Positions 1 through 64,000 of a stretch of DNA of 64,000 nucleotides are shown one piece after another; the first letter of the stretch is position 1, and every line of letters starts with the position of its first letter. The translations under genes and the position numbers were made by a program. Under the pieces are notes generated by a model, which did no database searches, was not told the origin of the DNA, and saw only the letters and a program-made list of their open reading frames with translations. The stretch spans positions 2,604,124 through 2,668,123 of the forward strand of contig JAEVLN010000013.1 of NCBI GenBank assembly GCA_018350325.1, read 5' to 3'. Source of the DNA: Globodera rostochiensis. Lineage: Eukaryota; Nematoda; Chromadorea; Rhabditida; Heteroderidae.

Positions 1-342
1 GATACATTTTTAGCTATTCGCGACAGAAAATTGTACCTCTATCCGGGACCGCCCGGGCCCAAATTTTAGAGAAATATTGGTAAGGTAGTTTTGAAAATAC
101 ATTTTTTTCAGAATTCGATAAAAAGGTGTTTCTAGGGGTATTCTGAGGCGTAGAATCCGAGCGCTTATCGGCGCCGATGGGCTTCCAAACCCATAAAAAT
201 GGCTTAATTTAAATTCTCTTACACCCGCCGACCTCTACCAGATAGGTGCCTGGGCGCGTTAACGTTTTTAAGACTGAGTTGCAAATACGGAATTGACTGC
301 CTATCACGGGTAAAAAGACGATTCGTTCCCGGCCGATTCGTT

Positions 343-685
343 CACCCCCGATTCGTTCTCTTTTCAAAAGTTTTTCATTATAACTTCTTACAAATCTAAC
401 CAGATCAAACATTTTCGATATCATTCGAAAGCTTACAACTAGTAGAAGCTTTCAAATGCAAAAGCTAAGCGATTGGCCTAATCAAAAAAGTTATGGCCAT
501 AAAGCACTTTTTTGGTCATAACTTTTTTGAGATTTGGCCAATCGCTTAGCTTTTGCCTTCGTAAGCTTCTACTCATTGCATGCTTTCGAATGAGACCGAA
601 AATGTTTGATTTGGTTAGATTTCAAAGAAGTTATAACGAAAAACTTTTGAAAAGAGAACGAATCGGGGGTGAACGAATCGTCCTC
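343..685. repeat. Foldback palindrome interrupted near position 505
   Basis: The left half (about 343-502) is the near-perfect reverse complement of the right half (about 508-685). The centre carries GTTATGGCCATAA and its mirror. Both outer ends read as variants of GATTCGTTC(A/T)CCCCCGATTCG. It is a foldback element or long-TIR MITE with almost no internal sequence. Other palindromes built around a similar ACTTTTTTG/GTTATGGCC core lie at about 23,975-24,290 and 41,089-41,400. No protein-coding content is seen. Confidence 0.75.
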
Positions 686-687
686 CG

Positions 688-1204
688 CAGGCCCGTAGCC
701 AGGAATTTTTTTCGGGGGGGGGCAGTTCTTAGGGGTGTATTTTTTCCTTTTTATTGCATTTTTGTTAAGCAATTTTTCCAAAAAATGTTCGTTTTTAGGG
801 GGTTTGTTTTCCGTTTTTACTCTATTTTTGTTAAGAAATTTTCAAAAATGCAAATTCTTTTCACGTATTTTGCTTTACCGTTTGGGGGGGGGGGGTCGGC
901 GGTGCCGATAGGCGCCGCCGAGAAAATTTCGAGTTTTTGACTCGATTGTTAAGAGATTTTCAACCAAAAAATTAAAAAATCGGCCCTTTTTTTGAAGTTT
1001 TTTAGGAATGGGAAGGGTCGGCGGTGCCGATAGGCGCCGCCGGGAAAAATTTTTGAATTTTTGATTGAAATTTGTTAAGAAAATTAGTCAAAAAATTGTA
1101 AAAGTGCAAAACAATAGGGTCCCCCCTCTTGTTTTTTTTTTCTCAAATTTCATTTCGGGGGGGGGGCATGCCCCCCCCTGCCCCCCCCCCTGGCTACGGG
1201 CCTG
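688..1204. mobile_element. hAT-like MITE with 8-bp target duplication
   Basis: The element starts CAGGCCCGTAGCCAGG and ends CCTGGCTACGGGCCTG, which are inverted copies. It is flanked on both sides by the identical 8 bases GTCCTCCG (680-687 and 1205-1212), the target-site duplication length of hAT transposons. It is 517 bp long with no transposase, so non-autonomous. Inside are two copies (about 895-920 and 1018-1043) of the GC-rich near-palindrome CGGCGGTGCCGATAGGCGCC that recurs across the window. It landed at the right edge of the foldback repeat. Confidence 0.85.
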
Positions 1205-1409
1205 GTCCTCCGTCCCTATCACGATCAAATCATTGCAATTCCTTCCTAATCTCTAATCTTAAATGACGCTAAATACCAGGCAAAGGAAGTGATTTGTATC
1301 GGTTGTGCGTGTACTAATTTCTATAATATTAATATATAATCAAACATTTCCCAATTTATTTGTTGTGAATTTTAATGTTTTATAAGCTATCAGTTTCTCT
1401 GAACAAATA

Positions 1410-3109
1410 ATGTCAACAGCGATTTCTTCATCACGTCCGATGGAAGATTGGAAATCTGAGCTAACTTTGCCAGCCAAGGACCTTCGGTACAAAACAACTG
1501 TAAGTAAAGTTTGTTGCTATGAAGCTCCAATAATACCTCCTATTAAGGATGTGACTGCGACGAAAGGTGTTGAGTTCGAGGAGTTTGGACTTACTCGCGA
1601 ACTTCTCAAAGGAATTTTTGAGAAGGGCTGGGAACATCCCAGTCCGGTTCAGGAAGCGTCGATTGCAATTGCACTTTCAGGTTTTACTTAATGAAACTAA
1701 AGTTCAATTGAGAAATCTGTGGACATTCAGGGCAAGATATTCTCGCTCGTGCCAAAAATGGAACTGGCAAAACTGGAGCATATTGCATCCCCTGCATTGA
1801 GAAAATGGACCCAGCAAAAGAATACATCCAAGCAATGATAATCGTTCCAACGCGAGAGCTCGCTTTACAAACGTCTCAGATTTGCGTAGAGCTCAGCAAA
1901 CATCTGAAGATTAAGGTAGATCGATTTGCTTTTTTTTGTTCTTTGAATTGTGCATTTGTTTAGATAATGGTGACGACTGGCGGTACAGACCTTCGTGACG
2001 ATATTTTGCGTCTCAATGGTGTTGTGCATCTTGTTGTGGCGACACCTGGCCGTATTTTGGATCTCATGGAGAAGGGCGTGGCGAACGTTACACACTGCAA
2101 AATGCTCGTTCTTGATGAGGTATTCATAAAAAATGGTTAAAAATGCAAATGCATTGGTAGCGCTGTCTTAATGCTGTTCCATTCTTTTAGGCTGACAAAC
2201 TCCTTTCTCAAGATTTCCAAGGCGTCCTCGACCGACTTGTTCAATTTCTACCCAAAGACCGCCAGATTATGCTTTACTCCGCAACTTTTCCGCGCACTGT
2301 TGCGACATTTATGGGAAAACACATGAAAGAGCCGTACGAAATTAATTTGATGGAAGAGTTGACGTTGCTCGGCATCACGCAGTTTTATGCCTATGTCCAG
2401 GAAAAACAGAAGGTGCACTGTTTGAACACACTTTTTCGCAAGGTTGGATAAATGAATAGGGCGACATTCAAATTGAGTATGCTGTACTATCTTTCAGCTC
2501 CAAATAAACCAGTCAATCATTTTTTGCAACTCGACACAACGGGTGGAGTTACTTGCTAAGAAGATCACCGAGTTGGGCTACTCCTGCTATTACATCCACT
2601 CCAAAATGGCTCAACACCACAGGAACAGAGTCTTCCACGAATTCCGTCAGGGCCATTGCCGGAACTTGGTCTGCTCAGATCTTTTGACTCGCGGTATTGA
2701 CATCCAAGCCGTCAACGTGGTGATCAACTTTGATTTTCCGCGCAATTCCGAAACGTACTTGCACAGAATTGGACGGTCAGTCTTTATTTTAGATGCTTAT
2801 TAATGATTTTGTTAAGCTCCGGACGTTTTGGTCACCTCGGAATTGCTATCAATCTCATTACTTTTGAAGACCGCTACAATCTGCGACGCATCGAAAAGGA
2901 GTTGAAGACGCACATTGACCCAATCCCTAAGGAAGTTGATCCGAAGCTCTATGTTGCGGAACATCAACTGTTTGTCTTTTTGGTCGTATTAGTAATGCTG
3001 AAAACGTTATTTTTTCAGGGATCACTCCGAATTCGAATGCGGGAAGGATAGTGACGATGGGCTGAACAACGGAGAGGACCAACCGCAGCAGCCTCGGGCC
3101 TCGTCGTAA
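1410..3109 (+). CDS. cgh-1: DEAD-box RNA helicase, DDX6/CGH-1/Dhh1 family
   Basis: An ATP-dependent RNA helicase of P-bodies and germ granules, acting in translational repression and mRNA decay or protection. Seven exons (1410-1680, 1731-1915, 1964-2119, 2191-2442, 2498-2775, 2817-2969, 3019-3109) join in phase to 461 residues, the normal size for DDX6 proteins. Motifs occur in family order: an N-terminal FEEFGL segment, motif [29 protein letters not shown], the DEAD box (split by the third intron as DE/AD), SATFP, then in domain 2 [21 protein letters not shown] and HRIGRSGRFG. The tail is acidic and glutamine/proline-rich. All introns are GT-AG and 41-71 bases long. AATAAA follows at 3185. 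Identity is near certain; orthology to C. elegans cgh-1 is by resemblance. Confidence 0.95.
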
Positions 3110-3184
3110 TTTGGGATTGGAGCACGGAGAGCGGAGACTTCCCACAGAATTCATCCGTCCGTCCATTCATAGTAAATTGACCCT

Positions 3185-3190
3185 AATAAA
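3185..3190 (+). terminator. Poly(A) signal of the helicase gene
   Basis: AATAAA lies 76 bases after the cgh-1 stop codon, in a normal 3' UTR position. Confidence 0.6.
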
Positions 3191-5396
3191 TATGCTGCGC
3201 TACGCTCCGATCTCCCATTTGTTGTTATATCTTTCGGATTTTGTTAATTTAAATTCTCTCATACTGCATGCACACCCACGTATCCATCCAACAAATCACC
3301 CACTTGCGAATTTGGTAATTACTCTGCAAATATTGTGCGGATTTCTATCTTTTATGACCTTTAAAAGATAAACGTGAGAGGATTTTGTGGTCATTCTCGT
3401 TCACCTCTCATCCCCACACATGACGATACTGACACTGCACCATTCTCTTATTCTCCCCCCCCCCCCCCTCTAATCTGCTTGTCCATCATCTCCACTACGG
3501 GTAATCTCAGTCCATTTGTCCTTTCCTCTAACAATGCCTCTAGCCATTGGATGCCATCCATCATCGACTTTCATTTGGCCTAGACAGAAAAGTCGCGTAA
3601 TTGTGCTGTCCAGGCTTGCGGTCAATGTTGGTGGTGTTGGCATGGCTTTGTTTCCCTCCCCCACCTCCACTCTGTGTCTTATACGCCCGTCATTCATTTG
3701 CCACCCATTCCTCCCATCATTTTCTGTGTGTTTTGCGAGTGGTGGGTGCAGTATCTTAGGTAGAGTTAGTGCCTCCTTTTTCTAACAAATACTGCAGTTG
3801 GTGGGTGCCCCATTTTGAAATAATTTTAATGAAAATTAGTTTTCGGGATCGATGAATTAAATTTGGCCAGCTGTTTTATGAACCCAAGATGAAAGTTTAG
3901 TGCGACTAAATCTCAATTTCTATTTTTTCAAAAATTTGTAAATAGATGGCGGCACCGCCTGCAGTGTTACCACACATAGAACACACTGAACCAGTCAACA
4001 ATATACTGGCGCAATAGTTGTAAAAAATAGCAGAAGGAAGCGAATTCCTTTTGCTTTTGATGATAATAACTAATGTTTCGGCCAACAGCAGTGGCGCTCT
4101 TCCCCAACTGAAACCCGTTTTACGACATTTATCTATCACATCTTTCTTTGTTATCATGGGCGTAGCCGGGGTAGAAACAAAACCGGACCGGACAACGATA
4201 ACTTATGTTCACAAATTGAGAACCGATTGATTTTTCAATCAATTTTACTCGTTGTCTTTGAAATTCTTTGTCCGGTCCATCTCCCACAAAAAACATTTTC
4301 AACCTCACCTCAGAATCCCATTTCCCTTCCAGCCAGATTTACTCTAGCAATGTCCCTGTTCAATTTCGCCTCCTGCGTGGCTGTTTTATTTAATTTCGCA
4401 TTATCCCCCTTTTCGAATCCTCCGAAAAACTCGTAGGAGCGTCGGAGAACATTAGGAAGGGAATAACATCAACTGATGAGCGAACGGATGGAATCTCCCG
4501 AGGTAGAACATCAACAACTAAACGGGCATTTCCTAGCACGAAAGTAACATCGACGGCATTCATCGGCTAATGCTGTGGGCCTCAGAGCAACATTAAACAA
4601 AAAACCGCGATGGCCAACAACAAAACGAACATCAACAATGCGGTGACCACCAAAGTGTGCATGACAACAAAAAAAATGGGACATTTTTGCGTTTTTAATG
4701 CTTGCACAGTAAGTAAAAGCGGCCAAGCCAAGCGATTCCATTTATAAACCTAACATTTTGGAGCGAAACAAAAAGATTCGCAAGCCGTTGGAATTGGTTG
4801 GTTGTGGTAAGAGAATTGACTTAATTTGTAAGAATTGGCATTGTCCGTTGTCCCCGGTCAATCAATCCACACTGTTTGTTGGTGCACAAAGATACGCGAA
4901 CCACAAAAAGGGAGATGTGAAAGATAACAAAATTTCGGCCAGTTCCGTCATCTTGTGCACTTTAACCAACAAACGAACTCTAAGAAAATTCGCTTCTTTC
5001 TCTGTTTTGGAACATTCACACGGACAAGTGTCCTCGCATAGCTTCCTTTTGACGACACCATTTCAACTAATTGTCCATTGTGTTCTGGAATGTAATAAAC
5101 GAGAAGGGAAAACGGCGTACAGAGATTCTTGGGGGAGGGGGGAGAGGAGGGTACTAATGAACGCATCCGAGCCATCAGTCAAGCTCAATTAGCGATGACT
5201 TCGGGTTACACTGGCCAACCTCCCTCGAGAGCATAACAACACTTTCAATTTTGAGCATTTAAAATTTAGCTAAATTTGAAAACAACCTATGAAGACCCAG
5301 CTTGAGCATCTTTAACAATATTCAGGATTTTACCGTCCTTTACTATGTGCTAACGGTTAAAGTAACAACAAAACAAAATATTTGTACCACCGCCCT
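3191..5396. other. Intergenic region without a supported gene
   Basis: This stretch holds poly-C runs (about 3458-3470), AT-rich DNA and a fragment near 4158 resembling the GGGCGTAGCC transposon ends seen elsewhere. A 144-codon open frame at 4758-5192 has no recognisable domain, no convincing splice context and low-complexity composition; it is not called. Confidence 0.5.
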
Positions 5397-6617
5397 TCAT
5401 TCTTCCGTTCCTTCTTCATGTTTGTCCCAATATTTCGGAGTTTTCGCCGATGGTGTGACGAGTGAATTATCCGCGCAAAGGAGACAACACTTTAATTGGA
5501 CTTTGCAGTAAACCTGAAGCTCAGTGTGTTAAAGTTGCTTATTAGCGACTCATCCCCACCTTTTGAATCACTTTACGCGAGTTCAAATCGTGTACAATTG
5601 CAAAGCGATCGATCCCACAGGACAAAAATTGTGGATGAGACGCACTTGCATCGATGTGGCGAATAGCCCCTGCAAATCCTTTGAATTTGCATACCAATCG
5701 AGCTGAAAGTAAGAAAGGTAAAAGCATTCCCAAGGGAAATAGAGAATTTGCGGTTGAATCTGCTTATAAAATATGAATACTTTTTGTCGATGAGCGCAAG
5801 TCGAAAAGTCCGAGTTCCCCTCGACTGTTCCCGGCAAGAACTTGTGAGTCCTGACAGCTCGTGGACAATGCCAAAATTGGATCTTCAAGCCATTGCTCCT
5901 CAATAATTGGTCGCCGTTGAACGCGCAAATCGTAAAGCCTTAACTGAAAGCAATCTGTGAAATGACCCAAATTGAAGAAGTAAAAACCCAAAGAAAATAA
6001 ATGAACGAATTTTGGACCAATTGGTCTTGGTCCGCACGCCTTTCATTCATTCGCAATCGTTGTCAGAACTTCCCACTAACCTGACTTTTTCCAGTCGTCG
6101 TCACAACAACTTTACCCGTGTCACCTAAAAAACGACAACACGTCACCCAAATTGGTACACGCAATTCGAGTGCATTCGGTCGTACCTAAAACGGGAAACA
6201 ATGACCAAGTAAAGGTGGAGATTGCTGCTTCACATTTTTAGCGGTGAATACGCACTTTTCCTCAGCTAAATTCCATAATTTGAGCGGATTCTCCCTCCCG
6301 CCGGTTGCGAAAAGTTCGGGTGTTTCCCCGGGTCCAATTCTCATCGTCAACAAATTCTCTCCTGCCGTCCAATTTGTGTTCGACTGCCGTTCTCCGGACG
6401 CATTGCATACAGCCAAAGTGCCGCATTCTTGCGCGGTTAGGATTCGATCACTAACAAAAAGACAAATATTCGAAGAACAAAGTCAAATGCACCCGTCGAT
6501 CCTATGTACTCCTTTAACTTCAGAAAGCTGTGGCATCGCCAAGATCTCATTGAACTGGTCCGTCACTGTGCTGAAAAGATCGACGCGACCATTCTTTCGC
6601 CCGACCAAAACTTCCAT
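5397..6617 (-). CDS. wdr74: WD40 protein WDR74/NSA1, ribosome biogenesis
   Basis: A nucleolar WD-repeat protein of 60S pre-ribosome maturation. Six exons (6617-6493, 6450-6234, 6185-6081, 5943-5781, 5702-5560, 5513-5397) join in phase to 289 residues, somewhat shorter than the human protein. Diagnostic stretches are the blade motif GGRENPLKLWNL followed by VFTAKN, LRVPIW, the LRLYDLRVQRRPI blade, GNSRGELGLFDLR, FAGAIRHIDASASHP, LSCGIDRFAIVHDL and the KVYCKVQLKCCLL segment. All match the WDR74 order. The ATG directly follows a CTGCATTTTCAG acceptor, so a spliced leader may be joined right at the start codon. The gene points away from cgh-1's 3' side, with about 2.3 kb between their 3' ends. 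Confidence 0.88.
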
Positions 6618-6639
6618 CTGAAAATGCAGCGCTCCCAAT

Positions 6640-6890
6640 GAATCTTTTGAATGTCAGGCGAAAACATACCCAGGATCGGGTTCCGATTCGAGGGTGGGGG
6701 TAACCAGGGGGGGGGGGGGAATTCGCCCATCCCCAAAAATGTTTTTGTGAAAAATAAGGGGGAACCCTTTTGTTCTGCAAAATTAAACATTTTTGGACCA
6801 ATTTTCTTAACAAATTGCCACCAAAAATACAAAAATTTCCCCGGCGGCGCCAACTCAAACAAAAGCAGCACTACGTAAAAACCACTTGCA
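6640..6890. repeat. G-tract repeat fragment upstream of wdr74
   Basis: A poly-G run at about 6707-6719 is followed by AT-rich sequence and GGCGGCGCC near 6842. Such G-run plus GC-block fragments recur across the window (for example 8440-8640 and 12,640-12,900) and look like decayed pieces of the MITE family described at 688-1204. No target duplication was found here. Confidence 0.45.
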
Positions 6891-7900
6891 ATTTTGTCCG
6901 ATCCTTGGTTCAGTCCTTAACCGAAATGCCACCTGATCGGGTCCGGAGAAACTCATTGCAGTCACTGCAGAAGCCAACGGCTTTGCGTTACAATTCACAA
7001 AAGAACTACCCGAACTATAACTCGAAAAATGGGCATTTCCTTAATATTATCGTGTAGAGCAGGGTTGCCGATCGAAAATCGCACTTTTTCAAACTCAAAG
7101 ACCGAAACTGAACTCGAAAAATTAAGCCAAAGTTTTTGAGGAGGCGTATTTTCAGCAATCGTATTTTTTAAAATGTGGTAAGCCTTCTAGTTAATGTAAG
7201 GGGCCCGACAAAGCCAATAAAATTTTTTTGAAGGCCGACGAAGGGCTAAAATTAAATTTTGTAACAAAGCGACCCTGCACTACACGTCTTGCCCAACCCA
7301 AGTTACAATTCGGGTTGTTCTCTTGCCAGTTGATGTTTAGTGGCAGAAGCATTAGGATAATTGTCATCATCGGAAGACGAAATTGAAGCTCGCAGATTGA
7401 CAAATGAAGACTTGGAGAGGTTCAGTCCTTAAACATCAAATCGATTCCAATTTTTACGATGCAAACCTTTCAAAATGCCCGAAGCTGTCCCAACAAAAGC
7501 ATCCATCCCTTCCAGAACGACCACGCTCAACAGGAACAACTTTAGCGTTACCAGGACAAGATGTTTTACCTGTCAAAGTCTACAAGTTCGTGCCCCTTCA
7601 AAGAGTCGCAGCTTTCTTCGAATAAAATTTTGCGCCCAGCAAAACTTTTGGAGCTGAATTCCGCTTCTAACTGAAAAAACCCCGGATTTGCCGGCCGTTT
7701 GAAAATAAGGTCTTCTCGAAGAAGTTGGTCGATGTTTCCGCGCCGTTTGAGGTGCAACGGCATGCAAATTGACTACATTTTAAAATGTAAAATTATGAAA
7801 AAAACTAAGAAGCCAATTCTTGAACAGATTTTTGTAAGGTCGACTTGTACCGTTGGAGAAAAAGAAATAAAAGAAACAAAAAAACTGTTTATATTTTTGA
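6891..7900. other. Intergenic region, no supported gene
   Basis: Short overlapping frames occur on both strands around 7400-7770, but none shows a domain, splice pattern or conserved motif. A CAGGGTTGCCGATCG stretch at about 7069 resembles the start of the hAT-like element at 24,309, but no matching right end was found. Confidence 0.4.
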
Positions 7901-9729
7901 TTAATTCCTTTTTAGACCATAGCCAGATTTCTTCCTCTTCTTCTGTTTGCTTTGGCATATTGTCCAGTGAGAATGTGATCGAATTACGTTAGACGATTCA
8001 TTGGCCCTCTCTTCAGCGCCTAAAAAAGTGCTAATATTTGTTTCTCATTTGTATTATAAAAGATCCCAATTGTTTTTCTTCGTGCAAAAGGTTTCTCACC
8101 TCCAATTTCGCGACAAATAATTGCTAAGTCATGCTCCTTTAGGAATTTACTCGAGTTTTTAGAACTTCCAATTATTACATGTTGCATCAAACTCTGCTGA
8201 AGCGCGTCCATTGTTGAAGGAAACCTAAACTTACGAAAGATGGGTTTTGTTTTGCATTTTTTGTTTCCGATTTTAATTATTTTGTTATTTTCAGTTAAAG
8301 CTTTAGAAAAGTCAACTCCTAGACCTTCTAGCGCGACAAGGTCGGGGAATCCGGGTCCGTTTAAGTTCTACAGTCAGATTTTGTTTTTTGGGATATCAAA
8401 TTTTTCTCAATTTCTGAGGGTGCATTTTCCGTTTTTACTACATTTTTAGGAGAGCTCGGCGCTGCCGATAAGGCACCGCCGGAGAAAATTTTTGGAAATT
8501 TTAATGTACCTTGTTAAAATTGGCCAAAAAATGTAAAAGTGCAAAACAATACGTTCCCCACTCTTGTTTTTTTGTCAAATTTCATTTCAAGGGAGGGGGG
8601 GGGGCGGGCGGGGGGATCCCCTCCCCCCTTTAAACTTTAAAAATTGAAAACTAGTTGAACCTTTTGGAGTACTTTCGAAACCAAACGCTAAGACCGAGGT
8701 AAATATCTGCGAGTTGAAGCATCTGACGGGAGGCTTGACTTGCAATTTCAGACAACATCGCAACCGACATCAGATTGAAAGTGAGCTGAACTTAAGGAAT
8801 TACCTTTTGAACTCAGCCCATCAATTCATGCGCTATCAAAATTTTTTATTTTTTCAAAACAAATTTTCGATGTAAGTCAACCAATTTTTAGTTACTGATA
8901 TGGAAAAAGTGTAAAAGGAATTCAGTCTGAATACGTCCCCCAAAAGTCCGAAATGCACCAAATTCTATAAGAGAAACGGCTCGATTTAAATTAGTTGCTG
9001 GAATACAAAAACGAATTTAAGGACAGTACCAAAACGGGTTTTGTCCTCGACCAATAAAAGAATATTTTATAAGTAAAGATCTCGCCCTGCATTAAACTGA
9101 CCATATGTCGAAGTTCGATGTATCCCATCGACGAATCGGCCGATCGACCAGAAAGAAAAAGTAATTTATCGAGAAGTGAAAGTCTTCTTAATAGAAGCGC
9201 ACCCAAATAGCACATAGCTGTAAAGAAACGCATAATATAGTCCAATCGAATGACCTTTAGTCGAAGACAACCTTTCTTCGTTGGCTGATACGAACAACCG
9301 CTCTTTTCTTGTCTCTAAAGCAAATTTTACATACGGCCCAAGGGGCGTTTTAATTGTCATACCTGTGAAAATCTGTAAAAAGGTTCAGCAAGATTTTGTT
9401 GATTTAGTTTCCTCAGCAGTCTATAAACACGAAGAGCAGTTTTCCAGAACTTTTGGTGTCTATTTGACTGCCCAAATTTGTAATTGATTGCCTCGTACAG
9501 TTGGCAACTCAAATGCCCAATGCCCCCTAATTTGCATTCGCTTAATTCAATCAAAGCGACTTTAAACTCTTCGTTTAGTTTCTTTAGCACTTTACTTTCC
9601 ATCGCTGGCTTCGATTTAAACATTTTCCCAATGCCAACCCTTAAACATTCGTCAATAAATTCTGAAAAAAAAACTCTTTATTCCTTTAAAGGATATCTCA
9701 CCAAATATTGAATTTGTTTTTGAATCCAT
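7901..9729 (-). CDS. Probable NEPRO-like (DUF4477) nucleolar protein
   Basis: A multi-exon gene. The 5' part is clear: exons 9729-9702, 9661-9363, 9312-9255 and one starting at 9217 join in phase and begin MDSKTNSIFEF. The region around HQKFWKTALRVYRLLRKLN, then MCYLGALLLRRLSLL, resembles in order and spacing the N-terminal domain of nucleolus and neural progenitor protein (NEPRO), which is linked to RNase MRP/P and rRNA processing. The 3' part is probably exons 8224-8100 and 8019-7901, reading FPSTMDALQQ and ending in a basic tail KQKKRKKSGYGLKRN. The middle (about 8225-9000), which contains a G-rich repeat insertion, was not resolved. The family call rests on remembered similarity. The acceptor of the third exon (TTTAGAG) is weak. 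Confidence 0.5.
8440..8640. repeat. Decayed copy of the GC-core MITE inside an intron
   Basis: Contains GGCGCTGCCGATAAGGCACCGCCGG-like sequence near 8459-8482 and a G-run near 8592-8620, as in the element at 688-1204. It lies within the unresolved middle of the NEPRO-like gene, so it is probably intronic. Ends were not defined. Confidence 0.5.
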
Positions 9730-9839
9730 TGACAATTTCAAACGAATGCAGTCACGCAATAAGCATAAAATGGATCTAAAGAAAGTATGGAAGAATTAGA
9801 GCTCGGACAGGAGTCCCGAACCGTATTTTTGGAAACCCG

Positions 9840-10015
9840 GACTTTTGGACTCCCGGAACTAAATTTCTCATTTCTCACAGCGCGTCATTTTTGCATTTTA
9901 TTACCATTTAAGGAAGACAGTGTAAGACATTGCACTATCTCGCTTTTCCTCTTTTCTCTAACCGTTCTCTTCTTTGGCGTTCTTTCTCATCTTTTTTAAC
10001 CAAAGCATCCCGCAC
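9840..10015. repeat. Dispersed repeat shared with 40,330-40,510
   Basis: A run including GCGTCATTTTTGCATTTTAT, then a pyrimidine-rich CTCGCTTTTCC stretch, TTCTTTGGCGTTCT and CATCCCGCACTTC, matches 40,355-40,500 in the same orientation with scattered differences. Both copies border repeat-rich DNA. No coding content is recognised. Confidence 0.65.
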
Positions 10016-10092
10016 TTCCGATGCGACTAATTCGGGGTACATGTCTCGCCGACGCCGACTCGCCGATGGTCAACTCGCCAGCCGACTCGCCG

Positions 10093-10526
10093 ACGGTTCG
10101 ACTCGCCGATAATAATTAATTTTATTTTATCTATCAACTCAACTTTTTTTTTAAAAATAAAATATCAGACTTCTAACAATCTCAATTTAGTTCTTGAAAA
10201 AAATATTGCGGAATTAAAAAATTAGTCAAACCAAAAAAAAGGTTGTATTTGAAACTTTGAAAAATGTTCGAATTCGCATGTCGACATTCGCAAAACCCAA
10301 GCTCTGGTTCGTGTCCTACGTTTATATGTACCCTAGAAAACATGCATTTAAACTTATAAACACCAAAGTTTTAGCATTTTTTTCAGTCGGGACCTCAATT
10401 CTTCATGATTGCCGCAAATTTTTCCCAGAACTTAAATTGAGATTGTTAGAACTGATTTTTTATATTTAAAAAATTTGAGTTGATAGATAAAATAAAATAA
10501 ATTATTATCGGCGAGTCGAACCGTCT
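10093..10526. mobile_element. MITE with about 120-bp terminal inverted repeats
   Basis: The left end (about 10,093-10,213, starting GGTTCGACTCGCCGATAATA) is repeated inverted at about 10,408-10,526. The arms include TTTATTTTATCTATCAACTC and a TCTAACAATCTCAATTTA block. The roughly 200-bp interior has no recognisable protein. The left end is preceded by further copies of GACTCGCCGA, so the edge may be a small tandem array. No target duplication could be fixed. Confidence 0.65.
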
Positions 10527-10791
10527 TACTGTCTAACTTTTCCCTTATTCGGGCTTTTGTTACTTAAAAGTCGTTTTTCATAAGTCAAAATTTAAACCGG
10601 TTCAAAACCCGTTTTAAATTCTCAATTTTGATTTTCTATCGAGAGATTTTAGTTCATCTGAAAAAAGTTTCTGAATAAAAATTGTTCGGTTGAATATGCA
10701 AAAAAGAAATTGCAGGGTGGGGCCGAAACGTCCCGGAGCCGAAAAGACCCCCACTCATTTTTAAAGCCTATACATATGAGGAGTAGGGGGT

Positions 10792-11586
10792 CAACTCCGT
10801 CCCGAGCCAACTCCGTCCCGAGCCAACTCCGTCCCGAGCCAACTCCGTCCCGAGCCAACTCCGTCCCGAGCCAACTCCGTCCCGAGCCAACTCCGTCCCG
10901 AGCCAACTCCGTCCCGAGCCAACTCCGTCCCGAGCCAACTCCGTCCGAGCCAACTCCGTCCCGAGCCAACTCCGTCCCGAGCCAACTCCGTCCCGAGCCA
11001 ACTCCGTCCCGAGCCAACTCCGTCCCGAGCCAACTCCGTCCCGAGCCAACTCCGTCCCGAGCCAACTCCGTCCCGAGCCAACTCCGTCCCGAGCCAACTC
11101 CGTCCCGAGCCAACTCCGTCCCGAGCCAACTCCGTCCCGAGCCAACTCCGTCCCGAGCCAACTCCGTCCCGAGCCAACTCCGTCCCGAGCCAACTCCGTC
11201 CCGAGCCAACTCCGTCCCGAGCCAACTCCGTCCCGAGCCAACTCCGTCCCGAGCCAACTCCGTCCCGAGCCAACTCCGTCCCGAGCCAACTCCGTCCCGA
11301 GCCAACTCCGTCCCGAGCCAACTCCGTCCCGAGCCAACTCCGTCCCGAGCCAACTCCGTCCCGAGCCAACTCCGTCCCGAGCCAACTCCGTCCCGAGCCA
11401 ACTCCGTCCCGAGCCAACTCCGTCCCGAGCCAACTCCGTCCCGAGCCAACTCCGTCCCGAGCCAACTCCGTCCCGAGCCAACTCCGTCCCGAGCCAACTC
11501 CGTCCCGAGCCAACTCCGTCCCGAGCCAACTCCGTCCCGAGCCAACTCCGTCCCGAGCCAACTCCGTCCCGAGCCAACTCCGTCCC
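10792..11586. repeat. 16-bp tandem satellite, about 50 copies
   Basis: The unit CCAACTCCGTCCCGAG repeats head-to-tail with almost no divergence; one copy near 10,944 lacks a base. The unit has no stop codon in any frame on either strand, so long open frames of 256-322 codons on both strands are artefacts. Five reversed variant copies lie at 11,826-11,900. High copy identity suggests recent expansion. Confidence 0.95.
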
Positions 11587-11825
11587 AGTTACAAAAAAGT
11601 AACTCCTCAGAAAACAAAAATTTTCACAAAGATTTTTTCAAAGTTAAACAAATGAAGTAATGTAAACAAAATAAATAAATTCAAGTGTTCATTCGGTAAT
11701 TGCCCGAAATTCCGCTAAGCCTTCAATAATCAAATGGGGATTGATCTGGTTTATTTGTAAGCCGCTCTAGCTTGGGGTTAGTTAGGCTTAGGCCTAAGCC
11801 ACCCTAGGTTGGGGTTATTTGTAGC

Positions 11826-11900
11826 TGGGACGGAGTTGGCGGGACGGAGTTGGCGGGACGGAGTTGGCTGGGACGGAGTTGGCGGGACGGAGTTGGCTCG
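11826..11900. repeat. Inverted short array of the same satellite
   Basis: Five copies of GGGACGGAGTTGGC, the reverse complement of the 16-bp satellite with units shortened to 14-16 bases, lie about 240 bases beyond the main array. Just before it (about 11,780-11,815) is a copy of the CTTAGGCCTAAG palindrome repeat that is tandem at 28.4 kb. Confidence 0.85.
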
Positions 11901-12152
11901 TTTCGACATATGAGTGATTTTACCCATTCGGACAACTGAGTCCCCAGTCAAAAAGACACTTCAGTCCCGGGCTCATAACTTGCTTTAACGTGGTTTCCGC
12001 CAAAAATTACGGATTCGTACTTGATATATAATTCGTCCAATTTGGCGAGGTACTCATATACTGCAATTTTACCTTATGTTAACTATAATCCGTGAAAAAA
12101 TAAGTTCTTTTAAGCCAATACTTTTTACTTCTTTAAAGTATTTGAAAGATTT

Positions 12153-12434
12153 ATGTCGGAGTCAGGTGAACTTACTGATGACGAAGACGACGTCCAGCGG
12201 TCAGTGAATGCCCATCGTTCCCTGGCATTTTGGTAAATTTACACTGCCCTTTTAAAGGAATGAAAAAAACGACAAGACCAGAGGCACCAAGAGGAAGAAG
12301 CATCAGAGATCGTCGTCCAGCAGCAGTTCGTCATCATCGTCCTCTTGCTCTTCGTCGTCGTCGTCTTCTTCATCACTTTCAGGGGAAACTTCGTTGTCCG
12401 AGAATGAAGGCCCATCCGTGTCGAGCAAAGGTTC
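12153..12434 (+). CDS. 5' exons of an unidentified serine-rich protein
   Basis: Two exons are supported. Exon 1 starts at ATG 12,153 and reads MSESGELTDDEDDVQ before a GTCAGT donor. Exon 2 begins after TTTTAAAG (about 12,259) and ends at a GT donor near 12,433. It encodes a basic KRKKHQR patch, a run of about two dozen serines with one cysteine, then an acidic serine-rich stretch. The SGELTDDEDD start followed by a basic/serine-rich tract suggests a nuclear protein, but no family is recognised. The rest of the gene was not found: a repeat fragment follows at 12,640-12,900 and an Argonaute fragment at 13.3 kb. It may be truncated or have a long intron. Confidence 0.45.
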
Positions 12435-12639
12435 CGATTTTCTTTTTTTTCTTTATAAGATGTCAGATTTAGTCAAAATACCCAAATTGTCACATTCCAA
12501 CAATTCGCGGTAACATTAGTTTGTTTACATTTCCATCTTTCTTATTGGGTCGTTGCATTGACCCAAAGACGTCGTTTAAGAAACAAAAAATGGCAACTCT
12601 TTAAATTTAAATGTATGGGGCGAGAGGAGAGTTCGTAAC

Positions 12640-12905
12640 GACCCAAGGCATGGACGTCAGGCCCGTATTTAGTGGGGAGGAGGGATTCCCTCCCCCCGAA
12701 ATAAAATTTGAGAAAAACCCCATAGGGAGACAGACCCTTCTGTTCGAAATTTTGGACTAATTTCTTTAAAAATTTCGAGAGTGGGAAGTTTCCATCTGAG
12801 CGCCACTCTTTTTTGTTAGGGGATTTAAAATGCAATTTTTGCGAATTCTACTTCACTCCTGGGGCCGGGGGAGTCGGAGGTGCCGATAGGCGCCGCCGGA
12901 AAAAT
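12640..12905. repeat. MITE fragment with GC core
   Basis: Begins near CAGGCCCGTATTTAG (about 12,659), close to the end of the hAT-like MITE at 688. It contains GGGGGAGTCGGAGGTGCCGATAGG near 12,866-12,890. The right terminus and target duplication were not identified. Confidence 0.5.
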
Positions 12906-13350
12906 TTTTGTATTTTTGACGGCATATGTTAAGAAAATTGGTAAATTTTTTGTTAGCGCGCGCAGATTTTATTTTAAATCGATGGGATAGCTTTTAGTGT
13001 CTTTATTCACCGTTATTTGATGCACAAATTGAGCATTTCCGACGTGGACAGACTCGGACTTGAAATAAGGCGAAGGGTTTGTTCAGCACATTCACCACTT
13101 CCAAACGTTCTTTCGTTTTAGCACGAAACGGTGCGGGAAGCGCTCATTGGGAAATTCGTATTTGCCGACTACGCTAATATAAATTTCAGTAAGGCTTTCT
13201 CATCCCCGGACCCCCGCCAAGGTTCAAAATGGCAAAAAAGCCAGTTAAAGGACAACATTTTTGCAAAAACATTACCAATTATTTTGAATGGTTCTTCTGT
13301 GGCAATTTCAGGATTTGCAATGGCAATTGCAATGAAACAAAAAATGAATT

Positions 13351-13841
13351 GTGCAGAACCAACTCTCAAAGACTAGCAAAAAAGAAGAACCCAACAACGA
13401 CTCGCTCCTTTTTTGTTGGTATACACATTTTTTGGCACAATGTCATCCAACAAACTCATGGGAATGGGTGTCGGGGATCGGGTGCGACAACAAGAAGAGT
13501 GTCATTATTCATTTTTGCAAAGGAATCCACGACGTAACAATCGAAAGTGCTAATCAACTGAAAGCCTTCAAAAATGGTCCATCTGTCGAAGAATATTTTC
13601 GGAAGAAGAAAAAGTTTACGCTTGAACATCCGCAATTGCCATGTCTGGTACAGAGGGGTGGCGACAACCACAGAAGTTTCTTCCCGATGGAACTTATGTT
13701 TTTGAACCAATGATTTCACAAAAACTGGTCGATATTATTTCCCGTTACACAGACATTAACCGATTGTTTGAAAAGCGAATTAATATTCTTTGGTTAATAG
13801 CAGATTTTGCTGGTACACATGCCAACCCTTTAAACAATTAA
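13351..13841 (+). pseudogene. Argonaute PAZ-domain fragment, frameshifted
   Basis: From about 13,470 the reading KKSVIIHFCKGIHDVTIESA, then SVEEYFRKKKKFTLEHPQLP, CLVQRGGDNHRSFFPMELMF has the layout of the second half of an Argonaute PAZ domain, typical of nematode WAGO proteins. The frame stops at about 13,713. A second frame carries MISQKLVDIISRYTD just downstream, where the family would continue, so a frameshift is likely. MID and PIWI domains are not present in the next kilobase. It is best read as a gene relic; a real gene with a missed intron is the alternative. Confidence 0.45.
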
Positions 13842-14250
13842 ACGGAGAAAAAAATGCTTTTCAAAAATTGAATCGATTCTGAATGAAAACGAAAGGGTTC
13901 CTTTTCTCTTCAGATTCATCATTTTTTGACTACATATTTTCTCAAAAATAAATCTCCCTGGGGACTGATTTCTTCACTTCCTCCATTTTTCCTCCACTTT
14001 TTCATATTTTGACAATCTCATGCAATAGTCAGGCCTCAGTTTCCTTTCGGGGTGCCTCCAAAGCTGGCGAAAGTGAGAAAGTAGCTGCTCCTATCTTTCT
14101 TTCACTTCTTCAGACTTAATCCAATTACTTGTTTCTTTTTGGTTTTGTTACCAATGGAAGTCGTCCCGTCTTTTTGGTAGTTTTCTTCAAAATCTGACTG
14201 ACTTTGCTCAAGAAAGTTCACATCCTTGAAAATAAGCCGACAGCAAATGA
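13842..14250. other. Upstream region of the arrestin gene
   Basis: AT-rich, with no gene seen. It should contain the promoter of the arrestin-domain gene, but no TATA box or other site could be assigned. Confidence 0.4.
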
Positions 14251-15876
14251 ATGAAGTTGGATAATTTTGAATTGTCATTTGAAAAACCGCACACTCAACG
14301 TGATTTTTATATGGCCGGAGAAGAGATCAAGGTGGGATTAGAACCCAAGTGGTTAAGGCTCGTGTTTTTTGGTCTCAAGAACTAATCCCGAGGTTAAGTT
14401 ATATATAATGAAATAAGCTTGGAAAAAAGTAGCGAGGGGTGTCTCCGTCAAACCGCATTAATTCCATTAGAATCGCAATAAAGTGGTCGCACACCCCGAC
14501 CATTTCGGGGGATGGACAGTTTGAATCTGACTACTGAATTTTTGAGACTTTTTCGGGCACAGTGTCCCCAATCATAGTTTGGAAGTGGAGCAAATTTAGC
14601 CATTCAAACTCAGGGGAATGTCGGCATCAAAGTAAAAGAAAGTATTCGCGTTGCGCGGCTTTCTTTGCGCTTCCTCGGCTCTGTTCACACGGCATGGAAG
14701 GACAAGTTCACCAACATCGCTTACGAAAGTGTGGAGCTCGTCCTCGATGAGTACAGAGACGTAACCAGGTACCCATGTGATGCACGCGAATTTCGGTCCC
14801 CCCCCCCATCACAGTGAACTTTCTCAGCATTGCAACGGGATAATGGAGCTGTTCTCCGGTGAGCACAACATCGAATTTCACTTCAAAGTCAGCGATCCTC
14901 AAATTTTGTTGCATTTCTATACATTTTCTAAGTTGTCGATTGATTCGGTGTCGAGCGTCGGAAAAGATGGATACGGTAGGGTCAAATACTGTTGCGTGGC
15001 ATCTTTGGATGTACCGGACGAAGGAGGGGATAACGAAATTGTTGCAGGTAAGTCGGAAGTTTTCTTCGTTATATTTCATTATTTAATATTTCCAGAGAAG
15101 GAATTCGCAGTCGTTTCCTATTTAAACCTTGATGCGCCTCATTTCCGGTGAGAAATAAATAACCAACCGATCAAAAGGACCAATCCTAAGCCTCCCCCTC
15201 CCCCCCCCCCCCAATGTTGAAAACACATCACTCCAGCTTGCGTTCTTTTAGGCAAATTCAAGCAAATTCTCATTCCTCAGAAGCCCCGCCCATTCATTCG
15301 AACAAATGATCGTAATCGGCATTTTCTGTGGCCGACCCCGGGGTTGGATGAGCGTAGATTTGTGTGTGAGCGAATTGGGTTTGATGCCAGGTGAACGTAG
15401 AAATGATGAATAATGCAATTTAAATTGTTTGAGGGGAGACATATGAAGTGACACTGACCGTGGAAAACACACTGAAAAAGGGGCGCCGGAAGAACCATTT
15501 GGGAGAAGGGCACCAATGCGGACTGATCAGTCTGTGCCAGCAGATCGACTTCAGGGCCCGAGCAAAGAACAAACCCCACACATGGGAGAGACGTTCTTTG
15601 ACTACGGCGGTACAAAGCCATGTGGGCGAGGGGTTGCAGGAATTCGGACAAATGCAATTTTAGGGCGTATGCAAAGCGAACTGTGCCAAAGGACCCGAAA
15701 CCAAACAGACACACTTCCAAATCCCCGACGATCTTGCACCAACATCTACCAAAGAAAACGGGCTCATCGCTTGCACATACTTTTTCCGTATCGAAATGGA
15801 CGGTCAATTCGATGTCGTTGTACCCGTAGTCGTTGGTTCCCAGAAAAACAAAAGAGACCTTGAGACGAGACAATAA
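14251..15876 (+). CDS. Arrestin domain-containing protein (alpha-arrestin)
   Basis: A cytosolic adaptor linking membrane cargo to endocytosis or ubiquitin ligases. Seven exons (14251-14331, 14614-14768, 14815-15047, 15096-15147, 15263-15390, 15434-15609, 15664-15876) join in phase to 345 residues, normal for an alpha-arrestin. The arrestin N domain begins MKLDNFELSFEKP, then GEEIKG, RLSLRFLGSVHTAWKD, VELVLDEYRDVT, GKDGYGRVKYCCVASLD and EKEFAVVSYLNLD. The C domain shows FCGRPRGWMSVDLCVSELGL, MPGETYEVTLTVEN, LISLCQQIDFRA and the end stretch LAPTSTKENGLIACTYFFRI, FDVVVPVVVG. Exon 5 and 6 acceptors (CAAG, TGAG) are weak but forced by phase and homology. The stop lies 143 bp from the RBM39 stop on the other strand. 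Confidence 0.88.
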
Positions 15877-16018
15877 ATTAAGAAAACGCGAAGATTTAAT
15901 CCGATCCAAATTTATATCCATCAAACACCCAAAAACATGGGAAGATGAATCAACATCAATTGACGGAACTGCAAATATATTAAGAGACCAGCTCAATTTA
16001 AGTCCCTTCATTCTTCTC

Positions 16019-19000
16019 TCAGTTCGCTGGTCTTGTCTGAAGAAGAGCAGTGACAGTACGCGCATCGGGAAACAATTCGTGGTAGCTGGCAACAGGGACA
16101 TAGTTGGCAGTGATGACTTTGCCTCAAATTGTCCATTCTTCGAAACATGCATCAGACTATCCCGTTCTTAAAAACTGCCACTCTAAGGAGAGACCAACTT
16201 GAGGCAAAAGGAACCCCAACTGTCAACAACATTACTCGTTCGGCGACACGTCACATTACTGCATTCACATTTGGAAGGGGAACGGGGACACCAGTCCCAG
16301 TCAGCACTTGCAAAACTTCAAAAAATGCCAGCTTGACCTACCTGCAAACCAACGGCCATGAAGAGCGACAACTGATTTGTGAGCGATTGCAACCGTCGGA
16401 CATTTGACATAAACGTTCCCCTGGGGGGAAGCTTTGTCGATATACACGTGCACACAACCTAAAACACGCTTTGCGTTAAACTATTAGGCTATGTAAGTAA
16501 GAATGTTATGACGGTTAAAATGTCAGAGGCTAAGAGAGCTAATTTGTAAGGGAAGACTTGTGGGACGTCCCAACATCTAAACGGAAAGCATTGCTTGAGT
16601 GTAAAACTAATCGTCGCGCCGGGTTCGTTCCCGAACAGACTACCAGTTTGCCTATTCCATATTGTTATATCTCGCAAAGCTCAAAATGACCTCCATGATT
16701 GGTGCACTCCTCAATCACATCGTCCCGGATGTCCAAGTCCCAACCGGGCTCTGTTTCTTTACTCGGATCGAACATATTCGTCAACATAAAGCATTGTGTT
16801 GCAAAAATAGGAATTTTGTCTGCATTTTGCTGGTGAGCTTGTTGTGCGGCAATGGCCTCCTGGGTGACTTTAGGAAGTTCGACATCCGACTTTCCTAAAA
16901 AGTCGTTACGTTTTGATTTTCCAGAATTACCGAACCTTTAGCCAAATTAGCAATTAGCTGCAAACGACTCGATGAATTGACATTTCGGTCCTCCGACTCA
17001 AGCGACGCTTCCTTCGGAGTTGACTCTTTGACCTCTTTCGCATTCGTTTCATTTTCATCAACAGTGGTCAGACGAATATTTCTTCCGGCTAACTCGAAAC
17101 TGAAAACAACCAAAGCAATCAAAGTTAAAAAAAGATTCTTGGACTGACCCATTGAGCTGCTCCATTGCCCTCCTTCCCTCCTCGGCATGTCGAAACTGAG
17201 TAACAATTAGAATTAGCAGTCAATTCGCTTAACAATTCGAAGTGACAAACCGTGACATAGCCCGTCCCATTCGAAAGGTCAGAAGGGTCTTTTCGCACGT
17301 AACAGCGTTCAACCTAAGCAACAAAAAATTACTATCACTGCAATTAAACAATTACACGGCCAAAAGGCTCGAATATAGCGGCGAGCATGTCGTCAGTTAT
17401 GTTCGGGTGGAGATTATTGACACAAAGCTGCAAAGGGCCACTGGACAACCCCAAGCCAAGTCCTAAACAAAGGCAATAAGTTTGAGCTTGGATTTTGTAG
17501 AAAAAGGGACCTAGGAAAAAGTTTTTCTTGCGCTTTTGCCTTTTGTTGAATAGTTTCGTACTGACCAATTGTGTTCGCCGCAGCTACAGCATTGGCAGCC
17601 CGATTTCTTTCGGCACAGGTCATTTGAATAACGAGAGGAGCTCCGTGAAGCTTTTGTCCGCTCAACCCCATAGCCTAAACTTGAACATTACGTTAACCAA
17701 AAATAACGTAAAGAATTAAATGTAAAATTCAAATAAGTTTACATCGTCAGAAAAATCGCCATGGCGAATCTATACTGATCTCATGACCAATTTACTAGCA
17801 CATGGAGATAACAGTCAGACCCGTCAGGGAAACTCTCCGTTTTTAAGTTGAATGAATTTTAGGCATTAATTTGATTGATTAAGTCAGTACGATAATTGCA
17901 AAAAATTACCAAAGGAACTGCGTCGCGTTCCCAAAACTCCACGTAAGCAATTCCTTTAGAACGGCGCGTCTTTGTGTCGGTAATAACCCGAACGTCCCTA
18001 ACATGCCCAACACTCGAGAAAAACTCCTCCAAATCACGCGGACGCGTTTGACGTGCAAGCTGAATATTAAAAATCAGAAAAAGAGCGATAACTTATCCAC
18101 CTGAAGAATAAAAACTGTTCGCTCATCCCTTTCTTCCGAAGTCATATCCATACGAGCATCACGCGGAGGTGATCTCCGAGGTGTAAATGGCATACTTAAA
18201 GAATCAAGGCTGGAATCAGCATAAATGTGTTCTTTTAGTTCGTCGATCCCCTCGAAACTCACACATCCCGGCGCTCTGGCCCGGGCAAACGACGGGGAGC
18301 TGGTGAACGACGCTTCTCAAGAGGAGACCGGGAGCGGGAGCGCCGTCGAGCGATTGGAGAACGACGACGATCCCGAGACCTGGAACGAGAGCGACGACGA
18401 TCACGTGAACTGAAAATTGTGGACTCATTCAGATAGAAAAGCAGTAACACTGGCTTTTCTTTATCAAAAAAAAGAAAATCACCTAAGCACACATCACTAA
18501 TGAGTGTCAGTGTGTGCCTGTAAAGCAAATTAACGAAAGTGTAAGGAAAGGAATGTGGGAAGGCGTGACGTGAACGAATTTATGAACGGAAAAGACATGA
18601 AGCGGTGAAATTGAAGAGGAAATGGATTCTCCTTTAACGCACGTTCCACGCCGTTCTTCGTCTTCACCAACAAACAAAGGAGAATATGGACAGACGTCAA
18701 GATCTGGAGATATTTAGGCAATTGAGTTTTTTTCACTCAAATTTTTGCTATTTCCCATTTGCTAATTCCGCTTTTAGGGTTCAGACCATCAAGTTTTATT
18801 ACCTAGACCGATGCCGGCTTCTTTTGCTGTTTTCTGATGGGGAAGAACGTCTTCGCTCTCGTGACGAATCCCTAAGCCAAAAACAATCAGAATCCCAAAA
18901 TACCAAAAAACCTTTTCTTTTTCTCCCGACTACGGCTTCGCTTGCGCTTTCTTTCTCTGCTCCCGCTTCTGCTACGCTTCCTTTTGCTATCGCTATCCGC

Positions 19001-19211
19001 CGACCTGCAATCGAAATGCATGTACGGGTACAAAGTAAAATGCCCATACTTGATTCCGACTTCCTTCGCCTTTTTCTTTATGATATCATCCATCTTCGTC
19101 CCATTTTTCTCAGCCTAGGTTTGAAGATGAGTTATATTAAATAATCAAACAAACCTCATCAACATTTTTGAATGCTTCTTCAAGAAGGTCGTCTACCTCA
19201 TCCTCAGCCAT
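16019..19211 (-). CDS. rbm-39: RNA-binding protein RBM39 (CAPER-alpha)
   Basis: A nuclear SR-like splicing factor. Fifteen exons (19211-19155, 19114-19050, 19004-18912, 18871-18803, 18409-18263, 18194-18101, 18059-17910, 17674-17566, 17462-17356, 17313-17251, 17195-17149, 17099-16936, 16894-16691, 16458-16342, 16122-16019) join in phase to 529 residues, almost the length of human RBM39. Order: acidic start MAEDEVDDLLEEAF, arginine/serine-rich region, TSEERDERTVF, RRM1 with RDLEEFFSSVG and RRSKGIAYVEF, RRM2 with LCVNNLHPNITDDML and FEPFGR, FELAGR, a linker with RLQLIANLAKG, TQCFMLTNMFDP (UHM start), then GNVYVKCPTVAIA, LHGRWFAGKVITANYVP and SYHELFPDA. All introns are GT-AG. A long frame on the same strand across 15,277-16,152 is mostly 3' UTR and arrestin antisense. 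Confidence 0.95.
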
Positions 19212-20478
19212 TGTAATAAGCTAGAAGCTAAAGTGCCGCTTAAAATCCTAATTTAAAATGGATAAACAGTAAAGTCAACAGAAATCGTAGCGTAGCTGAA
19301 TCGCCTATCCCTGTGCTAATCAGTCAGATAAAATCTTACTATTTGCTCAATTGTCTGTTGGATTAAGACAAGACAAAACAAAACACTGACTGATAGGCCA
19401 AAATCGGACATTTCGCGGTGCAAGCATAAACCGACGTATAAGCATACTATATGTAAGCAAAAACATTTTTTGGCCGCTCGGATTTCACTGAACATTATTT
19501 TTGTTAGGTGTTTTCATCATGTCATCAGTCCGTGATCGGCTTCCATGTCAAATTTATGCCTGCTCGGCGAAGAATGCATCTACATAGCACCATTTTTAGG
19601 GTGGACACGCGGTCCGCGGCGCTTTATTATTCCAGTGCAGTGCCCATTATAAATGCGACGTTTAAGTGCAATTTTTTTGGATAAAAAAATACTTGCTGGC
19701 AAATTGAATGATTTTACGGCGCTTATATATTGCTTTTTGAATGATTTTGAGGCTAAAACTAATTTTGATTTTCGAAAAATGTTTGAACCAGGGTTGATTT
19801 AAATTTTTTTCTTTTAAAATTGGTAATTATTGGACCAATTTTCTCAACAAACTCGTCAAATCTTTAAAAAAATTTCCCGGCGCCACCACCGACAGCGCCG
19901 CCAGACTCTTACTCCTAAAAAGTTTCACAAATATCGCATTTTAAAAATTTGCTTGAAAATCTCTTGACAAATTGAGTCAAAAACCTCCGGTTTAAAACCA
20001 AGCCCCTGGACACTTTGTCTAATACTGCTTCTTTAGTTTGTTATAGGCGCGTTAAACAAAGAAAATGCATTTAAAACCGATAAGCTTTTTCATTAAAAAT
20101 GAAAATAGAGGAAAAATGGGGGAACATTAAGCCAAATATTCAAAATGAGGCTAAAACCTCAAATTTGGGAACTCTGTTTAAAGCAGAATCAAATAATTTG
20201 TTTCATGTGATACCGTCAAACTACAACAAATATATAAAATCGTCACTGTCCATTTTACATTGTCGGACTTTATTTGCTGCTGATAAATTACTATTCTCCT
20301 AAAGTTGGCATAACTCCTTGAGTGCGTTTTTATGATGTTCTAAAAGACAATCACAAAGTAGTAACAAGACAAAGAAGGGACGCGAAATTAGGCTAAAAAC
20401 GAGGGAACAGGCCTCTCGTCTTATATGACAGGAGATCCAGAGTCAGATCACTGAAAAGATAAGGAGATGACGTAGAAA
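19212..20478. other. Intergenic region with MITE scrap
   Basis: AT-rich and without a gene. Around 19,868-19,910 lies TTTCCCGGCGCCACCACCGACAGCGCC, a diverged inverted copy of the GC core found in the MITEs. The promoter of rbm-39 should be at the left end. Confidence 0.5.
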
Positions 20479-23659
<3,181 letters not shown>

Positions 23660-23819
23660 TAATTGTGTGATTGGAATTTTAAAATGGTTAATCATAGAAC
23701 AAAACGCAAAATAAAAGTGGCTGTCTATGTACATGAACTAGTAACCGATAAATAAAATTTCTGGGAAGGGAATTGGCTAAAGTGTCGTTTAGGTACCTCG
23801 CTCGAAATTTGACAAATCA

Positions 23820-24290
23820 TATATCAATCGACTCCACTCTAAGCCTAACGCACGAATCTGCAAAAATTTTTGCGCGGAAACCACTTTGAAGAAAGTTATG
23901 GCTCTTGAAAGTTGGCCGAAAACCATAGGGGGGGGGGGGGGTCCCAACATCTCATCCATATTCAACTCATCCATTGAGCATAACTTGCTTCAAACTTAAC
24001 TGATTTAGAAAGTCTTAAGGCCATTCGAAAGATCTCGAACAGTTGAAGCTAACATTAAGTTAAAGCTTTGTGATTGGACAAGTTTCAAAAAAGTTATGGC
24101 CTTAACACTTGAGAAAGTTTAAAAATTCTGATTTTTGGGCGGTTTTCTGGCCATAACTTTTTTGCGAATTGTCCAATCACAAAGCTTTAACTTAATGTTA
24201 GCTTCAACTGTTCGAGATCTATCGAATAGCTTTTAAGACTTTCTAAATCGGTTAAATTTGAAGCAAGTTATGCTCTATGGATGAGTTGGG
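23820..24290. repeat. Foldback palindrome with adjoining dispersed repeat
   Basis: About 23,975-24,125 is inverted at 24,140-24,290; arms contain AAAGCTTTAACTTAATGTTA and GTTATGGCC. The same palindrome recurs at 41,089-41,400. Before it, 23,820-23,960 carries the dispersed motif CGACTCCACTCTAAGCCTAA followed by a G-run, which recurs at 25,450-25,590 and inverted at 26,260-26,400; a related unit lies at 28,235 and 29,150. Confidence 0.75.
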
Positions 24291-24308
24291 TATGGATACC
24301 CCATAGGG

Positions 24309-25098
24309 CAGGGTTCGTATCGAAAATTTTTCAAAAACAGTACATTGGAACCAAAAATACAGATTTTTAGGGCCAAAAAACAGTACATTTTAAAAAATGG
24401 CTAAAAATATAGTAAATCTTTATTTTTTTTGTGAAATGTGAGCTGTTTAACCATATTTCTCATCACCGACAATTTCTTTCAACATTTGGGGGTTGAAAAT
24501 TGCTCCCATGGATTTTCGAAATTTTTGCCGATTTTCGATTTTCAAAAATGCAATTTTTTTGCAAATTCTGCTTTAATGTGGGGTGGGGGGGAGGTCGGCG
24601 GTGCCGATAGGCGCCGCCGAGAAATTTTTGAATTATTTGACTCAATTTGTTAAGGAATTTGCAACCAAAATTTTAAAAATATGGTACTTTTTTAAAAGAT
24701 TTTAGGAATGGAAAGGGCCGGCGGTGCCGATAGGCGCCGCCGATAAAATTTTTTGATTTTCGACTTAATTTGGTAAGAAAATTATTCCAAAAATTACGAA
24801 TTATCTGAAAATCAGTACAATAGAATTTGGATAAAAATGAGCAATATTGTTACATTTTTGGACACTTTTAAGCGAAAATTCAAAAAAGAATGCGAAAAAT
24901 GCTTGAAAATAACAAATTTGGCCATCTGTCTTTCAAAATTTAAACAAAAATTCTTCAAAAATCTCAAATAAAGGACAAAAAAGGACGTGTACCCCAAATA
25001 AAGTACAAATCTTTAAAAAAAAGTACATTTTATTTTTTAAAGATCTCGACTCTCAAAAACAGTACAAATCTTTAAAAAAAGTACAGATACGAACCCTG
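24309..25098. mobile_element. hAT-like MITE, 790 bp, with 8-bp target duplication
   Basis: Ends are CAGGGTTCGTATC and GATACGAACCCTG, exact inverted copies. The flanks are the identical 8 bases CCATAGGG (24,301-24,308 and 25,099-25,106). It contains two GC cores (about 24,593-24,620 and 24,717-24,744) like those of the MITE at 688-1204, although the terminal repeats differ. No transposase is present. It is inserted into a copy of the dispersed CCATAGGGGGACCCTTTTGG repeat. Confidence 0.85.
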
Positions 25099-25154
25099 CC
25101 ATAGGGGGACCCTTTTGGTCACTTTTTGAAAATATTTTTTGTTCTAAAAATGGT

Positions 25155-25412
25155 CTGCAAATATGTTATTTTATGCCCTGATTACGAATTCGTCAATAGA
25201 AAATCAAAATTGAGAATTTAAAGCGGTTTTTGAACCGGTTTAAAATTTCCAACTTACTGTCTAACTTTTCCCCCTATCGGCGGGCTTTGGTTTAATTAAA
25301 ATCCTTTTTATTTTAATTTTCAAATTTTTAAACCGGTTCAAAAACCCTTCTCAATTTTGATTTTTTTTGACGAATTCGTTATCTGCGTATCAAATAACAT
25401 ATTTTCAGACGG
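25155..25412. repeat. Foldback repeat with AACCGGTT arms
   Basis: The left arm (ATGTTATTT..., CGAATTCGTCAATAGAAAAT, ...TTTTGAACCGGTTTAAA) is mirrored on the right up to about 25,412, with CTATCGGCGGGCTTTGG near the centre. Half-copies of the family appear at 10,530-10,640, 26,085-26,225, 28,930-29,030 and 29,670-29,760, usually starting or ending with the CGAATTCGT motif. Confidence 0.7.
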
Positions 25413-25604
25413 AAATACTGAAGAATATCAAAAAAATTGATTTTGCATACAATTTATATACCAATCGACTCCACTCTAAGCCTAACGCACGAATCCGTAA
25501 AAATTTCTTGGCGGACTCAACTATGAAGAAAGTTATGGCCCCTTAAAGTTGGCCAAAAACCATAGGGGGGACCCTTTTGGTCAACATTTGGGCTCTATTG
25601 CAGT

Positions 25605-25745
25605 TTACACGACCATAAACAAATTACACGACCTTAAGATGTTTACACGACCTTAAAATGTTTACACGACCTTAAAACCAGTTTACACGACCATAAACAA
25701 ATTACACGACCTTAAAAAAAAATACACGACCATAAATAAATTACA
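25605..25745. repeat. TTTACACGACC minisatellite
   Basis: About eight imperfect units of roughly 17 bases built on TTACACGACC(A/T)TAAA, alternating CATAAACAAA and CTTAAAATG forms. It is AT-rich with no coding sense. Confidence 0.8.
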
Positions 25746-25884
25746 TTAAAAGTCGTATTTAAATTAACGAACCCCAAGCCAGGGTGGCTTAGGCCTAAGC
25801 CTAACGATAACGGACACTGTCACAGGAACACACTCCAAACCTACACCCTACTTTTAAGAAACTCGACTACGGCGGCCATTAGGT

Positions 25885-26030
25885 GGGGCGAGACTCCGTG
25901 CTCCGGAAGAAGTCCGCGCGTGACCCGGCTGGGGGTCTCGCGCGCGCCCGCTCCGCGGGTCCCCGCGCGCTCGCCCCCCAGTGGCGCTCGTCAGACTTCT
26001 TCCTCCGCCCTCCGAATCGCCCCACTACTT
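25885..26030. repeat. GC-rich imperfect hairpin block
   Basis: In an AT-rich surrounding, about 150 bp is very GC-rich. It is bounded by GGAAGAAGTC (about 25,904) and its reverse complement GACTTCTTCC (about 25,994), with CGCGCGCGCCCGCTCCGCGG at the centre, so it can fold back on itself. Its origin is unknown: it could be a small TIR element, a structured RNA or foreign DNA. No gene is seen. Confidence 0.6.
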
Positions 26031-26259
26031 GCTCCGTCATCGCATGCTCGCTGTTGACGGGCCGTTACACGGCCTTTCATTTTATTTTATCCGGTTTTTA
26101 TTACTCAAAAGTCGTTTTTTCCTTAATTTTCAAAATTTTAAACCGGTTCAAAACCCGTTTTAAATTCTCAATTTTTATTTTCTTTTGACGAATTCGTGAT
26201 CAGTGCATCAAATAATCCATTTTCAGACAATTTTTAGAATTAAATTTTTTTCCAAAAAT

Positions 26260-27660
26260 GTTGACCAAAAGGGTCCCCCCTATGTTTTTTGGCCAACTTT
26301 GAGGGGCCATAACTTTCTTCAAAGTGGTTTCCGCGCAGAAATTTTTGCAGATTCGTGCGTTAGGCTTAGAGTGGAGTCGATTGATATATGATATGTCAAA
26401 TTTCGAACGAGGTACTAAACGACATTTTTACCGGGAATTTCAAATTTAACCGGGACGGCAACCACTGCTTTCCCTTCCCGTAAAATGCCATTGAATTTTT
26501 CACGGTAGGGAACGAAAAAATAAAATTTAAACGAAAGAATTTTTAAATTTTTTTTTGGTACGCATTTTGCGGTAAATTTCTGATAGTCATGGTCATCGGG
26601 GCTGCGTCGAAACCTTTCGATTTCGATAATTTCGAGGTTTTTCTACCGATTTTCTTACGAAAATCGAAAGAGAAAATTCTTCGAAATTTTGTCGAAAGAG
26701 AAATTGTATCAAAAAAATTTTGTAATTTTTGAGACACTTCACCACATTTTTCGTGTGTTAGTCAACTGTTATTGTTGGCTTATTGGTCTGTGTTCCCGTC
26801 ACCAAAAATCCTTTGGATGTTCAAACCTCCTCCATGTTATTGACATTTTTTTTACCCTTTACATTAAATTTTACCAAAAATCGTTGGAAAAGAACCCGAC
26901 GATAAACAATTAAGCGCGGGCAGGAAAAGGGAAAAATTAAGAAATTTTAACTTATTTTTTAAGAAAATTGCTTAGAAATTTCATAAAAATTTATATTTTT
27001 TGAATTTTAATTGCTTAGAAATTTAACAAAATTCAAATACTTTAAAAATCTTCAAAAAAATTTTGTTTTCTCATTCCTAAAAAACTTCAAAAAGTTAACG
27101 TATATTTAAATTTTAATTGCAAATCTCAACAAAATTGAGTCTAAAATTGCAAAATTTTCTCGGCGGCGCCTATCGGCACCGCCGACCCCCCCCCCCCTGT
27201 AAAGCAGAATTCGTAACAAAAAATTTTGCATTTTTCAAAAAATCCAAAACGGCAAAATTTTCAAAATATGCGCAATTTCTTAACAAAATTGAGTTTTCCT
27301 GCTTTTTGCATAGGCCGATCCTGCTTTTTGGGTTTACAGGTGGCCACTCTGCCCCCCCCAATCGAAAAATCATCTAAAATTTATAAGTGATTAAAATGCC
27401 CTCGATCCAATTTAATTTAATATTATTATTTTTAATAAATTTTTGAAAATTCAAGGATACAATGATGTCGAAACCAAAGGCAACAAAATTTTTTTTTAAA
27501 AAACATATATTTTTGTCCCACTTTCGAAAAGTCTCTTCCGTTTCGATTTCGATTTCGATAATTTCGAGGTTTTTTTCTACCGATTTTCTTACGAAAATCG
27601 AAATAAAAAAATTTCGATTTCGAAGATACTTTCGATTTCGTTTTTTTTTCGACGCAGCCC
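26260..27660. other. AT-rich decayed repeats
   Basis: Holds an inverted copy of the CTTAGAGTGGAGTCGATTGA repeat (26,350-26,400). An inverted GC core, GGCGGCGCCTATCGGCACCG, lies near 27,163-27,184, followed by a C-run. Repeated TTTCGATTTCGAT tracts occur at 26,615-26,700 and 27,540-27,640. No gene is supported. Confidence 0.5.
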
Positions 27661-27681
27661 TGATGGTCATATGTTTAGCAG

Positions 27682-27815
27682 CACTGACCGTCCATTTGGG
27701 GTACTCTGTAGGGGCGGCAATTGTTGAATGTAAAACATTTTCTCGTTACTTCACTGAATATCGGAAATAAGATTTACCCAAATCACGTTACAGTATCCCA
27801 AATGGACGGTCAGTG
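27682..27815. mobile_element. Small MITE, 134 bp
   Basis: Left end CACTGACCGTCCATTTGGGG is repeated inverted at the right end as TCCCAAATGGACGGTCAGTG. The interior is about 80 bases with no coding capacity. The superfamily cannot be assigned: the flanks show no clear target duplication. Confidence 0.75.
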
Positions 27816-27939
27816 CCATGTGTTGTGCATTCGCCCGTAGCTCATCGGAGAACTCATCGCAGAAAAGTCGCAGAGCTTACAAAGGAAGGTATTCGAGTGT
27901 CCGTGGCATTTCGGAATGAAACTTGGTGGCCATATAGAA

Positions 27940-28163
27940 TACCCTGGGTTTTTAACAAATATGATATCCATTTTTGCGAAATGAGCCAGAGTGCCGAGAT
28001 ACGGCGTGCCAAAGTTTAAGTTCTGTGCATAAATATTTTATTTAATACACTTGTTTTGTCGGCGTCGATGGCGCAGTTACTGTGCTCTGGGTTCGCTTTT
28101 TGCCCCCGCGGTTCAAATCGCGCCGCTCCAAATATTTTATTTTTTTAATTTACCTATGCATTT
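27940..28163. repeat. Left arm of a 2.7-kb inverted pair, with tRNA-like segment
   Basis: This segment is the reverse complement, with few changes, of 30,433-30,665. Within it 28,056-28,132 has a pol III A-box-like TGGCGCAGTTACTG and a B-box-like GGTTCAAATC, spaced as in tRNA genes. The 5' strand (GGCGTCG) does not pair with the 3' CGCTCC, so a working acceptor stem is not formed. It looks like a tRNA-derived SINE head or pseudo-tRNA in an element end. Confidence 0.75.
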
Positions 28164-28399
28164 TCACACTGATAGTCTTCAAAAAATGGTAAAATTGAAG
28201 AATACGTGTACCTCACCAAATCCCAAAAATTATATTTCATCGACTCCTCTCTAAGCCTAACGCACGGATCTGAAAGAAGTTTTTGGCGGAAACCACTTTG
28301 AAGCAAGTTATGAGCCCGGGACTGAAGTGTCTTTTTGACTGGGGACTCAGTTGTCCATTGTTTAAAAAATGGGAAAAATCACTTATATTGGGCTTAAAA

Positions 28400-28580
28400 C
28401 ACGCAACGGAGCATGCCTAGCCTAACCCGCCCCAAGCCAGGGTGACTTAGGCCTAAGCCTAACGCGTCCCGAGCCAGGGTGGCTTAGGCCTAAGCCTAAC
28501 GCGCCCCGAGCCAGGGTGACTTAGGCTTAAGCCTAACGCGTCCCGAGCCAGGGTGGCTTAGGCCTAAGCCTGTTGTGTCC
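28400..28580. repeat. Tandem repeat with CTTAGGCCTAAG palindrome
   Basis: About four units of roughly 40-45 bases read CCCGAGCCAGGGTGGCTTAG, then GCCTAAGCCTAACGCG. Each contains the palindrome CTTAGGCCTAAG; one unit has CTTAGGCTTAAG. Single copies lie at 25,775-25,805, 28,868-28,912 and, inverted, at 11,780-11,815. Confidence 0.85.
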
Positions 28581-29359
28581 CCGACTCTTGATTTGGACTC
28601 TCGACTCAAATTTGGGGCTTGGTTGGAAAAAGAGTTTATTGAAGGTTTAAAGCAATTTAAATACTGGTCGAGGGAGGGAGGAGTCGAGAAAACATTCGAG
28701 AGGGAACTGGGCAGATGCCCAGTTACACAAATATTGGCTGGGGAAAATCGGCAAATGCCTAAAGGGCAACAGATTGTATTTTGTGTTTAGTGAATGGATG
28801 GGGAAGAGTGGTGATGGATGGGTGGGAAACCAAAAGCGTTTTTTTTCAATCAGAGGGAATCCAACAAAGCCTAACGTGCCCCGAGCCAGGGTGGCTTAGG
28901 CCTAAGCCTAATGAACCCCTAATTTGGTTATTTAAGAAAAATTCTTTTTCCTTAATTTAAAGAATTTAAACCGGTTCAAAACCGCTTTGAATTTTCAATT
29001 TTTATTTTCTATCGACAAATTCTAGTTTTTAAAGCCTATATAAGCGATTTTTCCCATTTTTTAAACAATGGACAACTGAGTCCCCAGTCAAAAAGGCACT
29101 TCAGTCCCGGGCTCATAACTTGCTTCAAAGTGGTTTCCGCCGAAAAATTCTTTCAGATTCGTGCATTAGGCTTAGAGAGGAGTCGATTGATATATAATTT
29201 GTGGGATTTGGTGAGGTACACGTATTCTTCAATTTTTCCAAAAAAATGTTTGAAGCATAAGTGCAGTTCGCAATAGGCGCAACGCAATAAAATTATATTC
29301 TCGCAAGACATTTTTTGGCATGTTATTTCATTTGGCACATCAAAACAATATTTCACCGG

Positions 29360-30133
29360 GGGCCGTAATAAAAGAAGGTGGTTATTTAACCCGGTCAGTT
29401 AACCATGGTCGTTTGACGTGGTCAAACAACCGCAAACTATGCGAAATATAGTAGTAAAAGAAGCTGGTCAAATAACGGAGGGAGCAACCATCAACCACCG
29501 TCATTTAACCCCGAACTATGTTCTTTTACTACAAGGTTAAATAACCACCAGCATTATTATTTATTGCAAAGTTTTATTATGGACCAAAGAGCTAACAAAG
29601 TTTCATAATAACCAAAATGTTTGCAAAATAATTGAAAGCTCAAACTCTGCAATTTTTCATAAGTCTGCAAATGGGTTATTTGATGCACTGATCACGAATT
29701 CGTCAATAGAAAATAAAAATTGAGAATTTAAAGCGGGTTTTGAATCGGTTATATCGGAATTTAAGTAACTATTTTCAAAATAAAATAAAAAATATTTATA
29801 CTTAAAATTTTACACGAAATTTTATATGGCTTTGTAGAGAAGACTTTCTTCTATTTAATAAAGTTTATTTGGTATTTTTCTTTTTTTATGAATTTTCAAC
29901 AAAATTTTAAAATATTTGCAACCATGGGTCGGGTCAGGGTTGCATTTTAACCATGATCTCTGCTTAAATAACCATCAACCTGCTTCTTTTACTATCTGTT
30001 GCCAAACCAGCAACCATGATGGTTGTATATCGTGGTCAAGTGACCATGAGCTCATGGTTTCTCATTTACTACCGGTTAACCACCATGGTTGTGGTTATTT
30101 AACCATTACCACCTTCTTTTACTACGGCCCCGG
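29360..30133. mobile_element. TIR element of about 775 bp, nested
   Basis: Left end GGCCGTAATAAAAGAAGGTG is inverted at the right as CACCTTCTTTTACTACGGCC, and both sides touch CCGGG, a possible 5-bp target duplication. The interior is rich in GTTAAATAACCA-type words on both strands, with no coding potential. It lies inside the larger inverted pair 27,940-30,665. Confidence 0.65.
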
Positions 30134-30432
30134 GTGGCAGAAAGCTGGGAGAGGTTCGGCTCCGTAGTAGCCGGCCTTGCGCCAAGCGTAATTTAACCAC
30201 CCATTAAAGCGATATGCCATAAATTGATTGTGAATTAACGATTGCAGTTTGATGCAGCGTTCAATCGATGCAGCAATATTTTTGGCGAATTCAATTTCGG
30301 AAGCAGAAAGGTGATTCAACGTTGTTGTATTTTAATAAATATTTTTGGAGAAGGGATATAATATTTAAAGGGTTTATACTATTTTTAAAAAATCAATGGA
30401 GGAGAAGAAATGTGCAAATGGAATCGCTTCCC

Positions 30433-30665
30433 TGGCCAAATTATGCATAAATTAAAAAAATAAAATATTTGGAGCGGCGGGATTTGAACCTGCGGGGGCA
30501 AAAAGAGAACCGAGAGCACAGTAACTGCGCCATCGACGCCCACAAAACAAGTGTGTTAAATAAAATATTTATGCACAGAACTTAAACTTTGGCACGCCGT
30601 ATCTCGGCACTCTGGCTCATTTCGCAAAAATGGATATCATATTTGTTAAAAACCCAGGGGTATTC
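30433..30665. repeat. Right arm of the inverted pair, with tRNA-like segment
   Basis: Mirrors 27,940-28,163. The tRNA-like part reads on the minus strand (about 30,545 down to 30,472) with the B-box GGTTCAAATCC intact. Together the arms could bound a 2.7-kb foldback element that later received other insertions. Confidence 0.75.
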
Positions 30666-30669
30666 TCTC

Positions 30670-31610
30670 TCCTAATGGATTGTTGGAGGAAAATTTTCCA
30701 TGCCCTCAGGGATTTTTGGGTGGCACTACTTCGTGAGAAATGATCAGATTCAGTACGTTATATCAATGGAACCCCCAGAGAAAAAGCTATAAAAAAGTTC
30801 AGAACAATCATGCATTCATTACCTTTAAACTCTCGAAAAGTTTTTGTAACCCCGTGAAAATAATACAATTTTTTCAAAGTCGCTAAAGAGGTGTTTCTAG
30901 GGGATTTCGGTGGGCATGAATCGGAATGACCTCCATTTGGATCAATGTTTAACCCGGACCGAATTCAAACATTTTTTCGAAAATTCAGTTTTTTTCAAAA
31001 TCACATTTATGTCTCAAAAATAAAATGAATGCAACTTATGATGATACTACATTGGAAAAAATCTCCACACAATTTCCCTTTCTGAGAATAAAATTGTTAC
31101 AAAATGGTAAACCCTTTTTTCCATAGGTTTAAATCGTTCATGGCATAGGTAACTAACTCTCAAAGTCTTGTCGGCTTTTCCAAAGCCTCCCTACCGTACC
31201 CCTCACTGTTTCTTCGTACTTTCCGTGGTTACAAATGTTTGCGTATTATGCAAACAAAAATGAATTCTCACATTAACTTTTCAACGTTTTTAAGCGAAAG
31301 TGTCGATGAAAAGAAAAGAAAAGGCATTCATAGTCGGTGAAAACTTTTGCCCATAAATGCTCACTCATTTCATTCATTGTCAGCAAAATTTGCTATTCTG
31401 GTGAGTTCTAAATTCAAGGAAAGTCAACAAAAATATTTACTCCTTTCAATTCTTTTTTTTATTTTCTTTTATTTATTGAACAAAAGAAGCGGGAAAGTGA
31501 GAACATATCACTCCACTCACTCACTGATTTGTGAAGAGTGGGGGGGGGGGGAGGGGTCTGAATCCGTGGGGTCCTTTCAGTCAGCAAACATTGCCGACAA
31601 AAACAACCGG
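30670..31610. other. Repeat remnants and promoter region
   Basis: 30,880-31,010 carries the AGGTGTTTCTAGGGG...CGGGCATGAATC-type repeat also seen near 125-160, 40,615-40,700 and 41,860-41,990. Beyond that is AT-rich DNA leading to the TATA box at 31,611. No gene is seen. Confidence 0.5.
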
Positions 31611-31617
31611 TATAAAA
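31611..31617 (+). promoter_or_regulatory. TATA box of the neuropeptide-like gene
   Basis: TATAAAA in the context CCGGTATAAAAGGCGG lies 97 bases upstream of the ATG at 31,708. Spacing suits a transcription start near 31,640. It is a sequence-only call. Confidence 0.6.
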
Positions 31618-31707
31618 GGCGGATCGAAGCTGCAGTGTATCAAGTCCGACCTCCAACACACGCAAAATCAGAGCATCTCCACGCAAAATCAGCCTCACTC
31701 AGTACCA

Positions 31708-32114
31708 ATGGCAATTGCGGCAAAAGTGTGAGTTTTGGGAACGGCGGAACATTAGCCATAATTGTTATGTTACAATAGCCGAACAAATAACCCCGTCCAA
31801 GCATTTCTCCCGGGCAATTCTTTTTCGACAGGATAACCTTTACGACCCGATGAAACTGATTTTTGAGTTAAAGAAACCCCCACAGTCTCGTCCTCCTTTT
31901 CTTCGTTCTTGCGCTTGCTTTTCTCGTCGAACAAACCACCGCGCAGGTGACATCATTATTAGTGGGGAGTAATGTCCAAATTATCCATTAACAGTGGTAC
32001 GGTTACCCGTACTATTACGGCAAACGCGAGGCTGGCTTCATGCCCCAAGGCGCGGCCAATGGAAATGCCGAAGGGTCGGCCGCCGGAGGAGGGCACGCGA
32101 TGTTCAAATTCTGA
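31708..32114 (+). CDS. Small secreted neuropeptide-like precursor
   Basis: Three exons (31708-31727, 31886-31946, 31995-32114) join in phase to 66 residues. Residues 1-27 form a signal peptide: MAIAAK, a leucine/valine-rich core, and VEQTTAQ before the likely cleavage site. The next residues read WYGYPYYYGKR, an aromatic peptide ending in glycine plus a dibasic site, the layout of an amidated peptide cut by prohormone convertase. The remainder (EAGFMPQGAANG..., ending GGGHAMFKF) is glycine/alanine-rich. The aromatic YGYPYYYG composition recalls nematode NLP/caenacin YGGY-type peptides, but no named ortholog is recognised. It has its own TATA box. Confidence 0.7.
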
Positions 32115-33098
32115 AGAAAAGAAGACGGAAAAATGATCGATAGCCGATCAGAAAGATTCGCATCACCGATCAAATGGATTTTCATAAAATTGGAAGAGAA
32201 TAAATGAAACGGATGGCAGATGACGAAAGGCACTTGACAAAAATTCAAAATTCGCAACAAAAGAAAAAAAAATGCAAAATTCATTTGGACGCTTTCAACA
32301 ACAAACTTTAGAATTAAACGTTCAATCTTCGCCAGTCGAATTTGCATTCATTGTTTGCCCGGGTTTATTCTTGATCCCTTTCCTCCCTTAAATTGTGAAT
32401 ATTGCGAAATAATAATGAATTAAAAATTAAATTTTTTAAAATTTTAATGCCTCATTTATAAATACTTTGCCGAGGAGTTAGTCGGGTTTACGACAACCCG
32501 AAGACGAGCACAAGGCACATTGGCTACGCCACGCACTTCTGCCCTTTGTTCCCCCGTTTATCGTTCAGCAGATCCCCCCCCCCCCCCTCTCCTCAATAAA
32601 ATCTTGACAAATTCTCTTTTCAGCGTTTTTTTCATTCTAAAAAATATTTACACTTTGAGTGTGTCATAAGATGCAGTGGGAAGAACCCTTTTAGCGACCA
32701 TCGATTCGCTTTATCTGTGTCCCTCGTACCCCCCCCCCCCCCCACCGTTTATCGTTTATATTCTCCTCTGATTGGCCATCCTTTGCCACAGGGCGAAAGT
32801 CGGGCAGAGGGTCAGTCATCACCCATCAATCAACACATTACCAATCGATCTTCACCCAGCAGCAGCACAGACTCGGCTCTGCCATAACATACAAACGGTC
32901 CCCCCCCCCCCTATCATTTGTTCAATTGCCGTCCACTGCTTATGTCTTATCGTCATCCATTCCAATCCCAAAGCATCGACTCCCCCCCCCCCCTCTCCCT
33001 ATCATTTGTTCAATTGTCCGTCCACTGCTTATGTCTTATCGTCATCCATTCCAATCCCAAAGCATCGACTCCCCCCCCCTTTCAGCAAAATCTGCCAA
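32115..33098. other. Intergenic region with poly-C tracts
   Basis: Contains poly-C runs near 32,575, 32,730, 32,900 and 32,983. No gene other than overlapping frames is seen. It ends in a TTTCAG acceptor (33,081-33,084) 15 bases before the saposin ATG, a candidate trans-splice site. Confidence 0.5.
32908..33079. repeat. Tandem duplication of an 83-86-bp unit
   Basis: CTATCATTTGTTCAATTG...CCGTCCACTGCTTATGTC...AAGCATCGACT followed by a C-run occurs twice head-to-tail (about 32,910-32,993 and 32,998-33,079) directly upstream of the saposin gene. The copies are nearly identical, so the duplication is recent. Confidence 0.8.
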
Positions 33099-34173
33099 AT
33101 GAAACGCTTCCTTTTCATCGTACTGGTGCTGTGTGCCCACGGGGCTTTTGGCTACTCGGACTTGAACAAAACTCCGAAGTCCGTCCGGTGGGCAGACGCG
33201 TGTGACGAGTGTCAGATGGTGGGATAGGGGAGACATGGAAAAGATATCTTGAGATTATCCCTGTTTTTTGTTAGATCATCAAACGCATTGTGGATGTTGC
33301 CACCGACCCAACTAAAGTTGCCGAGCTGAAGCTCCTGCTTTCGGCATTGTGCCAAGAAACCTCCTACGTTGATGAGTGCCGTCTGTTCGTCAACAAGCTT
33401 GACCTGTTTCTTGACCGTCTTTTGCCCTACCTGGTCCAATCTCGCATCGTCCAACTGCTGTGACAACCGATTCCCTTCAGAAAAATGCCCACCATGTCTG
33501 CAAAGAGTTGCACATTTGCGACAATAACCGGCTTGAACAGTTCCATCTTCTCGGAATGCACTACGTACGCGTTAATGCGTCGGTGGGCTCGTTGCAGATG
33601 TGGGGGTGGGAAGTCTGCTGTTTCAGTTTCAGCGGAAGGACCTGATCTGCGAAGAATGTCAGCTGGCGGCACACGAATTGGCGCGGGAGATAAATGTGCC
33701 GAAGTTTCAGCAGGACGTCGAGGAATGGCTGCAGCAGAATATTTGCGCCCACTTTGGCAGTTTGAAGGCTTCGGTAGGGCGCGGGGGCACATTTTTTCTG
33801 ACCCTCTCCGAGGGGCTCCTAACCACTGTCGCACCGCCTTTTTTGTTAGCCCCCCCCCCCCAAGGCAATCCTAAATACCCGCCTAAGGGTGGCACTCCTA
33901 AACAACAAAACATTCCGAACATTCAGTGCGAGCAGCTGCTGGACGATTTCCTCCCGGAAATGTGGAAGGAGCTGGCCGATATGCTTGGCGACCAGAAGAA
34001 GGTTCAGGATGAGAAAACACTTTGGGAGGCAAACCCCCGAATTCCCCTTCCAGTTCTGCCAGGATTTGGAGCTTTGTCCCACATACGCCGGCGGCTACAT
34101 TCGTTCTCCGAGTTCATTCCGTCGTCTGAAGTCTCAGGTCAGTCGACATTTGCTGGCTCCGCGCGGTGAGTGA
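33099..34173 (+). CDS. Secreted saposin-B domain protein
   Basis: Six exons (33099-33218, 33275-33433, 33481-33564, 33627-33773, 33927-34001, 34054-34173) join in phase to 201 residues. The signal peptide is MKRFLFIVLVLCAHGAFG. SapB domain 1 runs from CDECQMIIKRIVD through LCQETSYVDECR and VCKELHIC. SapB domain 2 starts CEECQLAAHELAREI, continues ICAHFG, CEQLLDDFLPEMWKELAD, and closes FCQDLELCP. Both have the six-cysteine spacing of lipid-interacting saposin-like proteins. The last codons read PRGE followed by TGA; the final bases GTGAGTGA could instead be a donor to the saposin-type exons at 34.9-35.5 kb. Function may be lysosomal lipid handling or a pore-forming caenopore-like role. Confidence 0.85.
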
Positions 34174-34865
34174 TCGATCAAAACAATGCGAGGAAAGATG
34201 TTCCGATCAGAGAGTCCACATAATTTATCAATACGATAATGCGAACGCACTTTGTTTGGAAAATGAATAAGTTTAGTTTGTGCTCCTCCGTTTCAGAAAT
34301 TGTTTAGGAATCCAAAATTAGCAAACATTTTTTCCGTATTTAAAATTGATGGCAGGGACACAAGCGAAACCAACACCCATCTGCAATATTTACGGTGTTT
34401 CAAGAGGCATAAAGTGCCATATTTATAAAAATGCAAGCGATCGATCACTCTTTGGGGTCAAAATTCGCCGATTCCATTTTCCCATTCCGACAAATGGAAC
34501 CCGGACACTCGGATGGCCTTTCCCGCTTCATCTCGATTTCCCTCCCTTCAAACGGTCCAGTTCGCTTCTTCCTCGATGGGTTCTTCCGACTCCCGTTGTC
34601 CCTGTTTCGGCCATAAACTCTCCATCAATACATTTCGGCTCGTATTCGACCATTATGTGGTACTGTTGAATAAGGTATTGGGTGCTTGGAACTTTCGATT
34701 CCTTAAATTAGAGTTGGACGGAATCGGGACGCCAAAAACCGGGAATTTCCCGCCCGGTCTCATCCAACTCTACTTATTTGTTAGATCACTACCCCTAAAA
34801 TGAGTATGGATAGCTAAATCCCATATTTGTGCTTATTATTAAAACTCTTTTGAGCAAAACGACTT

Positions 34866-35463
34866 TAACACCGGACCCTGCGCACTTCTGACCAACGGTA
34901 ACGATTTTTGTCGCAATTTAATTGCCGGCGGGATTCATTCGTTGGTTGACGAAATCATGCACTTGCGACTCATTCAAATAACTCGGCTCAAGCAAATATG
35001 CGAATGGAAACAATGTACGGGAGAGAATGTGTGGCGTTCACTAATTAATGCTAATAGCTAGGGTTCAGCTTCTTTCTGGAAATGGAAATTACGGGCAAAT
35101 ATGGGAGAACTCACTAATCAAAACCACATTTAGCTCGAATGCTTGGCTTTTTACGACGCGCAACCTCAAAATTGCACTGCGATATTTGTCGTGCAATCAC
35201 TAAATTACTAGAAGTTGAACTGGGCAAGCCGAAGGTCCAGGAAGAACTAATAGATGCATTGGAGCGGCATTTTTGTGATCGAATCCGCTCGAGTGATTAC
35301 GCCATTTGCGTAAGTGTTGTAAAAAGTTACTTTCCGCTGGTATTGACACAAATTGTCCAACAACTCCAACGGAATGAGTTGTGCCACGTGAGTTTTCTTT
35401 ATGTAATATTGTCATGGACTAAAATCGTAGTTGGCCCATGTCTGTCCAAAGCCGCAAAAATGA
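34866..35463 (+). CDS. Further saposin-B exons, second gene or continuation
   Basis: An exon region at about 34,866-35,020 reads GPCALLTNGNDFCRNLIAGG then QICEWKQC, a diverged SapB-like cysteine pattern. After an ATTTAG acceptor, an exon (35,134-35,387) gives KLHCDICRAITKLLEVELGK, HFCDRI, DYAICV and QLQRNELCH, a clear SapB domain. After GTAG a short last exon (35,431-35,463) adds LAHVCPKPQK and stop. Start, upstream link and signal peptide are not resolved. It may be the 3' part of the preceding saposin gene. The 34,174-34,865 gap shows no convincing exon. Confidence 0.5.
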
Positions 35464-35560
35464 AGGAAGCATCGAAAGCCATTTACTGGTGTAAGAATAG
35501 CATCGCTTGATTCATAAAGGTTGAACAAAAATAAAGAAAAGAGAAACGGAGTGAACACTT

Positions 35561-36353
35561 TCATCCGGAACATCCCCTGCAGCCGCAATGAACGCATTCG
35601 ATTACACGACCCTTGAAATAACAAAAATTTATTGTTTCCACCATTTCTATTGCGCATTTGTCTTTCTCACCGCCTCAAGCTTCGACTTGGGCACTCGACA
35701 GATGCAATTAGTCCCGAAGTTTGTATCGCGCGACTGAATACAGCGCAAACAGCACAAATTCTCGAAGCCCGGCTTCTTCCATTTGGCCACCAGTTGGGCA
35801 TCAACGAGCCTAGCGTCCACACAGAATTGGTACAGTTCACGGGAAATCTTCTCCTCCTTGTAGAAAAGGTCGTAAAGGTAGCGGGAACGCTGGTGATGAA
35901 TCTAAACTTTTTTTTTTTGCCATATTTGAACTTTGTATTTCCTATTAAATTTTCTCGGGGGCGCCTATCGGCACCATCGACCCTCCCTAATTCCCTCAAA
36001 AAAAATTTTGTTTTTGTTTGAAAATTCCTTAGGATTGCCATAAAATGACACTATTTTGACCCCTCGGTTCCACTATTTTGTAGCCGGTTGCCATAAAGTT
36101 AATCTGAGCTCCTGCCTAAGAGGGTAATCAAAAGAAAAGTCACCCGAAACAGCGGCCACACAGTCTCTGTCTTCCGCTTCCCCTAAAAGATAGGATGTGA
36201 GAACGGATTACAATCCCACTCCCAAAGCACCTCATGCGGTTCAGTTTCAGCTTCGCGCATTTTCGCCTCAAATTCCTCCAATGTCGGCTCAATCAAATCC
36301 CATCCATCCGGGGGCTTTTTTCGCAATCTACGTAACTTTGTGGTGAGAGACAT
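35561..36353 (-). CDS. bud-31: Spliceosome component BUD31/G10
   Basis: A small zinc-binding protein of the catalytic spliceosome. Four exons (36353-36231, 36182-36144, 35901-35671, 35611-35561) join in phase to 147 residues, about the universal BUD31 size. It shows [15 protein letters not shown] near the N-terminus, [60 protein letters not shown] and the terminal [12 protein letters not shown] with all cysteines. A MITE-core fragment (GGGGCGCCTATCGGCACC, about 35,957) sits in the second intron. A CCTTACAG acceptor lies 9 bases before the ATG. The gene is third in a minus-strand row, 171 bp after COG8's stop. Confidence 0.96.
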
Positions 36354-36523
36354 TTGCTATCGCTGTAAGGCGCAGGGGCAAATTGTAAAAATGAAAACCA
36401 GCAAAAAAATATTAGCTTAGCAAATGCTTTAGTTTTGTTCATCTACCAATGACTGATTCTTAGATAATTGTAAAAGCAAAAATACGAAACAACGACAGCA
36501 TGTAATGGTATATTTGGAATATA

Positions 36524-39035
36524 TCAGATGTCAATTTGGTCTTCCGCGCTTCGTTCCTCCGCTTCCCCCTCAATTTCCATTTCACCAACTAACTTCATCG
36601 GTTCCGAGGCTTTCGATTTTTCTGTTGTCACTTCGCCCTCCTTCCCAAGTCTTTCCCACCCGTCGCTGTTGTCCTTTTCCGCCTCATTCGCATTTTGCCA
36701 TTCCGAATTGGCAGCATTTTCATTTAACTGGACATCGGCTAGTATTTCGTTGAAAACACTTTCATGTTTACACAAAACAAAAAGTTCTTTGCTTCGTAAT
36801 TTGAACGCCTCACGCTGAAAAAAGAAAGTAGAATAAATAACTATTCGATCATTATCCGTCCAATCTCAGAATGGTTCATCTCCAACATGGTCAGGGGCCT
36901 TTCCGTAGGCCCTTTCATGATTAGCATGACCATTGTCATCATTGAAGGACGGATGAAAAGGCAACTCACATATGCTTCAACGGAACAATGCGAAGAACGG
37001 AAAAACTGGCCGCTAAGCTCGTAGGGAAAGCAATGCAAAAAACAGCGGTTGATAAACGGAACAAAATACTTCAAGAGGAGAGAAATGGCCCTTTTAGCCG
37101 AAAGGATTCCGTCGGGCGCCGATAGGAAAGCGTCCACCCATTTGAAAACGTTTTGCATGCTCAAAAGGATTACGCCAAAAACTTGACGTATCTAAAACTG
37201 ATGCTTCTAAAAACAAAAAGGTCCCGCCATTTACAAGAACGATCGAAAGGGAGTGGCGCAAATCGTTTAAAACATCGATGATCAAATTGCCAAACACGCA
37301 AATATCATCCCAAATGCAAAGTTCGAGTGGGGCCGAAAGAATGCCCAAATCAATGGCCGAATTTCCACTGTCCTCAATGTCCTGACGTGTGTTTTCAAAA
37401 ATATCACCGTCGATAAGGTCAAGTCTTTGTAGTGCTGTTAAACTCAAAAAATAAGCAAATTAAAAACGCACCCGAAACAAGCAGAATATGTTATTTTCAT
37501 TTTCTCATTACCAATTTGTCGCTGTTTCCATTTTTCTCCTGAACATTTCATGAACCATCTGTGAAAATTCGTGCACAATCAGCGTCCTGAAGTCCAATCC
37601 CATCCGTCCAAATGAAAAAGCAAAACTCATCAACTGAAAGGGCACGCACTTTATCAGAAGAATGTCCCAAAAAACTTTATTTTACTTTAGAATGCATCAC
37701 TTCAATGTCCAGACAGTTCTTAACCTCAGATCTATGCAAAAAGCTGAAAAGTTTCTCAATGTTTCGTTGGGCCCATGATTGGAGCAGAAAGGTCTGGGAA
37801 CTGCCAGTCCATCTCTCCCAACGTGGATCTTCGTTTGAGGATGCCTGAATTGACAATAATAGTTTACAAACCCCAAATCTTGGGCCCACAAATTTCCTTT
37901 GCGCTTCACAATCGGGGAACACGGCCAAATAAAGGACGATGGTGTCATACATGCACTCCCTGTAAATGTCAATAATCCGGAACAGAAAGTCGGGCTCAGA
38001 CTAAAAAGTGGTATGCTGTTTTTGTTTAAGGGGCGTTCGTTACCATTGCATAGAGAACATGTTTGTCCATGTAAATGTCTCTGTACTGGAGAATCGATTC
38101 TCTCAGCTGGAGGTTGGAGATATAAGGTATTTTCCGAATGTTATTGACAATCTGAAAGTGCTTTCAAAAAAGAACAATTGCAAGAAAAACTTGAATGCTC
38201 CGAGCTAAATCTATCGGTGCTGCAAATTTGCTAAACAATTCGTCGAGGAGATTATGACGAGCTTCGATTAGCACTTCAACCACATTCTTTAATTGAACAA
38301 TAATAAAACTATTTGACTGATCATTCAAATTCATGAACAATATTCGGGGCTTAGGCGTTTTTTTTTTTGTTAGTTTAGACAAAGAAATGAGATAATTTCG
38401 TTCCTCTGATTGATATTCGTTTACCTTGAGCATAGCATTCGTCTGAGTAAATTTGCTTTGTTTCAATGAAATTGCAAAATTCGTCAAAGAATACGCTTGC
38501 TCATAGCGACCTGTCCGAATGTACCTCTCCATCAGCTAATGAAAGTGAATTAATCTCCTAACATACTCTAGAAGAGTAAATACCTTAGGGAGTTTTAGCA
38601 CTTGCCAAATGAAGTTGTTTGTCGACTCAACGTCATTCAGCAATTTGTACTCCTCAAAAATTCTCTCAGAATCCTCTCGGGCTTGCTTTATCCCTGCAAT
38701 TAAATCCGGGAATTCCAAGAGTAGCCTCTGCATAAACCCATTCATTTCAACAAACTAAAAAAATAGGAAAACAATAAAAACCTATTTCCCAAAGAAACCA
38801 TCTCTCTGCAATGCTCTGCTGTTCGGCCGACGTCCACGTAAGTGCGGTAATTGTGAAACGCCAATTCGCTCAACTCATTTTGTAAGTGTTGGATCCTGCT
38901 TCCGACTCGGACCTTTTCAGAATCTGAAACGATCTAAGGTCTGTTCAAATCACACACGCTCATACTTAGCTCGCCAAAACTAAGTGATGTAAACTCTTTT
39001 TCAATAGCAATTCTTTCCTCGATGTTCAGTGTCAT
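36524..39035 (-). CDS. cog-8: Conserved oligomeric Golgi complex subunit 8
   Basis: A COG tethering-complex subunit for retrograde Golgi traffic. The start is MTLNIEERIAIEKEFTSLSF (39,035). Exons then carry LQNELSELAFHNYRTYVDV (the COG8 LAFxNYxTF motif), LIAGIKQAREDSERIFEEYK, GRYEQAYSLTNFAISLKQ, NVVEVLIEARHNLLDELFSK, and further helical stretches through 37.9-36.8 kb, including YFVPFINRCFLHCFP near the C-terminus as in other COG8 proteins. It ends in an acidic tail (AEERSAEDQIDI). About a dozen exons; most internal boundaries were not fixed. It lies 168 bp after RSR-2 and 171 bp before BUD31, consistent with an operon. Confidence 0.85.
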
Positions 39036-39099
39036 TGTTGATGGATCGTTCTGTTCCTAAATTAGTATGTGCTGAGACGAACGCTAAATAATGCATTAA

Positions 39100-39112
39100 A
39101 CCTAAAAGAAAA
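39100..39112 (-). promoter_or_regulatory. Candidate trans-splice acceptor between rsr-2 and cog-8
   Basis: On the minus strand AATTTTCTTTTAG lies 65-77 bases upstream of the COG8 ATG, inside the 168-bp intercistronic gap. A strong pyrimidine tract plus AG with no upstream donor fits spliced-leader addition; a second weaker TTTAG occurs nearer the ATG. Confidence 0.45.
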
Positions 39113-39202
39113 TTTGACGGATGCATCAACATTTATGTAAAAATGGAATATCTTTCCCAAGCATTTTTTATCGAAAAATGTCGAGGTAATCTTCTTTCCC
39201 TT

Positions 39203-40286
39203 TCAAGTGCGAAGTTTCTTCCCGACTGGCTCCTTCTTGACTTTTGTCTCCTCACTGCGCTTCCTTTTGGCTTTCCCTTTGCGCTTGGCCCTCTCATCTT
39301 CAGAACTGCTGTCCGTTGTGGTCGTTGAAGAAGAGTCATCGCTATCAGATGAAGTGGAAGAGTCCGAGCTTGAGTCGGAGCTGTCGCTCGAAGATTCCTT
39401 GCGCATTGCACGTCTCATCTTTTTTCGCTCCTTCTTCTTCTCTTTTTCCTTTTTTATCTATAAAATGCTCAAAGCATATTACATGAAAATGCTAATGAGG
39501 AAACAACCTTTTCCATCAGTTTTTCCATAAGCGACTTCTCCATTTCTTTGTCGAGATTCTTCTTGTCCATGGTCTTTGTCAATTCAATCACAGAATCACT
39601 GGCCTTTTTCAATTTCTCCAAAGAAGAGCCATCGACAAAAGCAGCGTCAATTCCAAGTGCCGAACGCCATTTATCTCTGTTATCTAAATGAAAAACAATA
39701 AACATTCGGTGAGAACGTTTAAAATTAGGTTTCTCATAGCATTCAAAGCAAAAAGTAGCAAATTAAATTAGTAAAAACCTTTGGCAACTTTAGCCCTCGA
39801 GTGAGTGTTGCGGACGTCCAACTCCGTGTCCATGTCTAAGCGCCCACTCTCAAACTCGTTGAACAACAGTTTGCGATACTCATTCACTTTGGAATGAATT
39901 TCGCTCTCGCTAAACCCCTGAAAAGCTAAAATACTAATTCATTTTTGATTGTGAGGCTCAATTACCTTTCCTTCCATGAGATCTTCAAATTCAACGCATT
40001 TAATTTCAATTAGTCGTTTATACTCATGGTCAAGCAGTTCAATGTTTGGCGCCTTGTTGACCTCTGCCTCGGACTTAGCAATGTCTTCCTCGGCATTATA
40101 CTGTATCTTATTCTAAAAAATGAAGTTTTATCGCACCTCTTGAAAATAACTTACTCTCGAGAATCCCAGATTGGACAGATTTGCTTGTATAAATGCATTC
40201 CTAAAGGATAACAGCATTACTTGAATTCATTGCACGACTTACGTGCCAGAACCACGCGCGGTCGGTAGTCCCACATTATTGTACAT
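39203..40286 (-). CDS. rsr-2: SRRM2/CWC21-type splicing factor, RSR-2-like
   Basis: A spliceosome-activating SR-related protein. It starts MYNNVGLPTARGSGTNAFIQ, the signature N-terminus of SRRM2/CWC21 proteins, followed by HEYKRLIEIKCVEFEDLMEG and FSESEIHSKVNEYRKLL (the cwf21 domain), then DKWRSALGIDAAFVDGSSL, a stretch conserved in SRRM2 orthologs. The C-terminus is a long serine/aspartate run and a basic KRKGKAKRKRSEE tail. Total length is about 280 residues, short for the family, lacking the long RS region. It is probably first of the RSR-2-COG8-BUD31 row. Two of the three products are spliceosomal. Confidence 0.9.
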
Positions 40287-42220
40287 TGCAATTGTTTAAA
40301 TTACAAAGATTTGTATCTAAAAGAGTGTGCTGAGTCGTCATCACTTTTTGGTAATAGCACACCGCGTCATTTTTACATTTTATTACCGCTTGAGGTAGAC
40401 AGTGCACTCTCTCGCTTTTCCCTCTCTTTCTCTAACTGTCTCTTCTTTTGGCGTTCTCTCTCACCTTTTTTAGAAAATATTTTGACCATCCCGCACTTCG
40501 AACACAAGAATTTTTGATTAAACACACCGATTTGCCTAATTTTTTGCAAAGAGCTCACTAACATACTTGCCTATATATAGTGAGCAAAAGTAAAAAAAGT
40601 TTTCAAAGCCGGAAAAAAAGTTTCTAGGGATTTTCGGGGGCGTAGAATCCGAATCTGACATTATTTTGACCAATTTCGAATCCCGGACCCGAATTCGAAC
40701 AATTTTTCAAAATAAACATGATGAAGAAAATATCCCTCCAAATTGATTATAATTTTTACAAAATTGTTATTTTGTTATGAATTTCTCGGTTGAAGAATAA
40801 AAATTTCATGCGTATCGATTCCGGTCCCCTACGCTCACGGCATCCCTTTTCAGCACACAAAACCCAAGTTTTAAAATATTTTTTGGGGTTTTAAGGCCAT
40901 TTTTATAGAGGGGAACGAGTTGATGAAAAGGGAACGAGTTGATAAAAAGGGAACGAGTTGATAAAAGGAACGAGTTGATGGTGGGGAGCGAGTTGATGGT
41001 GAACGAGTTGAAAGAGAACGAGTTGATGGTCGTTCACCCAACTCATCCATACCCAATTCATCCATACCCATCTCATCCATATCCAACTCATCCATAGAGC
41101 ATAACTTGCTTTAAACTTAACCGATTCAGAAAGTCTTAAGGCCATTCGAAAGATCTCGAACAGTTGAAGCTAACATTAAGTTAAAGCTTTGTGATTGGAC
41201 AATTCGCAAAAAAGTTATGGCCAGAAAACCGCCCAAAAATCGGAATTTTTAAACTTTCTCAAGTGTTAAGGCCATACCTTTTTTGAAACTTGTCCAATCA
41301 CAAAGCTTTAACTTAATGTTAGCTTCAACTGTTCGAGAGAATGGCCTTAAGACTTTCTAAATCAGTTAAGTTTGAAGCAAGTTATGCTCAATGGATGAGT
41401 TGGATATGGATGAGATGGGTATGGGATTCAAAAAACTTATGGCCAGAAAACCCATAAAAACCATAATTTTTAAATTTTATTAAGTTTTCTGGCCATAAGT
41501 TTTTTGAATTGTCCAATCACAAAGCTTTAACTTAATGTTAGCTTCAACTCTTCGAGATCTTTTGATTGGCTTTAAGATTTTTGAATCGGTTAAGTTGAAG
41601 CAAGTTATTGCCGGTAAATACCCTATTCGCTTTTGACCCGATTCGCTTTTTTTGGGACCATTCGCTTTTTAGTAAGAAAAAAGCATTTATGAGCGGAATT
41701 TGAAGGTTTTATGCAACTTTTTAAGTGTATTCAGGGGTTACTGAGGTAGCTGATCACGAATATGACATCAGATTTATCATAAGACATCATCTAATCTATG
41801 ATTTCGACATCTATGTTTTTGTAAAAAAATTAAAAATGTTTTTTTCAAAGTTGAGAAAAAGGTGTTTTTAGGGGTATTCGGGGGCGTAGAATCCGAACCC
41901 GACTCTCTTGTTGTAATTTCGTGCATTTCCAACGATTTTGAGCAATAAATGTGATTCCCCCAAATACCCCTAGAAACATCTTTAATCGACTTTGAAAAAT
42001 AGGGGGGGGGCACAAACTACACTATTACCGAAAATTCTTCTGAAAAAATTCTTTAAGAAAAATGCAATAAAACCCAAAAATTCTGTATTGTCTGGCTACG
42101 GCCCTGTTAGCTATAAATACGAATTCATGTTATTTCTTTTAGGAAAATGTAAAAAAATGTTGTCATAGTACGAACAAAAAATTTTTTTCAACTTAAATTT
42201 GTTGGGTTTGGTCGCAATTG
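40287..42220. repeat. Repeat block between rsr-2 and nup205
   Basis: Contains the dispersed repeat shared with 9.84 kb (40,330-40,510), the TTTCTAGGGATTTTCGGGGGCG repeat (40,620-40,700), a GAACGAGTTGAT minisatellite (40,906-41,035), a foldback palindrome (41,089-41,400), a further half-copy (41,430-41,610) and the TTTTTAGGGGTATTCGGGGG repeat (41,855-41,990). No exon was recognised. Confidence 0.7.
40906..41035. repeat. GAACGAGTTGAT minisatellite
   Basis: About seven units of 14-20 bases share (G)GAACGAGTTGA(T) separated by AAAAGG or GGTGG spacers. A CATCCATACCCA(A/T)CT series with its own short period follows directly at 41,045-41,095. Confidence 0.8.
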
Positions 42221-45200
42221 ATTGTTCAAGATTTTTAGCACCCAGTGCAATTATGACTGATTGGAATAATTATTTCGGCTCGTTACGCAAATATTTGGAC
42301 TATTTTCGCGCTCATCATTCACAAATTGTGTCATCATTTGAAGGGTTAGCAGCAAGCAGTAGCAGCACTCAAACTATTTCGGACGGCGAATTGGCCGGTC
42401 TTTTGTCATGGACTCGGTTTGCATCTGTAGTAGCACAAAAGGTTTGTTCATTTGGTAAAATAATGTCAAGTAGGTGGGCCTTTTTGATTTACCTAATTTT
42501 ACATCGAATAAAAAACCGCATCCGGTTCCATAACTCTGTGATTTTTTAAAAATAATCATAAAATCGAAATCCGATGTGTAAATTCGTCTAAATGGCAAAC
42601 AACCGACAGTCGAAAAGAAGCACTTGGTTAACTTAAAATCTATTCAAAAAATTAGATTATACAATCTAAAACAAAAATGTTATTTGGCAATGTGTGAAAA
42701 TATGAGTTTTATATTCATTTGGCAATATAGAATCTAAGCACTTAAGCTTCTTAAAAATATAAATTTTATTCGATTTAGTTGGGTTAGAGAAAAAGTTAAA
42801 AGCGTTTCTAACATGCCTACCGCCGAACTGTGCCATAATGAAAGCGGCAATTTTTATGCTTTGACTCAATGAAAATAAGTTTTTTGGACACAGGACCCCG
42901 AGTCGCGGAGGCAAATGTACGAGGAACGTTCCTGGAATTGTATCGAGACTTCTACGGGTTTGTTGGCCTGTTCAGTACCACTAGTGCTCAAACAATCGCT
43001 TTTTGAACTGCTTGCCGCGCTAGCTAACGACGAAATTTGTGCTGTTAACATTTGGAATTGTTTACTCTGTGAAGGAATTTGCGTACAGCAAAGTTCAGGA
43101 ACAAAACTGGGTGGAGTTCAGGTGATCGGGCTCTTTGTCAGAGGAAAGCACTTTACTTATCCGTTAGGGTCCAGTTTTAAATTGTAATTGGTGACGCTTT
43201 TTACGCGTAAATCTCAAATAATTAATGTCTTTCAGCGTGATCTGGAGGAGCAAGAGTCCAACTTGAAGATATACAATTGCACTCAGGGCTTTCTCACATT
43301 ACTACGAATTCTTCTCGCGCATAAAACAAGACCGAACACTCATCAGTTGGCACCTTTCATCCAATTCGTCATTCATTCCGTCCTTTGTCAATTTTCAACA
43401 CGTTCTTATGTCGACTCGAATCAGATGGTTTTTTTTGGGGGATCAGATTGTCGTCTTCTCAAAACTAACTTCAAATTTAAGTGGAATATTGTCAAGTTGG
43501 CGCTCGATTCACTCTATGAGCCTTTGAAGACTTTCTACGCCACTACCGTTGTTGTGCAAAATAAATCAACAGAAGTACAAATTTTGGCTCAATTGCTCAG
43601 CGACTCTCCGCTCTCCAGATCGGTAATGTTGGTGATATTCGGAATAGTAAAAAGATTAGCAACTCAGATTTTGCAAATAATCGTTGAAGGCGCAGACCGA
43701 CTCCAAGAGAATGCGCCCATTAATCCGGCCAGGGATGATGCGACCTTTTCGGCAATTCGTTTGTTTTACATGGCAATTTCGCATAGGACAGCGATGACCG
43801 ATGCCGTTCGAGTGGCCAATTCCGACCTTTTGATTGTGTCAATGGAGTCATTTCTTTTCTCCGCCATACCTCACCCGCGGCGTTCTAACGAAAATTACCT
43901 CTCGCTGCTGTTTTATTACCTTAGCGAGGTGTTTTTCTCTTTACCTCATCGCTTCTGACTCTTTGCAGTTTGAGCATTTGGCAAAGCATTCTTTCTACGT
44001 TTGGCTGATCATAAAGGAGGCGACTGCTCAGAGGCCGTCCATGCAGTTGCGCATAGTTCAGGCGTTGCTGCCTCGACGAGCCCAGCTCATCTCTTCCATG
44101 GCGAATCTCTCGTCCATTTTTGCCCCCGAAAACATTTCTGTCTGCATCACCGATTTACTGCCTCAATCCGTGGACAATATTTCTTCTGACCGGTTGAGGG
44201 GAGAACTTTGTCGTCTTATGTTTGAAGCGTTCAATGATGCGATGGAGTCAGACCCGTGCAATCCAAACATCGCCTTTGCTTTGATGAACTTTGACCTCAA
44301 CCACATTGAATCCTCCACACTCGACATTCCGAGTTTGTTCCATCCATTTGGATTTTGAATGTTTTATTCATGCCCTAATTTAGATGAATTGGGTGAGGGC
44401 CTAACATGTCTCCACAATTTGGTCTTCATAGCCGAGCTGTTCGCTGTCTCCGACGATCCGTTTGACCACCAGTTTTCGGGTCTCTTCGATCCTGTTCTTC
44501 GCCTTTTCGTCAGTTTTTCCCCCTCTAATCTTTTACAATTTTTAACTTCAGTTCCGACTTTGCTCCATCAGAGCCGCTTCCTCCTCCATTTTGCTTCGTT
44601 TTCTCCGCTCGCAATACGACCTCATCTTTCGTCTCGCTTCCTCTGCAGTCTTTTCCTCCATCGACCTCCCAATTTTTGTGAGTCCCTCTGCGAATGGCGA
44701 TATATTTTCGTCGTCTGTCGTGAGGAAATGTGCGGAGGATGAAACGGTCTTTGAAATTGTTCATAAAACGGCGCAGGTTTTGATTTGTTTACGTGTTCAT
44801 ATTCAATCCCTTTTGGTTTCAGGGCGTTATCCTGGAATTAATTGCGCTCGAAATGTCTGCCCTTCTTCGCACCGGATACATCGAACAGCCACAGCGATTT
44901 CTCAAAATTTTGCTTTCGATCGAAAACTCGCAAAATTCGACTATTTCTTTGCTTCCCCACTCATTGGCAGCCGAAGAGCCATCAAAGAGTGGATTTTTCG
45001 ATATTTTTTAAAGCAAATAAGAACAGTTTAGCTTTATTGTGGCTTCTGCTGGACGCAAGTCGGATTTTCATTGAAGATTTGGACATTCCCAATTGTATCA
45101 AATTTGACACTCAAAGAGTGTTAGAGGTTCTTCAGTTGTACTAAAACAAATCTAATTGAAATGGTTTAGCTTTTGAACTTTTGCATTCGAAAGAATTCAT

Positions 45201-46766
45201 ATGGCATTGAACAATACGATGTCTTTTACTTGCACCTTATGTTGAACAGTGAGATAAATTGCATTATGAACACGGAGATTGGTCTAATCAAAGAGGTAAT
45301 TTTAGGATGGCTGAAAACAGGGACGTAGCCAGAGGGGAAGGAGGGGGGAGGGGAATAAAATCAAAAAAATTTCCCGGCGCTCAGATGGACCAATTCCCCC
45401 CTCCGAAATTTAGCTACGTTCCTGGCTGGAAACATTTTCATGGCGACGTCTTCCAATAACCGTCGACATGCCAGACCCAAAAATTGTCTTTTTTTCATAG
45501 GAAGCGTGTGCCATTCTCAATTACTGCATGAAACGTAATGCCCGGAATTTGCTTGAGGGTGCTTGTGTGCATTTGCTGGAGGGATGGCTTTCGGTGCTGA
45601 ACGTTCTGTCCTTGCACTGTCCATTGCCGTTCATCGATACCAGTCTTTCTCCTCTTTAACTTCTCTCTCTGAAAATACCAGTAGGAACACACCAATGTCT
45701 GCTTGTCGACGCATTGTTTTTGCTGCGTTCTTATTGCAACTGTGTCGAAATGAGCCCCGAATTGGCTTATTCGGTTGCCGTGTGCATCTCGCGAATCGTG
45801 CGGGCCATCTGTGACATTTTCCTCAGAATCCGTGAGGTTCATCAAAGTCTTTGCCAAATTCGCCGCTCGTTATTGCCCATTCTTCACCTTTTGGTCCAAG
45901 TCATTGTACTCCCGGGTAATGCTCCTCAAACATATTTACCAACATTGATAATACGTACTTAAAAGCAGTAAAGTTCAGGTTACAGCAAATCTGTCGCGTT
46001 CAAAATGGAGCTTTATGCCAGTTGTTTGCGCGTTCTGGATGTTTGTAATCAGCCACCAAAATACACCTCAGACAAAGTTGCCTCAGTTGCAGCCGAAGAC
46101 GCAAAATCGGAATTCAACAATTTGTGCGATTTTCTTCTGTCAAAGGCCAAAACCGAGCAATTTGGCGGGAAAATTGCGAACAATATGCACTCAATGGATG
46201 GTGACCCTTTGTTCGCATTGGTCACTGAAAACGGCGATGTCAGCGAGCTGTGGACGCAACTGTTTGGCCAAATCACTCACGAAATTGTGCGGGCATTGTG
46301 TTTCGACATTATGTTCGCCCCTCTGTCATTAAAAGTGCGCTTTGGACATTTATTTCCTTGGTTCCCGTGAAATTTTGTTTCTTATTTTTGGCTTGAATTG
46401 AAATTGCTTAGAGAAACAGAACTTGACGTGAGTTGGGGGCGGGTGTGACCTACCTAAATTGAGTATATCATGCCAATAATCTACAATTTTTATGTCTTTA
46501 AGCTGTTAGCTGTTGCCACTTTTATTGATGTTCTACGGGAAGATATTCGGCATGGAGGCGGAATGGTCCGAGAGTTTGTTTATTCCGGCTCACTCCAGTG
46601 TGTCCAGGACACAGCTAAGAGGATAGGACAGTCTCCACAGACAGCACGGAGCCGACGGGCAAGGACAATTGATTGCGGCCAAAAACAGACTGAATCGTTG
46701 ATGAAAGCACTGAAGTCTCTGACCATGATGGCTCAATCGTGTGTTAAAAGTTTGGCCCTTGGATAA
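42221..46766 (+). CDS. npp-3: Nuclear pore protein NUP205/NPP-3, N-terminus missing
   Basis: An inner-ring nucleoporin scaffold. Exons start after TTTTTAG at 42,220; the first ATG (42,253) gives MTDWNNYFGSLRKYLDYFRA, and the first splice 42,441/42,894 joins VAQK to DPESRRQMYEERSW. Later pieces include SLFELLAALANDEICAVNIW, TQGFLTLLRILL, WNIVKLALDSLYEPLKTFYA, NENYLSLLFYY, FEHLAKHSFYVWLI, FDLNHIES, LRSQYDLIFRLASSAVF, MSALLRTGYIEQPQRFLKIL, ACAILNYCMKRNARNLL and the end VKSLALG. This follows the NUP205 order from its middle region onward. About the first 450-500 residues expected for the family have no counterpart upstream. Exon boundaries are otherwise approximate. The stop is 143 bp before the DUS3L ATG. 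Confidence 0.8.
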
Positions 46767-46812
46767 TATTGGAATTGTTTTTATATAATTGTTGCATTTT
46801 TCCAAGGAATAT

Positions 46813-46818
46813 AATAAA
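46813..46818 (+). terminator. Poly(A) signal between nup205 and dus3l
   Basis: AATAAA lies 47 bases after the NUP205 stop and 92 bases before the DUS3L ATG. This is where 3' end formation of an upstream operon gene would occur. Confidence 0.55.
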
Positions 46819-46909
46819 TATTACCGAATGTTTGTCAATCGTTGTTTTTATCAAGATTGCGCTATCGTTTTTTGTGTTTTGGTCATCATTTGTGAAGTTC
46901 TCTGAGGGG

Positions 46910-49439
46910 ATGGGTGACCGTTTTGCCGCGTGCGCACAAATGAAGTCGGAATACGTCGTATCGCGCGAGAGTCTTAAGCACAGTGATGAGAACCGTCAGT
47001 CGCGGGAATCCGAATCGCTGGACAGCGCCGCCCAATTAACTATTGCGTCGACAAAAAATGTTAGGGCACGCGGGATGGACCGCCAAAGAGAGCAGAAAAT
47101 GGCGAAGGCGAGAGCGCAGTATCGGCAAAAAATAGTGAAAATATGCCCTTCGGTGCTTTTTGCTGACGGAAGTCGAAAATGCAAATACGGCGAGAAGTGC
47201 GAGGCGGAGCATTCCTTGGAAGAGTACTGGGCCAAGAAGCCAGCGGACATCGGCAAGTTTTGTTGAAGGTTGGATTCCTTCCCCACAAAGCAGTAGACTC
47301 TTAATTTGAGATGAGCTGCAGGATCATTTTGGTTCCATTAGATGCCATGTCCAGTCTCATCTCGAGTGGTTTCATTGGTCTTATTTCAAGGTCCGTCTTG
47401 TGTTCTGTTCGACAAAATGGGGAAGTGTCCCTTCTCGTTGGGTTGTTGCTTCGCCCGAGCTCATACAAATGAAGGCGACCTGAGCCAAATTACCAAAGAG
47501 CCCGACCAGAATTGGCGGTCCGTGGTCAATGCGCAAACTTTGCCGCTGCAACAGCAGCTCAGAAGACGCGCCTACGACTTCACTCGGTTTGCGCGCCAAA
47601 GCCTCCAACTTAAGCGTGTTTACAAAGTGCATTCTCCTGACGGAATTGGGCTAACCTGACTTATAATGGGCTAGTGAGTGGTCTTTGCCCGTTACTGCAC
47701 GCCTCTCCTCTACATCACATTTTTATGCATTCAAAAACAAATTCCTTCCCAAGCAATTTTTTTTTATTAATTAGCCGGCGAGGAAATGGGCGGCTTGCTT
47801 GGCATGGGACGTACGTTCACTGTCAATGTTCCTTCACAGGTCCGAAAGTGCCGTTCGTGAATCGGTTGACTCTTTGGTGGGTGGCATGGAGCGAGAAGTG
47901 CCAAAGTGGGACATGCGTACACTTCGCGGCAAACGGTACTTGGCTCCTCTCACGACGGTTGGTAATTTGCCCTTCCGACGTCTGTGCGTTGAGTTGGGCG
48001 CGGAGGTCACTTGCGGAGAGATGGCAATGGCCACACATTTGCTGCAAGTCGGCCGCTTTTGGCCAAAGCGACCTTTTGATTCTTTCCTTCCTTCAGGGCC
48101 TCCCTTCCGAACTTTCGCTGCTGAAAAGACATCCATCGGAGAAAATTTTTGGCGTTCAGTTGGCGGGTGCGGCGCTTCTGAAAATTAATATTGAGCACTA
48201 CATATTTTAAGGAGGCTATCCCGATTCCATGAGCAAAGCAGTTCAACTGGTCACCGACAATTTCAGTGTTGATTTTGTTGATCTGAATTTGGTTTATCCG
48301 TCGTCCGTTCAATCAAATTTTTGTTTTAAGGGCTGTCCTTTGGACAGTGTCAATGAGAAGGGCGCGGGCTGTTCCTTGGCGAACAAATCCAACAAATTGG
48401 TCAGTGTTTTGCAATGTATGCAAAAGAGTGCCGGAGGAGTGCCGTTGTCAGTGAAAATGCGCTACGGAATGAAGGAAGGCGAACATACAGCTCACTATAC
48501 GATGGGAACAATTGCCGAAAAGAGTCCTCCTCAGATGGTGACCCTTCATCCACGGTCGAGGTGGGTCCCGAAGAGGAGAACGGACACAATTTTTCTGATG
48601 GTTTGATTCGACACAAATGCGAATCCGAATCCGAATCCCATTTAGGGTGGGGGCTGGCTGCTTTTGGGTTCTTCTTCTTCCACTTTTGTTGGGGGTGAAT
48701 ATTCTTTACCTTATCAGGGAACAGCGCTATACAAAGGCGGCGGAATGGCCTTACGTACTGGAATGCGAACGGCGAATTAACGGACGCTTCCCGTTTTTTG
48801 TGTGCGGCGATGTAATGGATTATGAGGAGTATTATCAGGTGCAAAGCACTTAAAAGCAAACAAATCTTTCTGTTCATTTTTGAGCGCCTCGAAGAATATC
48901 CTATCGATGGCATAATGATCGGGAGGGCGGCACTGATAAAGCCTTGGATTTTTACGGAGATCGACGAGCGCCGACGTTGGGACATCACTTCTTTGGAAAG
49001 ATTCGAATTTATCAGAAAGTCGGCTTTCAATGAGAAACCGAAGCGGCGCTTTCCCTCCCACTTCCGTTTAGATTTGTCAACTACGGCCTTGAGAATTGGG
49101 GCAGCGACGTCGTCGGCGTGGAGAACACTCGCCGTTATCTTCTCGAGTGGCTTTCCTTTCAGCACCGGTACATCCCCGTTGGACTGTTGGAGGTTCTGCC
49201 CCAGCAGATAAACCATCGGCCCCCGTTGTACCGGGGCAGAGATGAGCTCGAGTCGCTTCTCTCCAGGTACCGATAAAGCGGTAGTTATTTTAGATCCACT
49301 TCAGTACAAATTCCTTAACTAATTCTGATAAATTTTTAGCCCGGCCAGTTCAGACTGGATACGGATCAGCGAAATGTTGCTTGGAAAGGTTCCCGAAGGG
49401 TTCCTCTTCGTGCCAAAACATAATGCCAATGCCTTCTGA
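46910..49439 (+). CDS. dus3l: tRNA-dihydrouridine(47) synthase, DUS3L type
   Basis: An FMN enzyme reducing uridine 47 of tRNAs. The first exon is 46,910-47,252. The N-terminus carries two CCCH zinc fingers: [20 protein letters not shown]...EH and [22 protein letters not shown]. The TIM barrel follows: [61 protein letters not shown] with the catalytic cysteine in [66 protein letters not shown], then [19 protein letters not shown] and PKHNANAF at the end. The intron 47,253-47,390 is GC-AG with donor GCAAGT. This is a full-length, confident call. Confidence 0.94.
47253..47390 (+). other. GC-AG intron in dus3l
   Basis: The donor is G|GCAAGT, the classical strong GC donor; the acceptor is ATTTCAAG. 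Splicing joins KPADIG to [13 protein letters not shown] between the two zinc fingers in phase. Reading on without it meets TGA after two codons. Confidence 0.85.
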
Positions 49440-49667
49440 TATGAACAGAATTAACAAATAGAACCTGCGCAATTCCCTTTCTTTTAATGTGCTTTATTGC
49501 AATTGTTGCACGACTATTTATTTATTGATAAATAGAGCATATTCAAAATTGAAAGACATGTTTAGTTAGAGATCGGACAACTACGCCAAACAAATTTTGG
49601 AATTCAAATTTCTTTTGTGCAAATTTTGTATTTGTCCGCTTCTAGTTTTAAGTGAGCCTTTATCTTC

Positions 49668-52358
49668 TCAAAACTCCAATTTGATCTCACTTTTGGTCAT
49701 CTTTCCAAGTCCACCTTTCAAAGAAGAAGTGCTCTTCGGTCTGTTGTCCGCTGAAGTTGTCGCTGAGTCGCACCCTTGTTGGTTTCCCCCGCGTTTTGGT
49801 GTCGTCCCAGTCCCAATTTTCTTCAAGTTCGAGAGCGACTTCATCATATTTCCAATACGTTTCTTTGTGAAAGAGAAGCGGCAACCGTTCGAAACGTTAT
49901 CTGCAATTAGAAACATAGATGCGCAAGGGGGGGGGGTTGGCTTGAGCGATGCGAAGTTGACATTAGAGCGCCGGCGCTCAAATGGCAGGCCAACTGAGCA
50001 CCCACTGTGTTTTTTCGCGCGATTTTCCAATTACTTTTTAGGCGAGGGGCGGGTGGGTCGGCGGTGCCGATAGGCGCCGTCGAGAAAATTTTGGAATTTT
50101 TGACTCAATTTGTTAAGAAAAATTGGTCCAAAAACTACATTTGCGATGTTTTTTCTCTTTTTATTTTTCCTACGCTGGGAAAATTTTTTTTTCAAAATTT
50201 TGGAATTTGGTGCGAAGTTGTTACAGCGGGGAGTGGTCGAGTGCGGCGATGGGGGGGGGGGTCTGACCCCCCCCCCCCCTTGCGCATCTATGATTAGAAA
50301 TTCATGCCCCTTCCATTCCCTAGACCGACTATTAAAAACCAAACATCGCGGTCTGTGAGTGTCTTCTTCTCATCGAACTGCTTGCCTTTCTCTATGCCAT
50401 ACCTTTCAGCGAAGATGCGTCACGAGAGGTCGGTTTAAAATCCGCAAGTTGGTCGACGATGCGTTTGCCGTTCAGCCGTGCAATTTGGTCAAAAATATCA
50501 TCGCGATCGGTCTGCTCGTCGAGAATGGTCACATCAGACAGGCAAAAATTTGTTGATTCGGTTCCGAAAGATGAGTTAACGCCCCCACTCGTGCAAGTCA
50601 CATCAGCAAATTGCTTTGTCGGAAGGTCGTCAAACTCTGACAAAATTCAGAAATCATTATCGATATAATTAAGACAATTATTTCCCTGGTCCACGCGCTC
50701 ACTCACTTTTGCCCTCTTTGGCCAAAATATGACAGACGTTCTCCAAATCGTCGTTCAGCTGATTTACCAGCTCCGGAATATTCATCTCACAAGCGAGTTC
50801 CAAGGCGAGTCTTTAACGAGGATTGAATTTCCTCTTTCATTTTGAAAAAAACCTGTAGAATTTCGCCGAGTTTTCATAATCCCCCAATAGGGCGTAGGCA
50901 TTGCCGATATTGCTGTACGACCGTCGGACGGATGACTGATCACCAAGTTCTTTAGCCAATTCAATTCGCTGCGCATTTACTCGGATATCGAACAAAAAAG
51001 AAATGAATAAAAGGACCTTTTCGTGCTGTTCAATAGAAAGTTCGTACTCTCCCAAATAAAAGTACGCATTGCCCAGATTTCCGAGACCCAAACCGCACAA
51101 AACGCGGTCCTGACGCTCTCTAGCGATAGCCAAATGCATTCTGAAGAAAAACTATTTAAAGAATCTAAGAAAAAAAGAACATTCGAAAATCACTTTCACT
51201 CACTCAAAACATTCCACCGACCGCTCCAAATACTTGGTCAACTGTTCCTCATCATAAGACTCAGCGACTCCTCGAGTTGCACAATGCAAATGAGCGAGCT
51301 GAACAGAAAGAAATGAAAAAAGAGTTACAAATCATTACCCCAAGACTGTAAAGCCCGCGACATTCGAGCGACTAAACGCAAAAATTACATTTACTTAACG
51401 CGTTTAAAACATAAATCACCTTGTCTCCAATCTTTTTCGCGAAATTCACCACATTATTTGCACAATCAATAGCATTATCGAAGTCGAGCAATCTGATGAT
51501 AAGTCCAAGTTTAACGAAACGGGTGAATTTCTTAAGCAAATTTACAAAGTGTAAGTGGCAGACAAATTAGACCAAGCCTTCGCTTGTTGCAATTCATCTC
51601 TTTGTATCCTAAAAAGTCGTCCTTTTCCATAAATGACGTTAATTATATTCTCTTTTTTACCTCGAAGCATAAAGGTCAGACATGTGATGAAGCCTTGAGG
51701 GGTGGGATAGAACAGAATGACAATGAATTCGACGGAAAAGCCCATTACCTTGCCTTCTCATAATCCCCGCGGGCGTAATACGCGTTCCCCTGTGGGTGTA
51801 CAAAGGTTTTGTAAGTATCAACCAACAATCAAGGGCGTAGCCAGACCTGGTTAGTTGAGGGGCCAACTCAAAACGTTTTTAGGAGTGTATTTGTAGAAAA
51901 TGCAAAACGTTTAGGAGCATACGCACTTCCAAAACAGCCTCCAAATTATACTTTGACCACCCCCACACCCAACCAGATGGACGATATACGGTCCAAGACT
52001 CGCCAGTCCTTGAACACGTATGTTTTATGTTTCGGATGCCGGGAGTTTTTGACTCCGGAAACATTCCGAATGACGGAAAATAAAAAAATCCAAATTTATA
52101 AAAAAAAAACAATTTCGGGTAGGTGCCCCGCCCCGCCCCGCTGGCTTCGCCCTCGCCGACGACCATACCAATTGCGAGTGGAGTGAGGATTGCAGCGCCA
52201 AATCCTCCGAATCGCACTGGAGGGCCCTCTCAAGCGCTTTTATGCCTAAATACGCAAACAATTCGAAAAAATGCAATGAACGAACCGTTCCCCGCATCGC
52301 CCTCTCTAAGAGACCTTTCACCCTCACTGGCGATTAATCTGCACTCCTCGGGGGTCAT
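49668..52358 (-). CDS. ags-3: TPR-GoLoco protein, AGS-3/LGN/Pins family
   Basis: A regulator that holds G-alpha(i/o)-GDP, with roles in spindle positioning or G-protein signalling. It starts MTPEECRLIASEGERSLREG (52,358) and is followed by IKALERALQCDSEDLALQSS, matching the family's first TPR. Later TPRs include QGNAYYARGDYEKAR, LGNLGNAYFYLGEYELSIEQ and SYSNIGNAYALLGDYENSAKFY. One GoLoco motif is clear: DDIFDQIARLNGKRIVDQLAD (about 50,470-50,540). The last exon (49,900-49,668) is polar and basic, ending KSEIKLEF. LGN proteins have several GoLoco motifs; only one is seen here. The last intron carries a MITE. About a dozen exons, boundaries partly approximate. Confidence 0.85.
49914..50292. mobile_element. 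hAT-like MITE in the last ags-3 intron
   Basis: The 379-bp element begins CATAGATGCGCAAGGGGGG and ends CCCCCCTTGCGCATCTATG. Its flanks are identical 8-mers ATTAGAAA (49,906-49,913 and 50,293-50,300). One GC core (GGCGGTGCCGATAGGCGCC, about 50,062-50,080) lies inside. On the gene strand the duplicated TTTCTAAT is part of the intron's acceptor TTTCTAATTGCAG, so insertion copied the pyrimidine tract without destroying the site. Confidence 0.85.
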
Positions 52359-52681
52359 TTCATGCAATTAATCAAAAGCACTTTGCCTTTTAAACAAAAA
52401 GATACACACACAAAGTAAAGAGTGCCCCCACAAACTCACGAGAAATAATAAAAAGCGAGCAAATGAATTTAATGAATAATAAATAATAACTAAATAGCCA
52501 AAACTTCTGAAGAAAGTGAGATCGACCAAATCTTTAAGCTGATCAAAAGAAAGGAATCGTCCAAATTCATTCATTCTCCCAATTAACTTTGGTCTCGACG
52601 TTTACATGATCGAGCGAAAATGATCATCATCTGAAATCAATGAGTTGAAGCAAATAAAAGTATTCGGAAAGCATCCAAATA

Positions 52682-53835
52682 TTAACCGATGGTCGCGTAA
52701 ATTGCGCCCTCATTGCTCAAGATGACCAAGTCGGTGCTGCAACTCGCGTTAAGGCCCAACGCACTTTTGATCACTTCCTTGTGAACTCCCGCTATTTGAA
52801 CATCCAAATTAGAAAATGTAATTATAGTAAAAAGAAACCTTCGCCAATCGCATTGTGTTTAATGAACTCATAAATCTAAAATTATCTCCGACCACTCACA
52901 GTTCGAAGGAGGCGGTGTAAATGTTTACCCGTTGCTGTTGGGGCGTCCAATGCGACGGCGCGTTCAAATTTTGGTAATTCATTTGCGGTTTAATTGCAGA
53001 CAATTGAGTGGGTCCACTCATTTTTCTGTTCGGAGTCGCCAAAGTTCCCCCAAGAGAATGTGCCATCGATGCGCCAGCATTTTGTGCGGACGTTTTGCCG
53101 TGGAAGACGGTGTCGTTTTCAACAATTCCGAGCGAATATTCCGGCAAATTCTAAATTTGATTAGTTAAAAGAATAAGAAAAAACGGAATGCCTTTTCAAA
53201 GTAAATTTTAGCAAGTTTGCACTCCAAATTGTAAACAGCGATTTCCTCCATTTCAACTGAATGAATCGTTTAACACTTTAAACAAAACATTTGATAAAAA
53301 CCTTCACGAATATTGAAGCAGACGACACTCAGTCGATTGTTAAATAATCGAAGCTTCCCAATTACGTGCACTAATTGGCCAATTGCAAAAACTTCTTCTT
53401 TTACGCGATGCTTTTAAGGAATGTTCGGTTGGTAATGAAAAAGAATTGACTCAGTGAAAGAACCAAGTCGGCCGTCGTATAGCGAATGACCGAAAATCGC
53501 TTTGCGATTCGAACGTCGGTAGCCAAAGCATCGCACAATTCGTAAGTTGTGCATTGGTCGACGCCCGACGAAACATTGGCAACTTTTCCCATCAATTGAA
53601 CCTTAAATTCGAATAATAAAGCAAAATTGAAAGAATGATAAAAAAAGACCGTGTTAAAAGAATAATTTCCAAGAGCATATTTCTCTTCATCACCAGACAT
53701 GTTAATAAGCACATCGATTGCAGCGGGAAGGGGAATTTTGTCATAAATATTCTTTTGAACTTGTGAAGCAGCAAATTCCTGTTCGCCTTGATCACCCCAA
53801 CCACCGCCGCCGAACTGATCAAACGAAGCATCCAT
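52682..53835 (-). CDS. rpa-2: Replication protein A 32-kDa subunit
   Basis: The RPA2 subunit of the single-strand DNA-binding complex. It starts MDASFDQFGGGGWGDQGEQE, the glycine-rich acidic N-terminus typical of RPA2. The OB fold includes IPLPAAIDVLINMSGDEEKY, VQLMGKVANVSSGVDQCTTY, VIRYTTADL and the later strands around 53,390-53,200. The C-terminal winged helix ends in VIKSALGLNASCSTDLVILS then NEGAIYATIG, as in RPA2 proteins. A linker with NRKMSGPTQL and QMNYQNLNAP separates the domains. The stop is TAA at 52,684-52,682. It is 309 bp after the MoeA stop and 324 bp before ags-3, all on the minus strand. Exon boundaries were not all fixed. Confidence 0.85.
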
Positions 53836-54143
53836 TTTCAGCAAAAATAATTTAAGAGAGAAAACCTTAAGCATTAGGTACAAACAATGGCGGGATATTA
53901 CTGATTTGTGAGTATAGGCTGCCTGACCCAATTATACATAGCTTTGCACATATATAAATTTATTTATTAAAAAATATTTAATTTTTTTTTAAATTGGCGC
54001 ACTGCCGAAAAGTCCGGGAGCCGTTTCCAGCACTTTTGAAGGCTCCATGACAATTCGGCAGTGATCGTTACAGGGATGTGCTCTGTTCTGATCAAATTTA
54101 TGGAAGGGTTCACTAAAGTTGGACCGTTTAATCATTGATCAAT

Positions 54144-56185
54144 TTACAACGGTCCAATAACCAATGCCGTCACTGTCTCCCCCTCCGCCATCGTTTCGCG
54201 CCGTTCATCTCGTGGAGGCAACTCGAGGAGGAGGTTCGCGGAGAGTGCGGAACAGAGGCGGGAGGAGCATTGGCTTCCGCCGATGCATTCGGCGAACGCC
54301 AAGCCGTCGGCAGAGACGGAGGAAAGGCGGACGAGGCGAGCACGGCGATACTCGGGACGGGCGTCGAGAGGGCCAATGGCCTGGGCAATCTGTGCCAATT
54401 TCGAGAGGGAATGTAAAATTGGGGAAATTTCCCTCCCCTCCCCCCTGGGCGGTCGATCTCGATAAGCCCAACCAACCTTAATTGGAATCCGGGCATTGTC
54501 CCATCCAGAGTCCATTCCGGCAATTCGACGCAACTAAAATTATGTACTGATTTATTTTTTTGTCCTCATGTTCGCCGTGTCACTTAATTATTCTATAAAA
54601 GTAAATGCACGTAATTGGGGCAGCACAAAAAGATGGGCCGTGACGAAGGCGGAAACCGGATTCCCGGGGAGGGCGAACACAAATTTTGTTGGGTCGGAAG
54701 GGCGGGCGGAGAGGAGGCGGCCCGAGGCGAAAGTCGTCGGAAGGCCGGGCTTCATGAACACGCGGCCGAAGTGAATGGAAAGGCCGAGATGTTCGGACAA
54801 CACTTCCTTTAGAAGGTCCTTCAGAACGAAAATCGTCAGAAATGAATAGACCAGACTTTGGGTTGACAAAAAACACCCGGGAAAATAAATTTTGATGTCC
54901 AAATGCTTCGGGTTTCTCGCCGACCTTCTCCCCCATCGACACTCCCCCGGTGACCACCAAAACATCCGTCCGAGTCAACGCACGACGGACGATGTCGATC
55001 AGTGAGAAAAGACTGTGGACGAAAACGAAAGTGGGGGCGTTGTGAACGGACAGCACCAACCTGTCGCCGACAACGCCCATGTCAACAGGTCGAAAGCCAT
55101 TTGAGCGCAGGAAAGAAATTAACACGGGCCGATTGGTGTCCATCACAGCTCCGACCCGCCGGGGACGGTCGTCCGAAGAGTAAAAGTCGATGAGCTCATC
55201 GCCCGTGGACAGCACGGACACCGGCACGCTTCTTTCGTAGATGCGAACCTGGAGAGACAAATGGTTTTCTACAAAAAATAATTTATAATTTGTCGAAATA
55301 ACAATTCGTTCGACCGCTCACTTTCTTCGCGCCGCTCAGTGCGATCACTCCAATCTCGGCCGCGTTTAGCACAGTGCCCTTTTTGAGAAGCAATTCCCCC
55401 TTGGCCACATCACTTCCCGGCTCTCTGATCAATTTCATGTATTACCGCCCGATCAATCCACCCATTCCCACCGGATGTCCTGTCCCTCCAGGGGCTCTTT
55501 CCCGATCTCCACCACCAACTCTTCTTCTCCCTAAACATTTAGTCTGCCCACGCTTCATATTATTGCTTTGGTCGGCTTCTCCATTGATGTCCCACCAACC
55601 CTCCCCCCCCCCCACCGCTGACATTGTGCTCCAATACGCGAGTGTCCTCCACTTGCATAACCGCATCAGCCCCCAGGGGGACTTAAAGTCAAATATTGGG
55701 AAGTGGGGAAAGGACAACGCTCACTGACCCCGCGCCCCGGTGGTCACTCGGACGCATTCGCCCACTCCCATCCCTCTGGTGTCGCAATCTGTCCCGGCTG
55801 TGCTCGCCGCGACCACACGCCGAGGCCCAAGCCCATCAGATGCTTAAAACATTAGGCCCAATGTATTATGATCTTTGATCGCCAACCGATGACGGCGTAT
55901 CCGTCTTTGATTGATGCCCTGAAGTCGGGGACGGCTTCCAGGGCATGGACAGATTCGGCAAGAACGGCGCCTGAGAGGGAAATGTATGAAGGGAGCAGCA
56001 CGGCCAAAGGGACCGAGCAGTTCGGGCGCATTAGCCTCTCTTTGCTCAATGTGCCTTAATTTGTCAATTGCATCTTCGAATTGTTCCTGCACAATTTGAC
56101 AGGCCGACGTAATCGGAACAGCCGGCCATGGGCTTTTACGATGGCGATGAATAACGGAGGATGGCCGATGGGACGTGGACGCCAT
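54144..56185 (-). CDS. moc-1: Molybdopterin molybdenumtransferase (MoeA/gephyrin E domain)
   Basis: Inserts molybdate into molybdopterin to give the molybdenum cofactor. It starts [20 protein letters not shown], then [39 protein letters not shown] then GYAV (the MoeA P-x-F-x-x-S-x-x-D-G-Y-A motif), [99 protein letters not shown] and the end VTALVIGPL. The MogA/G domain of full gephyrin is absent, as in stand-alone MoeA proteins. GT-AG introns throughout where examined; boundaries are partly approximate. The gene may head a row with rpa-2 and ags-3. Confidence 0.92.
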
Positions 56186-56828
56186 TGAAGAATTCTCTGC
56201 TGCTTAATTTTTAAGAATTAGGCAAAGTTTTGGGAGGAGCGCTGGCGAAGAGAATTATTTCCTTCCACATAAATATTTGTTACATGGCGACCCGCCGATG
56301 GTCGATCGATGTCCGTCTGTTGTTGTGCATGTTTTATGTACTCCCCCCCCCCAAGTCCGTCTGTTGTTGTGCATGTTTTATGTACTCCCCCCCCCAAGTC
56401 CGTCTGTTGTTGTGCATGCCCCCCCCCCTCATCTTACAAATAGCCCCCCCCTTTAGGTCCAATTTGATAAAACTGAATGATCTCCTCCTCCTCCTTGATG
56501 AAACTGAACACTTCCTCCTTGGGAGATCGTCCATCCTATTCTCCACCACGTGAATTTTTTTACATAAGAGTAAAGGGTCACATTGCCCCCCCCCAAAGCA
56601 CGCCGTTCATTCATTCATTTATTCATTAAATCATTCAATTCATTCATTCTCTCCCCTTCTCGCCACAATTCATCTGCACTATGATTCCACTGCATTGATT
56701 GATTGATTGCCCCCCCCTTCAATTATATATAAGTGTTGCCCCCCCTCCCCCCCCTCCCCCCCCCCCTCCTCGCCCTTCAGTCATTCTCTCACCGGTTCAC
56801 ATCATCAACAGTTCCCCATTCGGCTGCT
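56186..56828. other. Divergent promoter region of moeA and ivd
   Basis: Divergent starts lie 643 bp apart. The region holds C-runs and a triplicated unit at about 56,311-56,425. It should contain both promoters, but no individual element was recognised. Confidence 0.5.
56311..56425. repeat. Three tandem copies of a roughly 45-bp unit
   Basis: GTCCGTCTGTTGTTGTGCATG followed by TTTTATGTACT and a C-run occurs twice in full and a third time in part between the moeA and ivd starts. Confidence 0.8.
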
Positions 56829-59800
56829 ATGCGATCCCTTCCCCTTCATCTCAGTGCCCCCCGGAGAAGCCTTTCTTCCGTATTGCCAAGCACTTCCTCT
56901 CCGCGCTCGCCCCCCTCTCCCTCGCCATGCCCTCCGTTCCTCCTCCGTGCCTCTCTCTCAACTCATTACCCCATCGATGACCAAATGTTCGGTTTGGATG
57001 AGGAACAACGACAGGTGATGACATTGCACAAAAGGTTGGAGAGTTCAGCGTCCCTCTCTCCGTTAGCTCCGCCGTACGGTCTTTCGTCTAGCACAGAGAG
57101 AATTGGCCCCATTTGCCAGCGAAATTGATCGTCTGAACGAGTTCCCAAGGCTTCGAGACTTTTGGCGGTTGCTCGGCCAGAACGGGCTTTTGGGGGTTAC
57201 TGCTCCATCGGAGTACGGCGGGTCGGATCGGACCTACTTTGATCATTGCATTGTGATGGAGGTGGGAGGGGGGGACGGGGGAGGGGGGAGGAGGGAGGTG
57301 GGAGCTGGGAGGGGGGGGAGGGAGGGGGGAGGAGGGAGGGGGGAGGAGGGAGGTGGGAGGGGGGACGGGGGAGGGGGAGGAGGGAGGTGGGAGCTGGGAG
57401 GGGGGAGGAGGGAGGGGGGAGGAGGGAGGTGGGAGAGGGAGGTGGGAGCTGGGAGGGGGGAGGAGGGAGGAGGGAGGGGGGAGGAGGGAGGTGGAGGGGG
57501 GAGGGGGGAGGAGGGAGGAGGGAGGGGGGAGGAGGGAGGTGGGAGGGGGGAGGGGGAGGAGGGAGGGGGGAGGGGGGAGGTGGGAGGGGGGAGGAGGGAG
57601 GTGGGAGGGGGAGGTGGGAGGTGGGAGGGGGGAGGAGGGAGGGGGGAGGAGGGAGGGGGGAGGAGGGAGGGGGAGGAGGGAGGGGGGAGGTGGGAGGGGG
57701 GAGGAGGGAGGGGGAGGAGGGAGGTGGGAGGGGGAGGGGGGAGGGGGGAGGGGGGACGGGGGAGGGGGGACGGGGGAGGAGGGAGGGGGAGGGGGGAGGA
57801 GGGAGGGGGGAGGTGGGAGGTGGGAGGGGGGAGGAGGGAGGTGGGAGGGGGACGGGGGAGGAGGGAGGTGGGAGGTGGGAGGGGGGAGGTGGGAGGGGGG
57901 AGGTGGACGGGGGAGGAGGGAGGGGGGAGGGGGGAGGGGGGACGGGGGAGGAGGGAGGGGGGAGGGGGAGGGGGAGGAGGGAGGTGGGAGGGGGGAGGAG
58001 GGAGGGGGGAGGAGGGAGGGGGGAGAGGGAGGGGGGAGGGGGGGGGAGGGAGGGGGGGGGAGGTGGGAGGGGGGAGGGGGGACGGGGAGGAGGGAGGGGG
58101 GAGGAGGGAGGGGGAGGAGGGAGGTGGGAGGGGGGAGGAGGGGGGGGGAGGAGGGAGGGGGGAGGAGGGAGGGGGGGGGAGGGAGGGGGGGGGAGGTGGG
58201 AGGGGAGGGGGGGGGGAGGGGGGGGGGGAGGGAGGGGGGAGGGGGAAGGAGGGAGGGGGAGGAGGGAGGTGGGAGGGGGGAGGAGGGAGGAGGGAGGGGG
58301 GAGGAGGGAGGGGGAGGAGGAGGTGGGAGGGGGGAGGAGGGAGGGGGGAGGAGGGAGGGGGGAGGAGGGAGGGGGGAGGAGGTGGGAGGGGGGAGGAGGG
58401 AGGGGGGAGGGGGAGGTGGGAGGGGGGAGGGGGGGAGAGGGAGGGGGGAGGGGGGAGGAGGGAGGGGGGAGGAGGGAGGAGGGAGGAGGGAGGGGGAGGA
58501 GGGAGGGGGGAGGAGGGAGGTGGGAGGGGGGAGGAGGGAGGGGGGAGGGGGGAGGGGGAGGAGGGAGGTGGGAGGGAGGAGGGAGGGGGGAGGGGGGAGG
58601 AGGGAGGGGGGAGGGGGAGGAGGGAGGAGGGAGGGGGGAGGAGGGAGGTGGGAGGGGGGAGGAGGGAGCTGGGGGGGGGAGGTGGGAGGGGGGAGGAGGG
58701 AGGGGGGAGGAGGGAGGTGGGAGGGGGGAGGGGGACGGGGGAGGAGGGAGGTGGGAGGGGGGAGGTGGGAGGAGGGAGGTGGGAGGGAGGAGGAGGAGGG
58801 AGGGGGGAGGGGGGAGGAGGGAGGGGGGAGGAGGGAGGAGGGAGGAGGGAGAGGGAGGGGGGACGGGGGAGGAGGGAGGTGGGAGGGGGGAGGAGGGAGC
58901 TGGGAGGTGGAGGGGGGAGGAGGGAGGGGGGAGGAGGGAGGGGGGAGGGGGGAGGAGGGAGAGGGGAGGGGGGGGGGAGGAGGGAGGTGGGAGGGGGGAC
59001 GGGGGAGGAGGGAGGGGGGACGGGGGGCGGGGGAGGTGGGAGGGGGGAGGTGGGAGGAGGGAGGTGGGAGGGGGGAGGGAGGAGGAGGGGGAGGAGGGAG
59101 GGGGGAGGAGGGAGGTGGGAGGGGGGAGGAGGGAGGTGGGAGGGGGAGGAGGGAGGTGGGAGGGGGGAGGGGGGAGGTGGGAGGGGGGAGGAGGGAGGGG
59201 GGAGAGGGAGGTGGGAGGGGGGAGGGGGGGGGGAGGGAGGGGGGGGAGGTGGGAGGGGGGAGGGGGGGGAGGGGGGGGGAGGAGGGAGGTGGGACGGGGG
59301 AGGAGGGAGGGGGGAGGAGGGAGTGGGACGGGGGGAGGAGGGAGGTGGGAGGGGGGAGGAGGGAGGGGGGAGGAGGGAGGAGGAGGTGGGAGGGGGGACG
59401 GGGGAGGAGGGAGGAGGGAGGGGGGAGGGGGGACGGGGGAGGGGGAGGAGGGAGGTGGGAGGGGGGAGGAGGGAGGTGGGAGGGGGGAGGAGGGAGGGGG
59501 AGGGGGGTGGGAGGGAGGGGGGGGAGGTGGGAGGGGGGAGGGGGGGGGGAGGGGGGGGGAGGAGGGAGGTGGGAGGGGGGAGGAGGGAGGGGGGAGGAGG
59601 GAGGTGGGAGGGGGGAGAGGGAGGTGGGAGGTGGGAGGGGGGAGGAGGGAGGGGGGAGGAGGGAGGTGGAGGGGGGGGGGGGAGGAGGGAGGAGGGAGGG
59701 GGGAGGGGGGACGGGGGAGGAGGGACCGGGGAGGGGGACGGGGGAGGAGGGACGGGGGAGGAGGGAGGGGGGAGGTGGGAGGTGGGAGGGGGGAGAGGGA

Positions 59801-62277
59801 GGAGGGAGGTGGGACGGGGGAGGAGGGAGGAGGGAGGAGGGAGGGGGGAGGAGGAGGGTGGAGGTGGGAGGGGGGAGGGGGGGGAGGGAGGTGGGAGGGG
59901 GGAGGAGGGAGGGGGAGGTGGAGGGGGGAGGGGGGAGGAGGGAGGAGGGAGGGGGGAGGTGGGAGGGGGGAGGGGGAGGTGGGAGGGGGGAGGAGGGAGG
60001 TGGGACGGGGGAGGAGGGAGGAGGGAGGTGGACGGGGGAGGAGGGAGGAGGGAGGAGGGAGGGGGGAGGAGGGAGGGGGGAGGAGGGAGGTGGAGGTGGG
60101 AGGGGGGAGGGGGGGGGGAGGGAGGTGGGAGGGGGGAGGGGGGGGAGGAGGAGGGAGGAGGGGGAGGGAGGTGGGAGGGGGGAGGGGGGGGGGGAGGGAG
60201 GAGGGAGAGGGAGGGGGGAGGAGGGAGGGTGGAGGTGGGAGGGGGGGGGGGGGAGGTGGGAGGGGGAGGAGGGAGGTGGGAGGAGGGAGGAGGGAGGGGG
60301 GAGGAGGGAGGGTGGAGGTGGGAGGGGGGGGGGGGGGAGGGAGGAGGGAGGGGGGAGGGGGGGGGTCAGATGCCGGGCAAAAGGAATGCCAACTATTCGG
60401 TGTCTCTTCGAAAGTTAATAAATGCCCACAAAAGGAATTGTCTCGCGCCAGCGGCGCCATCGCCCTCAGCTACGGCGCCCATTCTAATTTGTGCGTCAAC
60501 CAAATCCGGCGGCACGGCACCCCCGCGCAAAAGGCCAAATATTTGCCCAAGGCATTTTGTCTCAATTCGCTTTTTCCTTTTTCTAACTTTCCCGGTCAGC
60601 TGTGCTCTGGAGAAGCCATTGGCGCATTGGCAATGAGTGAGACGAGTGCAGGCTCTGATGTTGTTTCGATGGTGGGGCGGGTGCTTAGGGAGGGAGGCGG
60701 ATGCGGGGGATGGGGGAGGGGGGCGGATGCGGGGGAGGAGGGCGATGCGGGGGCGGGGGAGGGGGGCGGATGCGGGGGCGGGGGAGGGGGCTGGAGGGGG
60801 GCGATGCGGGGGAGGAGGGCGGATGCGGGGGCGGGGGAGGGGGGCGGAAGAGGGGGGCGGATCGGGGGAGGAGGGCGGATGCGGGGGCGGGGGAGGGGGC
60901 TGGAGGGGGCGGGATGGGGGGAGGAGGGCGGATGCGGGGGCGGGGGAGGGGGGCGGAAGAGGGGGGCGGATGCGGGGGAGGAGGGCGGATGCGGGGGCGG
61001 AAGAGGGGGGCGGATGCGGGGGCGGGGGAGGGGGGCAAACGACCCGCGGTTATAATCCATTCCGTAATTGTTATTTTCCCGTTTCAAACTCGCATCATTT
61101 GTTTGATAACGAAACACATAATTTTCATTTTTGTTAGAAGTTGAGTGCGCATAAGACAGGCGATGGGCGTCACTTTGTGTTGAACGGCTCCAAGTTTTGG
61201 ATAACCAACGGACCGGATGCGGATGTTCTGGTGGTTTATGCAAAAACGAGCCCGGCCAAACATCAGCACGGAATCACGGCATTTATAGTGGAGAAGGTGG
61301 GGGAAGGATGGGAAAGTCCTTCGACGGACGATCACAATTTTGGACAAATTTCTGTGAAATGAAAGGACTTTCCGGGCTTTTCGCGCGCTCAGAAGCTGGA
61401 CAAGTTGGGAATGCGGGGCTCCAACACATGCGAACTGGTGTTCGACAACTGCGAAGTGCCCGGTAAGTTTTTGCGTCCGACTGCCCACGCCTTTGGACAT
61501 TTTTTAAGCGGAGAATATCCTTGGCGAGGAGGACAGAGGCGTGTACGTGCTGATGTCGGGGCTGGACTCTGAGCGACTCGTCCTTGCGGCGGGACCCCTC
61601 GGGTCGGCATGGATTTAAACTGCTGAAGGGCGAACGCCTCCCCCCCCCCCTTAGACTGATGCAGGCCGCCTGTGATGTCGCCTTTGAATATGCCCACTCG
61701 CGCATTGCCTTCAGCAGTCCCATCGGCACTTTTCAGGTAGAGAAAAGGGACAAATGGATCAGACAAAAGGGAAATGTTTGTCTCCCCCCACCCCTTATTG
61801 AAAATCGGGCAATTCTAAAAAGAGGACGAATATTCTGTCACCGTCCACAGCTAATGCAAGGGAAACTGGCGGACATGTACGTGCGTTTGTCCGCCTCCAG
61901 GGCGTATTTGTACACAATAGCACGAAACGCGGATTCGGATGAACTGCTCGGCGCAAAAGTATTTATTTCTCAAAACTTGGACGAACGGTGCTCTTCTGAA
62001 GGATTCGGCTGGAGTGATCCTCTTTTTGGCCGAGAATGCCACTCAGATGGCATTGGACGCCATTCAGGTCGATCAGATTGGTTGGAAGGGACTGATCGGA
62101 CAGACAAACGAACTGAATTTGGGCTTTGAGGTGTTGGGAGGCAACGGCTACATTAACGACTACCCCACGGGGCGTCTGCTCCGAGACGCGAAACTGTATG
62201 AAATTGGCGCCGGAACATCGGAAGTACGACGGCTGGTGATCGGAAGAGCGCTGAACAAAGAGTACATAATAAAATGA
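56829..62277 (+). CDS. ivd-1: Isovaleryl-CoA dehydrogenase, mitochondrial
   Basis: FAD enzyme of leucine breakdown. The first exon (56,829-57,014) encodes a basic, serine-rich mitochondrial presequence [20 protein letters not shown] and the mature start [17 protein letters not shown]. Then follow [146 protein letters not shown] (holding the glutamate used as catalytic base in this family), [40 protein letters not shown] and [20 protein letters not shown] through [13 protein letters not shown]. All family parts are present, so the gene should work if two G-rich introns (57,262-60,434; 60,672-61,137) are spliced. The junction near 57,030-57,095 is uncertain. Confidence 0.93.
57262..60365 (+). 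repeat. 3.1-kb G-rich purine array inside an ivd intron
   Basis: About 3,100 consecutive bases consist almost only of G and A, in words such as GGGAGGA, GGGAGGT and GGGAGGGG, with rare T (in GGTGGG) and C (in GACGGG). It starts right at the GTGGGAGG donor and fills nearly all of the 3,173-base intron. All three plus frames and one minus frame stay open for over 1,000 codons because stop codons cannot form from these words; these are not genes. Runs of G in groups of three or more continue throughout, so G-quadruplex and triplex formation are strongly favoured. Confidence 0.97.
60552..60599 (+). other. GC-AG intron in ivd
   Basis: 48 bases from AAG|GCATTTT to CGGTCAG lie between KYLPK and [12 protein letters not shown]. 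Family alignment leaves no room for the 16 in-frame residues it would encode. Being open and a multiple of three, retention would still be translatable. Confidence 0.75.
60672..61036 (+). repeat. Second G-rich minisatellite in the next GT-AG ivd intron
   Basis: About 365 bases of GGGGGAGGAGGGCGGATGC and GGGGGCGGGGGAGGGG words. It differs from the first array in having regular C (GGGCGGATGCGGGG). It starts at the GTGGGGCGGG donor of the intron 60,672-61,137. Confidence 0.93.
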
Positions 62278-62480
62278 TCGGCGGGACGCCGCTGATTTGT
62301 GAGGTTGGAAGAACATGGCAGGGCGACGGATGATAAAATCCTTGAAAGGATTGACATAATCATTCCTTTGCCCGTTACTCTGGATGATTGTTTGTTAAAA
62401 CTGAAATGGAAAGTGATCGCTAATCTCTCTCTCTGTCTGTCCTCCGTCTCTCCGTTTCTTTCTTTCCCTTTCTCTTCCAT

Positions 62481-63148
62481 TTATTGTCTCTCTTCTTCCG
62501 AACTTCGTCCAAATCGAATCAGAGGCACCGCATTGGCCGTCCGAATCTGAGCTCTTTTCCCGAACCGAATCAGTGGGGCGGCCCTTTCCGCTGGACGACG
62601 TCCGAATCGCATCAACGGAACAACGATCGACCGTTTGAAAAATCGGAAGGGATCAGCGGATGAAAGCTGAAATGAAAGGAATGGAGGAGGGGTGAAAGCT
62701 CCCCACGGATTGGGTGAAGGTCGTAGGTTCGAGTCCCACCCGCCGTCGGGGGTTGCCTCTTTAACTTGAGGAAAACTGACCGGCTTGAATCCTTCCATAA
62801 ATTGGTCATCCCCAGAACGTTTTTCGAATCGAATGATCGGTTCGGTGGACGGTGTCCTTTTCATGTATGACCAGGGCTGGTAGAACATCCGTTTTCCGCC
62901 TGAAGTCGAATTGCATTTGTCCACTCCCTTTTTATGGTACCTTTTTCCTCCAAAATTCGTAATTCGGCCGATTCGTAACTCTGCGCACTGACTGACGAAG
63001 AGATGAATAGCAGCGGGAGGAAGAGGAAGAGAGCGCGTGGAATGGCCGTGGGCACGGGCCAAGGTAAATAGCGGCGACGTGCGATGGGAGAGGTAAGGGA
63101 ACAACGGCTAACAATGCGTCGGATGGGCGGTGGACGCTGACGACTCAT
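62481..63148 (-). CDS. flp-13: FMRFamide-like neuropeptide precursor, FLP-13-like
   Basis: Three exons (63148-62941, 62899-62781, 62666-62481) join in phase to 170 residues. After a basic N-region, a hydrophobic run ALFLFLPLLFISSSVSAQ forms the signal peptide. Dibasic sites then release DPFRFF-KR, SIVVPLMRFG-RR, AAPLIRFG-KR and NAVPLIRFG-R, plus STEPIIRF-EKR, which lacks the amidation glycine. The APLIRFG and AVPLIRFG endings are the hallmark of nematode FLP-13 peptides, which act in neurons (in C. elegans, sleep-related quiescence). The second intron carries a B-box-like GGTTCGAGTCC on the plus strand. The gene ends convergently with ivd, 204 bp apart. Confidence 0.85.
62700..62760 (+). repeat. 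tRNA-derived fragment in a flp-13 intron
   Basis: GGTTCGAGTCCCACC at about 62,727-62,741 matches the pol III B-box/T-arm of tRNAs. No A-box or acceptor stem is found upstream, so it is a tRNA or SINE remnant, not a gene. Confidence 0.5.
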
Positions 63149-64000
63149 CCCCCAACAATAAATACAAAAGTGTCAATTGGAAATGGCAAATTGCTTGAAC
63201 AGTCTCCCCCCCCCCCCCGTCTCTAATTGCTAATTAAGCGGTGTGGGGGGGGGGAAGAATAAAGTAACGGGGGGGGGGGGGGGAATGGGGGGTAGGGGGG
63301 GGGGGGGGGGGCACTCACACTGCCGGCGGCGGGGGGACCCCGCCGCCATTCGAAAGCTCCGTCTGAAGATTTGTGCTATTTTTGGAATTCCATTTTTAGT
63401 AGGCTAGATCATTGCTTTAATCACAGAGCTTTTATAGCATCTTGGACAGCTCTGACGGCGAATCGTCGTCGCGAGTTGTCCTCTTCGGGTGGGTTTTGGG
63501 AATGGACATTTTCGGAATTCAGAAGGGTCGTCGGGGGGGGGGGGGGGGGGGGGGGTCCTTCCTCCCCTTTTCCTTTAAAACAGCAGATGCTCCAATGTTT
63601 ATTGGGTGTAAATGTTTTGAACGTTCCGCCACAACTCGGTTGATCTCAAAAACAGAGAAATATGTAATCCGACAACTTTGCGAGCGAGCGAATGTCCGAA
63701 GGGAGTCAAAACAATATGCCAACGGACCTTTAATTAATAAAAGCATTTTAGTAGCGGCGGAAGAGCACAAATCCGGTTACACAGCACTTTTCCGGATGAA
63801 AAAAGGAGTAAGAGTGCCATTGTTGTTCATTTCCGACGTTCGTCGCTTGGGGGGATGTCCCCCCTCGAGCGAAGACATACGTAATTCCTTTGGGAGGGGC
63901 TGAGACACACGATGTTTACAGAAACACTGTCCAATCAAAGATTGAACTGGAGTGAGTTGTTGCCTGCACCCTCCCTCCTAGTGAACAAAACTGAGAGGGG
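63149..64000. other. Poly-G-rich flank, no supported gene
   Basis: Long G-runs lie at about 63,270-63,310 and 63,530-63,560, and a C-run near 63,206. An open frame over 63,442-63,903 crosses a poly-G tract and has no known domain. It should include the flp-13 promoter to its left. Confidence 0.5.

What the first reader, a model, noticed from the sequence alone, without database searches (positions are those of the whole stretch)
57262..60365. A 3.1-kb nearly pure G/A strand fills one intron of a housekeeping gene
Seen: about 3,100 bases made of GGGAGG-type words with rare T and C, all on the coding strand, bounded by good splice sites of isovaleryl-CoA dehydrogenase. Known: G-runs of this kind form G-quadruplexes and R-loops and stall polymerases. 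Inference: transcription produces a multi-kilobase G-rich RNA; the array may regulate splicing, form foci or mark a fragile site. It is unusual in length and strand asymmetry in an otherwise AT-rich genome.
Basis: partly seen in the sequence, partly recalled or inferred. Interest (0 to 1): 0.8.

Follow-up and report, generated by a model that had tools for sequence, protein, structure and literature searches.

The report
Giant G-rich repeat inside one intron
In a potato cyst nematode, one short intron of a metabolic gene appears to have grown to about 3,200 bases by filling with a G-rich 7-base repeat that contains some 70 look-alikes of its own splice-start signal, a natural test of how cells pick the right splice site.

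Summary
Window 57262-60365 is 3,104 bases, 96% G+A on the coding strand: a degenerate 7-base minisatellite, GGGAGGN, with a 55/62-base higher-order period. It fills intron 2 (of my 11-exon model) of isovaleryl-CoA dehydrogenase in Globodera rostochiensis, from the intron's first base to 69 bases before its end. Eight of the ten introns are 43-114 bases; intron 4 (466) holds a second G-rich array.

New: the array holds 70 further copies of the true donor context GGAG|GTGGGA, 26 in frame, and no stop in any sense frame. Placement looks rule-bound: in a 51-intron beta-heavy-spectrin gene, 10 of 10 introns with G-runs have the first run 4-25 bases after the donor; minus the tract, most are ordinary 50-65-base introns. 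C. elegans shows the opposite strand bias (PMC2211496).

Best reading: non-adaptive expansion in a tolerated slot just after the donor, probably R-loop- and G4-prone. Against a genome-wide rule: mirror-controlled word counts and a cruder survey. Splice choice, function, assembly length and polymorphism are untested.

The parts
57262..60365 (+). G-rich heptad array (GGGAGGN), first 3,104 bases of ivd intron 2
57262..60434 (+). ivd intron 2 (11-exon numbering), 3,173 bases, GT-AG; 86 GT besides the true donor, 70 of them in the identical -4..+6 context
60366..60434 (+). 69-base unique 3' end of intron 2 (presumed branch-point/acceptor core)
   Evidence: branch point not identified
57067..57261 (+). 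ivd exon before the array, ending ATGGAG
60435..60551 (+). ivd exon after the array
60672..61137 (+). ivd intron 4, 466 bases, with a second G-rich array (TRF 60688-61036; GATGCGGGGG 11 times); its first run of 6 or more G starts at +46, but it is G-rich from the donor
61297..61365 (+). ivd intron 5, 69 bases, donor GTGGGGGAAGG, no array
56550..56811 (+). first ivd intron implied by P0001 (262 bases), five C-runs, four in its 3' half
61603..61654 (+). ivd intron 7, 52 bases, run of 11 C ending 4 bases before the acceptor

Best explanation
A short intron (about 70 bases) of the housekeeping gene ivd carried a G-rich tract directly after its 5' splice site. The tract expanded, by slippage, template switching or unequal exchange of multi-unit blocks, into a 3.1-kb heptad minisatellite. 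Growth is tolerated only between the donor and the 3' core (branch point, acceptor), which is why the array starts at intron base 1 and leaves 69 unique bases. The array is transcribed as G-rich RNA and removed as one intron, using the first of 71 identical donor contexts. It is most likely non-adaptive. With G on the non-template strand it should form R-loops and G4s and be prone to length change. Shown: anatomy, gene model, decoy counts, placement in a second gene. Inferred: mechanism of growth, transcription, donor choice, R-loops, instability.
For: Array equals the first 3,104 bases of the intron; 69 bases remain, within the 43-114 range of eight of the ten introns. Heptad and 55/62-base higher-order structure. 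Unit word private to the locus: 27 of 27 exact genome hits lie in this array. Spectrin, 51 introns from a G. pallida-guided alignment without composition weights: 10 of 10 G-run introns have the first run at +4 to +25, 0 of 10 within 25 bases of the acceptor, rotation p 0.00045; minus the span of the runs they measure 49-145 bases, eight of ten 49-65, against a median of 55 in the other 41. A kinase exon ends AAAG|GT followed by 11 G. G-tract introns do not have weaker donors (4.0 against 3.9 of 7, p 0.77), which fits tolerance better than compensation.
Against: Mirror-control word counts over the genome go the other way: donor-like word plus G-run 227 against 364; C-run plus acceptor-like word 436 against 1002. 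A cruder gene-finder survey did not show the rule: of 19 intronic G-runs 7 lay in the first half and 12 in the second (9 of the 19 in one predicted minus-strand gene opposite the confirmed spectrin). The placement rule rests on two genes and one exon, and the spectrin loci were fetched because they hold G-rich words. No ancestral or sister-species DNA was seen. The longest exact repeat (57 bases) is within the unit-shuffle range, so no recent large duplication is visible.
Confidence: 0.68

Rival explanations
1. The donor-proximal G-tracts, and the array as their extreme, are functional: G-run splicing enhancers or G4 switches that help donor recognition or tune ivd output.
For: G-rich elements next to the 5' splice site stimulate splicing of short mammalian introns (PMC5778605, passages). 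Placement at +4 to +25 in 10 of 10 spectrin G-run introns.
Against: Donors of G-tract introns are no weaker than the others. 41 of 51 spectrin introns and most ivd introns lack such tracts. A 3.1-kb length exceeds any need of an enhancer (inference).
Confidence: 0.15
2. The array length is an assembly or consensus artefact; the true array is much shorter or longer.
For: G-rich low-complexity sequence is hard to sequence and assemble (general knowledge); no reads seen.
Against: Structured higher-order repeat, not noise; variants in consistent contexts, with 71 of 87 GT in one context; array bounded by intact exons.
Confidence: 0.1
3. The array serves chromosome biology (meiotic pairing, chromatin), as suggested for C. 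elegans G/C tracts.
For: That proposal is made in PMC2211496, Discussion.
Against: The same paper argues against gene-specific conservation; nothing here tests it; the array unit is private to one locus.
Confidence: 0.04
4. The array is translated as a low-complexity part of the protein.
For: No stop in any sense frame across the array; the upstream exon's frame stays open for 1189 codons, to a stop at 60634.
Against: The predicted G. rostochiensis protein and the two Heterodera schachtii proteins read (P0001, P0002, P0005), and human IVD, skip it. Openness follows from the near-lack of T. Retention ends in a premature stop.
Confidence: 0.03

Closest known systems
Human PKD1 intron 21/22 polypurine-polypyrimidine tract (PMC11696556 passages; PMC10873753 text part 1 of 3)
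   Same: Kilobase-scale purine/pyrimidine-biased repeat inside an intron of a wild-type gene; G4 motifs
   Different: In PKD1 the sense strand is the pyrimidine-rich one, so R-loops need antisense transcription there; here the sense strand is G-rich. No donor-like unit is described in the passages I saw.
Immunoglobulin switch regions (as described in PMC10873753)
   Same: G-rich repeat with a C-rich template strand, the orientation that favours R-loops
   Different: No class-switch system is known in nematodes (recalled); different units; not spliced around a donor copy
Pathogenic intronic expansions: C9orf72 GGGGCC and FXN GAA (listings with abstract starts)
   Same: Purine- or G-rich repeat expansion in an intron
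   Different: Those are disease alleles of short uniform units; here a reference-genome array of a degenerate heptad with higher-order structure
C. elegans poly-G/poly-C tracts kept by DOG-1 (PMC2211496, outline and sections 10 and 12)
   Same: Intronic and intergenic G tracts in a nematode
   Different: Homopolymers; unbiased position within introns; twice as many on the non-coding strand (84 to 47)
Mammalian intronic G-runs and G4s near the 5' splice site (PMC5778605, passages)
   Same: Same place and strand, next to the donor, including short introns
   Different: Short elements with tested effects on splicing; here up to 3.1 kb and untested, with no donor-strength compensation

Membership tests
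Minisatellite (tandem repeat) | Head-to-tail repeat of a defined unit with variant copies | tested here: met
   TRF unit 7, 448 copies, 81% matches; 328 perfect GGGAGGN units
Minisatellite (tandem repeat) | Length variation between individuals | not testable with these tools
   Only one assembly available, no reads
R-loop-forming intronic G-rich repeat (switch-region type) | G on the non-template strand over a kilobase or more | tested here: met
   G 77% over 3,104 bases of the coding strand
R-loop-forming intronic G-rich repeat (switch-region type) | RNA:DNA hybrid forms when transcribed | not testable with these tools
   Needs S9.6 or RNase H assays
Immunoglobulin switch region | Target of AID-dependent class switching | not tested
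   Not searched; not expected in a nematode (recalled)
G-run intronic splicing enhancer | G-runs placed just downstream of the donor on the sense strand | tested here: met
   ivd intron 2 (first run of 6 or more G at +6) and 10 of 10 G-run spectrin introns; not for ivd intron 4, whose first such run is at +46
G-run intronic splicing enhancer | Associated with weak donors (compensation) | tested here: not met
   4.0 against 3.9 of 7 positions, p 0.77, one gene, 10 against 41 introns
G-run intronic splicing enhancer | Removing the run changes splicing | not testable with these tools
   Needs a reporter experiment
C. elegans-type intronic G tracts | Preference for the non-coding strand, no position bias in introns (PMC2211496) | tested here: not met
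   Spectrin: 10 introns with sense G-runs and 5 with C-runs (one has both; binomial p 0.30), G-runs all donor-proximal

The most novel reading that the evidence does not exclude
Globodera introns have a fixed growth slot directly after the 5' splice site, in which G-rich tracts arise and expand on the sense strand. In ivd this produced a self-copying donor array: 71 equivalent 5' splice sites in a row, of which the spliceosome reliably takes the first. Such arrays would be a lineage-specific route of intron lengthening and a natural assay for first-donor commitment.
Probability: 0.3. Interest if true: 0.75.

Novelty: new variant of a known kind. Interest (0 to 1): 0.5.

Why it matters
A reference-genome gene that tolerates a 3.1-kb non-template G-rich array would be a natural counterpart to disease repeats and to the PKD1 tract. 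The 70 identical decoy donors make the question of how a spliceosome chooses one donor among equals directly testable from RNA reads. The donor-slot placement, opposite in strand to the published C. elegans bias, suggests a lineage-specific way for introns to lengthen, and can be checked on existing annotations.

Tried and rejected
Array as coding sequence: rejected. Dispersed element: rejected for the array's 20-mer (27 hits, all here). Array born from the exon-intron junction: 63 copies of the 12-mer GGAGGTGGGAGG lie inside, but the AG|GT donor consensus makes a match likely anyway, so it is kept as a suggestion only. Weak-donor compensation: not supported. Gene-finder surveys: one search missed several ivd exons, and one search gave 19 G-runs (7 in the first half of introns, 12 in the second) and 15 C-runs (5 and 10); replaced by protein-guided alignment. 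Mirror-control word counts: against a genome-wide rule. Pfam: five pieces beside other arrays, no hit; 20 ORFs in fetched loci, 9 with a hit at E 0.01 or better. L038 and L048 arrays also begin ...CAG|GTGGGAG, but whether those are introns stayed open. Loss of FANCJ/DOG-1 as a cause: DEAD_2 and Helicase_C_2 each hit the same four places. By recalled motifs I read XPD-like, DDX11-like and two RTEL1-like genes, but a piece of one (L053) scores best with FANCJ among solved structures and a piece of another found nothing useful: undecided.

Full report
What is there. The window is C5:2604124-2668123 of a 92.6-Mb, 80-contig genome. Positions 57262-60365 are 3,104 bases with G 2405, A 581, T 88, C 30. 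TRF calls a 7-base unit, 448 copies, 81% matches, and a 55-base unit. Parsed, the array is GGGAGGN: 328 perfect units of 449 tokens, N being G 141, A 122, T 65, C 0; five base shuffles gave 53-67 perfect units. Autocorrelation peaks at lags 55 and 62 (0.758 each, z 9.4 and 9.3 against 200 unit shuffles), which points to multi-unit duplication. The longest exact repeat is 57 bases, inside the unit-shuffle range (mean 52.7, max 73), so recent large duplications are not visible.

Gene. An 11-exon model gives 440 aa. The best of the 120 listed hits is a G. rostochiensis IVD, 470 aa, 100% identical over the whole query (taxonomy); human IVD has E 2.5e-172. I take the organism to be G. rostochiensis or a very close strain; which assembly it is I could not tell (the published line assemblies have 173 and 189 scaffolds; PMC8359618, passages). 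The 30 extra residues of that protein fit an upstream exon 56477-56549 and a 262-base intron with five C-runs. Of the ten introns of the 11-exon model, eight are 43-114 bases, intron 4 is 466 and intron 2 is 3,173. Intron 3 is GC-AG, a kind reported at 3.46% in G. rostochiensis (PMC4901422, passages). The array is exactly the first 3,104 bases of intron 2; 69 bases follow.

Splicing consequences visible in sequence. Besides the true donor there are 86 further GT in the intron; 70 have the identical -4..+6 context GGAG|GTGGGA, 26 of them in frame; the array holds 557 AG and no stop in any sense frame. Retention would read on to a stop at 60634. Which donor is used in the animal was not tested; the predicted protein implies the first.

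Is it alone? The 20-mer GGGAGGAGGGAGGTGGGAGG occurs 27 times in the genome, all in this array. A 34-base word with up to 3 mismatches has 247 forward and 99 reverse places; of the 100 listed, the 12 exact ones are all here. Other G-rich arrays exist. In 20 fetched 10-kb loci, chosen because they hold a G-rich word, the longest were 944 (L038), 760 (L034, cut by the edge) and 683 bases (L034). At C8:604 kb an 801-base stretch is G-rich throughout almost its whole length, with 12 copies of AAGGTGAGG. So ivd's is the longest array I saw; it is not shown to be the longest in the genome.

A placement rule. A G. pallida beta-heavy spectrin (P0121; 92% identity, 75% of the query covered by the best local alignment) was aligned to 16.4 kb of contig C1 using only GT/GC..AG and fixed penalties. 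This gave 52 exons, 3,839 aa, no stop. Of 51 introns (median 61 bases), 10 carry a run of 6 or more G. The first run starts at +4 to +25 in 10 of 10, and 0 of 10 have a run within 25 bases of the acceptor; rotation p 0.00045. Five carry a run of 6 or more C, ending 4, 7, 40, 121 and 237 bases before the acceptor. G-tract introns are longer (p 0.0036); minus the span of the runs they measure 49, 114, 57, 59, 145, 52, 51, 65, 60 and 54 bases, against a median of 55 in the other 41; donor match is equal (4.0 and 3.9 of 7, p 0.77). A kinase exon elsewhere ends AAAG|GT plus 11 G. In ivd, intron 2 starts its first run of 6 or more G at +6, but intron 4 only at +46, although it is G-rich from the donor. 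In C. elegans, intragenic G tracts favour the non-coding strand, 84 to 47, without positional bias within introns (PMC2211496, section 10).

Against it. Genome-wide counts with mirrored words had the opposite sign: MAGGTRRGGGGGGGG 105+122 against 188+176; CCCCCCCCYTYAG 245+191 against 496+506. These mix intergenic sequence and words of unequal background, but they forbid claiming a genome-wide rule. A cruder gene-finder survey did not show it either (19 G-runs, 7 in the first half of introns and 12 in the second; nine of the 19 come from one predicted minus-strand gene opposite the confirmed spectrin). The rule rests on spectrin, on ivd and on one kinase exon, and the spectrin loci were fetched for their G-rich words. 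Ten G-run against five C-run introns is not significant alone (p 0.30). Part of the donor proximity follows from the geometry of short introns, whose 3' core cannot be interrupted; I regard that constraint as the likely cause.

How it most likely works. Inference: a G-rich stretch after the donor slips or misaligns in replication. Gains are tolerated because they fall between donor and 3' core and are spliced out; losses and exchanges spread 55-62-base blocks. Transcription puts G on the non-template strand, the orientation that gave R-loops with PKD1 sequences in vitro (PMC10873753, text part 1 of 3), so R-loops and G4s are expected but unmeasured.

Known or new. Kilobase intronic purine tracts are known: PKD1 (PMC11696556, passages); switch regions (as cited in PMC10873753); C9orf72 and FXN expansions (listings). 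Mammalian G-runs near donors are known splicing elements (PMC5778605, passages). Searches for Globodera with intron and minisatellite, Globodera with quadruplex and nematode intronic G tracts (15 of 20 listed) showed no title or abstract start that describes this array; only open-licence PMC papers are searched, and I read listings, not the papers. What differs here is the reference-genome state, sense-strand G, a start at intron base 1, and the donor-like unit. I rate it a new variant of a known kind.

Noticed in passing
window 10792-11586 and 11827-11898: A nearly perfect 16-base tandem array (49.8 copies, 99% matches) with a shorter G-rich-strand relative beside it; open in several frames.
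   Followed up: no
window 62481-63107 (-) and 63206-63555: ORF with RFamide-like repeats (neuropeptide-like, recalled motif), with long G- and C-runs just upstream on its strand.
   Followed up: no
G000 C8:603981-604882 (-), 612632-612809 (-), 632439-632912 (+): Another G-rich array with repeated consensus-like donor words AAGGTGAGG, apparently also as an inverted copy; 801 bases read. Intronic or not is unknown.
   Followed up: partly
G000 C3:2892132-2892657: Fourteen listed copies of CCCCCCCCCTCAG about 36 bases apart: a possible acceptor-like mirror of the donor-like array.
   Followed up: no
L051-L054 (G000 C23, C13, C6, C1): DEAD_2/Helicase_C_2 hits at four places only; two look like close paralogues (RTEL1-like by recalled motifs, but one piece scores best with FANCJ). 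Whether a FANCJ/DOG-1 orthologue exists is open.
   Followed up: partly
G000 C48:66603-67341 and 69963-70701; C6:498776-500989 and 579886-582101: Protein-kinase exons in similar inverted pairs, either inverted duplications or assembly palindromes.
   Followed up: no
L038 array start, minus strand; L048:1871: Two other G-rich arrays begin directly after ...CAG|GTGGGAG, like donors; coding status of the flanks not established.
   Followed up: partly
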